Positions 1 through 39,546 of a DNA stretch of 39,546 nt are shown in pieces (the first letter of the stretch is position 1; the number at the start of each line of letters is the position of its first letter). The DNA lies in assembly GCA_947166945.1 (NCBI GenBank), contig CAMVGH010000013.1, forward strand, positions 1 through 39,546, in the 5' to 3' direction. Origin of the DNA: an uncultured Clostridia bacterium (GTDB lineage: Bacteria; Bacillota; Clostridia; Oscillospirales; Ruminococcaceae). The translations under genes were made by a program, and so were the position numbers. The notes beneath the pieces were generated by a model. That model saw nothing but the letters and a program-made list of their open reading frames with translations. It made no database searches and had not been told where the DNA came from.

Positions 1-9
1 GGGCTGGCC

Positions 10-91
10 GCCGGAGGCACTCAAGCGCAGCGACCGCTCTCCCCCTGCCCGCCGGAGGCACTCGAGCGTAAGCGGCCACTCAAGCGTAAGC
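10..91. repeat. Short direct repeats downstream of cdaR
   Basis: Two 18-bp copies of a GCCGGAGGCACTC(A/G)AGCG unit lie at 10-27 and 51-68 with one mismatch, and a partial copy, CACTCAAGCG, follows at 77-86. The octamer GCGTAAGC occurs at 66-73 and 84-91. They fill the gap between the cdaR stop and the window edge. Function is not visible; the array may continue outside the window. Confidence 0.55.
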
Positions 92-97
92 AGTCAG

Positions 98-1417
98 TCA
101 CTCTGCCTCGACAGTCTCGGCATCCTCGACCGCGTCTGTTATGAGCAGCTCGACAGTATAGGATTCCCCGGCGACCCACGCATTAACATTACCGCCGGTA
201 AGCCGGAAAGTAGTGGAAACAGTCTTGGTACCCTCTTTCAATTCCATACCGAGCAGATTGACAGTAGCAAAGATGTTGGAAGATGTCATGGTCTGGATAT
301 AATTGGAATATCCTACCACATTTACCAGTATTTCGTTTGTAAGGATCTTCACATCGTAGTTTGACGGCTTGTTGATGACCGTGATATTGTCGGACGGAAC
401 CGTAAATCCGAGCTGACCGAAGTCTTCGGACTGCGGGAATGTTACGGTTATCGACTTGTTGCCTGAAATGTTCTTGTAGCCTTCGGGCAGTTCTATCGGC
501 AGTGTGACACCGCCCTGAAGATCTTTCAGAGTAAGGGAGCTGAGCGATATCTCGCCTATGTCTATCGCGTCGAGATTGTCTATCGAACTGTCAGGAGAAG
601 CGATAGTAAGCTCATCTATCGACATCATATATTCAAGATCGTTGACGGAGAAACCGGAAGAATTGTTTGAGCCGGTGAATTTTACCTGAATGGGCAATGT
701 CTTGACCTTGTAAACAGGCACATTCACAACGAACTCGTTTGCACTGCACGCCAGCGAGGGTGCGACAAGCTTGATGCCGTTTCTGCTGAAATACATCGGA
801 GTTGCGCTTATCGCCATGGAATGATCGATCTTGCCTTCCTCGTATTTTGCTACAGCCTGGATATGATCTACGGAGTTGACAAGAGTCTCTTCACCTGTTA
901 TTTCCACAACATCCGGATACACGGTAACATCGCCCTCGATCTGCATACCGTCCGCAATTGTAAGACTGTTGGTATTCGGTGTGACGCTGACTTCCCTTGA
1001 AACGATCTTTACGACAGTGACCGTCGCGGCAAGATTTTTGGTAGAGACTGTGCATTCCGCATCGGAATTGGTGAGAGTTACATGGATCGGAACGTTATAG
1101 GTGCCGGAACTGTAGATCTCGGACAGATCGCATGAAGCACGGAAATCATCGGCTGTCAGGTTGCTCAGGGAGTAGCGCTTGCCTTCTATCTGTATTGTGA
1201 CTTTGGTTGTGTCGATAGAAGAGATATGGAGATTTTCGTCCTCCATGAAAGTTGTCGGTTCGCACGATACCGGTATATCCTGAATATGCATCGAGATGTC
1301 CGGGAATATCTGAACCGAGATGAATACCCAGATTATCACCGAAATAATGAGAGCCTGAATGATCGTTTTCAGATTATTCACAAATCCGTTCGCAAATCTT
1401 TTGAATACTGCGTTCAT
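98..1417 (-). CDS. cdaR: CdaR (YbbR-domain regulator of the c-di-AMP cyclase CdaA)
   Basis: This 439-residue protein has one N-terminal membrane segment (about residues 19-37) followed by tandem YbbR-type beta-rich repeats outside the membrane. In the CdaA/CdaR family, CdaR binds the membrane cyclase CdaA and tunes c-di-AMP synthesis. The ATG start overlaps the cdaA stop in an ATGA tetranucleotide, so the two are translationally coupled, which is the usual cdaA-cdaR arrangement. In Firmicutes glmM usually follows; here that position falls outside the window. The C-terminus ends in an acidic tail (DAVEDAETVEAE). The repeats are individually divergent, so the family call rests on length, topology and linkage together. 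Confidence 0.9.
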   Translation of the reverse strand: MNAVFKRFANGFVNNLKTIIQALIISVIIWVFISVQIFPDISMHIQDIPVSCEPTTFMEDENLHISSIDTTKVTIQIEGKRYSLSNLTADDFRASCDLSEIYSSGTYNVPIHVTLTNSDAECTVSTKNLAATVTVVKIVSREVSVTPNTNSLTIADGMQIEGDVTVYPDVVEITGEETLVNSVDHIQAVAKYEEGKIDHSMAISATPMYFSRNGIKLVAPSLACSANEFVVNVPVYKVKTLPIQVKFTGSNNSSGFSVNDLEYMMSIDELTIASPDSSIDNLDAIDIGEISLSSLTLKDLQGGVTLPIELPEGYKNISGNKSITVTFPQSEDFGQLGFTVPSDNITVINKPSNYDVKILTNEILVNVVGYSNYIQTMTSSNIFATVNLLGMELKEGTKTVSTTFRLTGGNVNAWVAGESYTVELLITDAVEDAETVEAE

Positions 1418-2307
1418 TCCTGCTCACCGCCTTTCTTTCCGCGGTTTGCACGCTGCTTTTTCGGTTTCTTGCTGTCCGGTGTCTCTGTAATAAGCTTATT
1501 GCGCAGATACGTACACAGCTTCTCGCGGTCAAACCCACGTTCAAGACTGCCGTTCTCCGCTATGGAGATCATACCTGTCTCCTCGGAGACAACAATGATT
1601 ATGGCATCGGAAACTTCACTCATACCGATCGCGGCACGGTGGCGGGAACCGAGTTCCTTGTTAATGAGTTCCTCTTTTGAAGGCTTCGGCAGGAAGCACC
1701 CGGCAGCGTGTATCATACCGTCGCGCATAATAACGGCACCGTCATGGAGCGGTGTGTTCGGGAAGAATATATTGCGGAAAAGCTCCTCGCTCGGGATAGC
1801 ATTGATGATCGTTCCTGTCTCTATCTGCTCACCGAGCTTTGTCTGCCGTTCAATAACGATCAGCGCACCGGTAGCTGTACGGGATAGCTTCTCACAGGCA
1901 AGCCCTATCTGTTCCACCGCGTAGTTCTCCTTGTCCTGCGCCTCCGGGAAAGAGGTATCGAAAAGCTGTATCGGCTTCATCATCTTCGATCTGCCCACCT
2001 TTTCGAGAGCACGCCGCAGTTCCGGCTGGAACATGACAATGAAGGCGAGCAGTCCCACATTTATGACCATTTCGCCTATGACTTTCATAGCCTTGAATTC
2101 AAACTGATTGAGCAGGAAAAGAACAGCCGCCAGAACCATAACGCCCTTTATCAGCTGTTCGGCTCTGGTCTCATGTACAAGCTTTATGACCCAGTACAGG
2201 ATCACTGCAAGAAAAAGTATGTCAAGAATATCAATAAAAGTAATGGAACGGAACACGCTTACAAGCGAATTCCATATATCACTGAGGTAGTAAAGCAATT
2301 CAAGCAC
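1414..2307 (-). CDS. cdaA: Diadenylate cyclase CdaA
   Basis: This is a membrane-bound diadenylate cyclase that makes c-di-AMP from two ATP. Three hydrophobic segments occupy about residues 20-95 and are followed by a DAC domain. The catalytic DGA motif is at residues 189-191 (in PLHDGAV) and the RHR motif at 222-224 (in LGSRHRAAIG), both intact. Length (297 aa) suits the family. The start is a GTG at 2307 with a weak ribosome site, chosen because the following residues (LELLYYLSDIW) match where family members begin. It is transcribed with cdaR and diverges from the rpiR-family gene. c-di-AMP controls potassium and osmotic balance and wall homeostasis in Firmicutes. Confidence 0.95.
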   Translation of the reverse strand: MLELLYYLSDIWNSLVSVFRSITFIDILDILFLAVILYWVIKLVHETRAEQLIKGVMVLAAVLFLLNQFEFKAMKVIGEMVINVGLLAFIVMFQPELRRALEKVGRSKMMKPIQLFDTSFPEAQDKENYAVEQIGLACEKLSRTATGALIVIERQTKLGEQIETGTIINAIPSEELFRNIFFPNTPLHDGAVIMRDGMIHAAGCFLPKPSKEELINKELGSRHRAAIGMSEVSDAIIIVVSEETGMISIAENGSLERGFDREKLCTYLRNKLITETPDSKKPKKQRANRGKKGGEQE

Positions 2308-2337
2308 CCTGTTTTGTATAAGAATAGTGACAAAGAC

Positions 2338-2390
2338 ACATTATTATAATGTCACATAATATATTGTATCATATTTTTGTAAAATTGCAA
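2338..2390 (-). promoter_or_regulatory. Candidate cdaA promoter and palindrome
   Basis: On the minus strand TTGCAA (2385-2390) and TACAAT (2363-2368) are separated by 16 bp, a plausible housekeeping promoter. A 15-bp perfect palindrome, ACATTAT-T-ATAATGT (2338-2352), lies just downstream in the untranslated leader and could be an operator. No regulator can be assigned. Confidence 0.4.
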
Positions 2391-2472
2391 GTGTTTTTGC
2401 GCGATTTTTACGATTTTTTTTGAACTATACCCTGCATTTGCAATTTTGCCGCCGGGAAATTGCATTTTTGTA

Positions 2473-2501
2473 TTGATTTTTTCGGAAAAAGGTTGTATAA
2501 T
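2473..2501 (+). promoter_or_regulatory. Promoter of the rpiR-family gene
   Basis: TTGATT (2473-2478), a 17-bp spacer and a consensus TATAAT (2496-2501) lie 34 bp before the ATG at 2535. This fits a housekeeping sigma-A promoter with a short leader. Confidence 0.65.
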
Positions 2502-2534
2502 AGAAGAAATCGTAAATATGCGGAGGAAAAAAAG

Positions 2535-3401
2535 ATGTCCGTCAATCTTATAGCCGACATAGAAGAGAGAATGCCGGAGTTTTCAAAAAGTCAGAGGTAT
2601 ATTGCAAAATATATAACAGAACATTACGAGAAAGCCGCTTTCATGACAGCGGCAAAACTCGGTGCCGCCGTCGGTGTAAGCGAAAGTACCGTGGTGAGAT
2701 TCGCAGATGAAATGGGGTTTGACGGATATCCGGAAATGCAGAAGGCTCTCCGGAGCTACGGCAGGAACCGTCTCACAACATTGCAGAGACTGGATATCTC
2801 CAACGACCGCTTCGGCGGAGAAGATATAATCAAGACCGTAATGTCGCAGGATATCGAGAGAATACGCTATACTCTCGAAAATATGTCGGAAGAAGTATTT
2901 ACCGAGGCGGTTGACCGCATAATCTCAGCAGAACACGTTTATATCTTCGGAGCTATGAGCAGCGACATTCTCGCCCGTTTCCTCAGTAACTACCTCAGTC
3001 TCTCCTGCCCCAGCGTCATTCACGTACAGCCCATAAATTCCAGCGGCATCTTACAGCAGCTTATCCGTGTCACCGACCGCGACGTGTTCATCTCGATATC
3101 ATTCCCCCGCTATTTCAACAATACCCTCACAGCTACCGCATTCGCCAAGAAATGCGGCGCGGATATCATAGCCATAACCGATTCCGAAGCCTCTCCCCTT
3201 GCGGAGTATGCCGACCAGCTCCTGCTCGCCAAGAGCGACATCATCAGCTACGCCGACAGCCTTGCCGCTCCGCTCAGTCTCATCAATGCCCTTGTAGCCG
3301 CCGTCGGTATGCGCAACAGTACCCGTCTCGAAGATACTCTCACCCGCCTTGAGGAAGTGTGGGCAGAGAATGACGCTTACAAGAAAGATGACGAGACATA
3401 A
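2535..3401 (+). CDS. RpiR/MurR-family transcriptional regulator (HTH + SIS)
   Basis: This 288-residue regulator has an N-terminal HTH_6 domain (about residues 1-75, with TAAKLGAAVGVSESTVVRFADEMGF as helix-turn-helix) and a C-terminal SIS phosphosugar-binding domain (about 115-250). Family members sense phosphosugars and control sugar or amino-sugar genes. The start at 2535 is chosen because GGAGG at 2522-2526 stands 8 bp before it; an upstream in-frame ATG has no such site. It is monocistronic, with its own promoter and a terminator just after the stop. It does not lie beside a sugar uptake operon, so its target is unknown; the cellobiose phosphorylase 3 kb away is only a possibility. Confidence 0.88.
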   Translation: MSVNLIADIEERMPEFSKSQRYIAKYITEHYEKAAFMTAAKLGAAVGVSESTVVRFADEMGFDGYPEMQKALRSYGRNRLTTLQRLDISNDRFGGEDIIKTVMSQDIERIRYTLENMSEEVFTEAVDRIISAEHVYIFGAMSSDILARFLSNYLSLSCPSVIHVQPINSSGILQQLIRVTDRDVFISISFPRYFNNTLTATAFAKKCGADIIAITDSEASPLAEYADQLLLAKSDIISYADSLAAPLSLINALVAAVGMRNSTRLEDTLTRLEEVWAENDAYKKDDET

Positions 3402-3415
3402 TTTATGACAACATA

Positions 3416-3452
3416 AAAAGGCTGCCGCATCAGAGGTGCGACAGTCTTTTTT
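3416..3452. terminator. Terminator between rpiR-family gene and anti-sigma gene
   Basis: An imperfect stem (CTGCCGCA pairing with TGCGACAG, one mismatch) is followed by a T-run on the plus strand and preceded by an A-run, so it can stop transcription from both convergent genes. Confidence 0.75.
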
Positions 3453-3456
3453 GTTA

Positions 3457-4974
3457 TCACTCAGGCATCTGTATCTGCACAGCCGTTTCCACCGGGGTAA
3501 GTTCATCGACATTCTCATATTCAATATCCCAGAAACTTCTCGGCATAAATTCCGCCCGCTTGATCTTCAGTCCGTTTATGGAAAACTCTTTCATCTGTGT
3601 AAGGTCTGTATCTTCATCGGGGACAATAAGCAAGTTCTCGTGATATTTTCCGGTACTTTCGTCATAGTTCTCCGTTCCGGAGTGACCTCTGCTTTTATAA
3701 ACAGTACCGTCCGGAGATGTCCATTCAACTGTGATGTTCGGCGACTTCCACGATTTATCACTTGTGAAGTACATTTCAAGCCCGAAGGGAGAAATCCAAA
3801 TCCATTCGAGAGTCTCGTCCGGTATGCCGAATTGCGTCATATCGACACCGACACGCTCCGTAAGCGGTTCGTAGTCTGCAATACCGCTCACATTGATGAC
3901 CTCTATTGCTTTTGGCTTTCCTTCTGTCGTTACTGCGCCGAGATCTAACAGCTCTAATATGTCTGTCTCGCCGTCGGGAACAGGTATCAGCGCACTGAAC
4001 GTAAATGTTCCGTCGTCGTTCTTACGTCCTCCCTGAATTATGTTACGGGGATTCTTGACTGACCTTATCCCAATATGTGTTTCATCGTCTATATCGCCCG
4101 TAAGCTTTAATTTCAGTATCCGTCCGTCATATATCCGTCCCGGCAGTATTTTTACATTCCCCTCACCGAGCGCAAGTGTAACACCTGTATGGTCGAGCAT
4201 ACCGTCGGTTATCTGAACCTGTGGGATATTATATGTTGTATCATCTGTCCATTCGGCTGTTGCCGTAGTTGCGATATCGGATACTTCCGTTGTCACAGTG
4301 GTTTCGGAAGTTTCAACAGGCGTTATTTCGGCGACTGTCGTGTATTCCGCATTATTGTCAAGCTCCGCAATTTTATTACTGTATTCTTTCAAAATTCTGT
4401 TATAATACTCTATCTGTTTTTCAAACTCTTCAATGCTTTTTTCTGTTTCCGGATCATCGGGAAGAGTCTGGAGACGTACAAGCTCCACCATAAGTGCATT
4501 TCTCTTGTCAAATGTTTCATCGTATTTCTTCTGATACTCTGCTTTCTCAGACGTGCGATCAAGTCCGTCGGAGCTGTATGCATGAAAGATAGTTGTGAAC
4601 TCCGGCTGTTCCTCCCCTGTTGTTGTCTCCGCCGCTGCATTCTGCGAATACCCCGCGCCGTTGCTGCTCTCGATTCCTCCCTCTTTCAGCCCGCCGTGTT
4701 CGTTAAGCCAGTTAAGCCCGAACCCCGCGCCGGCGATGACTGCCGCCGTTGCCGCAAGCGCTGCCACAGCTCTCACTATCGGAGCCTTTCCCGGTTTATG
4801 ATCTGCCTGCGGCATGGGTTGCCCGTCGGCAAGGTAAACCGCGCTGTTTGTATTCTTTCTTTCCTTCTCCATTTTATCAGCCCTTTCGATTATGCCTCTT
4901 ACAAAATCTTCGTCGCACGATGCCGGCGTTATTTTGTCAAAAGCATCTCTGAATATCCTGTTATATTCCGTCAT
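3457..4974 (-). CDS. Membrane anti-sigma-like protein with Thr-rich linker
   Basis: The protein has about 505 residues: a cytoplasmic N-terminus (about 1-70), one membrane segment (about 72-95, in VRAVAALAATAAVIAGAGFGL), a predicted coiled coil (about 140-205), a Thr/Glu-rich linker and a large extracytoplasmic C-terminal region without a family I recognise. Its start lies inside the preceding ECF sigma gene (14-bp overlap; GGAAGTGAG sits just before the ATG at 4974), so the two are translationally coupled. By position and topology it is inferred to be the anti-sigma factor that holds the sigma at the membrane until an envelope signal arrives. No zinc-binding HxxxCxxC anti-sigma motif is present, so the mode of binding is unknown. 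Confidence 0.65.
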   Translation of the reverse strand: MTEYNRIFRDAFDKITPASCDEDFVRGIIERADKMEKERKNTNSAVYLADGQPMPQADHKPGKAPIVRAVAALAATAAVIAGAGFGLNWLNEHGGLKEGGIESSNGAGYSQNAAAETTTGEEQPEFTTIFHAYSSDGLDRTSEKAEYQKKYDETFDKRNALMVELVRLQTLPDDPETEKSIEEFEKQIEYYNRILKEYSNKIAELDNNAEYTTVAEITPVETSETTVTTEVSDIATTATAEWTDDTTYNIPQVQITDGMLDHTGVTLALGEGNVKILPGRIYDGRILKLKLTGDIDDETHIGIRSVKNPRNIIQGGRKNDDGTFTFSALIPVPDGETDILELLDLGAVTTEGKPKAIEVINVSGIADYEPLTERVGVDMTQFGIPDETLEWIWISPFGLEMYFTSDKSWKSPNITVEWTSPDGTVYKSRGHSGTENYDESTGKYHENLLIVPDEDTDLTQMKEFSINGLKIKRAEFMPRSFWDIEYENVDELTPVETAVQIQMPE

Positions 4975-5464
4975 GAAGCTCACTTCCTTTCCCGCAGTCA
5001 TTTTGTTCCAGCAATGATCTCAGGCGTTTGCGCCCGCGCCATAACTGCGACGTGACCGCTGTCTCGGTCTCACCGAGAAACTTTGCGATCTCCTTTACGG
5101 AATACTCTTCGTAATAGTACATATAAAGGACTGTGCGTGTCTTTACCGGCAGTTTTGACATAAGAGCCGGCAGTTCCCCGCCCTTGTCCACGCTTGCGGG
5201 AGCCTCCATATCGTCGGTCAGCGGTTCAGAGAATTTATACCAGTGTGATTTCAGCAGGTCCTTGCACCTGTTCGCGGCTACTCTGAAAAGCCATGCTTTT
5301 GCCTCCTCGTCTATGAGGAATTCTGTGCCGCTCCGGAACAGCTTTAAAAAAGCCTCCTGCGTCACATCTTCGGCATCGGCGTGGTTTTTTGTATAGCACA
5401 GTGCGAGCCTGTACACATTCGCACGGTATTTCCCGACAAGTCGGGTCAGCTCTTGTTCTGTCAT
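4961..5464 (-). CDS. ECF-type RNA polymerase sigma factor
   Basis: This 167-residue sigma-70 family protein has region 2 (about residues 8-75, with DAEDVTQEAFLKLF) and region 4 (about 110-155, with YSVKEIAKFLGETETAVTSQLWRGRKRL as the -35-binding HTH) and no region 3 or 1, which is the ECF layout. GAGG lies 8 bp before the ATG. It heads a two-gene unit with the membrane protein at 3457-4974. The promoter region carries a motif shared with the second ECF operon (see 35097-35129), which suggests autoregulation or a common regulator. Confidence 0.92.
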   Translation of the reverse strand: MTEQELTRLVGKYRANVYRLALCYTKNHADAEDVTQEAFLKLFRSGTEFLIDEEAKAWLFRVAANRCKDLLKSHWYKFSEPLTDDMEAPASVDKGGELPALMSKLPVKTRTVLYMYYYEEYSVKEIAKFLGETETAVTSQLWRGRKRLRSLLEQNDCGKGSELHDGI

Positions 5465-5496
5465 TATATGTACCTCATTCTGAAAGGACCTTTCAT

Positions 5497-5529
5497 ATAA
5501 TAAACGATCGGAAGGGGCATTTTGTCACA
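5497..5529 (-). promoter_or_regulatory. Candidate ECF-type promoter (TGTGAC-N17-CGTTTATTAT)
   Basis: On the minus strand TGTGAC (5524-5529) and CGTTTATTAT (5497-5506) are separated by 17 bp, upstream of the ECF sigma gene. The same pair of elements at the same spacing occurs before the other ECF gene at 35097-35129. This is read directly from the sequence; which sigma uses it is inference. Confidence 0.55.
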
Positions 5530-5545
5530 GTTTTCCGAAAAAATT

Positions 5546-5580
5546 CAAAAAAAGACTGCACGGCAATGACCGTACAGCCT
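5546..5580 (-). terminator. Terminator of the phosphoribosyltransferase-like gene
   Basis: On the minus strand a stem with arms GGCTGTACGG and CCGTGCAGTC encloses a 6-nt loop and is followed by a run of T. It ends the 5598-6236 gene before the ECF operon begins. Confidence 0.8.
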
Positions 5581-5597
5581 TTCTCGGAGAATTTCCA

Positions 5598-6236
5598 TCA
5601 GAGTTTGGAATAACCGAACGCATTTACGAGCGCGTCTATCTTCTGCTTTGCCTTGCACATGGGGCATTCCGAAGCGGCGTAAGTGTGATAATCCGGGATA
5701 TCCTCGGGTGTGAAGATAGCGTCCACCTTTATGCCGATGATCTCGTCGATAGCGCTGAACAGAGCGCAGCAGCCGGCGAGCTTTCCGCTGTAATAATCGA
5801 GGCAGCGCGCGAATCTCTCTATCGACCAGCCTGTGGAAGCCGAGGAGATGAGCAGGCGTATCTGTTTGTTCCAGATCTTCTTCTGCGCGTCGTCGCGGAA
5901 TATCATCTGTCCGTTGGAGTTGATCTCGGGTGTAAGGATATCTATATCCTTTCCGGAGTTGATCGAGGTCATACCGGAATCCGAAAGCTCCTGCGCAAGA
6001 TAGGCACCGAGGGTCTCCGTACCTTCAAGGCAGATGATCGTATCCACCTGTACCGAAGCATACTTTGTGGCGATCACTTTTGCTGTCTCTCTTGCCATGA
6101 AGAAACTTGTCTTGATGGAGTTCAGATCGACGTAATGATTTATGTGCGAATGGTTTGTTGCAAAATGTCCGGGTATGATACCCATACTGATCTTCTTGTT
6201 TCCCTTGGCTGAAATTGTTACTTTTCTGCTTTCCAT
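5598..6236 (-). CDS. Phosphoribosyltransferase-like protein (orotate PRTase-like)
   Basis: This 212-residue protein resembles the type I phosphoribosyltransferase fold, with a hood-like N-terminus, the stretch VDTIICLEGTETLGAYLAQEL and a C-terminal CPMCKAKQKID segment with a Cys pair. The start at 6236 follows GGAGG in a clear ribosome site; an upstream in-frame ATG lacks one. The segment where the PRPP-binding loop should lie reads LLISSASTGWSIE: the Thr-Gly is kept but the usual acidic pair is replaced by serines. Catalysis on orotate is therefore doubtful, and a binding or regulatory role is possible. It diverges from the cellobiose phosphorylase gene. Confidence 0.6.
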   Translation of the reverse strand: MESRKVTISAKGNKKISMGIIPGHFATNHSHINHYVDLNSIKTSFFMARETAKVIATKYASVQVDTIICLEGTETLGAYLAQELSDSGMTSINSGKDIDILTPEINSNGQMIFRDDAQKKIWNKQIRLLISSASTGWSIERFARCLDYYSGKLAGCCALFSAIDEIIGIKVDAIFTPEDIPDYHTYAASECPMCKAKQKIDALVNAFGYSKL

Positions 6237-6280
6237 ATAAACCTCCGTTCTGATTGCGGAAATGTTATTCTGCAACTTTC

Positions 6281-6309
6281 AGTATATCACACTTGCATAT
6301 TTTTTTCAA
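6281..6309 (-). promoter_or_regulatory. Promoter of the phosphoribosyltransferase-like gene
   Basis: On the minus strand TTGAAA (6304-6309) and TATACT (6281-6286) are separated by 17 bp, 45 bp before the ATG. The 302-bp intergenic region 6237-6538 also holds the oppositely directed phosphorylase promoter; nothing else was recognised between them. Confidence 0.6.
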
Positions 6310-6459
6310 TAGCGGATTATTAAAAATAATGTCGGGATTTTTGGTTATTTGTGACAAAAACCATTTTTATCCGACGTATCCCTCGTTTTGTCAATCTGCA
6401 CAATTTTTCTTGAAAATTATTGTCATAATTATAGATTTTATTGTAATCGTTTTCTTTTG

Positions 6460-6488
6460 TTGATATTTTCTACGAAATATTATATAAT
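6460..6488 (+). promoter_or_regulatory. Promoter of the cellobiose phosphorylase gene
   Basis: TTGATA (6460-6465) and TATAAT (6483-6488) are separated by 17 bp. The ribosome site AAAGGA lies before the ATG at 6539. Confidence 0.65.
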
Positions 6489-6538
6489 TGATATATATCG
6501 TTTGGAAGTTTCTTCCGAAGAAAGGACTGGTAAATTCA

Positions 6539-9040
6539 ATGAAATTCGGCTTTTTCGATGACGCTAACAAAGAATATGTCATCACTTCCCCCAGAACTCC
6601 CTACCCGTGGATAAACTACCTTGGCACACAGGGGTTCTTCTCGCTTATCTCGAATACCGCCGGCGGTTACAGCTTCTATAAGGACGCAAGGCTCCGCCGC
6701 ATCACACGCTACCGCTACAACAACGTCCCTGTTGATATGGGCGGCAGATACTTCTATATCAATGACGACGGTCATGTCTGGAATCCCGGCTGGTCCCCCG
6801 TAAAGACCGAACTGGACAACTATGAGTGCCGCCACGGTATGGGTTATACCATTATAAAGGGCGAGTCCAAGGGCGTCGAAGCTAAAGTAACATTCTTCGT
6901 TCCCCAGAACTTCAACGGCGAGATACAGAAAGTGACCATTAAAAACAAGACCGGCGCTTTCAAGAGCATCAAGCTGTTCAGTTTCCTCGAATGGTGTCTC
7001 TGGGACGCTCAGGACGACTCCACCAACTTCCAGAGAAACTTCAATACGGGCGAAGTGGAGATCGAAGGCTCCACTATCTACCATAAGACCGAATACAAGG
7101 AGAGACGCGACCATTATGCATTCTACTCCGTAAATACAAAGATCAGCGGCTTTGATACCGACAGAGAGTGCTTCCTCGGTCTGTACAACGGCTTCGGCGA
7201 GCCCCAGACAGTTATTCAGGGCAGCCCCAACAACTCCGTTGCGGACGGCTGGTCGCCCATTGCCTCCCACTATATCACAGTAGATCTCGAAGCAGGCGCA
7301 AGCAAGGATCTCGTTTTCGTTCTCGGTTACGTTGAAAACAAACCCGAAGAGAAATTTGCCCCCGATCTTACCCCCGATGACAAGATCATCACCACAGCAA
7401 ATTCCAAGAAGAATATCATCAACAAGACCAAGGCTCACGAAATGATCGCTCTCTGCGACACGGCAGAGAAGGCGGACAAGCTGTTTGCGGAGCTGAAGGC
7501 TTACTGGAACAATCTGCTCTGTCAGTACCATGTTGACTCCCCCGACGAGAAGGTCAACAGAATGGTCAATATCTGGAACCAGTACCAGTGTATGGTCACC
7601 TTCAATATGTCCCGTTCCGCTTCTTATTTCGAGAGCGGTATCGGCAGAGGAATGGGCTTCCGCGATTCCAACCAGGATCTCCTCGGCTTCGTTCACCAGA
7701 TACCCGAGAGAGCGCGTGAGCGTGTTCTCGACCTCGCGGCTACAATGCTCGAAGACGGCGGCGCTTACCACCAGTACCAGCCCCTTACCAAGAAGGGCAA
7801 CCATGAGCTCGGCTCCAACTTCAACGATGACCCGCTGTGGATGATCCTCGCGGTCGCGGCATATATCAAGGAAACAGGCGACAAGTCCATTCTCGACGAG
7901 GTAGTTCCTTACGAGAACGACGACAGCAAGGCTGCTTCCATGCTCGACCACATGAAGAGAGCGTTCAACCACGTTGTAAGAAAGGTCGGACCTCACGGTC
8001 TGCCGCTCAGCGGACGCGCGGACTGGAACGACTGCCTGAACCTTTCCTGCTTCTCGGACAAGCCGGGCGAGTCCTTCCAGACCTATAACAACAAGGAAAT
8101 GTTCAAGGATCCGCCGTTCTACAGCCAGATCGCAGAATCCGTAATGATCGCGGGTATGTTCTGCTTCATCGGTCCTGAATATGCCGCTATGTGCAGACTC
8201 ATGGGCGACGAGGAAGAAGCGAAGCGCGCAGACGCGGAAGTTGCCAAGATGAAGGAAGCCACCATGAAGTACGGCTTCGACGGCGAATGGTTCCTCCGTG
8301 CCTACGATCACAACGGACAGAAGGTCGGTTCCCATGAGAACGAGGAAGGCAAGATCTTCATCGAGCCTCAGGGCTTCTGCGTACTCGCTGGTCTCGGCAA
8401 GGAAACCGGCGACGATATAAAGACCCTCAACAGCGTTGACAAATACCTCAACTCCGACCACGGTCTGGTGCTGAACAACCCCGCATTCACCCACTACTAT
8501 ATCCAGTACGGTGAGATCTCCACATATCCCGGCGGATACAAGGAGAACGCAGGTATATTCTGCCACAACAACGCATGGATCATGTGCGCGGAAGCCGCTG
8601 TCGGCCGCGGAGACAAGGCATTTGAATACTATTCAAAGATAGCTCCGGCATTCAGGGAGGAACATTCCGATCTTCACAGGACCGAGCCCTATGTATATGC
8701 CCAGATGATCGCCGGAAAGGACGCTCCCCGTCACGGTGAGGCAAAGAACAGCTGGCTCACAGGTACCGCAGCTTGGAACTTCGTTGCTATCTCGCAGTAT
8801 ATACTTGGTGTCAAGCCCCAGTATGACGGTCTTAAGATCGACCCGTCCATTCCGAAGGCGTGGGACGGCTTCAAAATCTCCAGACTGTTCAGAGGCGCGA
8901 CATACAACGTGACCGTTAAGAACCCCGATCACGTTTCCAGCGGTGTCAAGTCCATGACAGTTGACGGAAAGCCTGTTGACGGCTGCGTTATACCCGCATT
9001 GGCAAACGGTGTTCATGAAGTTGAAGTAATACTCGGCTGA
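6539..9040 (+). CDS. cbp: Cellobiose phosphorylase (GH94)
   Basis: This 833-residue cytoplasmic enzyme (family members are about 810 aa) phosphorolyses cellobiose to glucose 1-phosphate and glucose, saving ATP during cellulose use. The N-terminus ([16 protein letters not shown], then [12 protein letters not shown]) is almost that of clostridial cellobiose phosphorylases. Order: N-terminal beta-sandwich (about 1-270), helical linker, (alpha/alpha)6 barrel (about 330-760), C-terminal beta domain. The motif [10 protein letters not shown] places the likely general acid at Asp498. The start follows AAAGGAC and fits the conserved N-terminus. It is a single gene with its own promoter and terminator; no transporter is adjacent. 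Cellobiose is the most likely substrate, but GH94 also includes cellodextrin and chitobiose enzymes. Confidence 0.95.
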
Positions 9041-9054
9041 TCAAAAAGTTTTCA

Positions 9055-9086
9055 AAGCCCTCGCACAAAAAGGTGTGGGGGCTTTT
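9055..9086 (+). terminator. Terminator of the cellobiose phosphorylase gene
   Basis: A stem from AAGCCCTCGCAC pairing with GTGTGGGGGCTT is followed by TTTT, directly after the stop codon. Confidence 0.85.
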
Positions 9087-9161
9087 ATCATTTTACAACA
9101 GATTGTCATATAAATTTGTAGCAATCAACAAAAAGTATAAAAACAATCAAGTTTTTTTTGT

Positions 9162-9200
9162 ATATCCCCCCTTGACAAGTCGGGGATATGTTGTTATAAT
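9162..9200 (+). promoter_or_regulatory. Promoter with operator-like inverted repeat, yegP-like gene
   Basis: Consensus TTGACA (9172-9177) and TATAAT (9195-9200) are separated by 17 bp. The -35 box sits inside an exact 8-bp inverted repeat, ATATCCCC (9162-9169) and GGGGATAT (9182-9189), with a 12-bp gap. A repressor bound there would block the -35, so the gene is probably strongly expressed but regulated. Confidence 0.7.
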
Positions 9201-9289
9201 AGTTATAGTAGTAAACAAACGAAATGACAGAATGATTTGTTCACTTAATCAAGAGAAAACCTGCGCGTTATGACAGGAGGAGATCAGTT

Positions 9290-9667
9290 ATGGGAAAGTA
9301 TGTAATCAATAAAACCTCTACAGGTTACACATTCGGATTGAAAGCTGCAAACGGTGAGACTATAGCAACCGGCGGCGAAGTGTATTCCAGCATCGATTCA
9401 GTCAGAAACGGCGTAAAAAGCGTAGAAACAAATGCTCCGGCAGCCGCTGTCGAGGATCAGACAGTCGAAGGATATCGTACAGCCAAAAACCCCAAGTTCG
9501 AGATATACAGCGATAAGGCGGGCGAATTCCGTTTCCGTCTGAAAGCTAAAAACGGACAGGTGATCGCGGTCAGCGAAGGCTATACTTCCAAGGCAAACTG
9601 CAAAAACGGCATAGAAAGTGTAAAAAAGAATTCTGTCAATTCTCCTGTTATCGAACCCGCCGAATAA
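9290..9667 (+). CDS. YegP-family protein with two DUF1508 repeats
   Basis: This 125-residue protein is made of two copies of the DUF1508/YegP unit, at about residues 3-50 (KYVINKTSTGYTFGLKAANGE) and 66-113 (KFEIYSDKAGEFRFRLKAKNGQ), each ending in a helix with the pattern (S/C)xxGIxSVxxN. The fold is small, beta-rich and cytoplasmic, and its biochemical role is not known. GGAGGAG stands before the ATG. It has a near-consensus promoter with an operator-like palindrome, and a terminator follows about 38 bp after its stop, so it is essentially a single-gene unit. Confidence 0.85.
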   Translation: MGKYVINKTSTGYTFGLKAANGETIATGGEVYSSIDSVRNGVKSVETNAPAAAVEDQTVEGYRTAKNPKFEIYSDKAGEFRFRLKAKNGQVIAVSEGYTSKANCKNGIESVKKNSVNSPVIEPAE

Positions 9668-9704
9668 TGAATGGTTTCAAAACAGCACATTACTATGACA
9701 GCAG

Positions 9705-9733
9705 AGCCGCATTGCTATTACAATGCGGCTTTT
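9705..9733 (+). terminator. Terminator between yegP-like and SDR genes
   Basis: A perfect 10-bp stem, AGCCGCATTG and CAATGCGGCT, with a 6-nt loop is followed by a short T-run. It lies only about 20 bp before the SDR start, so SDR transcription must pass it or start within a few bases. Confidence 0.75.
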
Positions 9734-9753
9734 ACATTGAAAGGAGCAAAAAA

Positions 9754-10515
9754 ATGAACATTGATCTCACAGGAAAAAAAGCAATAGTGACCGGCGGCAG
9801 CGGCGGTCTCGGAAGAACAATAGTACGGACTCTTGCGGAATGCGGAGCAGATGTAGCCATACACTACAACTCGGACAGAACAAGCGCCGATACTCTCAAA
9901 GCCGAACTGACGGCAATGGGCAGAAAAGCTGCCGCATTTCAGGCGGATATCACAGACGAGAAAAGCGTCCACGCAATGCGGGAAGCAGTCGAAAGCACTA
10001 TCGGACTTCCCGATATTATGGTCGTGAACGCTGTTATTCAATATGAATGGAAACCACTGCTCGAACAGGATATAAAGGACTACTACAGCCAGTTCGAGAG
10101 CTGTGTTATGCAGATGGTCTATATGTCCAAGGAATTTGTCCCGCACATGATAGATCAGAACTACGGCAGAATAGTTGTAATGAACACGGAGTGCGCATAT
10201 ATGGCGGAACCAAACTGTTCGGCATACACCTCGGCAAAGCGCGGGCTTGACGGAATTGTCCGGGTGCTTGCAAAGGAAGTCGGTTCCCACCATATAACAG
10301 TGAACCAGATCGCTCCGGGCTGGACGATCACCGACAAGGAACGTGCCAACGGAATCAACCCTGCTCCGGAGTATATTGCGACAGTACCGCTCGGACGACG
10401 CGGAACGGATAATGACATTGCCAACATGGCAGCATTTCTTTCCTCCGACCTTGCCGCATTCACCACCGGTGCCTATATTCCTGTGAGCGGCGGCAGAGTC
10501 ATGCCGGCGATCTGA
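9754..10515 (+). CDS. Short-chain dehydrogenase/reductase (divergent active site)
   Basis: This 253-residue Rossmann-fold protein has the cofactor motif TGGSGGLGR near residue 11 and the YxxxK pair in SAYTSAK, followed by the PGW segment (IAPGWTITDKE) usual after the active site. The start at 9754 is set by AAAGGAG just before it. Two family landmarks are altered: the NNAG stretch reads VNAVIQ, and the serine expected 13 residues before the active Tyr appears to be a Thr (in NTECAY). The enzyme may be an atypical 3-oxoacyl-ACP-reductase-like oxidoreductase, and its substrate cannot be told. It converges with the flagellar operon and has no clear promoter of its own. Confidence 0.8.
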   Translation: MNIDLTGKKAIVTGGSGGLGRTIVRTLAECGADVAIHYNSDRTSADTLKAELTAMGRKAAAFQADITDEKSVHAMREAVESTIGLPDIMVVNAVIQYEWKPLLEQDIKDYYSQFESCVMQMVYMSKEFVPHMIDQNYGRIVVMNTECAYMAEPNCSAYTSAKRGLDGIVRVLAKEVGSHHITVNQIAPGWTITDKERANGINPAPEYIATVPLGRRGTDNDIANMAAFLSSDLAAFTTGAYIPVSGGRVMPAI

Positions 10516-10548
10516 AATCGGGACAGCACCCCTTTCCCGCTCATACGT

Positions 10549-11001
10549 TCAGTCCGCGTGAGCCTTACGCCAGTCGGCATTGGAGACGAACTCCTCGATG
10601 AACTGCTCATTTTCTTTCTGCTCGGCGGCTTTGTACTCCTCTATCTGCTGTTCTTCCAGCTTTTCGAGCTTGGATACTTCCATAGTCGCGTCGATGACGA
10701 CCTGGAGCTGATGTTCGATCTCACGGTTCTTCATAAGTATCTGATGCCGCTTCATGTGCAGTTCCTGCTGTTTGGCATTTATATAACGCTTGTGGATAGC
10801 AATATCCGTCGCGTTGGTTATCTGTTTGTATTTCTCAAGAAGTTCACGGTTGAGGCGGGCAAGTTCTTCCAGAATGCCTTCCAGCTCCGCTTCAAGCTGG
10901 GCAAGGTCAGCCCGCAGTTCCGCGAGGGTACCCTTCTCTGTGTCGAGGGTCTGCTCGCGGTATTCTTTCAGTCTTTGCAAAGTAAATACAAATCTTTTCA
11001 T
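10549..11001 (-). CDS. fliJ: Flagellar export protein FliJ
   Basis: This 150-residue, almost wholly helical and highly charged protein begins MKRFVFTLQRLKEYRE, the FliJ start pattern, and forms a long antiparallel coiled coil. FliJ sits in the central hole of the FliI ATPase ring and links it to the export gate. It is 22 bp downstream of fliI with a GGAGGG site and is the last gene of the operon. No convincing terminator separates it from the convergent SDR gene, only a weak 5-bp stem. Confidence 0.85.
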   Translation of the reverse strand: MKRFVFTLQRLKEYREQTLDTEKGTLAELRADLAQLEAELEGILEELARLNRELLEKYKQITNATDIAIHKRYINAKQQELHMKRHQILMKNREIEHQLQVVIDATMEVSKLEKLEEQQIEEYKAAEQKENEQFIEEFVSNADWRKAHAD

Positions 11002-11023
11002 TCAGGCAGACCCTCCTTTCTTC

Positions 11024-12328
11024 TCAGCTTACCGCTTCTTTCAGCATACGGATAGTCTCGTCGAGCGAGAAGCTCTCGTTGGTTTTCTGACAAAGGAACG
11101 CGTTGATCTTGTCTATCTTGCTTATAGCCTCGTCCAGCTTTGGATTTGTCCCGGTTTTATAGGCGCCGATAGAGATAAGATCGACATTGGCATTATACAG
11201 TGCCATAAGATTGCGCATACGGCTTGCCGCTTCCTTGTGGGCATCGTCGCATATCATCGACATAAGTCGGGATACGCTCGGGAGAATGTCGATAGCGGGA
11301 TAGTGGTTCTGTGCGGCGATCTTTCGTGACAGTATGATATGTCCGTCGATGATACCGCGGACAGTATCGGCGATCGGTTCGTTGGTGTCGTCGCCCTCGA
11401 CAAGCACGGCGTATATCCCGGTTATGCTTCCCTTTTCAAAGCAGCCGGCACGTTCAAGAAGTTTCGGCATCTGCGCATAGATCGACGGTGTGTAACCGCG
11501 GGCAATAGGCGGTTCCCCGATAGAAAGTCCGACTTCACGGTTCGCCATTGCGAAACGTGTCAGATTATCCATCATAAGAAGCACATCTTTTCCCTGTGAC
11601 ATGAAATACTCGGCCACCGCGGTGGCTGTCATCGGGCATTTATAGCGCATCATAGCCGGCTGGTCGGAGGTTGCCACCACTACCACCGAACGAGCCATAC
11701 CCTCGGGACCGAGGTCATTCTCGATAAACTCACGCACCTCTCTTCCACGCTCTCCGACAAGGGCGATAACATTGATATCTGCTTTTACTTTTCGCGCTAT
11801 CATACCCATAAGGGTACTTTTTCCGACGCCGGAACCGGCGAAAATACCGATACGCTGCCCCTTGCCGAGCGTGAGCAGACCGTCTATCGCCTTGACTCCG
11901 AGTTCGATAGGCTCGGAGATCTTCGGGCGTGTGAGAGGGTTGGTAGGCTCGCCGGATATTGAGATACTTCCGGTGTAACGTATCTCTCCGCCGCCGTCGA
12001 TAGGTTCACCTATAGCGTTGATAATGCGTCCTATCATCGCTTCTCCGGTCTTGACACGCAGTTTGTCGCCGGTATTGTCCACAACACTTCCGGGACCTAC
12101 GCCCTCGATATCGGTATAGGGCATCAGCAGGACAGTTTCCTCCTGAAACCCGACGACTTCGGCATAGATGAAGCTCTGCATATCTTTTGCGTAAATGCGG
12201 CACACATCTCCGATATTGCACTCTGGTCCCGACGATTCTATACTCATTCCTACTATCTTTTCGACCTTACCCATGTGACGGTAAGTGTCGATAGCTCCCA
12301 GTTCTGCCCGAAAGCCTTTAAGATCCAT
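11024..12328 (-). CDS. fliI: Flagellar type III export ATPase FliI
   Basis: This 434-residue F1-beta-like ATPase energises export of flagellar rod, hook and filament proteins. The N-terminal barrel covers about residues 1-95, the RecA core has Walker A GSGVGKST at 165-172 and Walker B in VLLMMDNLTR near 250, and the C-terminal helical domain follows. The motif SIGEPPIARGYTPSIYAQMPKL marks the FliI/YscN group rather than true F1 subunits. The start has AAGGAGAAG upstream. It lies between fliH and fliJ as in other Firmicutes. Confidence 0.96.
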   Translation of the reverse strand: MDLKGFRAELGAIDTYRHMGKVEKIVGMSIESSGPECNIGDVCRIYAKDMQSFIYAEVVGFQEETVLLMPYTDIEGVGPGSVVDNTGDKLRVKTGEAMIGRIINAIGEPIDGGGEIRYTGSISISGEPTNPLTRPKISEPIELGVKAIDGLLTLGKGQRIGIFAGSGVGKSTLMGMIARKVKADINVIALVGERGREVREFIENDLGPEGMARSVVVVATSDQPAMMRYKCPMTATAVAEYFMSQGKDVLLMMDNLTRFAMANREVGLSIGEPPIARGYTPSIYAQMPKLLERAGCFEKGSITGIYAVLVEGDDTNEPIADTVRGIIDGHIILSRKIAAQNHYPAIDILPSVSRLMSMICDDAHKEAASRMRNLMALYNANVDLISIGAYKTGTNPKLDEAISKIDKINAFLCQKTNESFSLDETIRMLKEAVS

Positions 12329-12352
12329 GCTTCTTCTCCTTGATATGGTTAT

Positions 12353-12386
12353 CCCGCCGCAGTTATGTTCCGCGGCGGGTATTTTT
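12353..12386 (+). terminator. Plus-strand hairpin inside the minus-strand fli operon
   Basis: An exact 8-bp stem, CCCGCCGC (12353-12360) and GCGGCGGG (12372-12379), is followed by TATTTTTGTT on the plus strand, which is intrinsic-terminator form for antisense transcripts. In the operon's own direction no T-run follows, so flagellar mRNA should pass; the hairpin may act there as a processing or stabilising element between fliH and fliI. Confidence 0.6.
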
Positions 12387-12387
12387 G

Positions 12388-13557
12388 TTATTCCGTCTGC
12401 CGTTCTTCCCCGGAGCTGTCGTCCGCCGGTATCTCAACTTCCTGCTCTGCTTCGGTTCCGTTCGCATAGACAACGTCCGGCACACCGGAATCGTCATCTT
12501 CCGCTTTCACAGCTTTTTTCCTTGTACCGCGCTTAGGCTTTTCGGCAGCCTGATCCCGTATCATATCCTTTATATCCTTATCGCGGTATTTGCCCTTGCC
12601 GAGCTGTTCAACCATCTTGAGCTGCGTCATAACGCTGGCATCGGTGATCTCGCTGCCGTCATCTATGAGAAGAGTACCGGCGGGGGCATCTTCCAGTATC
12701 TCCACATCAACATTTTCACAGCTGCGGAAAACATCTTTCAGCAGATCCTCGTCGATCTCGGCTTCCTCCGAAATATCCAGCTTTGACAGAGACAGCTTCA
12801 CCGTCTTGCTTGACCGGTATTTCTTTCCGGCTTCGCGTATCATACGGGTTATGACACCCTTATCCTTCTGTGCGAGCGCTCCCGCGGTCACTTTCTGACA
12901 GATATCGAAGATAGTATCAAACAGCTGTCTTTCATACTGCATCATTATCTCGGTCTTGTCCGCGGTTATCTGCTCGGCTGTATTTTTAAGTTCCAGCAGG
13001 CTTTCCTTGCACTTTTTCAGCGCCTTGACATAACCGTCGTCATAGCCCTGTTTCTCGCCCTCGGCATAGGCTTTCTGCCGGGCAGCCTCAGCCTCTCTCT
13101 CAGCTTCCTCGGCAGCTTCTTTCTTTATTATCTCGGCATCGTTGCGTGCGTCCTGCACGGTCTGTTCCGCCATTTGCTTGGTCTTTTCGTAGATCTCGGT
13201 AGCCTTTTCTCTGGCTCGGAGAACGAACTGCTCGGACTCCTTTTCATACTTGGTACGGATAGCCTCATACTCCGCCACCAGCTTCTCACGCTCTATACGT
13301 GCTTCCTCGGCGCTGACACGTTCGGTATCTCCCGCCTGTTCAGGAGTTTCCCTGTCTCCCGTTTTATTTTCGGAGGGATCCCGGTTCTCCGATATCAGTG
13401 AAAGTACTCTTTCCTCGGCTTCCTCGCGTGCGTTTCGCGGGAGCTTTTTACTATCCGGGCGCCTGCCATAGACTGTTTTCATAACAGGCTCATCGGTATC
13501 AAAATTATTTACATAAACACAGCCGGTTATGCTGCCTTTGATAACCCCGCCTGCCAT
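12388..13557 (-). CDS. fliH: Flagellar assembly protein FliH, enlarged
   Basis: FliH binds and restrains FliI and docks it at the export apparatus. This protein has 389 residues against roughly 230-270 for common FliH. Order: a short N-terminal segment ending VYGRRP, a long charged coiled coil (about 80-200, including EGEKQGYDDGYVKAL, the FliH pattern), a V-ATPase-E-like FliH domain (about 205-320) and an unusual tail of roughly 70 residues with a basic patch (KPKRGTRKK) then an acidic stretch. AAGGAGG lies before the ATG. The core and gene order make the call firm; the tail is unexplained. Confidence 0.88.
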   Translation of the reverse strand: MAGGVIKGSITGCVYVNNFDTDEPVMKTVYGRRPDSKKLPRNAREEAEERVLSLISENRDPSENKTGDRETPEQAGDTERVSAEEARIEREKLVAEYEAIRTKYEKESEQFVLRAREKATEIYEKTKQMAEQTVQDARNDAEIIKKEAAEEAEREAEAARQKAYAEGEKQGYDDGYVKALKKCKESLLELKNTAEQITADKTEIMMQYERQLFDTIFDICQKVTAGALAQKDKGVITRMIREAGKKYRSSKTVKLSLSKLDISEEAEIDEDLLKDVFRSCENVDVEILEDAPAGTLLIDDGSEITDASVMTQLKMVEQLGKGKYRDKDIKDMIRDQAAEKPKRGTRKKAVKAEDDDSGVPDVVYANGTEAEQEVEIPADDSSGEERQTE

Positions 13558-13578
13558 GACTTTCCTCCTTGCGGTAGA

Positions 13579-14010
13579 TTAAGCGATGATCTCGTCGTCG
13601 CCGCCCTTGGAAATGGTGAGTTTGCCTTCGTCCTCCAGACGGCGTATTATAGCAACGATACGCTGCTGAGCCTCTTCGACATCGCGCATACGCACATTAT
13701 GCAGATACTCGACATCGGTCTGTGTGGATTCCTTGTTTCTCGAAGACATATTTGCATAGATGACTTCCGCGACTTCCGCCGTTGAACCTTTGATAGCAAC
13801 AGCAAGGTCTTTCGGATCCACTTCTGTGATGAATGCCTGAATGGACATGGAGTCCAGTCCGACGATATCCTCGAACACGAACATCTTGGAACGAATCTCG
13901 TCCGCAAGTTTCGGGTCACGGAGATTGAGTTCATCTAAGCTGAATTTCTCGCACGTCGGTTCGAACTTATTCCAGAGATTGTCAATCTTGATGAGATAGC
14001 TGACTTCCAT
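13579..14010 (-). CDS. fliG: Flagellar motor switch FliG, C-terminal half (split gene)
   Basis: These 143 residues carry the FliG linker and C-terminal torque domain: LADEIRSKMFVFEDIVGLD, VDPKDLAVAIKGS and VEEAQQRIVAIIRRLEDEG are all recognisable. The domain contacts the MotA stator and FliM. The ATG is in the same frame as the upstream half, separated only by TAA ACG. There is no Shine-Dalgarno sequence near it (the closest purine stretch is about 20 bp away), so translation would rely on reinitiation by ribosomes ending at the TAA, or on read-through. Upstream of LADEI the sequence aligns without a gap to the usual linker, so nothing has been lost except the stop. Confidence 0.85.
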   Translation of the reverse strand: MEVSYLIKIDNLWNKFEPTCEKFSLDELNLRDPKLADEIRSKMFVFEDIVGLDSMSIQAFITEVDPKDLAVAIKGSTAEVAEVIYANMSSRNKESTQTDVEYLHNVRMRDVEEAQQRIVAIIRRLEDEGKLTISKGGDDEIIA

Positions 14011-14013
14011 CGT

Positions 14014-14616
14014 TTACGCTGTTACGTTATTTTCCAATTTCTTTTCGAGAGTATTTTCAAGACTCTTTACCACGTCAGGAGACGCGGACTCCATTTTCGC
14101 AATTCTCTCAACGACCTCTATACGCATTTCTTTAGGCAGCTCGGCAAGGATAGCCGAAGCCTGATCGCTCCTCGCATACGAAAGTATCAGTGCTATGGTC
14201 TGGGGATGCTCGTTCTGCACTATTGCCAGCAGGTTCTTATAGTCTGCCTTGCGGACGAATGCGAATGACTTGGACTTCAGCTGCTTGGTTATCTTATCGA
14301 ACAGAGACGCCGCGGTCTGAGGACCGAATGCCTTTTCCAGTATTTCCTTGGCGTATTCGATACCACCCTCGGAAATAACCTTCTGTGTCAGGCAGACCTC
14401 ATAGAAATCGTTCAGTACATCGCTCACGATTTCTGCCGGCCAGTAGTCCATTTTTGCGACTTCAAGAGTTATCTTCTCGATCTCATCATCATTGAAGAAC
14501 TTGAACACCTTGGAAGCATTCTCTGTTCCGATCGCCGAGATGACCATGGCAGCCTTCTGTATCATTGTGACTTCCGACGCGTTATGTGGTATTCCGGACT
14601 GTGCCTCTTCAGCCAT
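14014..14616 (-). CDS. fliG: Flagellar motor switch FliG, N-terminal and middle domains (split gene)
   Basis: These 200 residues contain the FliF-binding N-terminal domain (about 1-100) and the middle domain with the FliM-binding EHPQT motif at residues 136-140. The protein stops at a TAA (14014-14016) right after the helix SLENTLEKKL, where normal FliG (about 335-340 aa) continues into the linker and C-terminal domain. The rest is encoded in the same frame immediately downstream. GAGGTGA provides a good ribosome site. Whether this is a true two-piece FliG, a read-through site, a recent mutation or a sequencing error cannot be settled from the window. Confidence 0.88.
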   Translation of the reverse strand: MAEEAQSGIPHNASEVTMIQKAAMVISAIGTENASKVFKFFNDDEIEKITLEVAKMDYWPAEIVSDVLNDFYEVCLTQKVISEGGIEYAKEILEKAFGPQTAASLFDKITKQLKSKSFAFVRKADYKNLLAIVQNEHPQTIALILSYARSDQASAILAELPKEMRIEVVERIAKMESASPDVVKSLENTLEKKLENNVTA

Positions 14617-14652
14617 TCGGCATCACCTCTTCTTCATATATTGTTATCGCTG

Positions 14653-16347
14653 TCATTGCTCTTCGCCCTTCATCCATGTACGGATAAGCTGAGCAACGAT
14701 CTCCGGATTGCTGTCGGAAAAGTCCCGGATCTCTTTTTTGAGCAGAGCGTCACGTGACATCTCGTCCTCTGCTCCGCTGAGACTCTGCACTTCGTACCCA
14801 TAATCCTCTTCGGGCGGTGCCGATGCTCTTCTCATAGTTTCTTCCTCGTCGTATGTTACGGAGCCTGCTATAGCCGGACCGCGTCCGGCTGCCGCTGCCG
14901 CCGCTGCCGCTTTTCTTGCCTTTACTCTTCTCTTGTTGGAGCCGGCCGCCAGCAGTGCTACGACAAGAAGTATTACAAGCAGGAGTCCCAGAGCGATAAT
15001 GATGAATACCAGCATATTGCGGCTGCCCTGTACCACAACCCCGCCGTCGCCGTTGCCGGACGAACCCGATGTCCTGTCAAGCTTGAAGTTCATCGCCATG
15101 AAAGATACCTTGTCGGAGGAAGTACCTATTGCTGTAGCTATAAACTTCTCCCAGCGTTCTGTCTCCGCCTGTGTGATATTTTCCGCGTCCTCGTCAACGA
15201 TGACAGAAGCGGAGATATTATCGTAGCTGTAGCCGTCCTTCTCCACCTGAGTGATCTCTTCGTTCACAAGGTAATGTATATTTCTCTGTGTTTCGTAGTA
15301 GAACTCATCACCCTCACCGATCCGCAGAGTCGGGTAATCGGGCGAGATATCGGCATCGACCGCGGTTCCCACAAGTCCGCCTTCGGCAGCGTTTCCGCCG
15401 CCCGCCGATACATATTCCTCATTATCCACCATACCGCCGCGGTTGCCTTCGGAATCGACGGAGGGGGTATATTCGGTTATCTGCTTGACCGTAGGGTCAT
15501 AGTTGAGCTGAACATCTACCGCTACTCTGTAATCATTGAAAGCGCCGCCGAACAGCTCGCCGAGTTTTTCGTTGAGTATTGCCGCGATCTTGTTCTGGAA
15601 GTCAAGTCTTCTGCGGTAAAGCGCCACTTCGTCCTCGGTGGTGAGATTGTCCATGACAGTCTCCGAAGTAAGTACGACTCCTGTACCGTCGGTCACGGTT
15701 ATGTTCTCCTCTTTAAGCCCGCGCACCGATCTTCTTACAAGGTTGTAAACGCCCTCGACAGCCTCAGGTGTAAGCGCGTGATCCAGCTGGAGCATCACAG
15801 ACGCGCTGGCTTCGTCGCGGTTGTCGGAAATGACATAATTCTGCGTTTCCGGAATATTGAGAATGACGATCGCGGAATGTATGCCGTCGATCATGGCGAG
15901 AGTTGCGCGGAGATTTTCCTGAAGCTGCTGCTTCTGCTTCTCACGCTTGTCGGACTCTGTTGAAAACAACCCCACACTCTCGTCCCATATATTATAGTTG
16001 AATGTCTGCTTAGGATAACCCTGCACCGCAAGCTGTGCGCGCAGTGTTTCAACCTGATTTGCCGGCACCATGATCTCTCCGGTGGCGACATTCACGCGGA
16101 CATCAGCTTCCGCCACCCCGAGATTGTTCTCAAGCACCGTGATGATCTCTGTCATCTCGGTCTCTGTGGCTCCTGTATATAGCACCGCATACCGGGTGAT
16201 AGAATTTATGACGATAAGGACGATCAGTGATACCACCAGCACAGATGCCACCGATATTATGATTATCCTTACCGTTTTGCTGAAGGCCTGCCAGCGCGCT
16301 TTTATCGCGCCATAGACCTTACCCCATATTTCTTTGACTTTATCCAT
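14653..16347 (-). CDS. fliF: Flagellar MS-ring protein FliF
   Basis: This 564-residue membrane protein forms the MS ring in the inner membrane, on which FliG and the rod are built. The first membrane segment is at about residues 25-48 (TVRIIIISVASVLVVSLIVLIVI), ring-building motifs follow (VETLRAQLAVQGYPKQT; YRRRLDFQNKIAAIL), the second membrane segment is at about 445-470 (NMLVFIIIALGLLLVILLVVALL), and a cytoplasmic tail ends in the FliG-binding segment (VAQLIRTWMKGEEQ). Full length for the family. It starts 65 bp after the fliE stop. Confidence 0.96.
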   Translation of the reverse strand: MDKVKEIWGKVYGAIKARWQAFSKTVRIIIISVASVLVVSLIVLIVINSITRYAVLYTGATETEMTEIITVLENNLGVAEADVRVNVATGEIMVPANQVETLRAQLAVQGYPKQTFNYNIWDESVGLFSTESDKREKQKQQLQENLRATLAMIDGIHSAIVILNIPETQNYVISDNRDEASASVMLQLDHALTPEAVEGVYNLVRRSVRGLKEENITVTDGTGVVLTSETVMDNLTTEDEVALYRRRLDFQNKIAAILNEKLGELFGGAFNDYRVAVDVQLNYDPTVKQITEYTPSVDSEGNRGGMVDNEEYVSAGGGNAAEGGLVGTAVDADISPDYPTLRIGEGDEFYYETQRNIHYLVNEEITQVEKDGYSYDNISASVIVDEDAENITQAETERWEKFIATAIGTSSDKVSFMAMNFKLDRTSGSSGNGDGGVVVQGSRNMLVFIIIALGLLLVILLVVALLAAGSNKRRVKARKAAAAAAAAGRGPAIAGSVTYDEEETMRRASAPPEEDYGYEVQSLSGAEDEMSRDALLKKEIRDFSDSNPEIVAQLIRTWMKGEEQ

Positions 16348-16411
16348 CGGATACTGCCCCTGCGGGCGTCACTCCTTCATTTCGCGTCCTGCTGTGTTTT
16401 CTCTTATTCCT

Positions 16412-16750
16412 TTATATGCTCATTCTCATTATCTCGTTGTACGCATCGACCACCGCGTTCTTCACATTAACGAGCAGTTCGGTGGCGACTTCCGCCTTGG
16501 CAATGTTCATCTGCACCTTTTCAAGGCTCTCGGTATCGCCGAGCATAATATTCATCATATCCTCGCTCTTCTGCGCCTGTGCTTCGGCAGCCTGATTCCA
16601 CAGCCCCGTGAGCGCATCGAGAAAAGTCCCTGTCTCGGGAAACTCCCCCGGCACAGTGTTCTTCTCAGCTTCGGCAGCCGGCACGGAATTGAATGCCTTG
16701 TCCACAGCCGGGATAGTATGTATATTCGGAGACATAGGTATTATCTGCAT
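16412..16750 (-). CDS. fliE: Flagellar hook-basal body protein FliE
   Basis: This 112-residue protein joins the MS ring to the proximal rod. The C-terminal helix VKNAVVDAYNEIMRMSI is the FliE signature, and the residues before it (KVQMNIAKAEVATELLV) also fit. An AGGAG site precedes the ATG. Position between flgC and fliF is standard. Confidence 0.95.
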   Translation of the reverse strand: MQIIPMSPNIHTIPAVDKAFNSVPAAEAEKNTVPGEFPETGTFLDALTGLWNQAAEAQAQKSEDMMNIMLGDTESLEKVQMNIAKAEVATELLVNVKNAVVDAYNEIMRMSI

Positions 16751-16779
16751 AAGTTTCTCCTCTTAATCCTTAAACGGGC

Positions 16780-17286
16780 TCAGCCGTTCTGACCAATTGT
16801 AAGTGCCTTGTTCGCGAGTGACTTGAGGCTGTTGAAAATAGTGAGGTTGGCTGAATAGGACTGTGTTGCCGCCAGCATATCTATCTGTTCCTCCGCCACA
16901 TCAACATTCGGCAGATAGTAGTATCCGTCCTCGTCGGCGTCCGGGTGAGACGGGTCATATACAGGAGTCGGAGGTGTAGGATCCTCGACTATCTGTGTGA
17001 GCAGTACGCCTTCCATAGTCTGTTCACGCTCTCTGCCCGCAAGTCCGCGCAGATGTTCAAGGCGCTTGCCCAACACGGTCTTGAATTCTATTGCGCTGCG
17101 GCTCACGTCTTTTGTCCTGTAATAAGATTTATTCTCGGTGAACACCACATTCTGCCGGACATAAGGACCGCCGTCCGCAGTCCGCGTTGTATCGGCATTG
17201 GCGACATTCTGAGCTATGACATCGGCTCTCGCGCGTTCTGCCATCATTCCCGAGACAGCTATATCAAGATTACTTAAAAATGCCAT
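16780..17286 (-). CDS. flgC: Flagellar proximal rod protein FlgC
   Basis: This 168-residue rod protein starts MAFLSNLDIAVSGMMAERARADVIAQNVANADTT-like, the FlgC N-terminal helix and ANADTTR motif, and ends with the helix SYSANLTIFNSLKSLANKAL. The segment YYYLPNVDVAEEQIDMLAA is characteristic. It is exported by the flagellar secretion system without a cleaved signal. AGGAGG precedes the ATG, 13 bp after flgB. Confidence 0.95.
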   Translation of the reverse strand: MAFLSNLDIAVSGMMAERARADVIAQNVANADTTRTADGGPYVRQNVVFTENKSYYRTKDVSRSAIEFKTVLGKRLEHLRGLAGREREQTMEGVLLTQIVEDPTPPTPVYDPSHPDADEDGYYYLPNVDVAEEQIDMLAATQSYSANLTIFNSLKSLANKALTIGQNG

Positions 17287-17299
17287 TCAACACGCCTCC

Positions 17300-17671
17300 T
17301 CAGCTCTTTCTCATTGCGGTTCTCATCATTGTGAACTCGGCATTTATCTGATTTATCATAGCCTGATACTGAAGCGCGTTCTTTGCAAAAAGTGCGCTCT
17401 GCGTATCGGAATCCACGTTGTTCCCGTCCGGCTGATCGGCAGTGTTCTCATCGGTATGTATCACCGAAGCCAGCTCCAGCCGTTTCCTGCCGGAAGGCAC
17501 TCCTTCCGAGTCCATCTGTTCTTTCAGTACTCCCGCGAAATACAGGTACTTTGACTTATATTCGGGCGTATCAACATTGGCGATATTCTGTGCTATTATC
17601 TGCTGCTGCTTTACCAGCAGATCGAGACCCTGTTCCGCGATGCGGAACGAGTTTGTGTCAAACAGTGCCAT
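17300..17671 (-). CDS. flgB: Flagellar proximal rod protein FlgB
   Basis: This 123-residue rod protein has the N-terminal helix (LDLLVKQQQIIAQNIANVDTPEYKSK) and C-terminal helix (ALQYQAMINQINAEFTMMRTAM) typical of FlgB. It is the first gene of the basal-body operon, with GGAGG before the ATG and a consensus promoter upstream. Confidence 0.95.
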   Translation of the reverse strand: MALFDTNSFRIAEQGLDLLVKQQQIIAQNIANVDTPEYKSKYLYFAGVLKEQMDSEGVPSGRKRLELASVIHTDENTADQPDGNNVDSDTQSALFAKNALQYQAMINQINAEFTMMRTAMRKS

Positions 17672-17726
17672 AATTACCTCCGTTTCGGGTTTCGGCTGAA
17701 CACGACATATTGTGTCATATTAATTT

Positions 17727-17755
17727 ATTATACCACACATCTTGATATTTTTCAA
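17727..17755 (-). promoter_or_regulatory. Promoter of the flgB-fliJ operon
   Basis: On the minus strand TTGAAA (17750-17755) and TATAAT (17727-17732) are separated by 17 bp, 56 bp before flgB. This is sigma-A form, which suits early flagellar genes. Confidence 0.7.
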
Positions 17756-17803
17756 TATTTTTCGCCGAATTTCTGTGTTATTTTTCAATTTCAGGGCAGG
17801 AAA

Positions 17804-18517
17804 TTATTTCCGTCTGCCGTATATCCCGCTTGTCCGCGCCGCTGCGGAACGCTTTCTGATGATCTCGGGCTCCTTGAATTTATAGGGTTTAGGCTTCGGA
17901 AGTTCATCAAACCGCTTTTTTGCCTCCATGAGGGAATCACAGAGTTTCTGCGGATTTCCGAATACTGCCGGGAATTCCATGACCGAATACTCGGTGTAGC
18001 TGTTTTCCTCCAGCCACGGACGATCAAACTCGATACTGCCGTTACGGATATGATAGCCGAGAAAGTCGCTGTCCATCGCGTATTCCCTTATGCGTCCGGT
18101 TATTACGATCTTCTTTCCGTTCCGGGAAGGCTCTGCGGAAATGAAATCAGTGAACGGTACATAGCACAGCACACGCCAGACCGCATTCTCGCCGTCTATA
18201 TCGTATATGCCGTCATATCGGCTCAGCACCGCGAATTTCAGCTGAATATCCGCAAAAGTATAACGGCTGTTCATACGCACTTTTTTTTCGGCGGAAAGAG
18301 AGACCCACACGCACACGCCGAGACCGGCAAGCACTGCCGCTCCCGCAGCCGCCGGCAGCAGCCTCAGCATATCGGTCATCTGCGCCCCGAGTACCCCGAA
18401 CCAGAACAGCATGAATGTGATCAGTGCGGCTTCCGCCGAGATCGTACCCGCGATGAGCATTACCTTCGCCGCCCGTCTGCCGAACCGGGAAGTAACGCAG
18501 TGGAAATATGAGCGCAT
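17804..18517 (-). CDS. Hypothetical membrane protein
   Basis: This 237-residue protein has two closely spaced membrane segments (about residues 20-45, ending FWFGVLGAQM, and 52-75, LLPAAAGAAVLAGLGVCVWV) followed by a cytoplasmic domain of about 160 residues and a basic tail (EIIRKRSAAARTSGIYGRRK). The start at 18517 is chosen because GGAGGTAGG ends just before it. I do not recognise the soluble domain. It lies upstream of the flagellar operon in the same direction, but the flg promoter lies between them, so co-function is uncertain. Confidence 0.6.
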   Translation of the reverse strand: MRSYFHCVTSRFGRRAAKVMLIAGTISAEAALITFMLFWFGVLGAQMTDMLRLLPAAAGAAVLAGLGVCVWVSLSAEKKVRMNSRYTFADIQLKFAVLSRYDGIYDIDGENAVWRVLCYVPFTDFISAEPSRNGKKIVITGRIREYAMDSDFLGYHIRNGSIEFDRPWLEENSYTEYSVMEFPAVFGNPQKLCDSLMEAKKRFDELPKPKPYKFKEPEIIRKRSAAARTSGIYGRRK

Positions 18518-18564
18518 ACCTACCTCCAATCCGACGCATTCCGAAATATACCTATATATAATAT

Positions 18565-18593
18565 ATTATACTATCTTTCGACCTGTTTGTACA
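18565..18593 (-). promoter_or_regulatory. Possible promoter of the 17804-18517 gene
   Basis: On the minus strand TATAAT (18565-18570) is preceded at 17 bp by TGTACA (18588-18593). The -35 is poor. In the 387-bp gap 18518-18904 the only other signal recognised is the divergent promoter at 18747-18776; the rest is AT-rich. Confidence 0.4.
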
Positions 18594-18746
18594 GTAATTT
18601 TTAAATATTTTTGTCCGTTTAAGCATTTTTCACAAATTAGCAGACTTAAAACGGCTATCCGACGCATAAAGTTTTGTGCGCTTTGACGAAATTTATGTAA
18701 CTTATGACAGTTTTTGCTTTCTTCAAAAAAAAATCGCCGTTCACTA

Positions 18747-18776
18747 TTGACTTTTTTGTGCATTTTAATGTATAAT
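18747..18776 (+). promoter_or_regulatory. Promoter of the PilZ-GGDEF genes
   Basis: TTGACT (18747-18752) and TATAAT (18771-18776) are separated by 18 bp. A leader of about 120 nt follows; it shows no match to the c-di-GMP riboswitch core. Confidence 0.6.
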
Positions 18777-18904
18777 TAATAATAAGTGATTATACCAGAA
18801 GCAAGATCCACCGCAGACATGGAATTCATTTTCCCTGCCGGGGCGGTGTGCTCTGCTGTGCAGATATGTCGGAAATCACGCACCACCGGAGGGAGGCGGA
18901 CTGC

Positions 18905-19618
18905 ATGATCGACAAAGACGGCATCGTGACAATCCGTATAACCGGAATGGACGGCAGATTCCTGCTCGAAACCGATAAGGAGCATTTCTCCTTTCCGCGT
19001 ATGTTCGTGAATAATGTGCCGGTCAATAATATAATGATGATAAAGGGCAAGAATATGCCCGAATTTGACGCGGACACGGGTCTGTATGTCATTACAAATA
19101 TGAAGAACGGCGACAGGATCAGATACGTAGGCCGTGTTAAAATGTCGCTGGATTATCAGCTCAATATCCAGATCCGCGACGAATACGGAACTGTAATGGA
19201 GGAACGGCGCCGGTATTTCAAGGTGCGTTCGAACCTTCGCTGCATAATCAGCGGGCATGAACGCGACGGCACCGTATATGAATACGAAAAGCCGGTATTC
19301 ACCGTAATAAAGAATGTGAGCATCGGCGGAGTTTTCATCGAAGGCACTGATCCGCCATACAGAAAAGATGATACGCTCCTCATCAACTTCATGGTTGACG
19401 GCGAAGTGGTAGGTGCCATGGTAAAGGTACTGCGGCTCCAGCTGCTGATAGACGGCACCCTCGAAGGATACGGGTGCGAGTTTACGAACGTTGATCAGCA
19501 AATGGAGCGGAAACTCGCAAATCTGGTCAACGGGATACAGCGCGAGCAGCGTCAGGAACAGCTCGAACGTGATGACCGCAGACGCGAGGCGGAAAAGCGC
19601 ATCAAAGGAAGCGGTTAG
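18905..19618 (+). CDS. PilZ-domain c-di-GMP receptor, YcgR-like
   Basis: This 237-residue protein has a YcgR-N-like beta domain (about 1-95) and a PilZ domain (about 98-205). Both halves of the PilZ c-di-GMP site are present: the arginine loop in ERRRYFKVRSNLR and the NxSxGG pattern in NVSIGGVF. A charged helix ends the protein. The start at 18905 is set by GGAGGGAGG 8 bp upstream; longer in-frame starts lack a site. YcgR proteins slow flagellar rotation when c-di-GMP is high. The location next to the basal-body operon and before a diguanylate cyclase supports the same role. Confidence 0.88.
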   Translation: MIDKDGIVTIRITGMDGRFLLETDKEHFSFPRMFVNNVPVNNIMMIKGKNMPEFDADTGLYVITNMKNGDRIRYVGRVKMSLDYQLNIQIRDEYGTVMEERRRYFKVRSNLRCIISGHERDGTVYEYEKPVFTVIKNVSIGGVFIEGTDPPYRKDDTLLINFMVDGEVVGAMVKVLRLQLLIDGTLEGYGCEFTNVDQQMERKLANLVNGIQREQRQEQLERDDRRREAEKRIKGSG

Positions 19619-19687
19619 CGTTTCCGCGATTCAGTAAATTATACGGCTTATGCCGATAAATAATTTAAGGTTAGGAATGGTAAGAAT

Positions 19688-21655
19688 ATGAATATCAAGG
19701 TCAAAACCGCCCTCAGGGTAATCCTCATCGGAACGACGGTGCTCCCGCTCATTATAGTTGCGTTGGTAGCCGCGCTCCAGATCTTCGGATTCGCAAATAC
19801 GATGATCGGTGATGAAGCTGCAACATCAGGCGCAGCTCTCAGTTCGGGAATAACCAATATCACCTCGAGCTACATCGACGACGCGGAAGCTCTTGCAAAG
19901 ATGGATTTCGTCAACACCTCGATCAAAAATCTAAACAGCGTCAAGTCAGATCTTGACAACGTGATCGGAGCCATGAAATCCGACAGAAATGTCCTCGACA
20001 TCGCAGTCACCGACAGCGAAGGCATGATAATCTACGATTCAAAGGGTTCCTCCGCAGGTACTACTTTCTTCGCTTACAGCGACAAATGGAGCAACTCCAG
20101 AGAGTCTTTCGTTTCCAAGTTCTATAAGAATGAAGCAACATACGGTTCAAACCTCTTCGTTGCCACAGCTCCGCTCACCGGCAACGACGGCGGTTATGTA
20201 TCCGTGGTCGTTGATACATCAGAGATCACCGATTACCTCAAGAAAGCTCAGTTCCTCACCTACGGCACGCTTGTTGTCGCAGATGCGGATTCCGTACTTA
20301 ACTACAACGGCAGCGACATCACATCCAGCTCGGAGCTTTCCGGCGTTATCAGCCCGGATCTCACAAAAATGCTCGCCTCCAAGACGGGTGACTCCGGCGA
20401 AAGGATCGAAGCAGGCACATATCTCGGCAACTATGGCAATATCGCAGGCACAGAATGGGTATGGATCGCGCTTTACCCTGCTTCGCAGACCAGCAGTTCC
20501 GTAATGCTCGTATTCATCATAGGTCTTGTTATAATAGTGGCACTCGCGCTCGTATGCATACTGGTAGCTATAATAGCTTCCCAGAAGGTTATCGACCCGA
20601 TGCTCAATATGCTCAAGACCATGAAGGGCATCAACGAGGGCAACCACAGCGAACGAATCAATACAAACGGCATGGGCAAGGAATTTGCAAATATGTCCGA
20701 TGTATTCAACGATATGATGGATCAGTCCCTCCTCAGTGAAGAACTCCACAGAACAGTTACCGAAATTTCCGATAATATGCTGTTTGAATGGGACTTCGCA
20801 AAGGAATCGATGTATGTTTCGGATAACTTTAAGAACAAGATCGAACTTGATGTTACCGGCGCTACACTCAGCAACGGCAGATTCCTCGACTCCCTTATGG
20901 AAGACGAAGAAGCTGAAAAGTACAAGCGCGACATGACCACTCTCTTCAAGAACAAGGACGATGTCGGCGGCGAGTACAAGATCAAGAACAAGGGCGCGGA
21001 AATGTGGGTATCCATGAGAGCACACTGCATTACCGACCGTCTCGGCGAAGTCCTCCGTGTTGTCGGAGTCCTCACCGATATCACAAGCGAAAAGAACGCA
21101 ACCCTCAAGCTCGCGGAACGTGCAAGCTTCGACTTCCTCTCACAGCTGTACAACAGAAATACCTTCGAGCGCGAGTTCGCGACAGAGCTCGAAAGAAATG
21201 TCGGCAAGAAGGTCGCGGCGCTGTTCATAGACGTCGATGACTTCAAGTTCATCAATGACCGTTACAGCCATGCTGTCGGCGATGAAGTCATCAGATTCGT
21301 TGCGGACACCATCAAGAAGAGAACCGGCGAGACCGGCTTCGCAGGACGCTTCGGCGGTGATGAATTCGTTCTCTGTGTTTCCGACCCGAACCTCGTTGAA
21401 AACGTGGAAGTCCTTTCCATGGATATCATCGACGACCTGTATGCCGGCTACTACTCCAAGTCGGTAGATACAACGCTTAACATCAAGGCTTCTATCGGTA
21501 TCGCTATCTATCCCGACCACAGCACTGACGGCAAGGAGCTTGTCGGCTGCGCGGACGCTGCGATGTACTTCGTTAAGAAGAACGGTAAGGCAAACTACCA
21601 CATCTATGTTCCGGAGGACAGCACCCTCGAAGGAAACTTCACTTCCTCGCTTTAA
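19688..21655 (+). CDS. Membrane diguanylate cyclase (sensor-HAMP-PAS-GGDEF)
   Basis: The 655-residue protein has a membrane segment at about 10-35, an extracytoplasmic Cache-like sensor (about 36-275), a second membrane segment (about 276-300), HAMP (about 300-350), a PAS domain (about 360-480) and a C-terminal GGDEF domain. The catalytic motif GGDEF is at residues 556-560, so it should make c-di-GMP from GTP. The inhibitory RxxD I-site expected five residues before it is absent (the stretch reads GETGFAGRF), so product feedback may be missing. It follows the PilZ gene by 69 bp, probably on one transcript, giving a maker-receiver pair. Confidence 0.93.
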   Translation: MNIKVKTALRVILIGTTVLPLIIVALVAALQIFGFANTMIGDEAATSGAALSSGITNITSSYIDDAEALAKMDFVNTSIKNLNSVKSDLDNVIGAMKSDRNVLDIAVTDSEGMIIYDSKGSSAGTTFFAYSDKWSNSRESFVSKFYKNEATYGSNLFVATAPLTGNDGGYVSVVVDTSEITDYLKKAQFLTYGTLVVADADSVLNYNGSDITSSSELSGVISPDLTKMLASKTGDSGERIEAGTYLGNYGNIAGTEWVWIALYPASQTSSSVMLVFIIGLVIIVALALVCILVAIIASQKVIDPMLNMLKTMKGINEGNHSERINTNGMGKEFANMSDVFNDMMDQSLLSEELHRTVTEISDNMLFEWDFAKESMYVSDNFKNKIELDVTGATLSNGRFLDSLMEDEEAEKYKRDMTTLFKNKDDVGGEYKIKNKGAEMWVSMRAHCITDRLGEVLRVVGVLTDITSEKNATLKLAERASFDFLSQLYNRNTFEREFATELERNVGKKVAALFIDVDDFKFINDRYSHAVGDEVIRFVADTIKKRTGETGFAGRFGGDEFVLCVSDPNLVENVEVLSMDIIDDLYAGYYSKSVDTTLNIKASIGIAIYPDHSTDGKELVGCADAAMYFVKKNGKANYHIYVPEDSTLEGNFTSSL

Positions 21656-21675
21656 TCTCAATACAAAAGAACGCA

Positions 21676-21712
21676 AGAGGCGGCTGTATATGTTGCAGCC
21701 GCTTCTGTTTTA
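21676..21712 (+). terminator. Terminator after the GGDEF gene
   Basis: The stem GAGGCGGCTG pairs with CAGCCGCTTC and is followed by TGTTTT. It separates the PilZ-GGDEF unit from parA, whose ribosome site begins just after. Confidence 0.75.
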
Positions 21713-21731
21713 AGAAAAGGACCTGTACTGT

Positions 21732-22556
21732 ATGACAAAGATCATTACGCTGACCAATCAGAAAGGCGGCGTCGGAAAGACCACCACCTGCGCGGGACTT
21801 TGCGGCTGTCTCACCAAGCTCGGAAAGAAGGTGCTCGCACTCGACCTTGACCCACAGGGAAACCTCAGCTTCAGTCTCGGTGCCGACAGCGATTCATCAT
21901 ATACGATCTATGATGTGTTCAAGCGCAAAGCCGATATATACGACACCGTACAGCACTGCGACTGCTGTGATGTGGTCCCGGCGAATATCCTCCTGTCCGG
22001 CGTCGAGCTTGAAATAACCTCGGTGGGAAGGGAATATATGCTGCGCGAACATCTGTCAACCATCGCCGACCAGTACGATTATGTGCTTGTAGATGCCCCG
22101 CCTGCCCTCTCGATACTTACTATCAACGCTTACGCTGCTTCCAACCAGCTTGTCATACCAATGGTGCCGGAGATACTTTCGCTTCAGGGGATCGCACAGC
22201 TGAAAGAAACTATCTTCGCGGTCAAGAAATATTACAACCCCGCTCTTGAAATACGCGGGATACTGCTGAACAAGTATTCCCCGCGCCTTGTACTCACAAA
22301 GGAAGTCGAGGAGCTTGCCAATATCATCGCCGAACAGCTCGACACCGATGTTTTTGAGCAGAAGATAAGCGGCAGCGTAATTATAGCAGAAGCGCCGGCA
22401 CACGCAAAGACAATAATCGAGTACGCGCCGCGTTCCAAATCCGCCCGCGAATTCATGGATCTTACATACGAAATACTGGGAATGGAAAAGCCGAAGCGCA
22501 CTGAACAGAAACTCGGGCGCGGCAGACCCCCGAAAAATCGTCCCCCGCAGTATTGA
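21732..22556 (+). CDS. ParA/Soj-family ATPase, without ParB
   Basis: This 274-residue deviant-Walker ATPase has KGGVGKTTT at residues 10-18, the DLDPQGNLS motif and DAPPALSILT, all intact, and a basic tail (KLGRGRPPKNRPPQY). Such proteins position chromosomes, plasmids or protein complexes by ATP-driven dimerisation. No parB or parS-like site is adjacent; instead a ComFB-like gene follows after 15 bp and is probably co-expressed. The tail resembles a DNA-binding patch. A positioning role for a surface complex (as for FlhG/TadZ-type relatives) is possible but not shown. Confidence 0.85.
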   Translation: MTKIITLTNQKGGVGKTTTCAGLCGCLTKLGKKVLALDLDPQGNLSFSLGADSDSSYTIYDVFKRKADIYDTVQHCDCCDVVPANILLSGVELEITSVGREYMLREHLSTIADQYDYVLVDAPPALSILTINAYAASNQLVIPMVPEILSLQGIAQLKETIFAVKKYYNPALEIRGILLNKYSPRLVLTKEVEELANIIAEQLDTDVFEQKISGSVIIAEAPAHAKTIIEYAPRSKSAREFMDLTYEILGMEKPKRTEQKLGRGRPPKNRPPQY

Positions 22557-22571
22557 TACTGAGGTGAAACT

Positions 22572-22970
22572 GTGGCAAGATCAGCAAAAACAGACAAAGT
22601 TCTCGGACTGCTCGGCGCGCAGTCCCCGCGCCGGCCTGCGTCAAATCCCATTATAAATGCTCCGGAAAAAGAGACGGTACCGCCGGTATTCGTGAAATCC
22701 GACACAGGAACGCAGTTCGTGAATATCCCGTTCCTGCTCATCAATGAGCAGCTCGGCAGTATTATGGAACGGTTCCGCTGCTGTACCTGCGAGAAATGTA
22801 TAGCGGCAGTCACAGAGGAAGCTCTCCGGCAGCTCCCGTCAACTGTAGTGCGGGTAAAAAGAGTCTCCGACACCGAAGCAGTAAACCGCGCAGCAGCAGA
22901 TATGCGAAGCGACGCTATCCATGTTCTCACAAAATGCGTTATGCTTATAAAGACAAATCCCCGTCATTGA
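22572..22970 (+). CDS. ComFB-like protein
   Basis: This 132-residue protein starts at a GTG preceded by GAGGTGA. After an unstructured N-terminus (about 1-45) comes a compact helical segment with NEQLGSIMERF, four cysteines (C70, C71, C73, C76) and EEALRQLPSTVV, which matches the ComFB pattern of a helix, a Cys cluster and a (A)LxxLPxxYV helix. ComFB-family proteins were recently described as cyclic-dinucleotide receptors. That would fit the neighbouring PilZ and GGDEF genes, but the assignment here is by pattern only. Confidence 0.6.
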   Translation: MARSAKTDKVLGLLGAQSPRRPASNPIINAPEKETVPPVFVKSDTGTQFVNIPFLLINEQLGSIMERFRCCTCEKCIAAVTEEALRQLPSTVVRVKRVSDTEAVNRAAADMRSDAIHVLTKCVMLIKTNPRH

Positions 22971-22988
22971 CTGCAATAACGGGGATAT
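22960..22988. terminator. Bidirectional terminator, ComFB-like gene and radA
   Basis: The stem CCCCGT and ACGGGG encloses the ComFB-like stop codon. It serves the convergent ends of the ComFB-like gene and radA. Confidence 0.75.
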
Positions 22989-22990
22989 TA

Positions 22991-24358
22991 TTATTCTTTC
23001 AGTACCGATTCTGCCGCTTTGAACATCTGAGTGAGATTTGAAGCGCCGATAACACGGATACCGGAACAATCGCGCTTATCGAGAGACGACAGAACTGATT
23101 TCGGGACGATACAGGTTTTGAAACCGAGCCGTGCGCATTCACGAACTCGCTCCGACGCATGGGCGACCGCACGGAGTTCCCCTCCGAGACCGATCTCACC
23201 GAATACGGCAAGATCCTCCGGCAGCACAAGGTCACACAGACCCGAGAACAGCGACAGCGCTACCGCGGCGTCGGCAGCAGGCTCCGTAAGGCGCATGCCG
23301 CCTGTTATATTCACATATACGTCAAACTGTCCGAACAGATAACCTGTGCGTTTTTCAAGCACCGCAAGTATCAGGCAGAGCCGGTTGTAGTCGAACCCGT
23401 CGGCAGAACGGCGCGGATTGCCGAAGCCGGTCTTTGTCACCAGCGACTGCACCTCTGACAGCAGCGGTCGGGAGCCTTCGACAGTGCAGAGCACACTTAT
23501 CCCGCTGATACCGGACGGTCTGCCGGCAAGCAGCATTTCCGATGGATTTTCCACTTCGTCGAGCCCCTTATCCGTCATTCTGAAAACGCCCAGCTCGTTC
23601 GTGGAGCCGAATCGGTTCTTAACGGCACGGAGTATGCGGTAGGAGAGCTGTTTGTCACCCTCGAACGTAAGCACGGTATCAACGATATGTTCGAGGACTT
23701 TCGGTCCTGCAATGCCGCCGTCCTTATTGACATGACCGACTATGATGATCGGTATGCCGTAGCGTTTTGCCGTCTGCATGAACAGAGTCGTGCATTCCCG
23801 CACCTGCGTGATGCTGCCCTGCGCGGAGGAGATCTCGGTTATCTGCATCGTCTGGATAGAGTCGATGATGACCACGTCCGGCTTTTCTTCAACTATTGCG
23901 GCATTGACCGCTTCACAGTCGTTGTCCGACAAAAGATAAAGATTGTCTCCGCTCACGTTGAGTCTGTCGGCGCGCAGTTTTATCTGTCGTTCGCTTTCCT
24001 CACCGGAAACGTACAGGACTTTGCCTGTTTTGTCGAGATAACTGCATATCTGGAGAAGAAGCGTTGATTTTCCTATTCCCGGGTCTCCGCTGAGCAATAC
24101 CAGCGAGCCCGCCACAAGTCCTCCGCCGAGTACTCTGTCAAGTTCCGACGATCCTGTCTTATAGCGCAGATCGTCTTCCACGGATATCTCGCCGAGGGTT
24201 TTCGGCTTCAGAGTTCTGCCGCTTTTCACCGAGGCGCGCGGCAGCTCCACCTGCTCTGATACCGTGTTCCATTCTCCGCATTCCGTGCATCGTCCTACCC
24301 ACTTTGGATAGATATGTCCGCACTCACTGCATATATAAGAAACTTTCTGTTTCGCCAA
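22991..24358 (-). CDS. radA: DNA repair protein RadA/Sms
   Basis: This 455-residue protein is a branch-migration helicase for recombinational repair and transformation. It has an N-terminal zinc finger (C10, C13, C24, C27), a RecA-like core with Walker A GDPGIGKST, the RadA-specific KNRFGSTNELGVF motif, and a C-terminal Lon-protease-like domain. The start is a TTG at 24358 with AGGAG about 10 bp upstream, inside the end of the amidase gene (35-bp overlap). radA is therefore the downstream member of the cwlD-like transcription unit, and the intervening element separates it from that unit's promoter. Confidence 0.96.
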   Translation of the reverse strand: MAKQKVSYICSECGHIYPKWVGRCTECGEWNTVSEQVELPRASVKSGRTLKPKTLGEISVEDDLRYKTGSSELDRVLGGGLVAGSLVLLSGDPGIGKSTLLLQICSYLDKTGKVLYVSGEESERQIKLRADRLNVSGDNLYLLSDNDCEAVNAAIVEEKPDVVIIDSIQTMQITEISSAQGSITQVRECTTLFMQTAKRYGIPIIIVGHVNKDGGIAGPKVLEHIVDTVLTFEGDKQLSYRILRAVKNRFGSTNELGVFRMTDKGLDEVENPSEMLLAGRPSGISGISVLCTVEGSRPLLSEVQSLVTKTGFGNPRRSADGFDYNRLCLILAVLEKRTGYLFGQFDVYVNITGGMRLTEPAADAAVALSLFSGLCDLVLPEDLAVFGEIGLGGELRAVAHASERVRECARLGFKTCIVPKSVLSSLDKRDCSGIRVIGASNLTQMFKAAESVLKE

Positions 24359-24974
24359 TTACTTCCGTCTCCTTGTTTTTTACTTCCTCCGCCGAATACT
24401 GTTCAAGCCCTCTGAATATAGTGAAAGCCACTTTCTTGCGGTATTCGGGGTCGCTGAGATTTGCCGCGTCGTCCGGATTTGAAAGAAATCCGCACTCTAT
24501 GAGCAATGCAGGCTGCTCGGTATTCCTGAAAAGGTAAAGTCCGTTGTCGATCAGCTTCACTTCACGGTCATTCCCGGGCTGGAGCTGTGCAAACAACCCC
24601 TGCATTATTCTTGCAAGCTTATAATTATCGCTGTTGTTGGTTGTGTAGAACATCTGCGCCCCGAAATACTCAGGTTCGGTAAACAGGTTCTGATGCACCG
24701 AAAGGAATATGCTGTCGGGGTATTTCTTCACTATCTCAAGACGGTTCTCCATATCCGAGATCTTCTGGTTGCGTATCCCCTCAACGCCGCTGTCATGTAT
24801 CGATATGTCGTCCTCGCGGGTATATACTACCTTGTACCCGTTCAGCGTGAGCAGTGTGCCGAGGTCTTTCACGATATCAAGATTGATGTCCTTTTCATAC
24901 GCTCCGTTCACCGCCACGCAGCCGGAGTCCATCCCACCGTGGCGTGCGTCCCTCCTGACAACGGCTTTTTTCAT
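24324..24974 (-). CDS. cwlD: CwlD-like N-acetylmuramoyl-L-alanine amidase, C-terminal part of an interrupted gene
   Basis: The frame carries most of an Amidase_3 domain: the zinc His in RHGGMDSG, the Glu in GAYEKDINLDI, the second His in LSVHQN, and the catalytic ALLIECGFLSNP. The segments QKISDMENRLEIV and IDNGLYLFRNT match CwlD, the sporulation amidase that makes muramic delta-lactam in spore cortex. The first 13 residues (MKKAVVRRDARHG) are an artefact of the junction: the ATG and about ten codons come from inserted DNA. The native signal segment and VIVLDAGHG lie 6.8 kb away at 31763-31937, in the same orientation and compatible frame. As it stands the product would lack a signal peptide and stay in the cytoplasm. 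Confidence 0.9.
   Translation of the reverse strand: MKKAVVRRDARHGGMDSGCVAVNGAYEKDINLDIVKDLGTLLTLNGYKVVYTREDDISIHDSGVEGIRNQKISDMENRLEIVKKYPDSIFLSVHQNLFTEPEYFGAQMFYTTNNSDNYKLARIMQGLFAQLQPGNDREVKLIDNGLYLFRNTEQPALLIECGFLSNPDDAANLSDPEYRKKVAFTIFRGLEQYSAEEVKNKETEVIGETESFLYMQ
24935..24966. other. Attachment site, left end of the element
   Basis: The 7-bp core CACCGTG (24935-24941, plus strand; CACGGTG in the amidase sense) is repeated directly at 31763-31769. Element-side arm: 24944-24966, ending CCTGACAACGGCT, which recurs inverted at 31743-31765 with two mismatches over 23 bp. Left of the core lies amidase coding sequence. Confidence 0.85.
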
Positions 24975-25049
24975 TTTCCGTATCTGTCGCAGTACGTAGC
25001 TGAATTTACAGCATGAAGATGATACACTCCGTGATCAATAATAACTCTG

Positions 25050-25637
25050 TCAGTCGTCTCTGTCGCTCCTGCCCGAGATCTTATCGGAGATCTTGTCCTT
25101 GAAACCCTGCTTTACACCGTCACTGAAAATCTCTTTTACCGCATCCGGGATAAGTCTGTTCTTGACCCCGTACAGCGATATCTTACCGTCCGGGCTGAAC
25201 ACGATATCGGTTATATCGTATGTAGAAGGCGCGTTGTATATATGATCGAGGCTTTCTCCGTCCTCGGTGAACATGGATATATCCGCCTCGAAAGCATACC
25301 GTTCCTCTATAAGAAACTGTTTCACGTCGGTCATTTTTTCGCCTCGCAGTGCATCGGTGAGCAATGAGGTGTAGTACCGTGCCTGTTCTTCCGGGCTTTG
25401 TGTGGTCTCTGCGGTGGTTGTGACTGTTGTTGTCGCGGCTGCTGTTGTCGTGACGGCAGTCGTTGTTGTGGTATGTTCTGTTGCGGCGGCAGTGACAGGA
25501 GTTGTCTCTGCCTCAGATAACACTGCCGCTGTCGTGACCGCTGAGGTTCCCGCAGGCTTGGAATCATTCGCTGCCCCACACGACGCGAGCGTTAATATCG
25601 CTGCCATAAGAAAAGCGCTATATTCTTTGCGTCTCAT
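25050..25637 (-). CDS. Lipoprotein with Thr-rich linker
   Basis: This 195-residue protein has a lipoprotein signal with lipobox LASC near residues 17-20, a roughly 45-residue Thr/Ala-rich linker (repeats of TTT separated by AV or AAA) and a small C-terminal domain (about 85-195) of unknown family, ending in a charged tail. GGAGG precedes the ATG. It follows the prephenate dehydratase-like lipoprotein by 45 bp and is probably co-transcribed. Such linkers are common in surface proteins of ruminococci. It lies inside the element. Confidence 0.7.
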   Translation of the reverse strand: MRRKEYSAFLMAAILTLASCGAANDSKPAGTSAVTTAAVLSEAETTPVTAAATEHTTTTTAVTTTAAATTTVTTTAETTQSPEEQARYYTSLLTDALRGEKMTDVKQFLIEERYAFEADISMFTEDGESLDHIYNAPSTYDITDIVFSPDGKISLYGVKNRLIPDAVKEIFSDGVKQGFKDKISDKISGRSDRDD

Positions 25638-25682
25638 TGTATGCCTCCAGATATTTTATAATATTATTTTTGCAGATCTTTT

Positions 25683-26603
25683 TTATTTTGAAACGACCGA
25701 AAAGCTTCCCAAGAACCTTATTTCACGGTCTGCGCAGATGTTTTCTATCTGCTTTTCGGTGATGCCGCCGGAAGATTCCACCTCTATGATATAGTTATAT
25801 TTCCCGAGTTTGCTGCCTTCGGGGCGGTCATGTATGGTGACCGGCTCAACACCCGTATTATGTATATCAACGATGACATCATCTATCTTATTTGCTTCAC
25901 AGGTGACCGCGAATACTGCATTTGTCCCGCCGGTCATGCGCTGCTTTGAGAGTACATAAAACCTCGTCTTGTTCGCGTCGGTTATCTGAACATTCTCGGC
26001 AAGAACTTCCAGCCCATACAGTTCAGCAGCTCCGGGGGCGGCAACCGCTGCTATCGACTTATCCTGCTGTTCAGCGACATAAGCCGCTGCGGCGGCAGTG
26101 CTGCTCTTTTCTTCGGTGACCGCGTCGGGCATATTTTCGCTGCGCCACTGTTCAGACTGCTTTATTCCCTGCGCGTGAGAGCATACGGTCTTGATATCCG
26201 AGACGGCTGCTCCGGGAATACCCATGAGAGTCTGGCTTATAGGGATTATAACCTCCCCCGTGACATACACATCATCACAGGCAAGAAGTGCGTCAACATA
26301 GTTTGTCACCGCTCCTCCGAGAGTGTTTTCCTGCGGTATCACCGCATAGTCGGCAGCTCCCGAGACAGCGTCCTGTATCGCTTCATCTACGGTGGCCTTA
26401 GGGATAAAGCTGCCCTTGGACTCAAAGAAGTACTTCGCAGCCTCTTCGGTGTATGTTCCCTCGGGACCGAGATAGCTCACTGACGCGTTTTCAACGAACG
26501 ATACCGCTGCGGGAGGCAGGGTTGAAGCAGTGCTGCTTGCACAGCCGGAGAGCATAAGTACGGCGGCTGTAAATGAAACTGCGGTGATTTTTATATTTTT
26601 CAT
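25683..26603 (-). CDS. Secreted lipoprotein with prephenate dehydratase and ACT-like domains
   Basis: After a lipoprotein signal (MKNIKITAVSFTAAVLMLSGC), the protein (306 aa) carries a prephenate dehydratase-type domain: YLGPEGTYTEEAA, IPQENTLGGAV and KTRFYVLSK, the last being the catalytic TRF motif. An ACT-like regulatory region (about 225-300, GTNAVFAVTCEANK and FLGSF) follows. The start at 26603 is set by GGAG lying upstream within a longer open frame. Cytoplasmic PheA makes phenylpyruvate for phenylalanine synthesis; here the same fold is predicted outside the cell. It may act as a solute-binding or sensing protein, or as an exported enzyme. Confidence 0.78.
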   Translation of the reverse strand: MKNIKITAVSFTAAVLMLSGCASSTASTLPPAAVSFVENASVSYLGPEGTYTEEAAKYFFESKGSFIPKATVDEAIQDAVSGAADYAVIPQENTLGGAVTNYVDALLACDDVYVTGEVIIPISQTLMGIPGAAVSDIKTVCSHAQGIKQSEQWRSENMPDAVTEEKSSTAAAAAYVAEQQDKSIAAVAAPGAAELYGLEVLAENVQITDANKTRFYVLSKQRMTGGTNAVFAVTCEANKIDDVIVDIHNTGVEPVTIHDRPEGSKLGKYNYIIEVESSGGITEKQIENICADREIRFLGSFSVVSK

Positions 26604-26653
26604 AAACATTATCTCCATTTTCTGATTTTTGAGTATTAATAAACAGCTTTATT

Positions 26654-26682
26654 ATTGTATCATAAATTGAATGAATAGTCAA
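26654..26682 (-). promoter_or_regulatory. Promoter of the two lipoprotein genes
   Basis: On the minus strand TTGACT (26677-26682) and TACAAT (26654-26659) are separated by 17 bp, 50 bp before the start. Confidence 0.6.
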
Positions 26683-26705
26683 TCAGTATTCTCTGCCGTA
26701 TAACA

Positions 26706-26742
26706 AAAAAGATCCCCGTCCGGAGGATTTCCGGACGGGGGA
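26706..26742 (-). terminator. Terminator of the MerR-family gene
   Basis: A long GC-rich stem (arms CCCCGTCCGG and CCGGACGGGG) with a 6-nt loop is followed on the minus strand by TTTTTT. Confidence 0.85.
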
Positions 26743-26744
26743 TA

Positions 26745-27482
26745 TCATCTGCAATAAACTTCTATTGCGCGGTTCACGAACTGTGCGGTTCCCTCGCCGC
26801 CTGCATTGTCTATATTTTCGGTGAACTCACCGCCGGCAGCGTACATCTTCCCGAGACCGAGAAGAATATCATTCGTACAGTTGTAGAAATTCTGGCAGAA
26901 AAAGTCCTGTAAGCGCTTCACCTGCGCCTGTACCCTGCTGTCGGCAGGGTCGAGACCGCGCATTTCTCCGAACTGCGCAAACAGCTCCATTGTCCTGCCC
27001 GCAAGTTGTTCTTTCTCCTCCGCGGTGCGCAGGCTGTCTCTTCTTTCCGACTCATTGTATTCGGCGGTGTTTCCCCACTGCTCCTTTGCGCGTTTTGCGT
27101 ATTCGTCGAGCTTGGTGGTATTGAATGCCGAAAAATCATTTTTACTCATAGTTCTTTTACCTCCTGATCCTTTTATTTCAACAGCGAGGGTAATAAGAGC
27201 GTCAAGATGCTCTCTCCGCAGTTTCAGCAGCTCTATCTGCTGGTCAATAGCTTTCCGGCGGTCGAAACCGGGGTCGCCGATAATGGTCTTTATATCTTTC
27301 AGCGGAAATTCAAGCTCACGGAACAGCATTATCTGCTGCAATTTCTCCAGCGCCGTATCGTCATACAGCCTGTACCCCGCTCCGGTATGCCCGCTCGGGC
27401 TTAGCAGTCCAATCCTGTCATAGTACTGTAATGTGCGCACACTCAGTCCTGTAAGCCTGCTGACCTCATTTACCGTCATCAT
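26745..27482 (-). CDS. MerR-family regulator with TipAS domain
   Basis: This 245-residue protein has an N-terminal MerR winged helix (about 1-70, starting MTVNEVSRLTGLSVRTLQYYDRIG), a dimerisation coiled coil (about 75-110) and a C-terminal TipAS domain (about 130-245, with LFAQFGEMRGLDPADSRVQAQVKRLQDF). TipAS domains bind thiopeptides and other multidrug ligands and turn on MerR-type promoters. Its own promoter has the 19-bp spacer and dyad typical of MerR control, so it probably regulates itself. No efflux or resistance gene is adjacent. It lies within the element, next to the recombinase. Confidence 0.9.
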   Translation of the reverse strand: MMTVNEVSRLTGLSVRTLQYYDRIGLLSPSGHTGAGYRLYDDTALEKLQQIMLFRELEFPLKDIKTIIGDPGFDRRKAIDQQIELLKLRREHLDALITLAVEIKGSGGKRTMSKNDFSAFNTTKLDEYAKRAKEQWGNTAEYNESERRDSLRTAEEKEQLAGRTMELFAQFGEMRGLDPADSRVQAQVKRLQDFFCQNFYNCTNDILLGLGKMYAAGGEFTENIDNAGGEGTAQFVNRAIEVYCR

Positions 27483-27513
27483 TCCGACCGCCTCCTTTTT
27501 CCTCGCTGATATT

Positions 27514-27544
27514 AATATACACTATTACGTTACGTCATAGTCAA
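27514..27544 (-). promoter_or_regulatory. MerR-type promoter with 19-bp spacer and dyad
   Basis: On the minus strand TTGACT (27539-27544) and TATATT (27514-27519) are separated by 19 bp. The spacer holds a palindrome (27522-27540) with 9-bp arms around one central base and one mismatch. Overlong spacers with a central dyad are the mark of MerR-controlled promoters. Confidence 0.8.
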
Positions 27545-27634
27545 GAGGGAAAATGTGATTTTGTAGGAATGAACAAATTTCAGTGATAAAATTATGCAAT
27601 ATACTGTAAAATATAATTATACCGTCATATTACA

Positions 27635-29212
27635 TCAGAAATTCCATTCTATACGTATCTCCCGTGTTCCGTCCCGCTCTTTCGCGCCGATATGGATACT
27701 GCTTATAAACTCGTTTACCGTAATGTAATCGAGCTTATCTATCCTACAGAAACGAGAGATCTTATCTTCGGCATTCTCCGGACTGCAGCGATCTTTTTTT
27801 ATTGCTTCAATGCGTGACAGCAGCTTCTCTTTTTCAAGATCAATTTTTTCAATATCGGCTCTGAACTTCGCCGTGTGGAGTTCATATTCCTCCTGACTGA
27901 TCCTGCCTTCGAGCCTGTCCTCATACGCAGCGGAAATAAATGTCCGTTTCTTCCCGATCTCAGCGCCAAGCCTGCCGAGAGCATTTTCCGCGGCTCTCAG
28001 CCGTCCGTCAGCCCCGTCACTCACAGCAAGGGTGTCCGGTTCACAGTATTCAGCGATATGGTCATTTACAGCGGCAATGATCTGTGCTTCAAGCTCCATG
28101 CCGCTTACGGCTGCACTGTTAGTGCAGTTGTCTGTTCCTTTGCGGTAAGCCGCACAGCGCAGATTGTAATACCTGTCGGTATGATCTTTATTGTAATATG
28201 TATTACGACTCATAGGTCTGCCGCAAACTCCGCATCTCACCTTGCCGGACAATGCGGGGATCTCCCCGGTTACACTGCTGCCGCGGTGTGTCTTGCTTTC
28301 AAGCATTTTCCGCACAGCGTCCCACATATCCCGCTCCACTATAGCCTCATGTGCGTTCTGAGTCCTTATCCATTCGTCCTCCGGCACTTTCAGCCTGTGG
28401 TGGTTCTTATAGCTTACACAGTGAGTTCGTCCCTGGGCGAGAGTTCCTGTATATACCTCGCTGCGAAGTATGGAAGCAACTGTCGATAAAGTCCATAGTC
28501 CGCTGTCGGGACTGCTGTCCGCGTTCCTGTTCACATACCTGCTGTCGGTCATGTGTTTATACTCGGTCGGGCTTGGTATGCCCGCGCTGTTCAGTTCCCC
28601 GACTATCTTCTTATACCCTTGTCCGGACAGATACCGCAGGTATATTTCTTTCACCACGGGCGCCGTCTCGCTGTCGATTATCAGATGATGTCTGTCATCG
28701 GGATCTATACGATAGCCGTATGGCGCGAATGACCCGGTGAACTGCCCGTTTTCACGCTTATGCCGCAGTATCCGCCGGACATTAAGAGAAGTGTCCTCGC
28801 AGTACCACTCGTTATTCAGACCGTTTATCTGGCGGGTACGCTTATTGTATGCGTCATCGGTGTCCGCATGATCCACTATGCTGACAAAACGCACTCCCCA
28901 CTCTATGAATCTGTTGTGTATGTACTCCTCGATAACACCGAGATCCCGGGAAAAACGTGACTGTGACTTGCACAGCACAACATTCACCGCGCCTTTTTCA
29001 CAGTCACCCAGCATTCTCCGGAATTCCGGGCGCTCAAAGTCGGTCCCGCTGTAATTCTCGTCACAGTACTCATCGTATATGTTCCAGCCCCGCCCAAGAC
29101 AGTATTCCCGCAGCAGAGAACGCTGGTTCTGTATGCTCTCGCTCTCGTCTGTCCGGAAACGCTTGTTCCTGTCCTCGTCGGACAGCCTTACATATATAGC
29201 GGCATTTATCAT
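27635..29212 (-). CDS. Large serine recombinase
   Basis: This 525-residue site-specific recombinase has an N-terminal resolvase domain with catalytic Ser11 in YVRLS and SQSRFSRD, a recombinase domain (about 170-290, with GSFAPYGYRI), a zinc ribbon (CGVCGRP and CAAYRKGTDNC, about 335-375) and a C-terminal coiled coil (about 405-480). The family includes SpoIVCA and phage integrases that insert and excise DNA between short att cores. The start at 29212 overlaps the stop of the 38-residue gene in ATGA. It is the evident enzyme for the flanking att sites in cwlD. Confidence 0.95.
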   Translation of the reverse strand: MINAAIYVRLSDEDRNKRFRTDESESIQNQRSLLREYCLGRGWNIYDEYCDENYSGTDFERPEFRRMLGDCEKGAVNVVLCKSQSRFSRDLGVIEEYIHNRFIEWGVRFVSIVDHADTDDAYNKRTRQINGLNNEWYCEDTSLNVRRILRHKRENGQFTGSFAPYGYRIDPDDRHHLIIDSETAPVVKEIYLRYLSGQGYKKIVGELNSAGIPSPTEYKHMTDSRYVNRNADSSPDSGLWTLSTVASILRSEVYTGTLAQGRTHCVSYKNHHRLKVPEDEWIRTQNAHEAIVERDMWDAVRKMLESKTHRGSSVTGEIPALSGKVRCGVCGRPMSRNTYYNKDHTDRYYNLRCAAYRKGTDNCTNSAAVSGMELEAQIIAAVNDHIAEYCEPDTLAVSDGADGRLRAAENALGRLGAEIGKKRTFISAAYEDRLEGRISQEEYELHTAKFRADIEKIDLEKEKLLSRIEAIKKDRCSPENAEDKISRFCRIDKLDYITVNEFISSIHIGAKERDGTREIRIEWNF

Positions 29213-29325
29213 TTCGTCCCCGCTTTCATGTCTATACAACGCTGGACCGCCTGTGTCACTGCCTTGCGGCGGTCTTTTTTATCCGATGACCTGTAGATAT
29301 TCACTACCTTATACTTTACTTTCAT
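29209..29325 (-). CDS. 38-residue basic protein coupled to the recombinase
   Basis: This short frame has an excellent ribosome site (GGAGGG, 7 bp before the ATG) and ends overlapping the recombinase start by 4 bp. The peptide begins MKVKYKVVNIYRSSD, then KKDRRKAVTQAVQRCIDMK; it is basic and probably helical in its second half. Position and charge suggest a partner of the recombinase such as a directionality factor, but there is no homology visible to me. It could also serve only to couple translation. Confidence 0.6.
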   Translation of the reverse strand: MKVKYKVVNIYRSSDKKDRRKAVTQAVQRCIDMKAGTK

Positions 29326-29352
29326 AATGCTGCCCTCCGAATGCTTTTTTCA

Positions 29353-29381
29353 AATATATGTGAAATAATTTCTTCTTATGC
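29353..29381 (-). promoter_or_regulatory. Sigma-E-like promoter of the recombinase unit
   Basis: On the minus strand GCATAAG (29375-29381) and CATATATT (29353-29360) are separated by 14 bp. This resembles the B. subtilis mother-cell sigma-E consensus (KMATATT, 14-15 bp, CATACAHT): the -35 matches in five of seven positions, the -10 in seven of eight. It ends 27 bp before the 38-residue frame. No good sigma-A promoter was seen there. The 341-bp gap 29326-29666 otherwise holds only the divergent chemoreceptor promoter and AT-rich DNA. Confidence 0.5.
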
Positions 29382-29576
29382 GGCAAAACAGATGACTCTC
29401 CGAATAAAAAAGCAAAATTGCTCAGATTCTTCCTGTTTTGAACCGATGAGAGGCTTTCCCTATAAGTTGGCTTCAGGGTATTCAAAAAATAAAGTATAAA
29501 AGCGTATATTTTACACAAATATATATACATTGATTTGTTAATTATGCAGAAATATTGATAAAATTGTCAAATATAC

Positions 29577-29605
29577 TTGAAATAGTTCACATAATGATAT
29601 ACAAT
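29577..29605 (+). promoter_or_regulatory. Promoter of the chemoreceptor gene
   Basis: TTGAAA (29577-29582) and TACAAT (29600-29605) are separated by 17 bp. No sigma-28 promoter, common for chemotaxis genes, was found. Confidence 0.55.
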
Positions 29606-29666
29606 AAACATACCGTATTATTGTCTGAAAAGATCTATTTATCAAATTCATTCAGGAGGAAAAAAT

Positions 29667-31613
29667 ATGGCATGGACTAAAAGACTTGGGACAAATATAC
29701 TGTTCATAACAGGAGCAGGTATAGTTCTGATGGTGGCAGTGCTTCTGTCCGTAACGCTGCTTACTATGAGAAATTACAACGACAGCATAATGCTCCAGAG
29801 AGCAGTCGTAGGTATGCAGGTACTTGAGGATAAGGTAGCCGGTGAGCTGAACGACCTCGAAGACGCATATTCAATGTTCAAGGAAGACGGAGATTTCCGT
29901 GATGCCGCTGTCGCTGCTGATGCAGAAGTTCTGAAAGCTTATATGCAGAAACAGCTGCCGGGCGAAGATTTCTATATAATCGTCGGTGACAAGACCGGCG
30001 CAATTACATACAAGAGCGACAATTACCCGCTGAAATCCTTTGATTACGCTCCTGTATCAAACGGCAGGACCATAAAGGGTATCGCAAGGTGCGACGAAGA
30101 GCTTGTCGCAATGTATGCTTCTTATGTGAAGGATCAGGACGGACAGGAATTCATGCTCTGCCTCGGCTTCACAATGGAAGCTACCGACTGGCTCGATGAA
30201 GTTATGAAAACCTCCAACTGTGATGCTACGGTATGGAACTGGAATATAAGATATGCGACCACTCTTAAAAGAGACAACGGTGAGCGCGCAACAGGTACAG
30301 ACCTCAACGAAGACGTTGCGGAAGCCGTACTTGACAAGAACGGCAAATATGAAGGTCAGCACGATGTTGTTGACAGACATTACTATGTATCCTACCAGAC
30401 AATGACCGACTATGACGGCAAGATCGTCGGAGCATACTGGGCAGGTGCAGACGCACGTGACGCAGATGCCGAGTTTGGTATGGTAACATTCGTGGCTATC
30501 GCGATAGGCGTTGTATGTACACTGATACTCGGCATAATCATCTTCATCTTCTGCCAGAAGAGAGTCTCTCAGCCTCTTTCGTATGCTGAAGAATACGCGA
30601 AGGAAATGCTCGCAGGTCAGCTCGACACAACAAATGTTACATTCAAGTTTGCAGATGATGAAGTCGGCGCGTTCGTTGAGACGCTGCGCAGCGCAAAGCA
30701 TGGTATGAACGACGTTGTCGGTGATTCCTCAAGAATACTTGCTGCAATGGCAAGCGGCGACTTTACCGAAACCCCGAGTGTAAGATATCCCGGTGTATTT
30801 GAGGATATCGAAAAGAACATACTCAAGATCGAGGACGATCTCGGACTTACACTCAGCAATATGAACACATCTTCCGACGAAGTACTTACAGGCTCCAATC
30901 AGATGGCTGAAGGCTCTCAGTCCCTCGCGGACGGTACTACCCGTCAGGCTTCGGCTATCGAGGAGATATCCGCTACTATCGCCGAGGTGTCCACACAGAT
31001 AGCAAATACCGCTCAGAATGCTGCTCAGGCAGGAAATCTCTCCAAGCAGACACAGGACAGAGTCAACGAGCAGGATCAGGAGATCCAGAACATGGTGCAG
31101 GCGATGAACGAGATAAGCTCCACATCGCAGGAGATCGAAAAGATCATCAAGACTATCGAAGATATCGCTTTCCAGACAAACATACTTGCGCTGAATGCCG
31201 CTGTTGAGGCAGCCCGTGCAGGTGATGCCGGCAAGGGCTTCGCGGTTGTTGCTGACGAAGTACGCAACCTTGCAAGCAAGTCCGCCGAAGCAGCAAGCTC
31301 CACCACATCGCTTATCACAGCTTCTATCGAGGCTGTCGGAAAAGGCTCTAAGCTCGCGCTTTCCACAGCTGAATCCATGAAGGAAGTCAAGTCGATGTCT
31401 GCCGAAACAGCAGAGCTGATAACTCAGATCGCTTCCGCAAGCGCGGAACAGAACGAGTCCATAAAGCAGATAACTTCCGGTGTGGAGCAGATCTCGCAGG
31501 TTATCCAGACAAACTCCGCTACCGCCGAAGAGACAGCGGCTTCCTGCGAAGAGCTTTCCGGACAGTCCAAGATGCTCAAGGATCAGGTCGCAAGGTTCAA
31601 GATCAATCAGTGA
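29667..31613 (+). CDS. Methyl-accepting chemotaxis protein
   Basis: This 648-residue receptor has a membrane segment at about 12-33, an extracytoplasmic Cache-like sensor (about 35-270), a second segment (about 272-298), HAMP-like regions and a long cytoplasmic coiled coil. The hairpin tip reads [23 protein letters not shown], the conserved CheA/CheW contact. There is no C-terminal CheR-binding pentapeptide. GGAGG precedes the ATG. It would feed the flagellar motor encoded 12 kb away, but it lies on the intervening element, so it would be lost with excision. Confidence 0.95.
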
Positions 31614-31658
31614 TACGATCCGGTATGCTGTTTGCTGAACGCTGCTTTCGGTAAATTA

Positions 31659-31937
31659 TCAGATGAAAAATACCCGCCCCATTACGGAGCGGGTATTTTT
31701 ATGCTCTTCAGCCTGAATTTTCTGTAATTCACCGAAACAATGAGCCGTTGTCAGGAAGAACGCACCGTGCCCGGCGTCCAGTACTATCACAGGTCTGTCC
31801 TCACCTGCCGCCGCTGTCTGCGTGGCAGCGGAACCTCCGGACGCGTGGACCGCCGCGGCAAGCGCCGCCACTGTCACACAACTGAAAAGTGTGATGATGA
31901 ATGGGATCTTGTTTTTGAGTATTTTTATTCCTGCCAT
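31659..31937 (-). CDS. cwlD: CwlD-like amidase, N-terminal part of an interrupted gene
   Basis: The first 58 codons encode a hydrophobic export or anchor segment (about residues 11-30), a short Ala/Gly-rich linker and VIVLDAGHG, the start of an Amidase_3 domain with its first zinc His. From the att core (31763-31769) onward the frame runs 34 codons into element DNA (AFFLTTAHCFGELQ...) and stops, so this product has no catalytic domain. The rest of the amidase is at 24324-24941. AAAGGA stands about 10 bp before the ATG, and a sigma-E-like promoter lies just upstream. Confidence 0.88.
   Translation of the reverse strand: MAGIKILKNKIPFIITLFSCVTVAALAAAVHASGGSAATQTAAAGEDRPVIVLDAGHGAFFLTTAHCFGELQKIQAEEHKNTRSVMGRVFFI
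31666..31700. terminator. Bidirectional terminator at the right end of the element
   Basis: A perfect 12-bp stem, AAAAATACCCGC and GCGGGTATTTTT, has an 11-nt loop and T-runs on both strands. It ends the chemoreceptor transcript and would also stop transcription entering the element from the amidase promoter. Confidence 0.9.
31743..31769. other. Attachment site, right end of the element
   Basis: The core CACCGTG is at 31763-31769, in direct repeat with 24935-24941. The element-side arm at 31743-31765 begins AGCCGTTGTCAGGA and is the inverted partner of the left arm (21 of 23 bp). Right of the core the amidase N-terminal coding sequence begins. Confidence 0.85.
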
Positions 31938-31968
31938 TGATAAGCTGTCCTTTCATACTTTTTTGTAA

Positions 31969-31997
31969 AGGATATGAAACAAGCTGTCGGAATATGA
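31969..31997 (-). promoter_or_regulatory. Sigma-E-like promoter of the cwlD-like gene
   Basis: On the minus strand TCATATT (31991-31997), a full match to the sigma-E -35 consensus KMATATT, is followed after 14 bp by CATATCCT (31969-31976), six of eight positions of CATACAHT. The start codon at 31937 is about 31 bp farther on, with AAAGGA in between. B. subtilis cwlD is expressed in the sporangium from a sigma-E promoter. Confidence 0.6.
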
Positions 31998-32014
31998 CCG
32001 GAATACAGGAAAAA

Positions 32015-34504
32015 TCACCAGTGATACTCGGGGGCGTAGGCTATTTTCCATACACCGTTCTCTCTTATAAATCTGAATGTGATATATGTTTTCTCGTATG
32101 TGTCACGAAGCTCCGGGTGGTATGTAAGATCGGACGTGCCTTCCTTTACGCGGAAATGCACTTTGCGGAACACTATCTCGTCTTCGGTCTGCCGGACAAG
32201 CTCATATTCCTCATGTACGCGGGAAAGATCTCCGCCGGCGCTGACTTCCACTATATACAGCTCATCACCGTATCTGAGGAAATAATTGAAATTATTCAGC
32301 AGATTCAGCGCCATATCCTTTGTAAAAATCTCAGAGTACGCTTCATGGAAGCTTTCATAGGTAATGCCGGTGGAAGCGAAGGGCTGCTTGTAGTCCGGGT
32401 CAGGCGGGTACGGCTTTTTCACCACGGCACCGCTGCATTTATAGCAGTCCAGATCCGTAAAATTATCCGTCACAAGTATCCGGTCCAGTGCATACGCCTT
32501 GTAATAAAGCTCCTTGAGTCCCGGAACGCCGAGACTGTCGATGAACAGTCCCGTATTTACGACATTGTTTTCCTGACCGCTTTTCTCCGACCACTCCGCC
32601 TCCCAGCCGAGACATTTCTCTAAGTATGAATCCACACTGAACTTGTTGAGCTCGCTGCTGTCGTACGGGGTTCCCTCGACCTCAATGTCTGCCATATCAT
32701 AGTTCACCGCAGGCTCGGAAAGAACAGGCGGCTCCACGGGTGAGTTGAAGCGTATCTGCACGCCGCCCGCCCAGTTCATAGATATCTTGTCACCCGCCCT
32801 GACCTCCATACCCTCGTAAACGTTCGCAATGCTGCCGCAGTCTGCGTAAGTCCAGAGATTGCCGTTTTTGTCGAGAATGTCGATATACATATTGTGTCCG
32901 GGTATCCAGTTCACAGTCTGAACGGTTCCGTCCGTCACGGAATAGATGTCCCCGGTGTAGTAGGAGCGGTTCCCCTGTACGAACGCCTCGCCGTTGAACA
33001 CAAGGGTAGCCTTCTCCAAGTCAAGCGGTAAAGCGTAATCGTCTGTTCCCGCATACTCCGCCAGAAGCTCAAGGGCGGTCTCGTTCGCGGTATCGAGCCA
33101 TGCCCGGTATGTCAGAGTGTTGAAATCCAGCATTATATCACAGTCGCCCGAGTAGAAGTCGCAGTATTTCAGCCTGTTCACTCCGTCGCACTCTATACTC
33201 TCGAGAGTATCGGTGAGATGCGGGAACAGGTCGGGGAACTGCCGGAGCGTCTCCCCGTCATACACGAACACCGACACCGTGAAGCCGCTGTCTCCGGGAA
33301 GTCCCGCGAATACGAGCAGCTTCCCGTCGTCCAGCACCCGGGATATGATGTTGAAGCTGCCCTTTTTACTGAAAACGTTACTGTCATTTTCCGTTCTGAA
33401 TTCCGAGTAAGCCGCGCTCGCTTCGTCGGAATTTTTCAGCCTTATCCACGAATCGTCAAACGCAAAGCGATCCTGTGCCGGGCGGTCATAATATATCTCT
33501 TTGATCTCCCAGCTCACATATTCGGGAGCGAACGCGAAGGGCTCCACGTCCGGGTCATAGTGTTCGAGCAGCTTTCTGTCGGGGTTGGAGATAAAGCTGT
33601 CGAAACGCAGGTGCATACCCTCTTTGTATGGCTCGCCCTTGTACAGCCACTCATACGGCGTGTTGTCGTCGTATTTGCGCGCCCGGAAGCCCATGCCGAT
33701 ATGCTCATTCCCGTGCACCACAAACCCGAACACATCTTCCTCAAATCTGATCTCGTCCGGGGATTTTATCGTATAGAACCAGTTCGGCTCATAGTCGATA
33801 TATTCCCGGTAATCGTCCGTCTGATATATAGTCGTGCAGTAGCTGTCCTCACCCTCTATAGGCACGCAGATTATCGCGCCTAACTTCGGGAGATTGTAGT
33901 CCGCTATCTTTATCACGATATCCCTGTCGAGGGTTATTTCACCCGTCGGGGTATCGCGGGTAACGAAGCGCGCGGTGCTCCACACCTTATCGGTCTTTGC
34001 GGCAACTACCTCGACTCTGCCGGTCTCGGGGACAACGGATATCACGCCGTCATTTTCGTAGTATGTCCCGAAAACTATTTGCAGATATACCTCACCCAGT
34101 ATTCTGTCGCCGACAGTCTCGCTCTTTATCACAAAATCGTGCAGTTCCTCCGGAAACAGATCGTCTCCTTCCGGCTGTGAAACGGCAGGATCATCAGATG
34201 ACACCGCAGGCGATATATCCGCTCCCGTAAGCGGCGGATCATGCGTTTCAATACTGCCGTCGGCAGTGATCCCCCAGATAAATCCAAGAGCAATTACCAG
34301 CGCAAATACTGCCGCAACAGCGATCCATGTCAGCACGGAGATAAGGCGCTGATGCTTCGGTGCGGGAAGCCTGTTATCCGTGACCTCACCGGACCCGCGG
34401 CTATAAGTTCTGATAACGGAAGGACGCTCATAGCTCACGGCGAGTTTTAAATAACGGTCGTTCACATCACCGATAGCGCGGATAAGTTTTTCTTCCGGTG
34501 TCAC
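32015..34504 (-). CDS. Very large membrane anti-sigma-like protein
   Basis: This 829-residue protein starts at a GTG that overlaps the sigma stop (GTGA). It has a short cytoplasmic N-terminus (about 1-55), one membrane segment (about 57-79, SVLTWIAVAAVFALVIALGFIWG) and roughly 750 extracytoplasmic residues. Around 540-600 a stretch (GHNMYIDIL...GNLWTYADCGSIANVYEGMEVRAGDKI) resembles an M23/LytM fold that has lost its metal ligands. The last 150 residues, with YGDELYIVEVSAGGD and FRFIRENGVWKIAYAPEYHW, resemble small wall-associated inhibitor domains (IseA-like). Both domain calls are tentative. By linkage it is inferred to restrain the ECF sigma and sense the wall or envelope. Confidence 0.6.
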   Translation of the reverse strand: MTPEEKLIRAIGDVNDRYLKLAVSYERPSVIRTYSRGSGEVTDNRLPAPKHQRLISVLTWIAVAAVFALVIALGFIWGITADGSIETHDPPLTGADISPAVSSDDPAVSQPEGDDLFPEELHDFVIKSETVGDRILGEVYLQIVFGTYYENDGVISVVPETGRVEVVAAKTDKVWSTARFVTRDTPTGEITLDRDIVIKIADYNLPKLGAIICVPIEGEDSYCTTIYQTDDYREYIDYEPNWFYTIKSPDEIRFEEDVFGFVVHGNEHIGMGFRARKYDDNTPYEWLYKGEPYKEGMHLRFDSFISNPDRKLLEHYDPDVEPFAFAPEYVSWEIKEIYYDRPAQDRFAFDDSWIRLKNSDEASAAYSEFRTENDSNVFSKKGSFNIISRVLDDGKLLVFAGLPGDSGFTVSVFVYDGETLRQFPDLFPHLTDTLESIECDGVNRLKYCDFYSGDCDIMLDFNTLTYRAWLDTANETALELLAEYAGTDDYALPLDLEKATLVFNGEAFVQGNRSYYTGDIYSVTDGTVQTVNWIPGHNMYIDILDKNGNLWTYADCGSIANVYEGMEVRAGDKISMNWAGGVQIRFNSPVEPPVLSEPAVNYDMADIEVEGTPYDSSELNKFSVDSYLEKCLGWEAEWSEKSGQENNVVNTGLFIDSLGVPGLKELYYKAYALDRILVTDNFTDLDCYKCSGAVVKKPYPPDPDYKQPFASTGITYESFHEAYSEIFTKDMALNLLNNFNYFLRYGDELYIVEVSAGGDLSRVHEEYELVRQTEDEIVFRKVHFRVKEGTSDLTYHPELRDTYEKTYITFRFIRENGVWKIAYAPEYHW

Positions 34505-35061
34505 AGTACGATCCCCTCCTTTTCGAGAAATTGTTTCAGTTTCTCCCGCGTACGCATAAGAGTTACCTTGACTTTGCTTTCACCGATGCCAAGATTTTCG
34601 GCTATCTCTGCAACCGTCATGAAACTCCAGTATCTCATCAGAAAAATACGTTTCTTTTCGCGTGACAGCGTACCGAGAAACTTTTCTATCTCAGCGGTAA
34701 GTTCGGCAGTCTCGGCAGCCTCCGCCACATTTTCCCGCGAAGGCACGCACTCCGACAGCTCGTCATACGCCGCGTCATACATCTCACCGCCCCGCTTTAT
34801 CGCGGAATACCGCTTTACCATGTCGATAGCGATATTCCGTACGATCCGCATGATGAACGCGCAGAGCGGCAGCGGCTTCTGCGGAGGTATAACATTCCAC
34901 AGTCTCATATATGTATCGTTTACGCACTCCTCACTGTCCTGTTCGCTGCGCAGGATATTGAGGGCGGTGCGCCGGCAGTTTTTCCCGTATTTCTTATCGG
35001 TCTCGGAAATTGCGTTTTCCGATCTGGCGAAATACAGTTCAATTATCTTTTCGTCGTCCAT
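34501..35061 (-). CDS. ECF-type RNA polymerase sigma factor
   Basis: The protein (186 aa) has sigma region 2 (about 20-90, with SEECVNDTYMRLWNVIPP and AFIMRIVRNIAIDMVKR) and region 4 (about 125-180, with MTVAEIAENLGIGESKVKVTLMRTREKL). The start at 35061 is preferred because GGAGG lies 5 bp before it; an ATG five codons upstream lacks a site. It is translationally coupled to the 829-residue membrane protein. Its promoter region shares a motif with the ECF operon at 5.5 kb. Confidence 0.92.
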   Translation of the reverse strand: MDDEKIIELYFARSENAISETDKKYGKNCRRTALNILRSEQDSEECVNDTYMRLWNVIPPQKPLPLCAFIMRIVRNIAIDMVKRYSAIKRGGEMYDAAYDELSECVPSRENVAEAAETAELTAEIEKFLGTLSREKKRIFLMRYWSFMTVAEIAENLGIGESKVKVTLMRTREKLKQFLEKEGIVL

Positions 35062-35096
35062 TTCGTCCTCCGGCATTTCATTTCAGGGCTCTCATA

Positions 35097-35129
35097 ATAA
35101 TAAACGAAAAAAAGAGCCATACCGTTACA
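35097..35129 (-). promoter_or_regulatory. Candidate ECF-type promoter (TGTAAC-N17-CGTTTATTAT)
   Basis: On the minus strand TGTAAC (35124-35129) and CGTTTATTAT (35097-35106) are separated by 17 bp. The 10-bp downstream element is identical to that at 5497-5506 and the spacing is the same. Confidence 0.55.
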
Positions 35130-35147
35130 CTTTTCCGGATAATTTTC

Positions 35148-35175
35148 AAAAAAATAAGCAGTCCTCCGACTGCTT
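35148..35175 (-). terminator. Terminator of the ABC transporter operon
   Basis: A perfect 8-bp stem, AAGCAGTC and GACTGCTT, with a 4-nt loop is followed on the minus strand by ATTTTTTT. It lies 28 bp past the ATPase stop. Confidence 0.85.
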
Positions 35176-35202
35176 AAATTTTATCAGAAAATATTTCGTT
35201 TG

Positions 35203-35886
35203 TCAATCAAGCTCTATTATTCCGGCATTCATTCTGTAATGGATATCGGCGTACTCTGCCGCGTCCTTTTCGTGAGTCACCATAAACACCGCCGTACCGC
35301 CGAGAGCTGTCTCTTTAAGGATCTTCAGGACGATCTCCGTATTCTCGTCGTCAAGGTCACAGGTAGGTTCGTCCGCGAAAATGACATCGGGCTTTCGTAT
35401 CATTGCACGTGCGATCGCCATTCTACGGATCTCACCGCCGGAAAGCTCCGAAGGCATTGCCTGCGCAAGCGGTGAGATATCAAATCTCTCCATTAGCTCT
35501 GCCGCGTATTTCTTTGCTTCGACGCGTTCCTGCGGCGTACCGTACATCATATATGACAGGCAGATGTTTTCCGTCACGGTAAGACTGTGGACTGCTGTCT
35601 GACCCTGTGGTATCACCCCTATGTGCTCACTGCGGAAACGTGACAGCTTCCCGTCGTCCATGGAATATATATCCTCTCCGCCGTAAAATACCTTTCCTGC
35701 GGTAGGAGTCAGCAGCCCGGCAAGCATATTCAGCAAAGTACTCTTTCCGCTTCCCGAACGTCCCATGAGAAGAGTAAATTTTCCGCTTTCTATCTCAATG
35801 TCGGCAGGCTGCACCGCCACAAACCGGTTGGTGCCTTTTCCCTGCCGTATGAATTCCTTCGTAAGTCCCTGCGCCGTTATCATCAT
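35203..35886 (-). CDS. ABC transporter ATP-binding protein (MacB/LolD type)
   Basis: This 227-residue ATPase has Walker A GRSGSGKST near residue 42, a Q-loop, the signature LSGGE and Walker B DVIFADEPTCDLD. The closest subgroup is the MacB/LolD/FtsE type, which works with FtsX-like permeases in export or mechanotransmission rather than import. It begins one base into the end of the permease gene. It is the last gene of the operon. Confidence 0.92.
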   Translation of the reverse strand: MMITAQGLTKEFIRQGKGTNRFVAVQPADIEIESGKFTLLMGRSGSGKSTLLNMLAGLLTPTAGKVFYGGEDIYSMDDGKLSRFRSEHIGVIPQGQTAVHSLTVTENICLSYMMYGTPQERVEAKKYAAELMERFDISPLAQAMPSELSGGEIRRMAIARAMIRKPDVIFADEPTCDLDDENTEIVLKILKETALGGTAVFMVTHEKDAAEYADIHYRMNAGIIELD

Positions 35887-37091
35887 CAGTTGTCACCCCG
35901 CAATATGACCCCGGTGTCGATCATGCCGATACGGTGCGCCGAATATGCCGCGGATATTGCTCCCGCAGCCGCGGAGATCACCAGTGCAAGTACCGAGAAA
36001 AGGATCACGGACAATGTATCCGGAAGCAGGAAAGGCAGCCCCATGCTGTCCTCGATCACCCCATTGAACGGAAGTACGATCAGAAGTCCCAGTATGATCC
36101 CTGCCGCCGCTCCGGTGACAGTTATCATCAGAGCCTCGGACATCACTATCCCCGACAGTTTCCTGCGCGAAGCTCCGGTCACACGCAGTACCGCGAATTC
36201 CTTTTTTCTCCCGTTCACGTTCATCACAAAAGCAAGGAACAGTATCACAAGCCCCAGCACCCACACAGCGCAGATAAGCACGCCTATAAGTCCGGAAACA
36301 CCGTCGAGGCTCCCCGCGATGCCAGACACCATATCCGATGTCTTGAAAGACTTCGTGCGGCGGATATGAAGGTTGAGGTCGTTGAGAACTTCATCGGCGG
36401 AATAACCGTCCGCGACTTTTATGAGAATACAGGAGATGACCTTGTCCGGGTCAATGCTGCTGAATTCGTTCATACCGAGATCAACGGAAGAGCGTATCAG
36501 TGTTTTTATGGTATTCATATTCGTATAGACCGCCGTATCGAGATCGGTGCCGGTCTTGTCCAGCTTCGCCGCCACATGACATTCCACACCGTAGAATGTG
36601 ATAGTGTTCCCGACAAACACGCTGAGATCGTTTCCTACGACTACATCGAGGTCTTTCAGTTCGCCGCCCGTACTTCTCTTTATCCACGGAGACACAGTGA
36701 AATCCGTCTCCGGATCATAACCGATTATCTGAAGAGGCACCGAACAGCAGCTTGAACTTGCAGACGCAAGATAGAGCTGTGCGGATATCTTTTCTATGCC
36801 TTCCCGCTCCGCTGCTTTGTCGAGATACGATTTATCCATGTAGAAGTATCCCATGCTGCCCTGCATGATAACATTCTCAAAATTCTGCTTTGAGAGCGCC
36901 GATGCGGGTACGGTCATAATGTCCGCCCCGAGACGCGCTTCGAGAGAGTTCAGCCCGGTCCGCAGGCTCGATACGATGAGTGTGCCGCATATCATTGTTA
37001 CCGCCATGAGTATGGTAAGTATCATGAGAGCGGCAGATCTTGCCGGTCTTCCCACAATGTTCCTGAATGAAAGGCTCTGTGTAAGTTTCAT
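35886..37091 (-). CDS. ABC transporter permease, FtsX/MacB family
   Basis: This 401-residue permease has one N-terminal membrane segment (about 20-42), a large extracytoplasmic domain (about 45-260) and three C-terminal segments (about 262-290, 315-345, 362-392), the FtsX/MacB four-segment layout. The start overlaps the DUF4418 gene stop by ATGA and the ATPase starts at its own stop. The cargo is not evident. Confidence 0.88.
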   Translation of the reverse strand: MKLTQSLSFRNIVGRPARSAALMILTILMAVTMICGTLIVSSLRTGLNSLEARLGADIMTVPASALSKQNFENVIMQGSMGYFYMDKSYLDKAAEREGIEKISAQLYLASASSSCCSVPLQIIGYDPETDFTVSPWIKRSTGGELKDLDVVVGNDLSVFVGNTITFYGVECHVAAKLDKTGTDLDTAVYTNMNTIKTLIRSSVDLGMNEFSSIDPDKVISCILIKVADGYSADEVLNDLNLHIRRTKSFKTSDMVSGIAGSLDGVSGLIGVLICAVWVLGLVILFLAFVMNVNGRKKEFAVLRVTGASRRKLSGIVMSEALMITVTGAAAGIILGLLIVLPFNGVIEDSMGLPFLLPDTLSVILFSVLALVISAAAGAISAAYSAHRIGMIDTGVILRGDN

Positions 37092-37513
37092 GCGTGTGCT
37101 CCGTTCTTCCGGTCATTCCGGATAAGCAGAAACGAGTTGACGCAGCCTGTCACCGCGATAAGCACACACAACACGATCACTGCCGGACGCATAACAGTGT
37201 GGCAGTGCATATTTGTCATCATGCAAAGGTTTATCGCGATACCGGGAACGAATGCGGTAACAGCAGCGAGCGCCGCCCCGCCGAGAGAAGCGCCTGCCGC
37301 AGTTTTGCTTCTGCCCGCGGCAAGTGTGATGACCGATATCACCGCAAGCGCGATACCCGCCATGAATACCGCCTGTTCCGACCAGTGGCAGGTCATCCAT
37401 GAGCCGTCGTCCTTAGGGCCGCAGGCACCGAAAAAAGTTTTTACCCCGACTGTAAGCAGCAGACTCAGCACCGTCATTACAATACCGGCCGTTCTGTCCT
37501 TGATCTTTTTCAT
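37088..37513 (-). CDS. DUF4418-family membrane protein
   Basis: This 141-residue protein has four membrane segments and the family's CGPKDDGSWMTCHWSEQA stretch after the first, a pair of cysteines and a histidine facing the outside. A second outward Cys/His pair occurs in NLCMMTNMHCHT. The function of the family is unknown; in my reading it commonly accompanies such permeases. It is coupled by overlap to the permease gene. Confidence 0.75.
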   Translation of the reverse strand: MKKIKDRTAGIVMTVLSLLLTVGVKTFFGACGPKDDGSWMTCHWSEQAVFMAGIALAVISVITLAAGRSKTAAGASLGGAALAAVTAFVPGIAINLCMMTNMHCHTVMRPAVIVLCVLIAVTGCVNSFLLIRNDRKNGAHA

Positions 37514-37526
37514 AACTTGACCCCTT

Positions 37527-38417
37527 TCAGATATTCATATCTTCTTCCGACATCGGGTATTTCCCATAAAACTCCTCCGTCGAATATTCCGTATCTCTTA
37601 TATGGTCGGCAGAAAACGTCCTGTCTCCTTTCAGGAACCAACCGCGGCTCTCCGTCTGCCTGTCCCATGTAATATCTATGTTGTAGTAAGTCCCGCCTAA
37701 CCTTACGATATTCCAAGCGTGATATTCACTTGAATTTTCCCCGAGCGCCATGCCGGTAATAACGCGGCAGTCCACACCGAGTTCCCTCAGCATACGGTAC
37801 ATAAGCACGCTGTAGCCCTGGCACACTGCGCTTTTCTGTATAAGAGCCGCGTAAGCCGTGGTTTTCAGGTGGTAATGCTCGTTCTTTGCGTGAACGCGGT
37901 CATAATCAACATTTTCATAAATGTAGTCATAGACTGCCTTGACCTTGTCAAGATCGGAAACACATTCGCTCCCGATCTTTCCTACTGTCTCATTCACCCG
38001 GGCGGTGACCTGCTTTTCCTGTTCGGTTGTAGTATAGTATCCGGGGACTATCGTGACCGTATAGGAGTATCGTCCCCCGGATATTTCCGAACGGCTGTAT
38101 CCAAGCTCATAACCACCGTACTGGTGATACAGGTAATCCCCCTCACAGGGGTCATCGGTCTCGGACATTGCGAATGTCACAAGTTCGTTCACCACAGCGG
38201 CTATATCTTCCATATTGTCGCTGTGTGAAACGTATTCTATCGTGATCTCCGGGCATCGTTCCCTGAATGCTTCCCGGACAGACTGTATAACACTGTCAGC
38301 ATTTCCGAAATAAACGCTGAGATCCTTCCTGACCTCATAGTGATATTTCGGAGCCGAACATCCGGAGAACATCATTAAAGCAGCCGCCAGAACAGCGGAT
38401 GCGCCGTATTTTCTCAT
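37527..38417 (-). CDS. Transglutaminase-like lipoprotein
   Basis: The 296-residue protein has a lipoprotein signal with lipobox FSGC (Cys20) and a transglutaminase-core domain whose triad is visible: Cys199 in SAVCQGYS, His233 in EYHAWNIV, Asp248 in YYNIDITWD. Such bacterial proteins act as cysteine proteases or crosslinkers on the cell surface. Its start overlaps the stop of the iron-sulfur subunit gene by ATGA. Why it is coupled to a redox enzyme and an ABC exporter is unclear. Confidence 0.88.
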   Translation of the reverse strand: MRKYGASAVLAAALMMFSGCSAPKYHYEVRKDLSVYFGNADSVIQSVREAFRERCPEITIEYVSHSDNMEDIAAVVNELVTFAMSETDDPCEGDYLYHQYGGYELGYSRSEISGGRYSYTVTIVPGYYTTTEQEKQVTARVNETVGKIGSECVSDLDKVKAVYDYIYENVDYDRVHAKNEHYHLKTTAYAALIQKSAVCQGYSVLMYRMLRELGVDCRVITGMALGENSSEYHAWNIVRLGGTYYNIDITWDRQTESRGWFLKGDRTFSADHIRDTEYSTEEFYGKYPMSEEDMNI

Positions 38418-39100
38418 TTTTTCTTACCGCGGAATTTTCGCTTCCATACCGCTGCCGCGTTGGAGTTCACCAACAGGCTTTCCATATCTATACCGGCGGG
38501 GCAGATATCCCGACAGGCGAGGGATTTACCGCACCCACGGTAGAAATGCCCGTTGTATGCGCCATAAAGCCGCTTCTCATCGTCGCCTTCCGCTTCCGCT
38601 ATCAGGCGTGACGCAGGAGCAAGAGCCGCGCTGCCGAAGAATTTACCGCCCGCGTAAAAATTCGGACAGACTTCAAGACAGCAGCCGCACTGCAAACACC
38701 GTGACGCATCGTACGCAACACCGTTACTGTCCGCCGAAGCCGTTTCCTCAAGCCATGCGCCGAGTTTTGCGAGATTGTCGAACATCACGCTTCTGTCCAC
38801 TTTCAGATCGCGTACCACAGGGAATTTTTTCAGCGGCTCCAGCCGTATTACTCCCCCGGTGAATTCTTTCAGCCATGCGTCGCACGCAAGTCTCGGTCTG
38901 CCGTTTATCAGCATGGCACACGCCCCGCATTTCTTCTGCCGGCAGCTGTGTTCCCATTCCACAGGATCGTCTGCGTAGATACCGGAGTTCAGATCGTCGA
39001 GCGCCTGTGCGACTGTGACTTCTTCGGTATTGTCATATTCCGCCGAAACGATATACGGACGTCCGGCAGGATCTTTCCTCCGCCTTATCTCAATTCTCAT
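38414..39100 (-). CDS. Fumarate reductase / succinate dehydrogenase iron-sulfur subunit
   Basis: This 228-residue protein has an N-terminal [2Fe-2S] ferredoxin domain with CRQKKCGAC and a later Cys in RLAC, then a C-terminal dicluster domain with CLQCGCCLEVCP and CGKSLACRDICP. These match the three clusters of SdhB/FrdB. The gene follows and overlaps the flavoprotein gene by 11 bp. No membrane-anchor subunit gene is seen downstream; the next genes are a lipoprotein and transporter, so the electron partner is uncertain. Confidence 0.88.
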   Translation of the reverse strand: MRIEIRRRKDPAGRPYIVSAEYDNTEEVTVAQALDDLNSGIYADDPVEWEHSCRQKKCGACAMLINGRPRLACDAWLKEFTGGVIRLEPLKKFPVVRDLKVDRSVMFDNLAKLGAWLEETASADSNGVAYDASRCLQCGCCLEVCPNFYAGGKFFGSAALAPASRLIAEAEGDDEKRLYGAYNGHFYRGCGKSLACRDICPAGIDMESLLVNSNAAAVWKRKFRGKKK

Positions 39101-39546
39101 CAGTATGACCGTTCCTTTCGGGGAGGTCGGTAAATGTTATCCTCACGCTCCCGCTGTCATATTCCGCGACCGTTGTCTTTTTAAAGCCGCCGAATGTTTC
39201 GGGGAAATCCTCGCGGTAATGCGCACCGCGGCTCTCCATTCTGCCGAGCGCCGAATAAAGTACGGCTTCGGCAAACACCTTTTTTGCGTGCTCGGCTTCG
39301 TTGGAATACCCCAGCGCAATGACATTGTCTATCGCGGCTTTTATGCTGCTGTCGTTACGGACTATGCCAAGCCCCTCGCAGAGTATGTAACCGAGGCTTT
39401 CCGAGAATGCCGCCGACGCCTCGCAGTCGAACTCTTCTTTTCCTGTGAATTCCTTATCCCCGCTGTGATCTCTTCTTTTATATCCAGCCGCCGTATTTGC
39501 AGCGACATTCCCGCCGTAAACCGCGCCCAGCATGGAATTGCCGCCG
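39090..39546 (-). CDS. Fumarate reductase / succinate dehydrogenase flavoprotein, C-terminal part (runs off the window)
   Basis: Only the C-terminal 151 codons are inside the window. They begin with GGNSMLGAVYGGNVAA, the end of the FAD-binding domain, and continue with the helical C-terminal domain containing ESRGAHYREDFP, the conserved motif of SdhA/FrdA/NadB flavoproteins. The frame is open to the edge, so the gene starts outside. Partner of the iron-sulfur subunit that follows. Confidence 0.88.
   Translation of the reverse strand, partial: GGNSMLGAVYGGNVAANTAAGYKRRDHSGDKEFTGKEEFDCEASAAFSESLGYILCEGLGIVRNDSSIKAAIDNVIALGYSNEAEHAKKVFAEAVLYSALGRMESRGAHYREDFPETFGGFKKTTVAEYDSGSVRITFTDLPERNGHTDEN

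Follow-up and report, generated by a model that had tools for sequence, protein, structure and literature searches.

A cwlD-type gene split by a recombinase-bearing element

The window, a 39,546-nucleotide stretch of DNA from an uncultured Clostridia bacterium, holds the two halves of a cwlD-type amidase gene, separated by an element that carries a large serine recombinase (LSR). The features of the locus are listed below.

22991..24358, minus strand: radA/sms, the host gene downstream of cwlD, which it adjoins in most relatives read
24324..24974, minus strand: 3' half of cwlD (24941 to 24324 is host sequence; Amidase_3 134 bits, spore_cwlD 183.6 bits)
24935..24966, minus strand: attR, P arm (24944-24966) plus core CACGGTG (24935-24941); inverted repeat, symmetry test
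24942..31769, no strand: element between the two predicted crossover CA dinucleotides, 6828 bp
25050..25637, minus strand: cargo, Thr-rich lipoprotein-like protein of no family (by eye)
25683..26618, minus strand: cargo, lipoprotein-like protein with a prephenate dehydratase domain (domain match; lipoprotein reading by eye)
26745..27482, minus strand: cargo, MerR-TipAS regulator (domain match)
27635..29212, minus strand: LSR with Resolvase, Recombinase and Zn-ribbon domains (likely start ATG 29212; listed ORF to 29239)
29209..29325, minus strand: 38-aa ORF, overlapping the LSR start by 4 nt
29541..29570, minus strand: sigma-A-like promoter TTGACA-18-CATAAT, ahead of the small ORF and the LSR (consensus match only)
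29667..31613, plus strand: cargo, methyl-accepting chemotaxis protein (domain match)
31659..31937, minus strand: 5' half of cwlD, running from the membrane anchor to DAGHG (31937-31763 is host sequence, followed by element DNA)
31743..31769, minus strand: attL, core CACGGTG (31763-31769) plus P' arm (31743-31765); inverted repeat, symmetry test

The split falls at the codon for the His of DAGHGG. Read on the minus strand, the N-terminal half ends with VIVLDAGHG at the core copy 31769-31763, and the C-terminal half restarts at the copy 24941-24935, the initial codons of its ORF (MKKAVVRRDAR) being element DNA. Both halves and the LSR frame are open. The N-terminal half matched its profile with an E-value of 7.4e-30, the profile including the window sequence itself. 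Joining the flanks at the core yields an open frame of 261 aa reading VLDAGHGGMDSG, and the joined protein aligns end to end with the intact genes of relatives (76-80% identity over residues 1-261 to those of genomes G060, G011 and G089). The first-pass annotation had placed the two cores 6828 bp apart and predicted that joining restores the frame; both statements proved correct, the former to the base as the CA-to-CA distance, while the probable LSR start was moved to ATG 29212 and the most likely crossover narrowed to the CA of the core.

The same annotation had called the gene cwlD-like, which agrees with the best solved-structure match of the joined protein, 7rag, a germination-specific amidase chain (E 6e-37). 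Its TIGR02883 score of 194.5 bits is below the equivalog cut-off of 221.55, as are those of two intact orthologs (190.8 and 186.3 bits), and we therefore name it CwlD-type rather than certified CwlD; we take such an amidase to be a sporulation gene, from knowledge of the family. The CwlD zinc ligands are present in the joined protein when it is aligned to 7rag, with residue numbering mapped in this analysis. By this alignment, the His of the split codon is the counterpart of the first zinc ligand, His49, which an excerpt of the report on C. difficile CwlD gives among the ligands (PMC8496864). A second complete cwlD, which had been named among the findings that would refute the first-pass reading, was not found in the genome (95.5% complete), and the proposed comparison of relatives turned up some with a whole gene, both halves contiguous.

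Element ends, recombinase and cargo

A 23-nt inverted repeat lies at the element ends (24944-24966 and 31743-31765), 91% complementary and with the CA of the His codon at its centre; the ends form the half-sites of an attP. In the rebuilt attP of the window, CA is flanked by arms that pair at 18 of 22 positions, a match equalled by 0 of 2000 shuffles. Of the 13 elements rebuilt, 12 have CA as the unique best centre of symmetry among 26 positions; the initial set gave 10 of 11. The one exception is the asymmetric attP of Marseille-P2935 (8 of 22 pairs, equalled by 414 of 2000 shuffles). In G002, G034 and G023, where the two ends are on separate contigs, the pairing assumes that each genome has a single element. 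Since CA is the centre of symmetry, it is most likely the crossover point. The 7-bp core alone is weak evidence because it occurs in the window at near-chance frequency, GCCACGGTG with at most one mismatch being found 10 times against 6.5 expected; a chance match of 7 bp is ruled out by the combination of core and arms and by recurrence in other genomes. Neither excised junction, attB or attP, was found in the genome's own assembly, which holds attL and attR alone, and neither junction had a match in viral contigs.

The presence of a large serine recombinase, as first annotated, was borne out by its three domains; a DUF4368 C-terminal domain scored 22.7 bits, the cut-off being 25. Its best solved match is YokA, the SPbeta resolvase homolog (E 5e-13); the TnpX structure is among the solved matches, and plasmid LSR matches are annotated as tndX. 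The TndX and TnpX LSRs of clostridial transposons share the domain order and the lack of phage genes in the element, but identity is 29%, and the LSRs of the present family keep to a single codon of a single gene family. The TndX-like LSR clade is described as multi-targeting in an excerpt of one report (PMC10083194). The distance between LSR and attR is 2.7 kb in the window, compared with 22-1227 bp in the 30 loci measured. Small ORFs that resemble the 38-aa ORF precede the LSR in related loci, a likeness judged by eye for sizes that also arise by chance. The 38-aa ORF belongs to no Pfam family, and its sole PHROG match is a weak one to a function-unknown family (21823, E 0.076); it is a candidate for an accessory or directionality factor. 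The sigma-A-like promoter upstream looks vegetative, from a consensus that is matched 9 times in the same 500-bp stretch against 2.4 expected; no sporulation promoter was recognised before the LSR in this consensus-level reading.

Homologs of the MerR-TipAS regulator, 74-78% identical to that of the window, occur within or next to the element sites of G034, G002, G060, G077 and G076. By Pfam, the window element has neither a relaxase gene nor phage structural genes; relaxases and defence cargo were detected in the related elements of G002 and G034, and two relatives of the genus have mobilizable elements. Viral contigs hold four LSR relatives, of which two, at 37-38% identity, extend over nearly the full length, and distant LSR matches came from 748 phage and 329 plasmid records, all below 60% identity. 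We took these matches as general LSR kinship and, with no phage genes in the element, rejected a phage origin.

Taken together, these features suggest a reversible insertion. A circular form of the element, its attP palindromic, would be integrated by the LSR at an attB within cwlD, leaving the gene in two parts, a 5' half that carries the membrane anchor and a 3' half. Recombination of attL with attR by the same LSR, perhaps assisted by a directionality factor, would then remove the 6828 bp and rebuild cwlD exactly, and the rebuilt gene would serve cortex synthesis in sporulating cells. We give a probability of about 0.82 to the reading that cwlD harbours a site-specific integrative element whose insertion is precisely reversible; we infer its excision by the LSR from the sequence. 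Against this reading count the absence of either excised junction from the assembly and from viral contigs, the asymmetric attP of Marseille-P2935, the long distance between LSR and attR in the window, the sub-threshold TIGR02883 score, the vegetative-looking LSR promoter, the lack of an amidase piece at the locus of the closest LSR (L125) and the draft state of the genome.

Recurrence at the same codon

We surveyed the 80 nearest LSR loci from named genomes, out of 476 found, and 37 of these are inserted in an Amidase_3 gene, at the codon that is split in the window. An amidase part with HGG.D.G was present no more than 1.5 kb downstream of the LSR, on its strand, in 31 of the 80 loci, versus 0 of 80 at three control positions. 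From these 31, L201 was dropped because its gene is intact, and L136, L139 and L151 were added together with L127, L132, L138 and L142, which are N-terminal halves on the opposite strand. The count of 37 retains two loci with short 3' parts (L144 and L203, 85 and 79 residues) and two cut by contig ends (L147 and L151). Its weakest member is L132 (a 21-aa ORF), and L126, L150 and L129 are the same contigs as G002, G034 and G003 and hence not independent of the genus search. In the LSR tree, whose labels predate their recognition, L127, L132, L138, L142 and L151 are shown as unknown. The closest LSR, at L125 (78%), has no amidase piece within its 15.8 kb and was left unassigned, and the N-terminal half of L187 was not found in 40 kb upstream.

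Hosts with an LSR at this codon come from records titled Clostridia and Bacilli, the targets being cwlD-type and related amidase genes, and elements with both ends on a single contig are cassettes of 3.7-11.8 kb. Two cultured strains have small ones in the gene, Marasmitruncus massiliensis Marseille-P3646 (3871 bp) and Ruminococcaceae Marseille-P2935 (3698 bp). In another LSR clade, 16 of the 80 loci, among them one of Sporomusa ovata DSM 2662, contain part of the spore-coat gene cotJC, likewise split; two of these pieces were confirmed by Pfam, and in L175 and L186 the piece lies 4-9 kb from the LSR. A third target group resembles an ABC ATPase by eye, with no Pfam match for L188.

The draft state of the genome (244 contigs, 6.28% contamination) could favour an assembly chimera at the locus. 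This explanation is nearly excluded, as the attP arms at the two junctions match each other and the same junction codon recurs in independent assemblies, including those of two cultured strains (L134 and L135). The identities of LSRs and targets do not run in parallel: L128 and L130 have 3' halves that are 90% identical and LSRs that are 58% identical, L130 and L131 share 83% between LSRs and 72% between genes, and L140 and L141 share 98% between LSRs and 30% between targets. These mismatches indicate independent, repeated insertions, and unrelated LSRs at the same codon in neighbours rule out, as a general rule, an old switch inherited vertically. Judged from these loci, the recurrent family of cwlD-intervening elements is real. 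A literature search, in which matches were judged by title, found no paper on such an element, in line with the first-pass view that it is undescribed.

Excision timing, gene decay and known systems

The genome encodes Spo0A and SpoIVA by sequence evidence, and the host is thus a predicted spore-former. Among 20 host genomes tested, all of them carriers, Spo0A exceeded the cut-off in all 20 and SpoIVA in 18; G110 has a weak Spo0A match (E 3.6e-19) and no SpoIVA match. These data are consistent with excision in the mother cell at sporulation, as for skin, SPbeta and gin; CwlD would be made there only, and the loss of the element would not be inherited. We consider this timing quite possible, if somewhat short of an even chance. 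It would fit a cortex gene as target, a related LSR clade at the coat gene cotJC, 3' halves that are not accelerated within the genus, and the C. difficile skin LSR, which by its report is likewise sigma-A-driven, with timing set by a directionality factor (PMC5025042). Against it stand the lack of a recognised sporulation promoter or identified directionality factor, a host sample drawn from carriers, and the G110 matches.

Alternatively, cwlD may simply be a conserved landing site for an ordinary mobile element whose excision is rare or random, a reading that we consider possible, at odds a little below those of timed excision. Carriers would then form germination-defective spores or persist through an excised minority, as with yin, which its report describes as excised at all time points (PMC10747680). 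The independent insertions, the relaxases and defence cargo of the G002 and G034 elements and the vegetative-looking LSR promoter agree with such behaviour. Two types of sporulation-gene target are hard to ascribe to site conservation alone, but this objection is weakened by the third, ABC ATPase-like target group.

It is unlikely that cwlD has become a pseudogene through an element that can no longer leave, in a lineage that is losing spore formation. The two short amidase parts among the 37 would agree with such decay, and orphan N-terminal halves kept as scars in G060 and G077 show that insertions can become permanent. By contrast, the frames of the window are open, the genome has Spo0A and SpoIVA, and in G060 the gene is whole again where the LSR is absent. 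Among 12 genomes of the genus, mean identity was 0.813 for the 32 pairs with one interrupted gene, 0.817 for the 6 pairs with both interrupted and 0.796 for the 28 intact pairs. Neither interrupted genes nor 3' halves thus diverge faster within the genus, and pseudogene decay was not seen there by this test, which is coarse because dS is near saturation and the insertions may be young.

Excisable elements that split sporulation genes have been described case by case, in sigK, spsM, gerE, spoVFB and yabG. We compared the cwlD element with four of these systems, as they are set out in excerpts of the respective reports. In Bacillus cereus ATCC10987, the sporulation gene gerE is split by gin, likewise a non-phage serine-recombinase element; it has a short core at both ends, joining restores the gene, and it carries restriction genes, as do some elements of the relatives examined here. 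It differs in its target, its larger size (28.6 kb) and its three recombinases; its excision at sporulation and its helper GirX have been demonstrated (PMC5595907), whereas the cwlD element is known from sequence alone. The skin elements in sigK of C. difficile and B. subtilis are LSR elements in a mother-cell sporulation gene, and that of C. difficile has a sigma-A LSR promoter, as the cwlD element apparently does; skin is, however, prophage-like, targets sigK and has a known directionality factor (PMC5025042). SPbeta, an LSR element in the B. subtilis spore gene spsM, which is rebuilt by precise excision, differs in being an active prophage with another target and recombinase (PMC4191935). 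Finally, yin is a recombinase-bearing element inside a clostridial sporulation gene, yabG, but is prophage-like and has an excised form that is always present (PMC10747680).

By analogy, the cwlD element family may work like gin or skin, and similar elements at the same codon in other bacteria suggest that it adds a new case to the spore genes known to be rebuilt through excision. The proposal of a new developmental rearrangement system needs narrowing: should it hold, the system would still belong with skin, SPbeta, gin, vfbin and yin, and the novelty would lie in its target and its element family. As a wider and tentative proposal, which we put below even odds, the LSR-cassette clade would land in genes used only in the mother cell (cwlD, CwlC-like amidases and cotJC) and be excised there at sporulation, so that many Firmicutes cortex and coat genes are rebuilt in each spore-forming cell. 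If excision is tied to sporulation, mother-cell gene rebuilding would be a general strategy that decides the germination ability of spores; if it is not, the family would be a clear case of mobile elements turning germination off. Either way, a cwlD split by an element may be mistaken for a broken gene. The landing codon is that of a zinc ligand, which the host cannot alter without loss of the enzyme. Whether excision occurs can be tested directly, since cultured strains carry small elements of this type.

The split cwlD gene and its attachment sites

Directly upstream of radA on the minus strand, a CwlD-type N-acetylmuramoyl-L-alanine amidase is encoded in two pieces that end and restart at a CACGGTG core at 31763 and 24941, exactly where the first-pass annotation had placed them.

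Features of the split gene and its element
31937-31763, minus strand: cwlD 5' piece, ending VIVLDAGHG at CACGGTG
24941-24324, minus strand: cwlD 3' piece, restarting at CACGGTG (24941)
24944-24966 and 31743-31765: element ends, a 23-nt inverted repeat (91%)
29212-27635 (likely extent), minus strand: large serine recombinase (LSR) with Resolvase, Recombinase and zinc-ribbon domains
29209-29325, minus strand: 38-aa ORF overlapping the LSR start

Measured from CA to CA, the pieces are 6828 bp apart, the size first claimed. Joining the flanks at the core restores the frame, as had also been proposed: the resulting 261-aa open frame matches intact genes along its full length, with 76-80% identity, in three members of the same genus, G060, G011 and G089, the uninterrupted relatives that the annotation had suggested looking for. 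The joined protein scores 194.5 bits against the NCBIfam CwlD model, under the cut-off of 221.55; since two intact genus orthologs score 190.8 and 186.3 bits, this shortfall is not caused by the join. Its top solved-structure match is chain 7rag, a germination-specific amidase (E 6e-37), and the sole further Amidase_3 match in its own genome (95.5% complete) falls within a 1119-aa frame on contig 72. Just ahead of cwlD (31935-32000), a TCATATC..AAAAA..TATGAAAGG motif, recognized by eye and also found in G060, is possibly a promoter or a hairpin.

Arranged as in the circle, the element ends form a palindromic attP with a 6-nt spacer and CA at its centre; 18 of 22 arm positions pair, which none of 2000 shuffles equalled. 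This CA makes up codon positions 1 and 2 of the His in DAGHGG. The residue matches His49 of Clostridioides difficile CwlD, described as a zinc ligand in PMC8496864, and its spacing to Glu65 agrees with the 7rag alignment. Among 13 elements rebuilt from both ends, 12 had the His-codon CA as single best symmetry centre (26 positions tested), the exception being Marseille-P2935 (8/22 arm positions paired, 414/2000 shuffles as good). As read from these sequences, the LSR inserted the element at a fixed codon, and restoration would be exact on paper.

Targets, cargo and mobility of the recombinase family

The recombinase reported between the amidase halves is present as an open frame with all three domains. 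The cargo encodes two lipoprotein-like proteins, one of them with a prephenate dehydratase domain, together with a chemotaxis receptor and a MerR-TipAS regulator; neither relaxase nor phage genes were found within the window element.

A five-LSR alignment was scanned against named genomes, and the best 80 of 476 relatives were kept. On the LSR strand, the 1.5 kb downstream of the recombinase contained an amidase part with HGG.D.G at 31 of these best 80 loci; three control positions of equal size gave 0/80. Removal of L201, whose gene is intact, and addition of L136 and L139 (codon read), L151 and four loci with 5' halves on the other strand (L127, L132, L138, L142) brought the amidase targets to 37 of the best 80. 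Pieces of cotJC, encoding a spore-coat Mn catalase, were found at 16 of the same 80 (L175, L176, L185, L186, L189, L190, L192, L193 and L195-L202), and Pfam Mn_catalase backs both pieces tried (5' part, model 1-150; 3' part, 145-196). Hosts of cotJC pieces include Sporomusa ovata DSM 2662, Sporofaciens musculi and Diplocloster modestus. At L180, L183, L184, L188, L194 and L204, LSRs adjoin fragments that resemble, by eye, ABC transporter ATPases; the L188 fragment has no Pfam match. The cotJC LSRs form a single clade in the recombinase tree (100/100); amidase-associated LSRs account for most of the other half, and the by-eye ABC-type group is nested among these, perhaps reflecting a shift of target. 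Among records titled Bacilli, some target genes encode LysM-repeat amidases, which may resemble the mother-cell amidase CwlC; at L145 and L166, two such 5' halves seem to lack a signal peptide.

LSR and target identities were compared in 10 pairs. The 3' halves of L128 and L130 are 90% identical and their LSRs just 58%; L130 and L131 share 83% in LSRs and 72% in genes, and L140 and L141 98% in LSRs and 30% in targets. The insertions are therefore recurrent and horizontal. Elements with both ends on one contig span 3.7 to 11.8 kb. MobA-type relaxases occur in the cwlD-site elements of G002 and G034, and the latter element, whose ends are on two contigs (L054 220-6875 and L101 38-2440), carries Cas3, Cas5c, Cas8c and Cas7 genes. 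The elements of G034 and G060 (remains at L099 4165-12376) both display type I-C-like cas genes (named by eye in G060), what looks by eye like a CRISPR array, and a relaxase that is truncated in G060. The minimal elements of cultured strains (L134 7690-11620, 3871 bp; L135 7878-11600, 3698 bp) have cargo of a housekeeping kind, named by eye as either ThiF- and TtcA-like proteins or a cation antiporter.

The nearest known case is gin in gerE. As described in PMC5595907, this element is not a phage, carries serine recombinases, sits in a gene of the mother cell and is excised during sporulation. Other favoured genes are named in a large survey of LSR targets, whose main text contains neither amidase nor cwlD as a word (PMC10083194). 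Among openly licensed full texts, no title reports an element in cwlD (intervening, prophage/excision or integrative), and none reports cotJC with a serine recombinase; in both cases absence is not proof.

Interrupted and scar-like genes in relatives

The cwlD 3' part is matched at E < 1e-60 in 58 of 71 genus genomes searched; the junction region was read in 21 of the 58, the remainder being judged by frame length. In six of the 58 (G000, G002, G034, G088, G003, G023), the 3' part is preceded by foreign DNA and begins at the identical codon. G002, G034 and G023 have orphan 5' halves with a junction, as do G071, G073 and G062, for which no 3' ortholog was found; G003 and G088 gave none beyond a weak match. 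G060, G077 and G027 combine an orphan 5' half with a gene that continues through the His codon, which in G027 is at a contig edge. The two are 15 kb apart on a single G060 contig; a second 5'-part copy (218 bp) precedes the 3' part, element remains lie between, and this stretch has no LSR match.

Copies of the cwlD 5' part
G060: L099 2985-3201 and 18597-18814, 96.8% alike
G077: L104 7148-7384 and L105 3749-3983, 89% alike

Both genomes look scar-like, with an orphan 5' half bearing attL (an element-chromosome junction) and an intact cwlD whose own 5' part nearly duplicates it.

Across 12 genus genomes, four of them interrupted, mean 3'-half identity was 0.796 for intact-intact pairs (28 pairs) and 0.813 (32 pairs) and 0.817 (6 pairs) for pairs with interrupted genes. 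That the latter are no more diverged fits either a gene still in use or a recent insertion.

Sporulation genes of the hosts and the possible timing of excision

Spo0A was found in 59/71 genus genomes (41/41 good ones) and SpoIVA in 58/71 (39/41). In 20 LSR hosts checked among the genomes behind the 80 loci, all carriers (19 amidase targets, 1 cotJC), Spo0A exceeded the cut-off in 20, one weakly (G110), and SpoIVA in 18.

The same recombinase would also excise the element, and the rebuilt cwlD would then be put to use. The LSR promoter looks sigma-A-like (TTGACA-18-CATAAT, consensus match). This is compatible with timed excision, since the LSR of C. difficile skin is also sigma-A-driven, and sigma-E and SpoIIID control the directionality factor that sets the timing there (PMC5025042). 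Random excision is a real rival, because the excised form of yin, in yabG, is found at all times according to PMC10747680.

The small ORF ahead of the LSR is a candidate helper. The 38-aa ORF of the window (29209-29325) has no Pfam match and one weak PHROG match of unknown function. Look-alike small ORFs precede the LSR in most of 26 loci inspected by eye. Such look-alikes occur across the amidase, cotJC and ABC groups.
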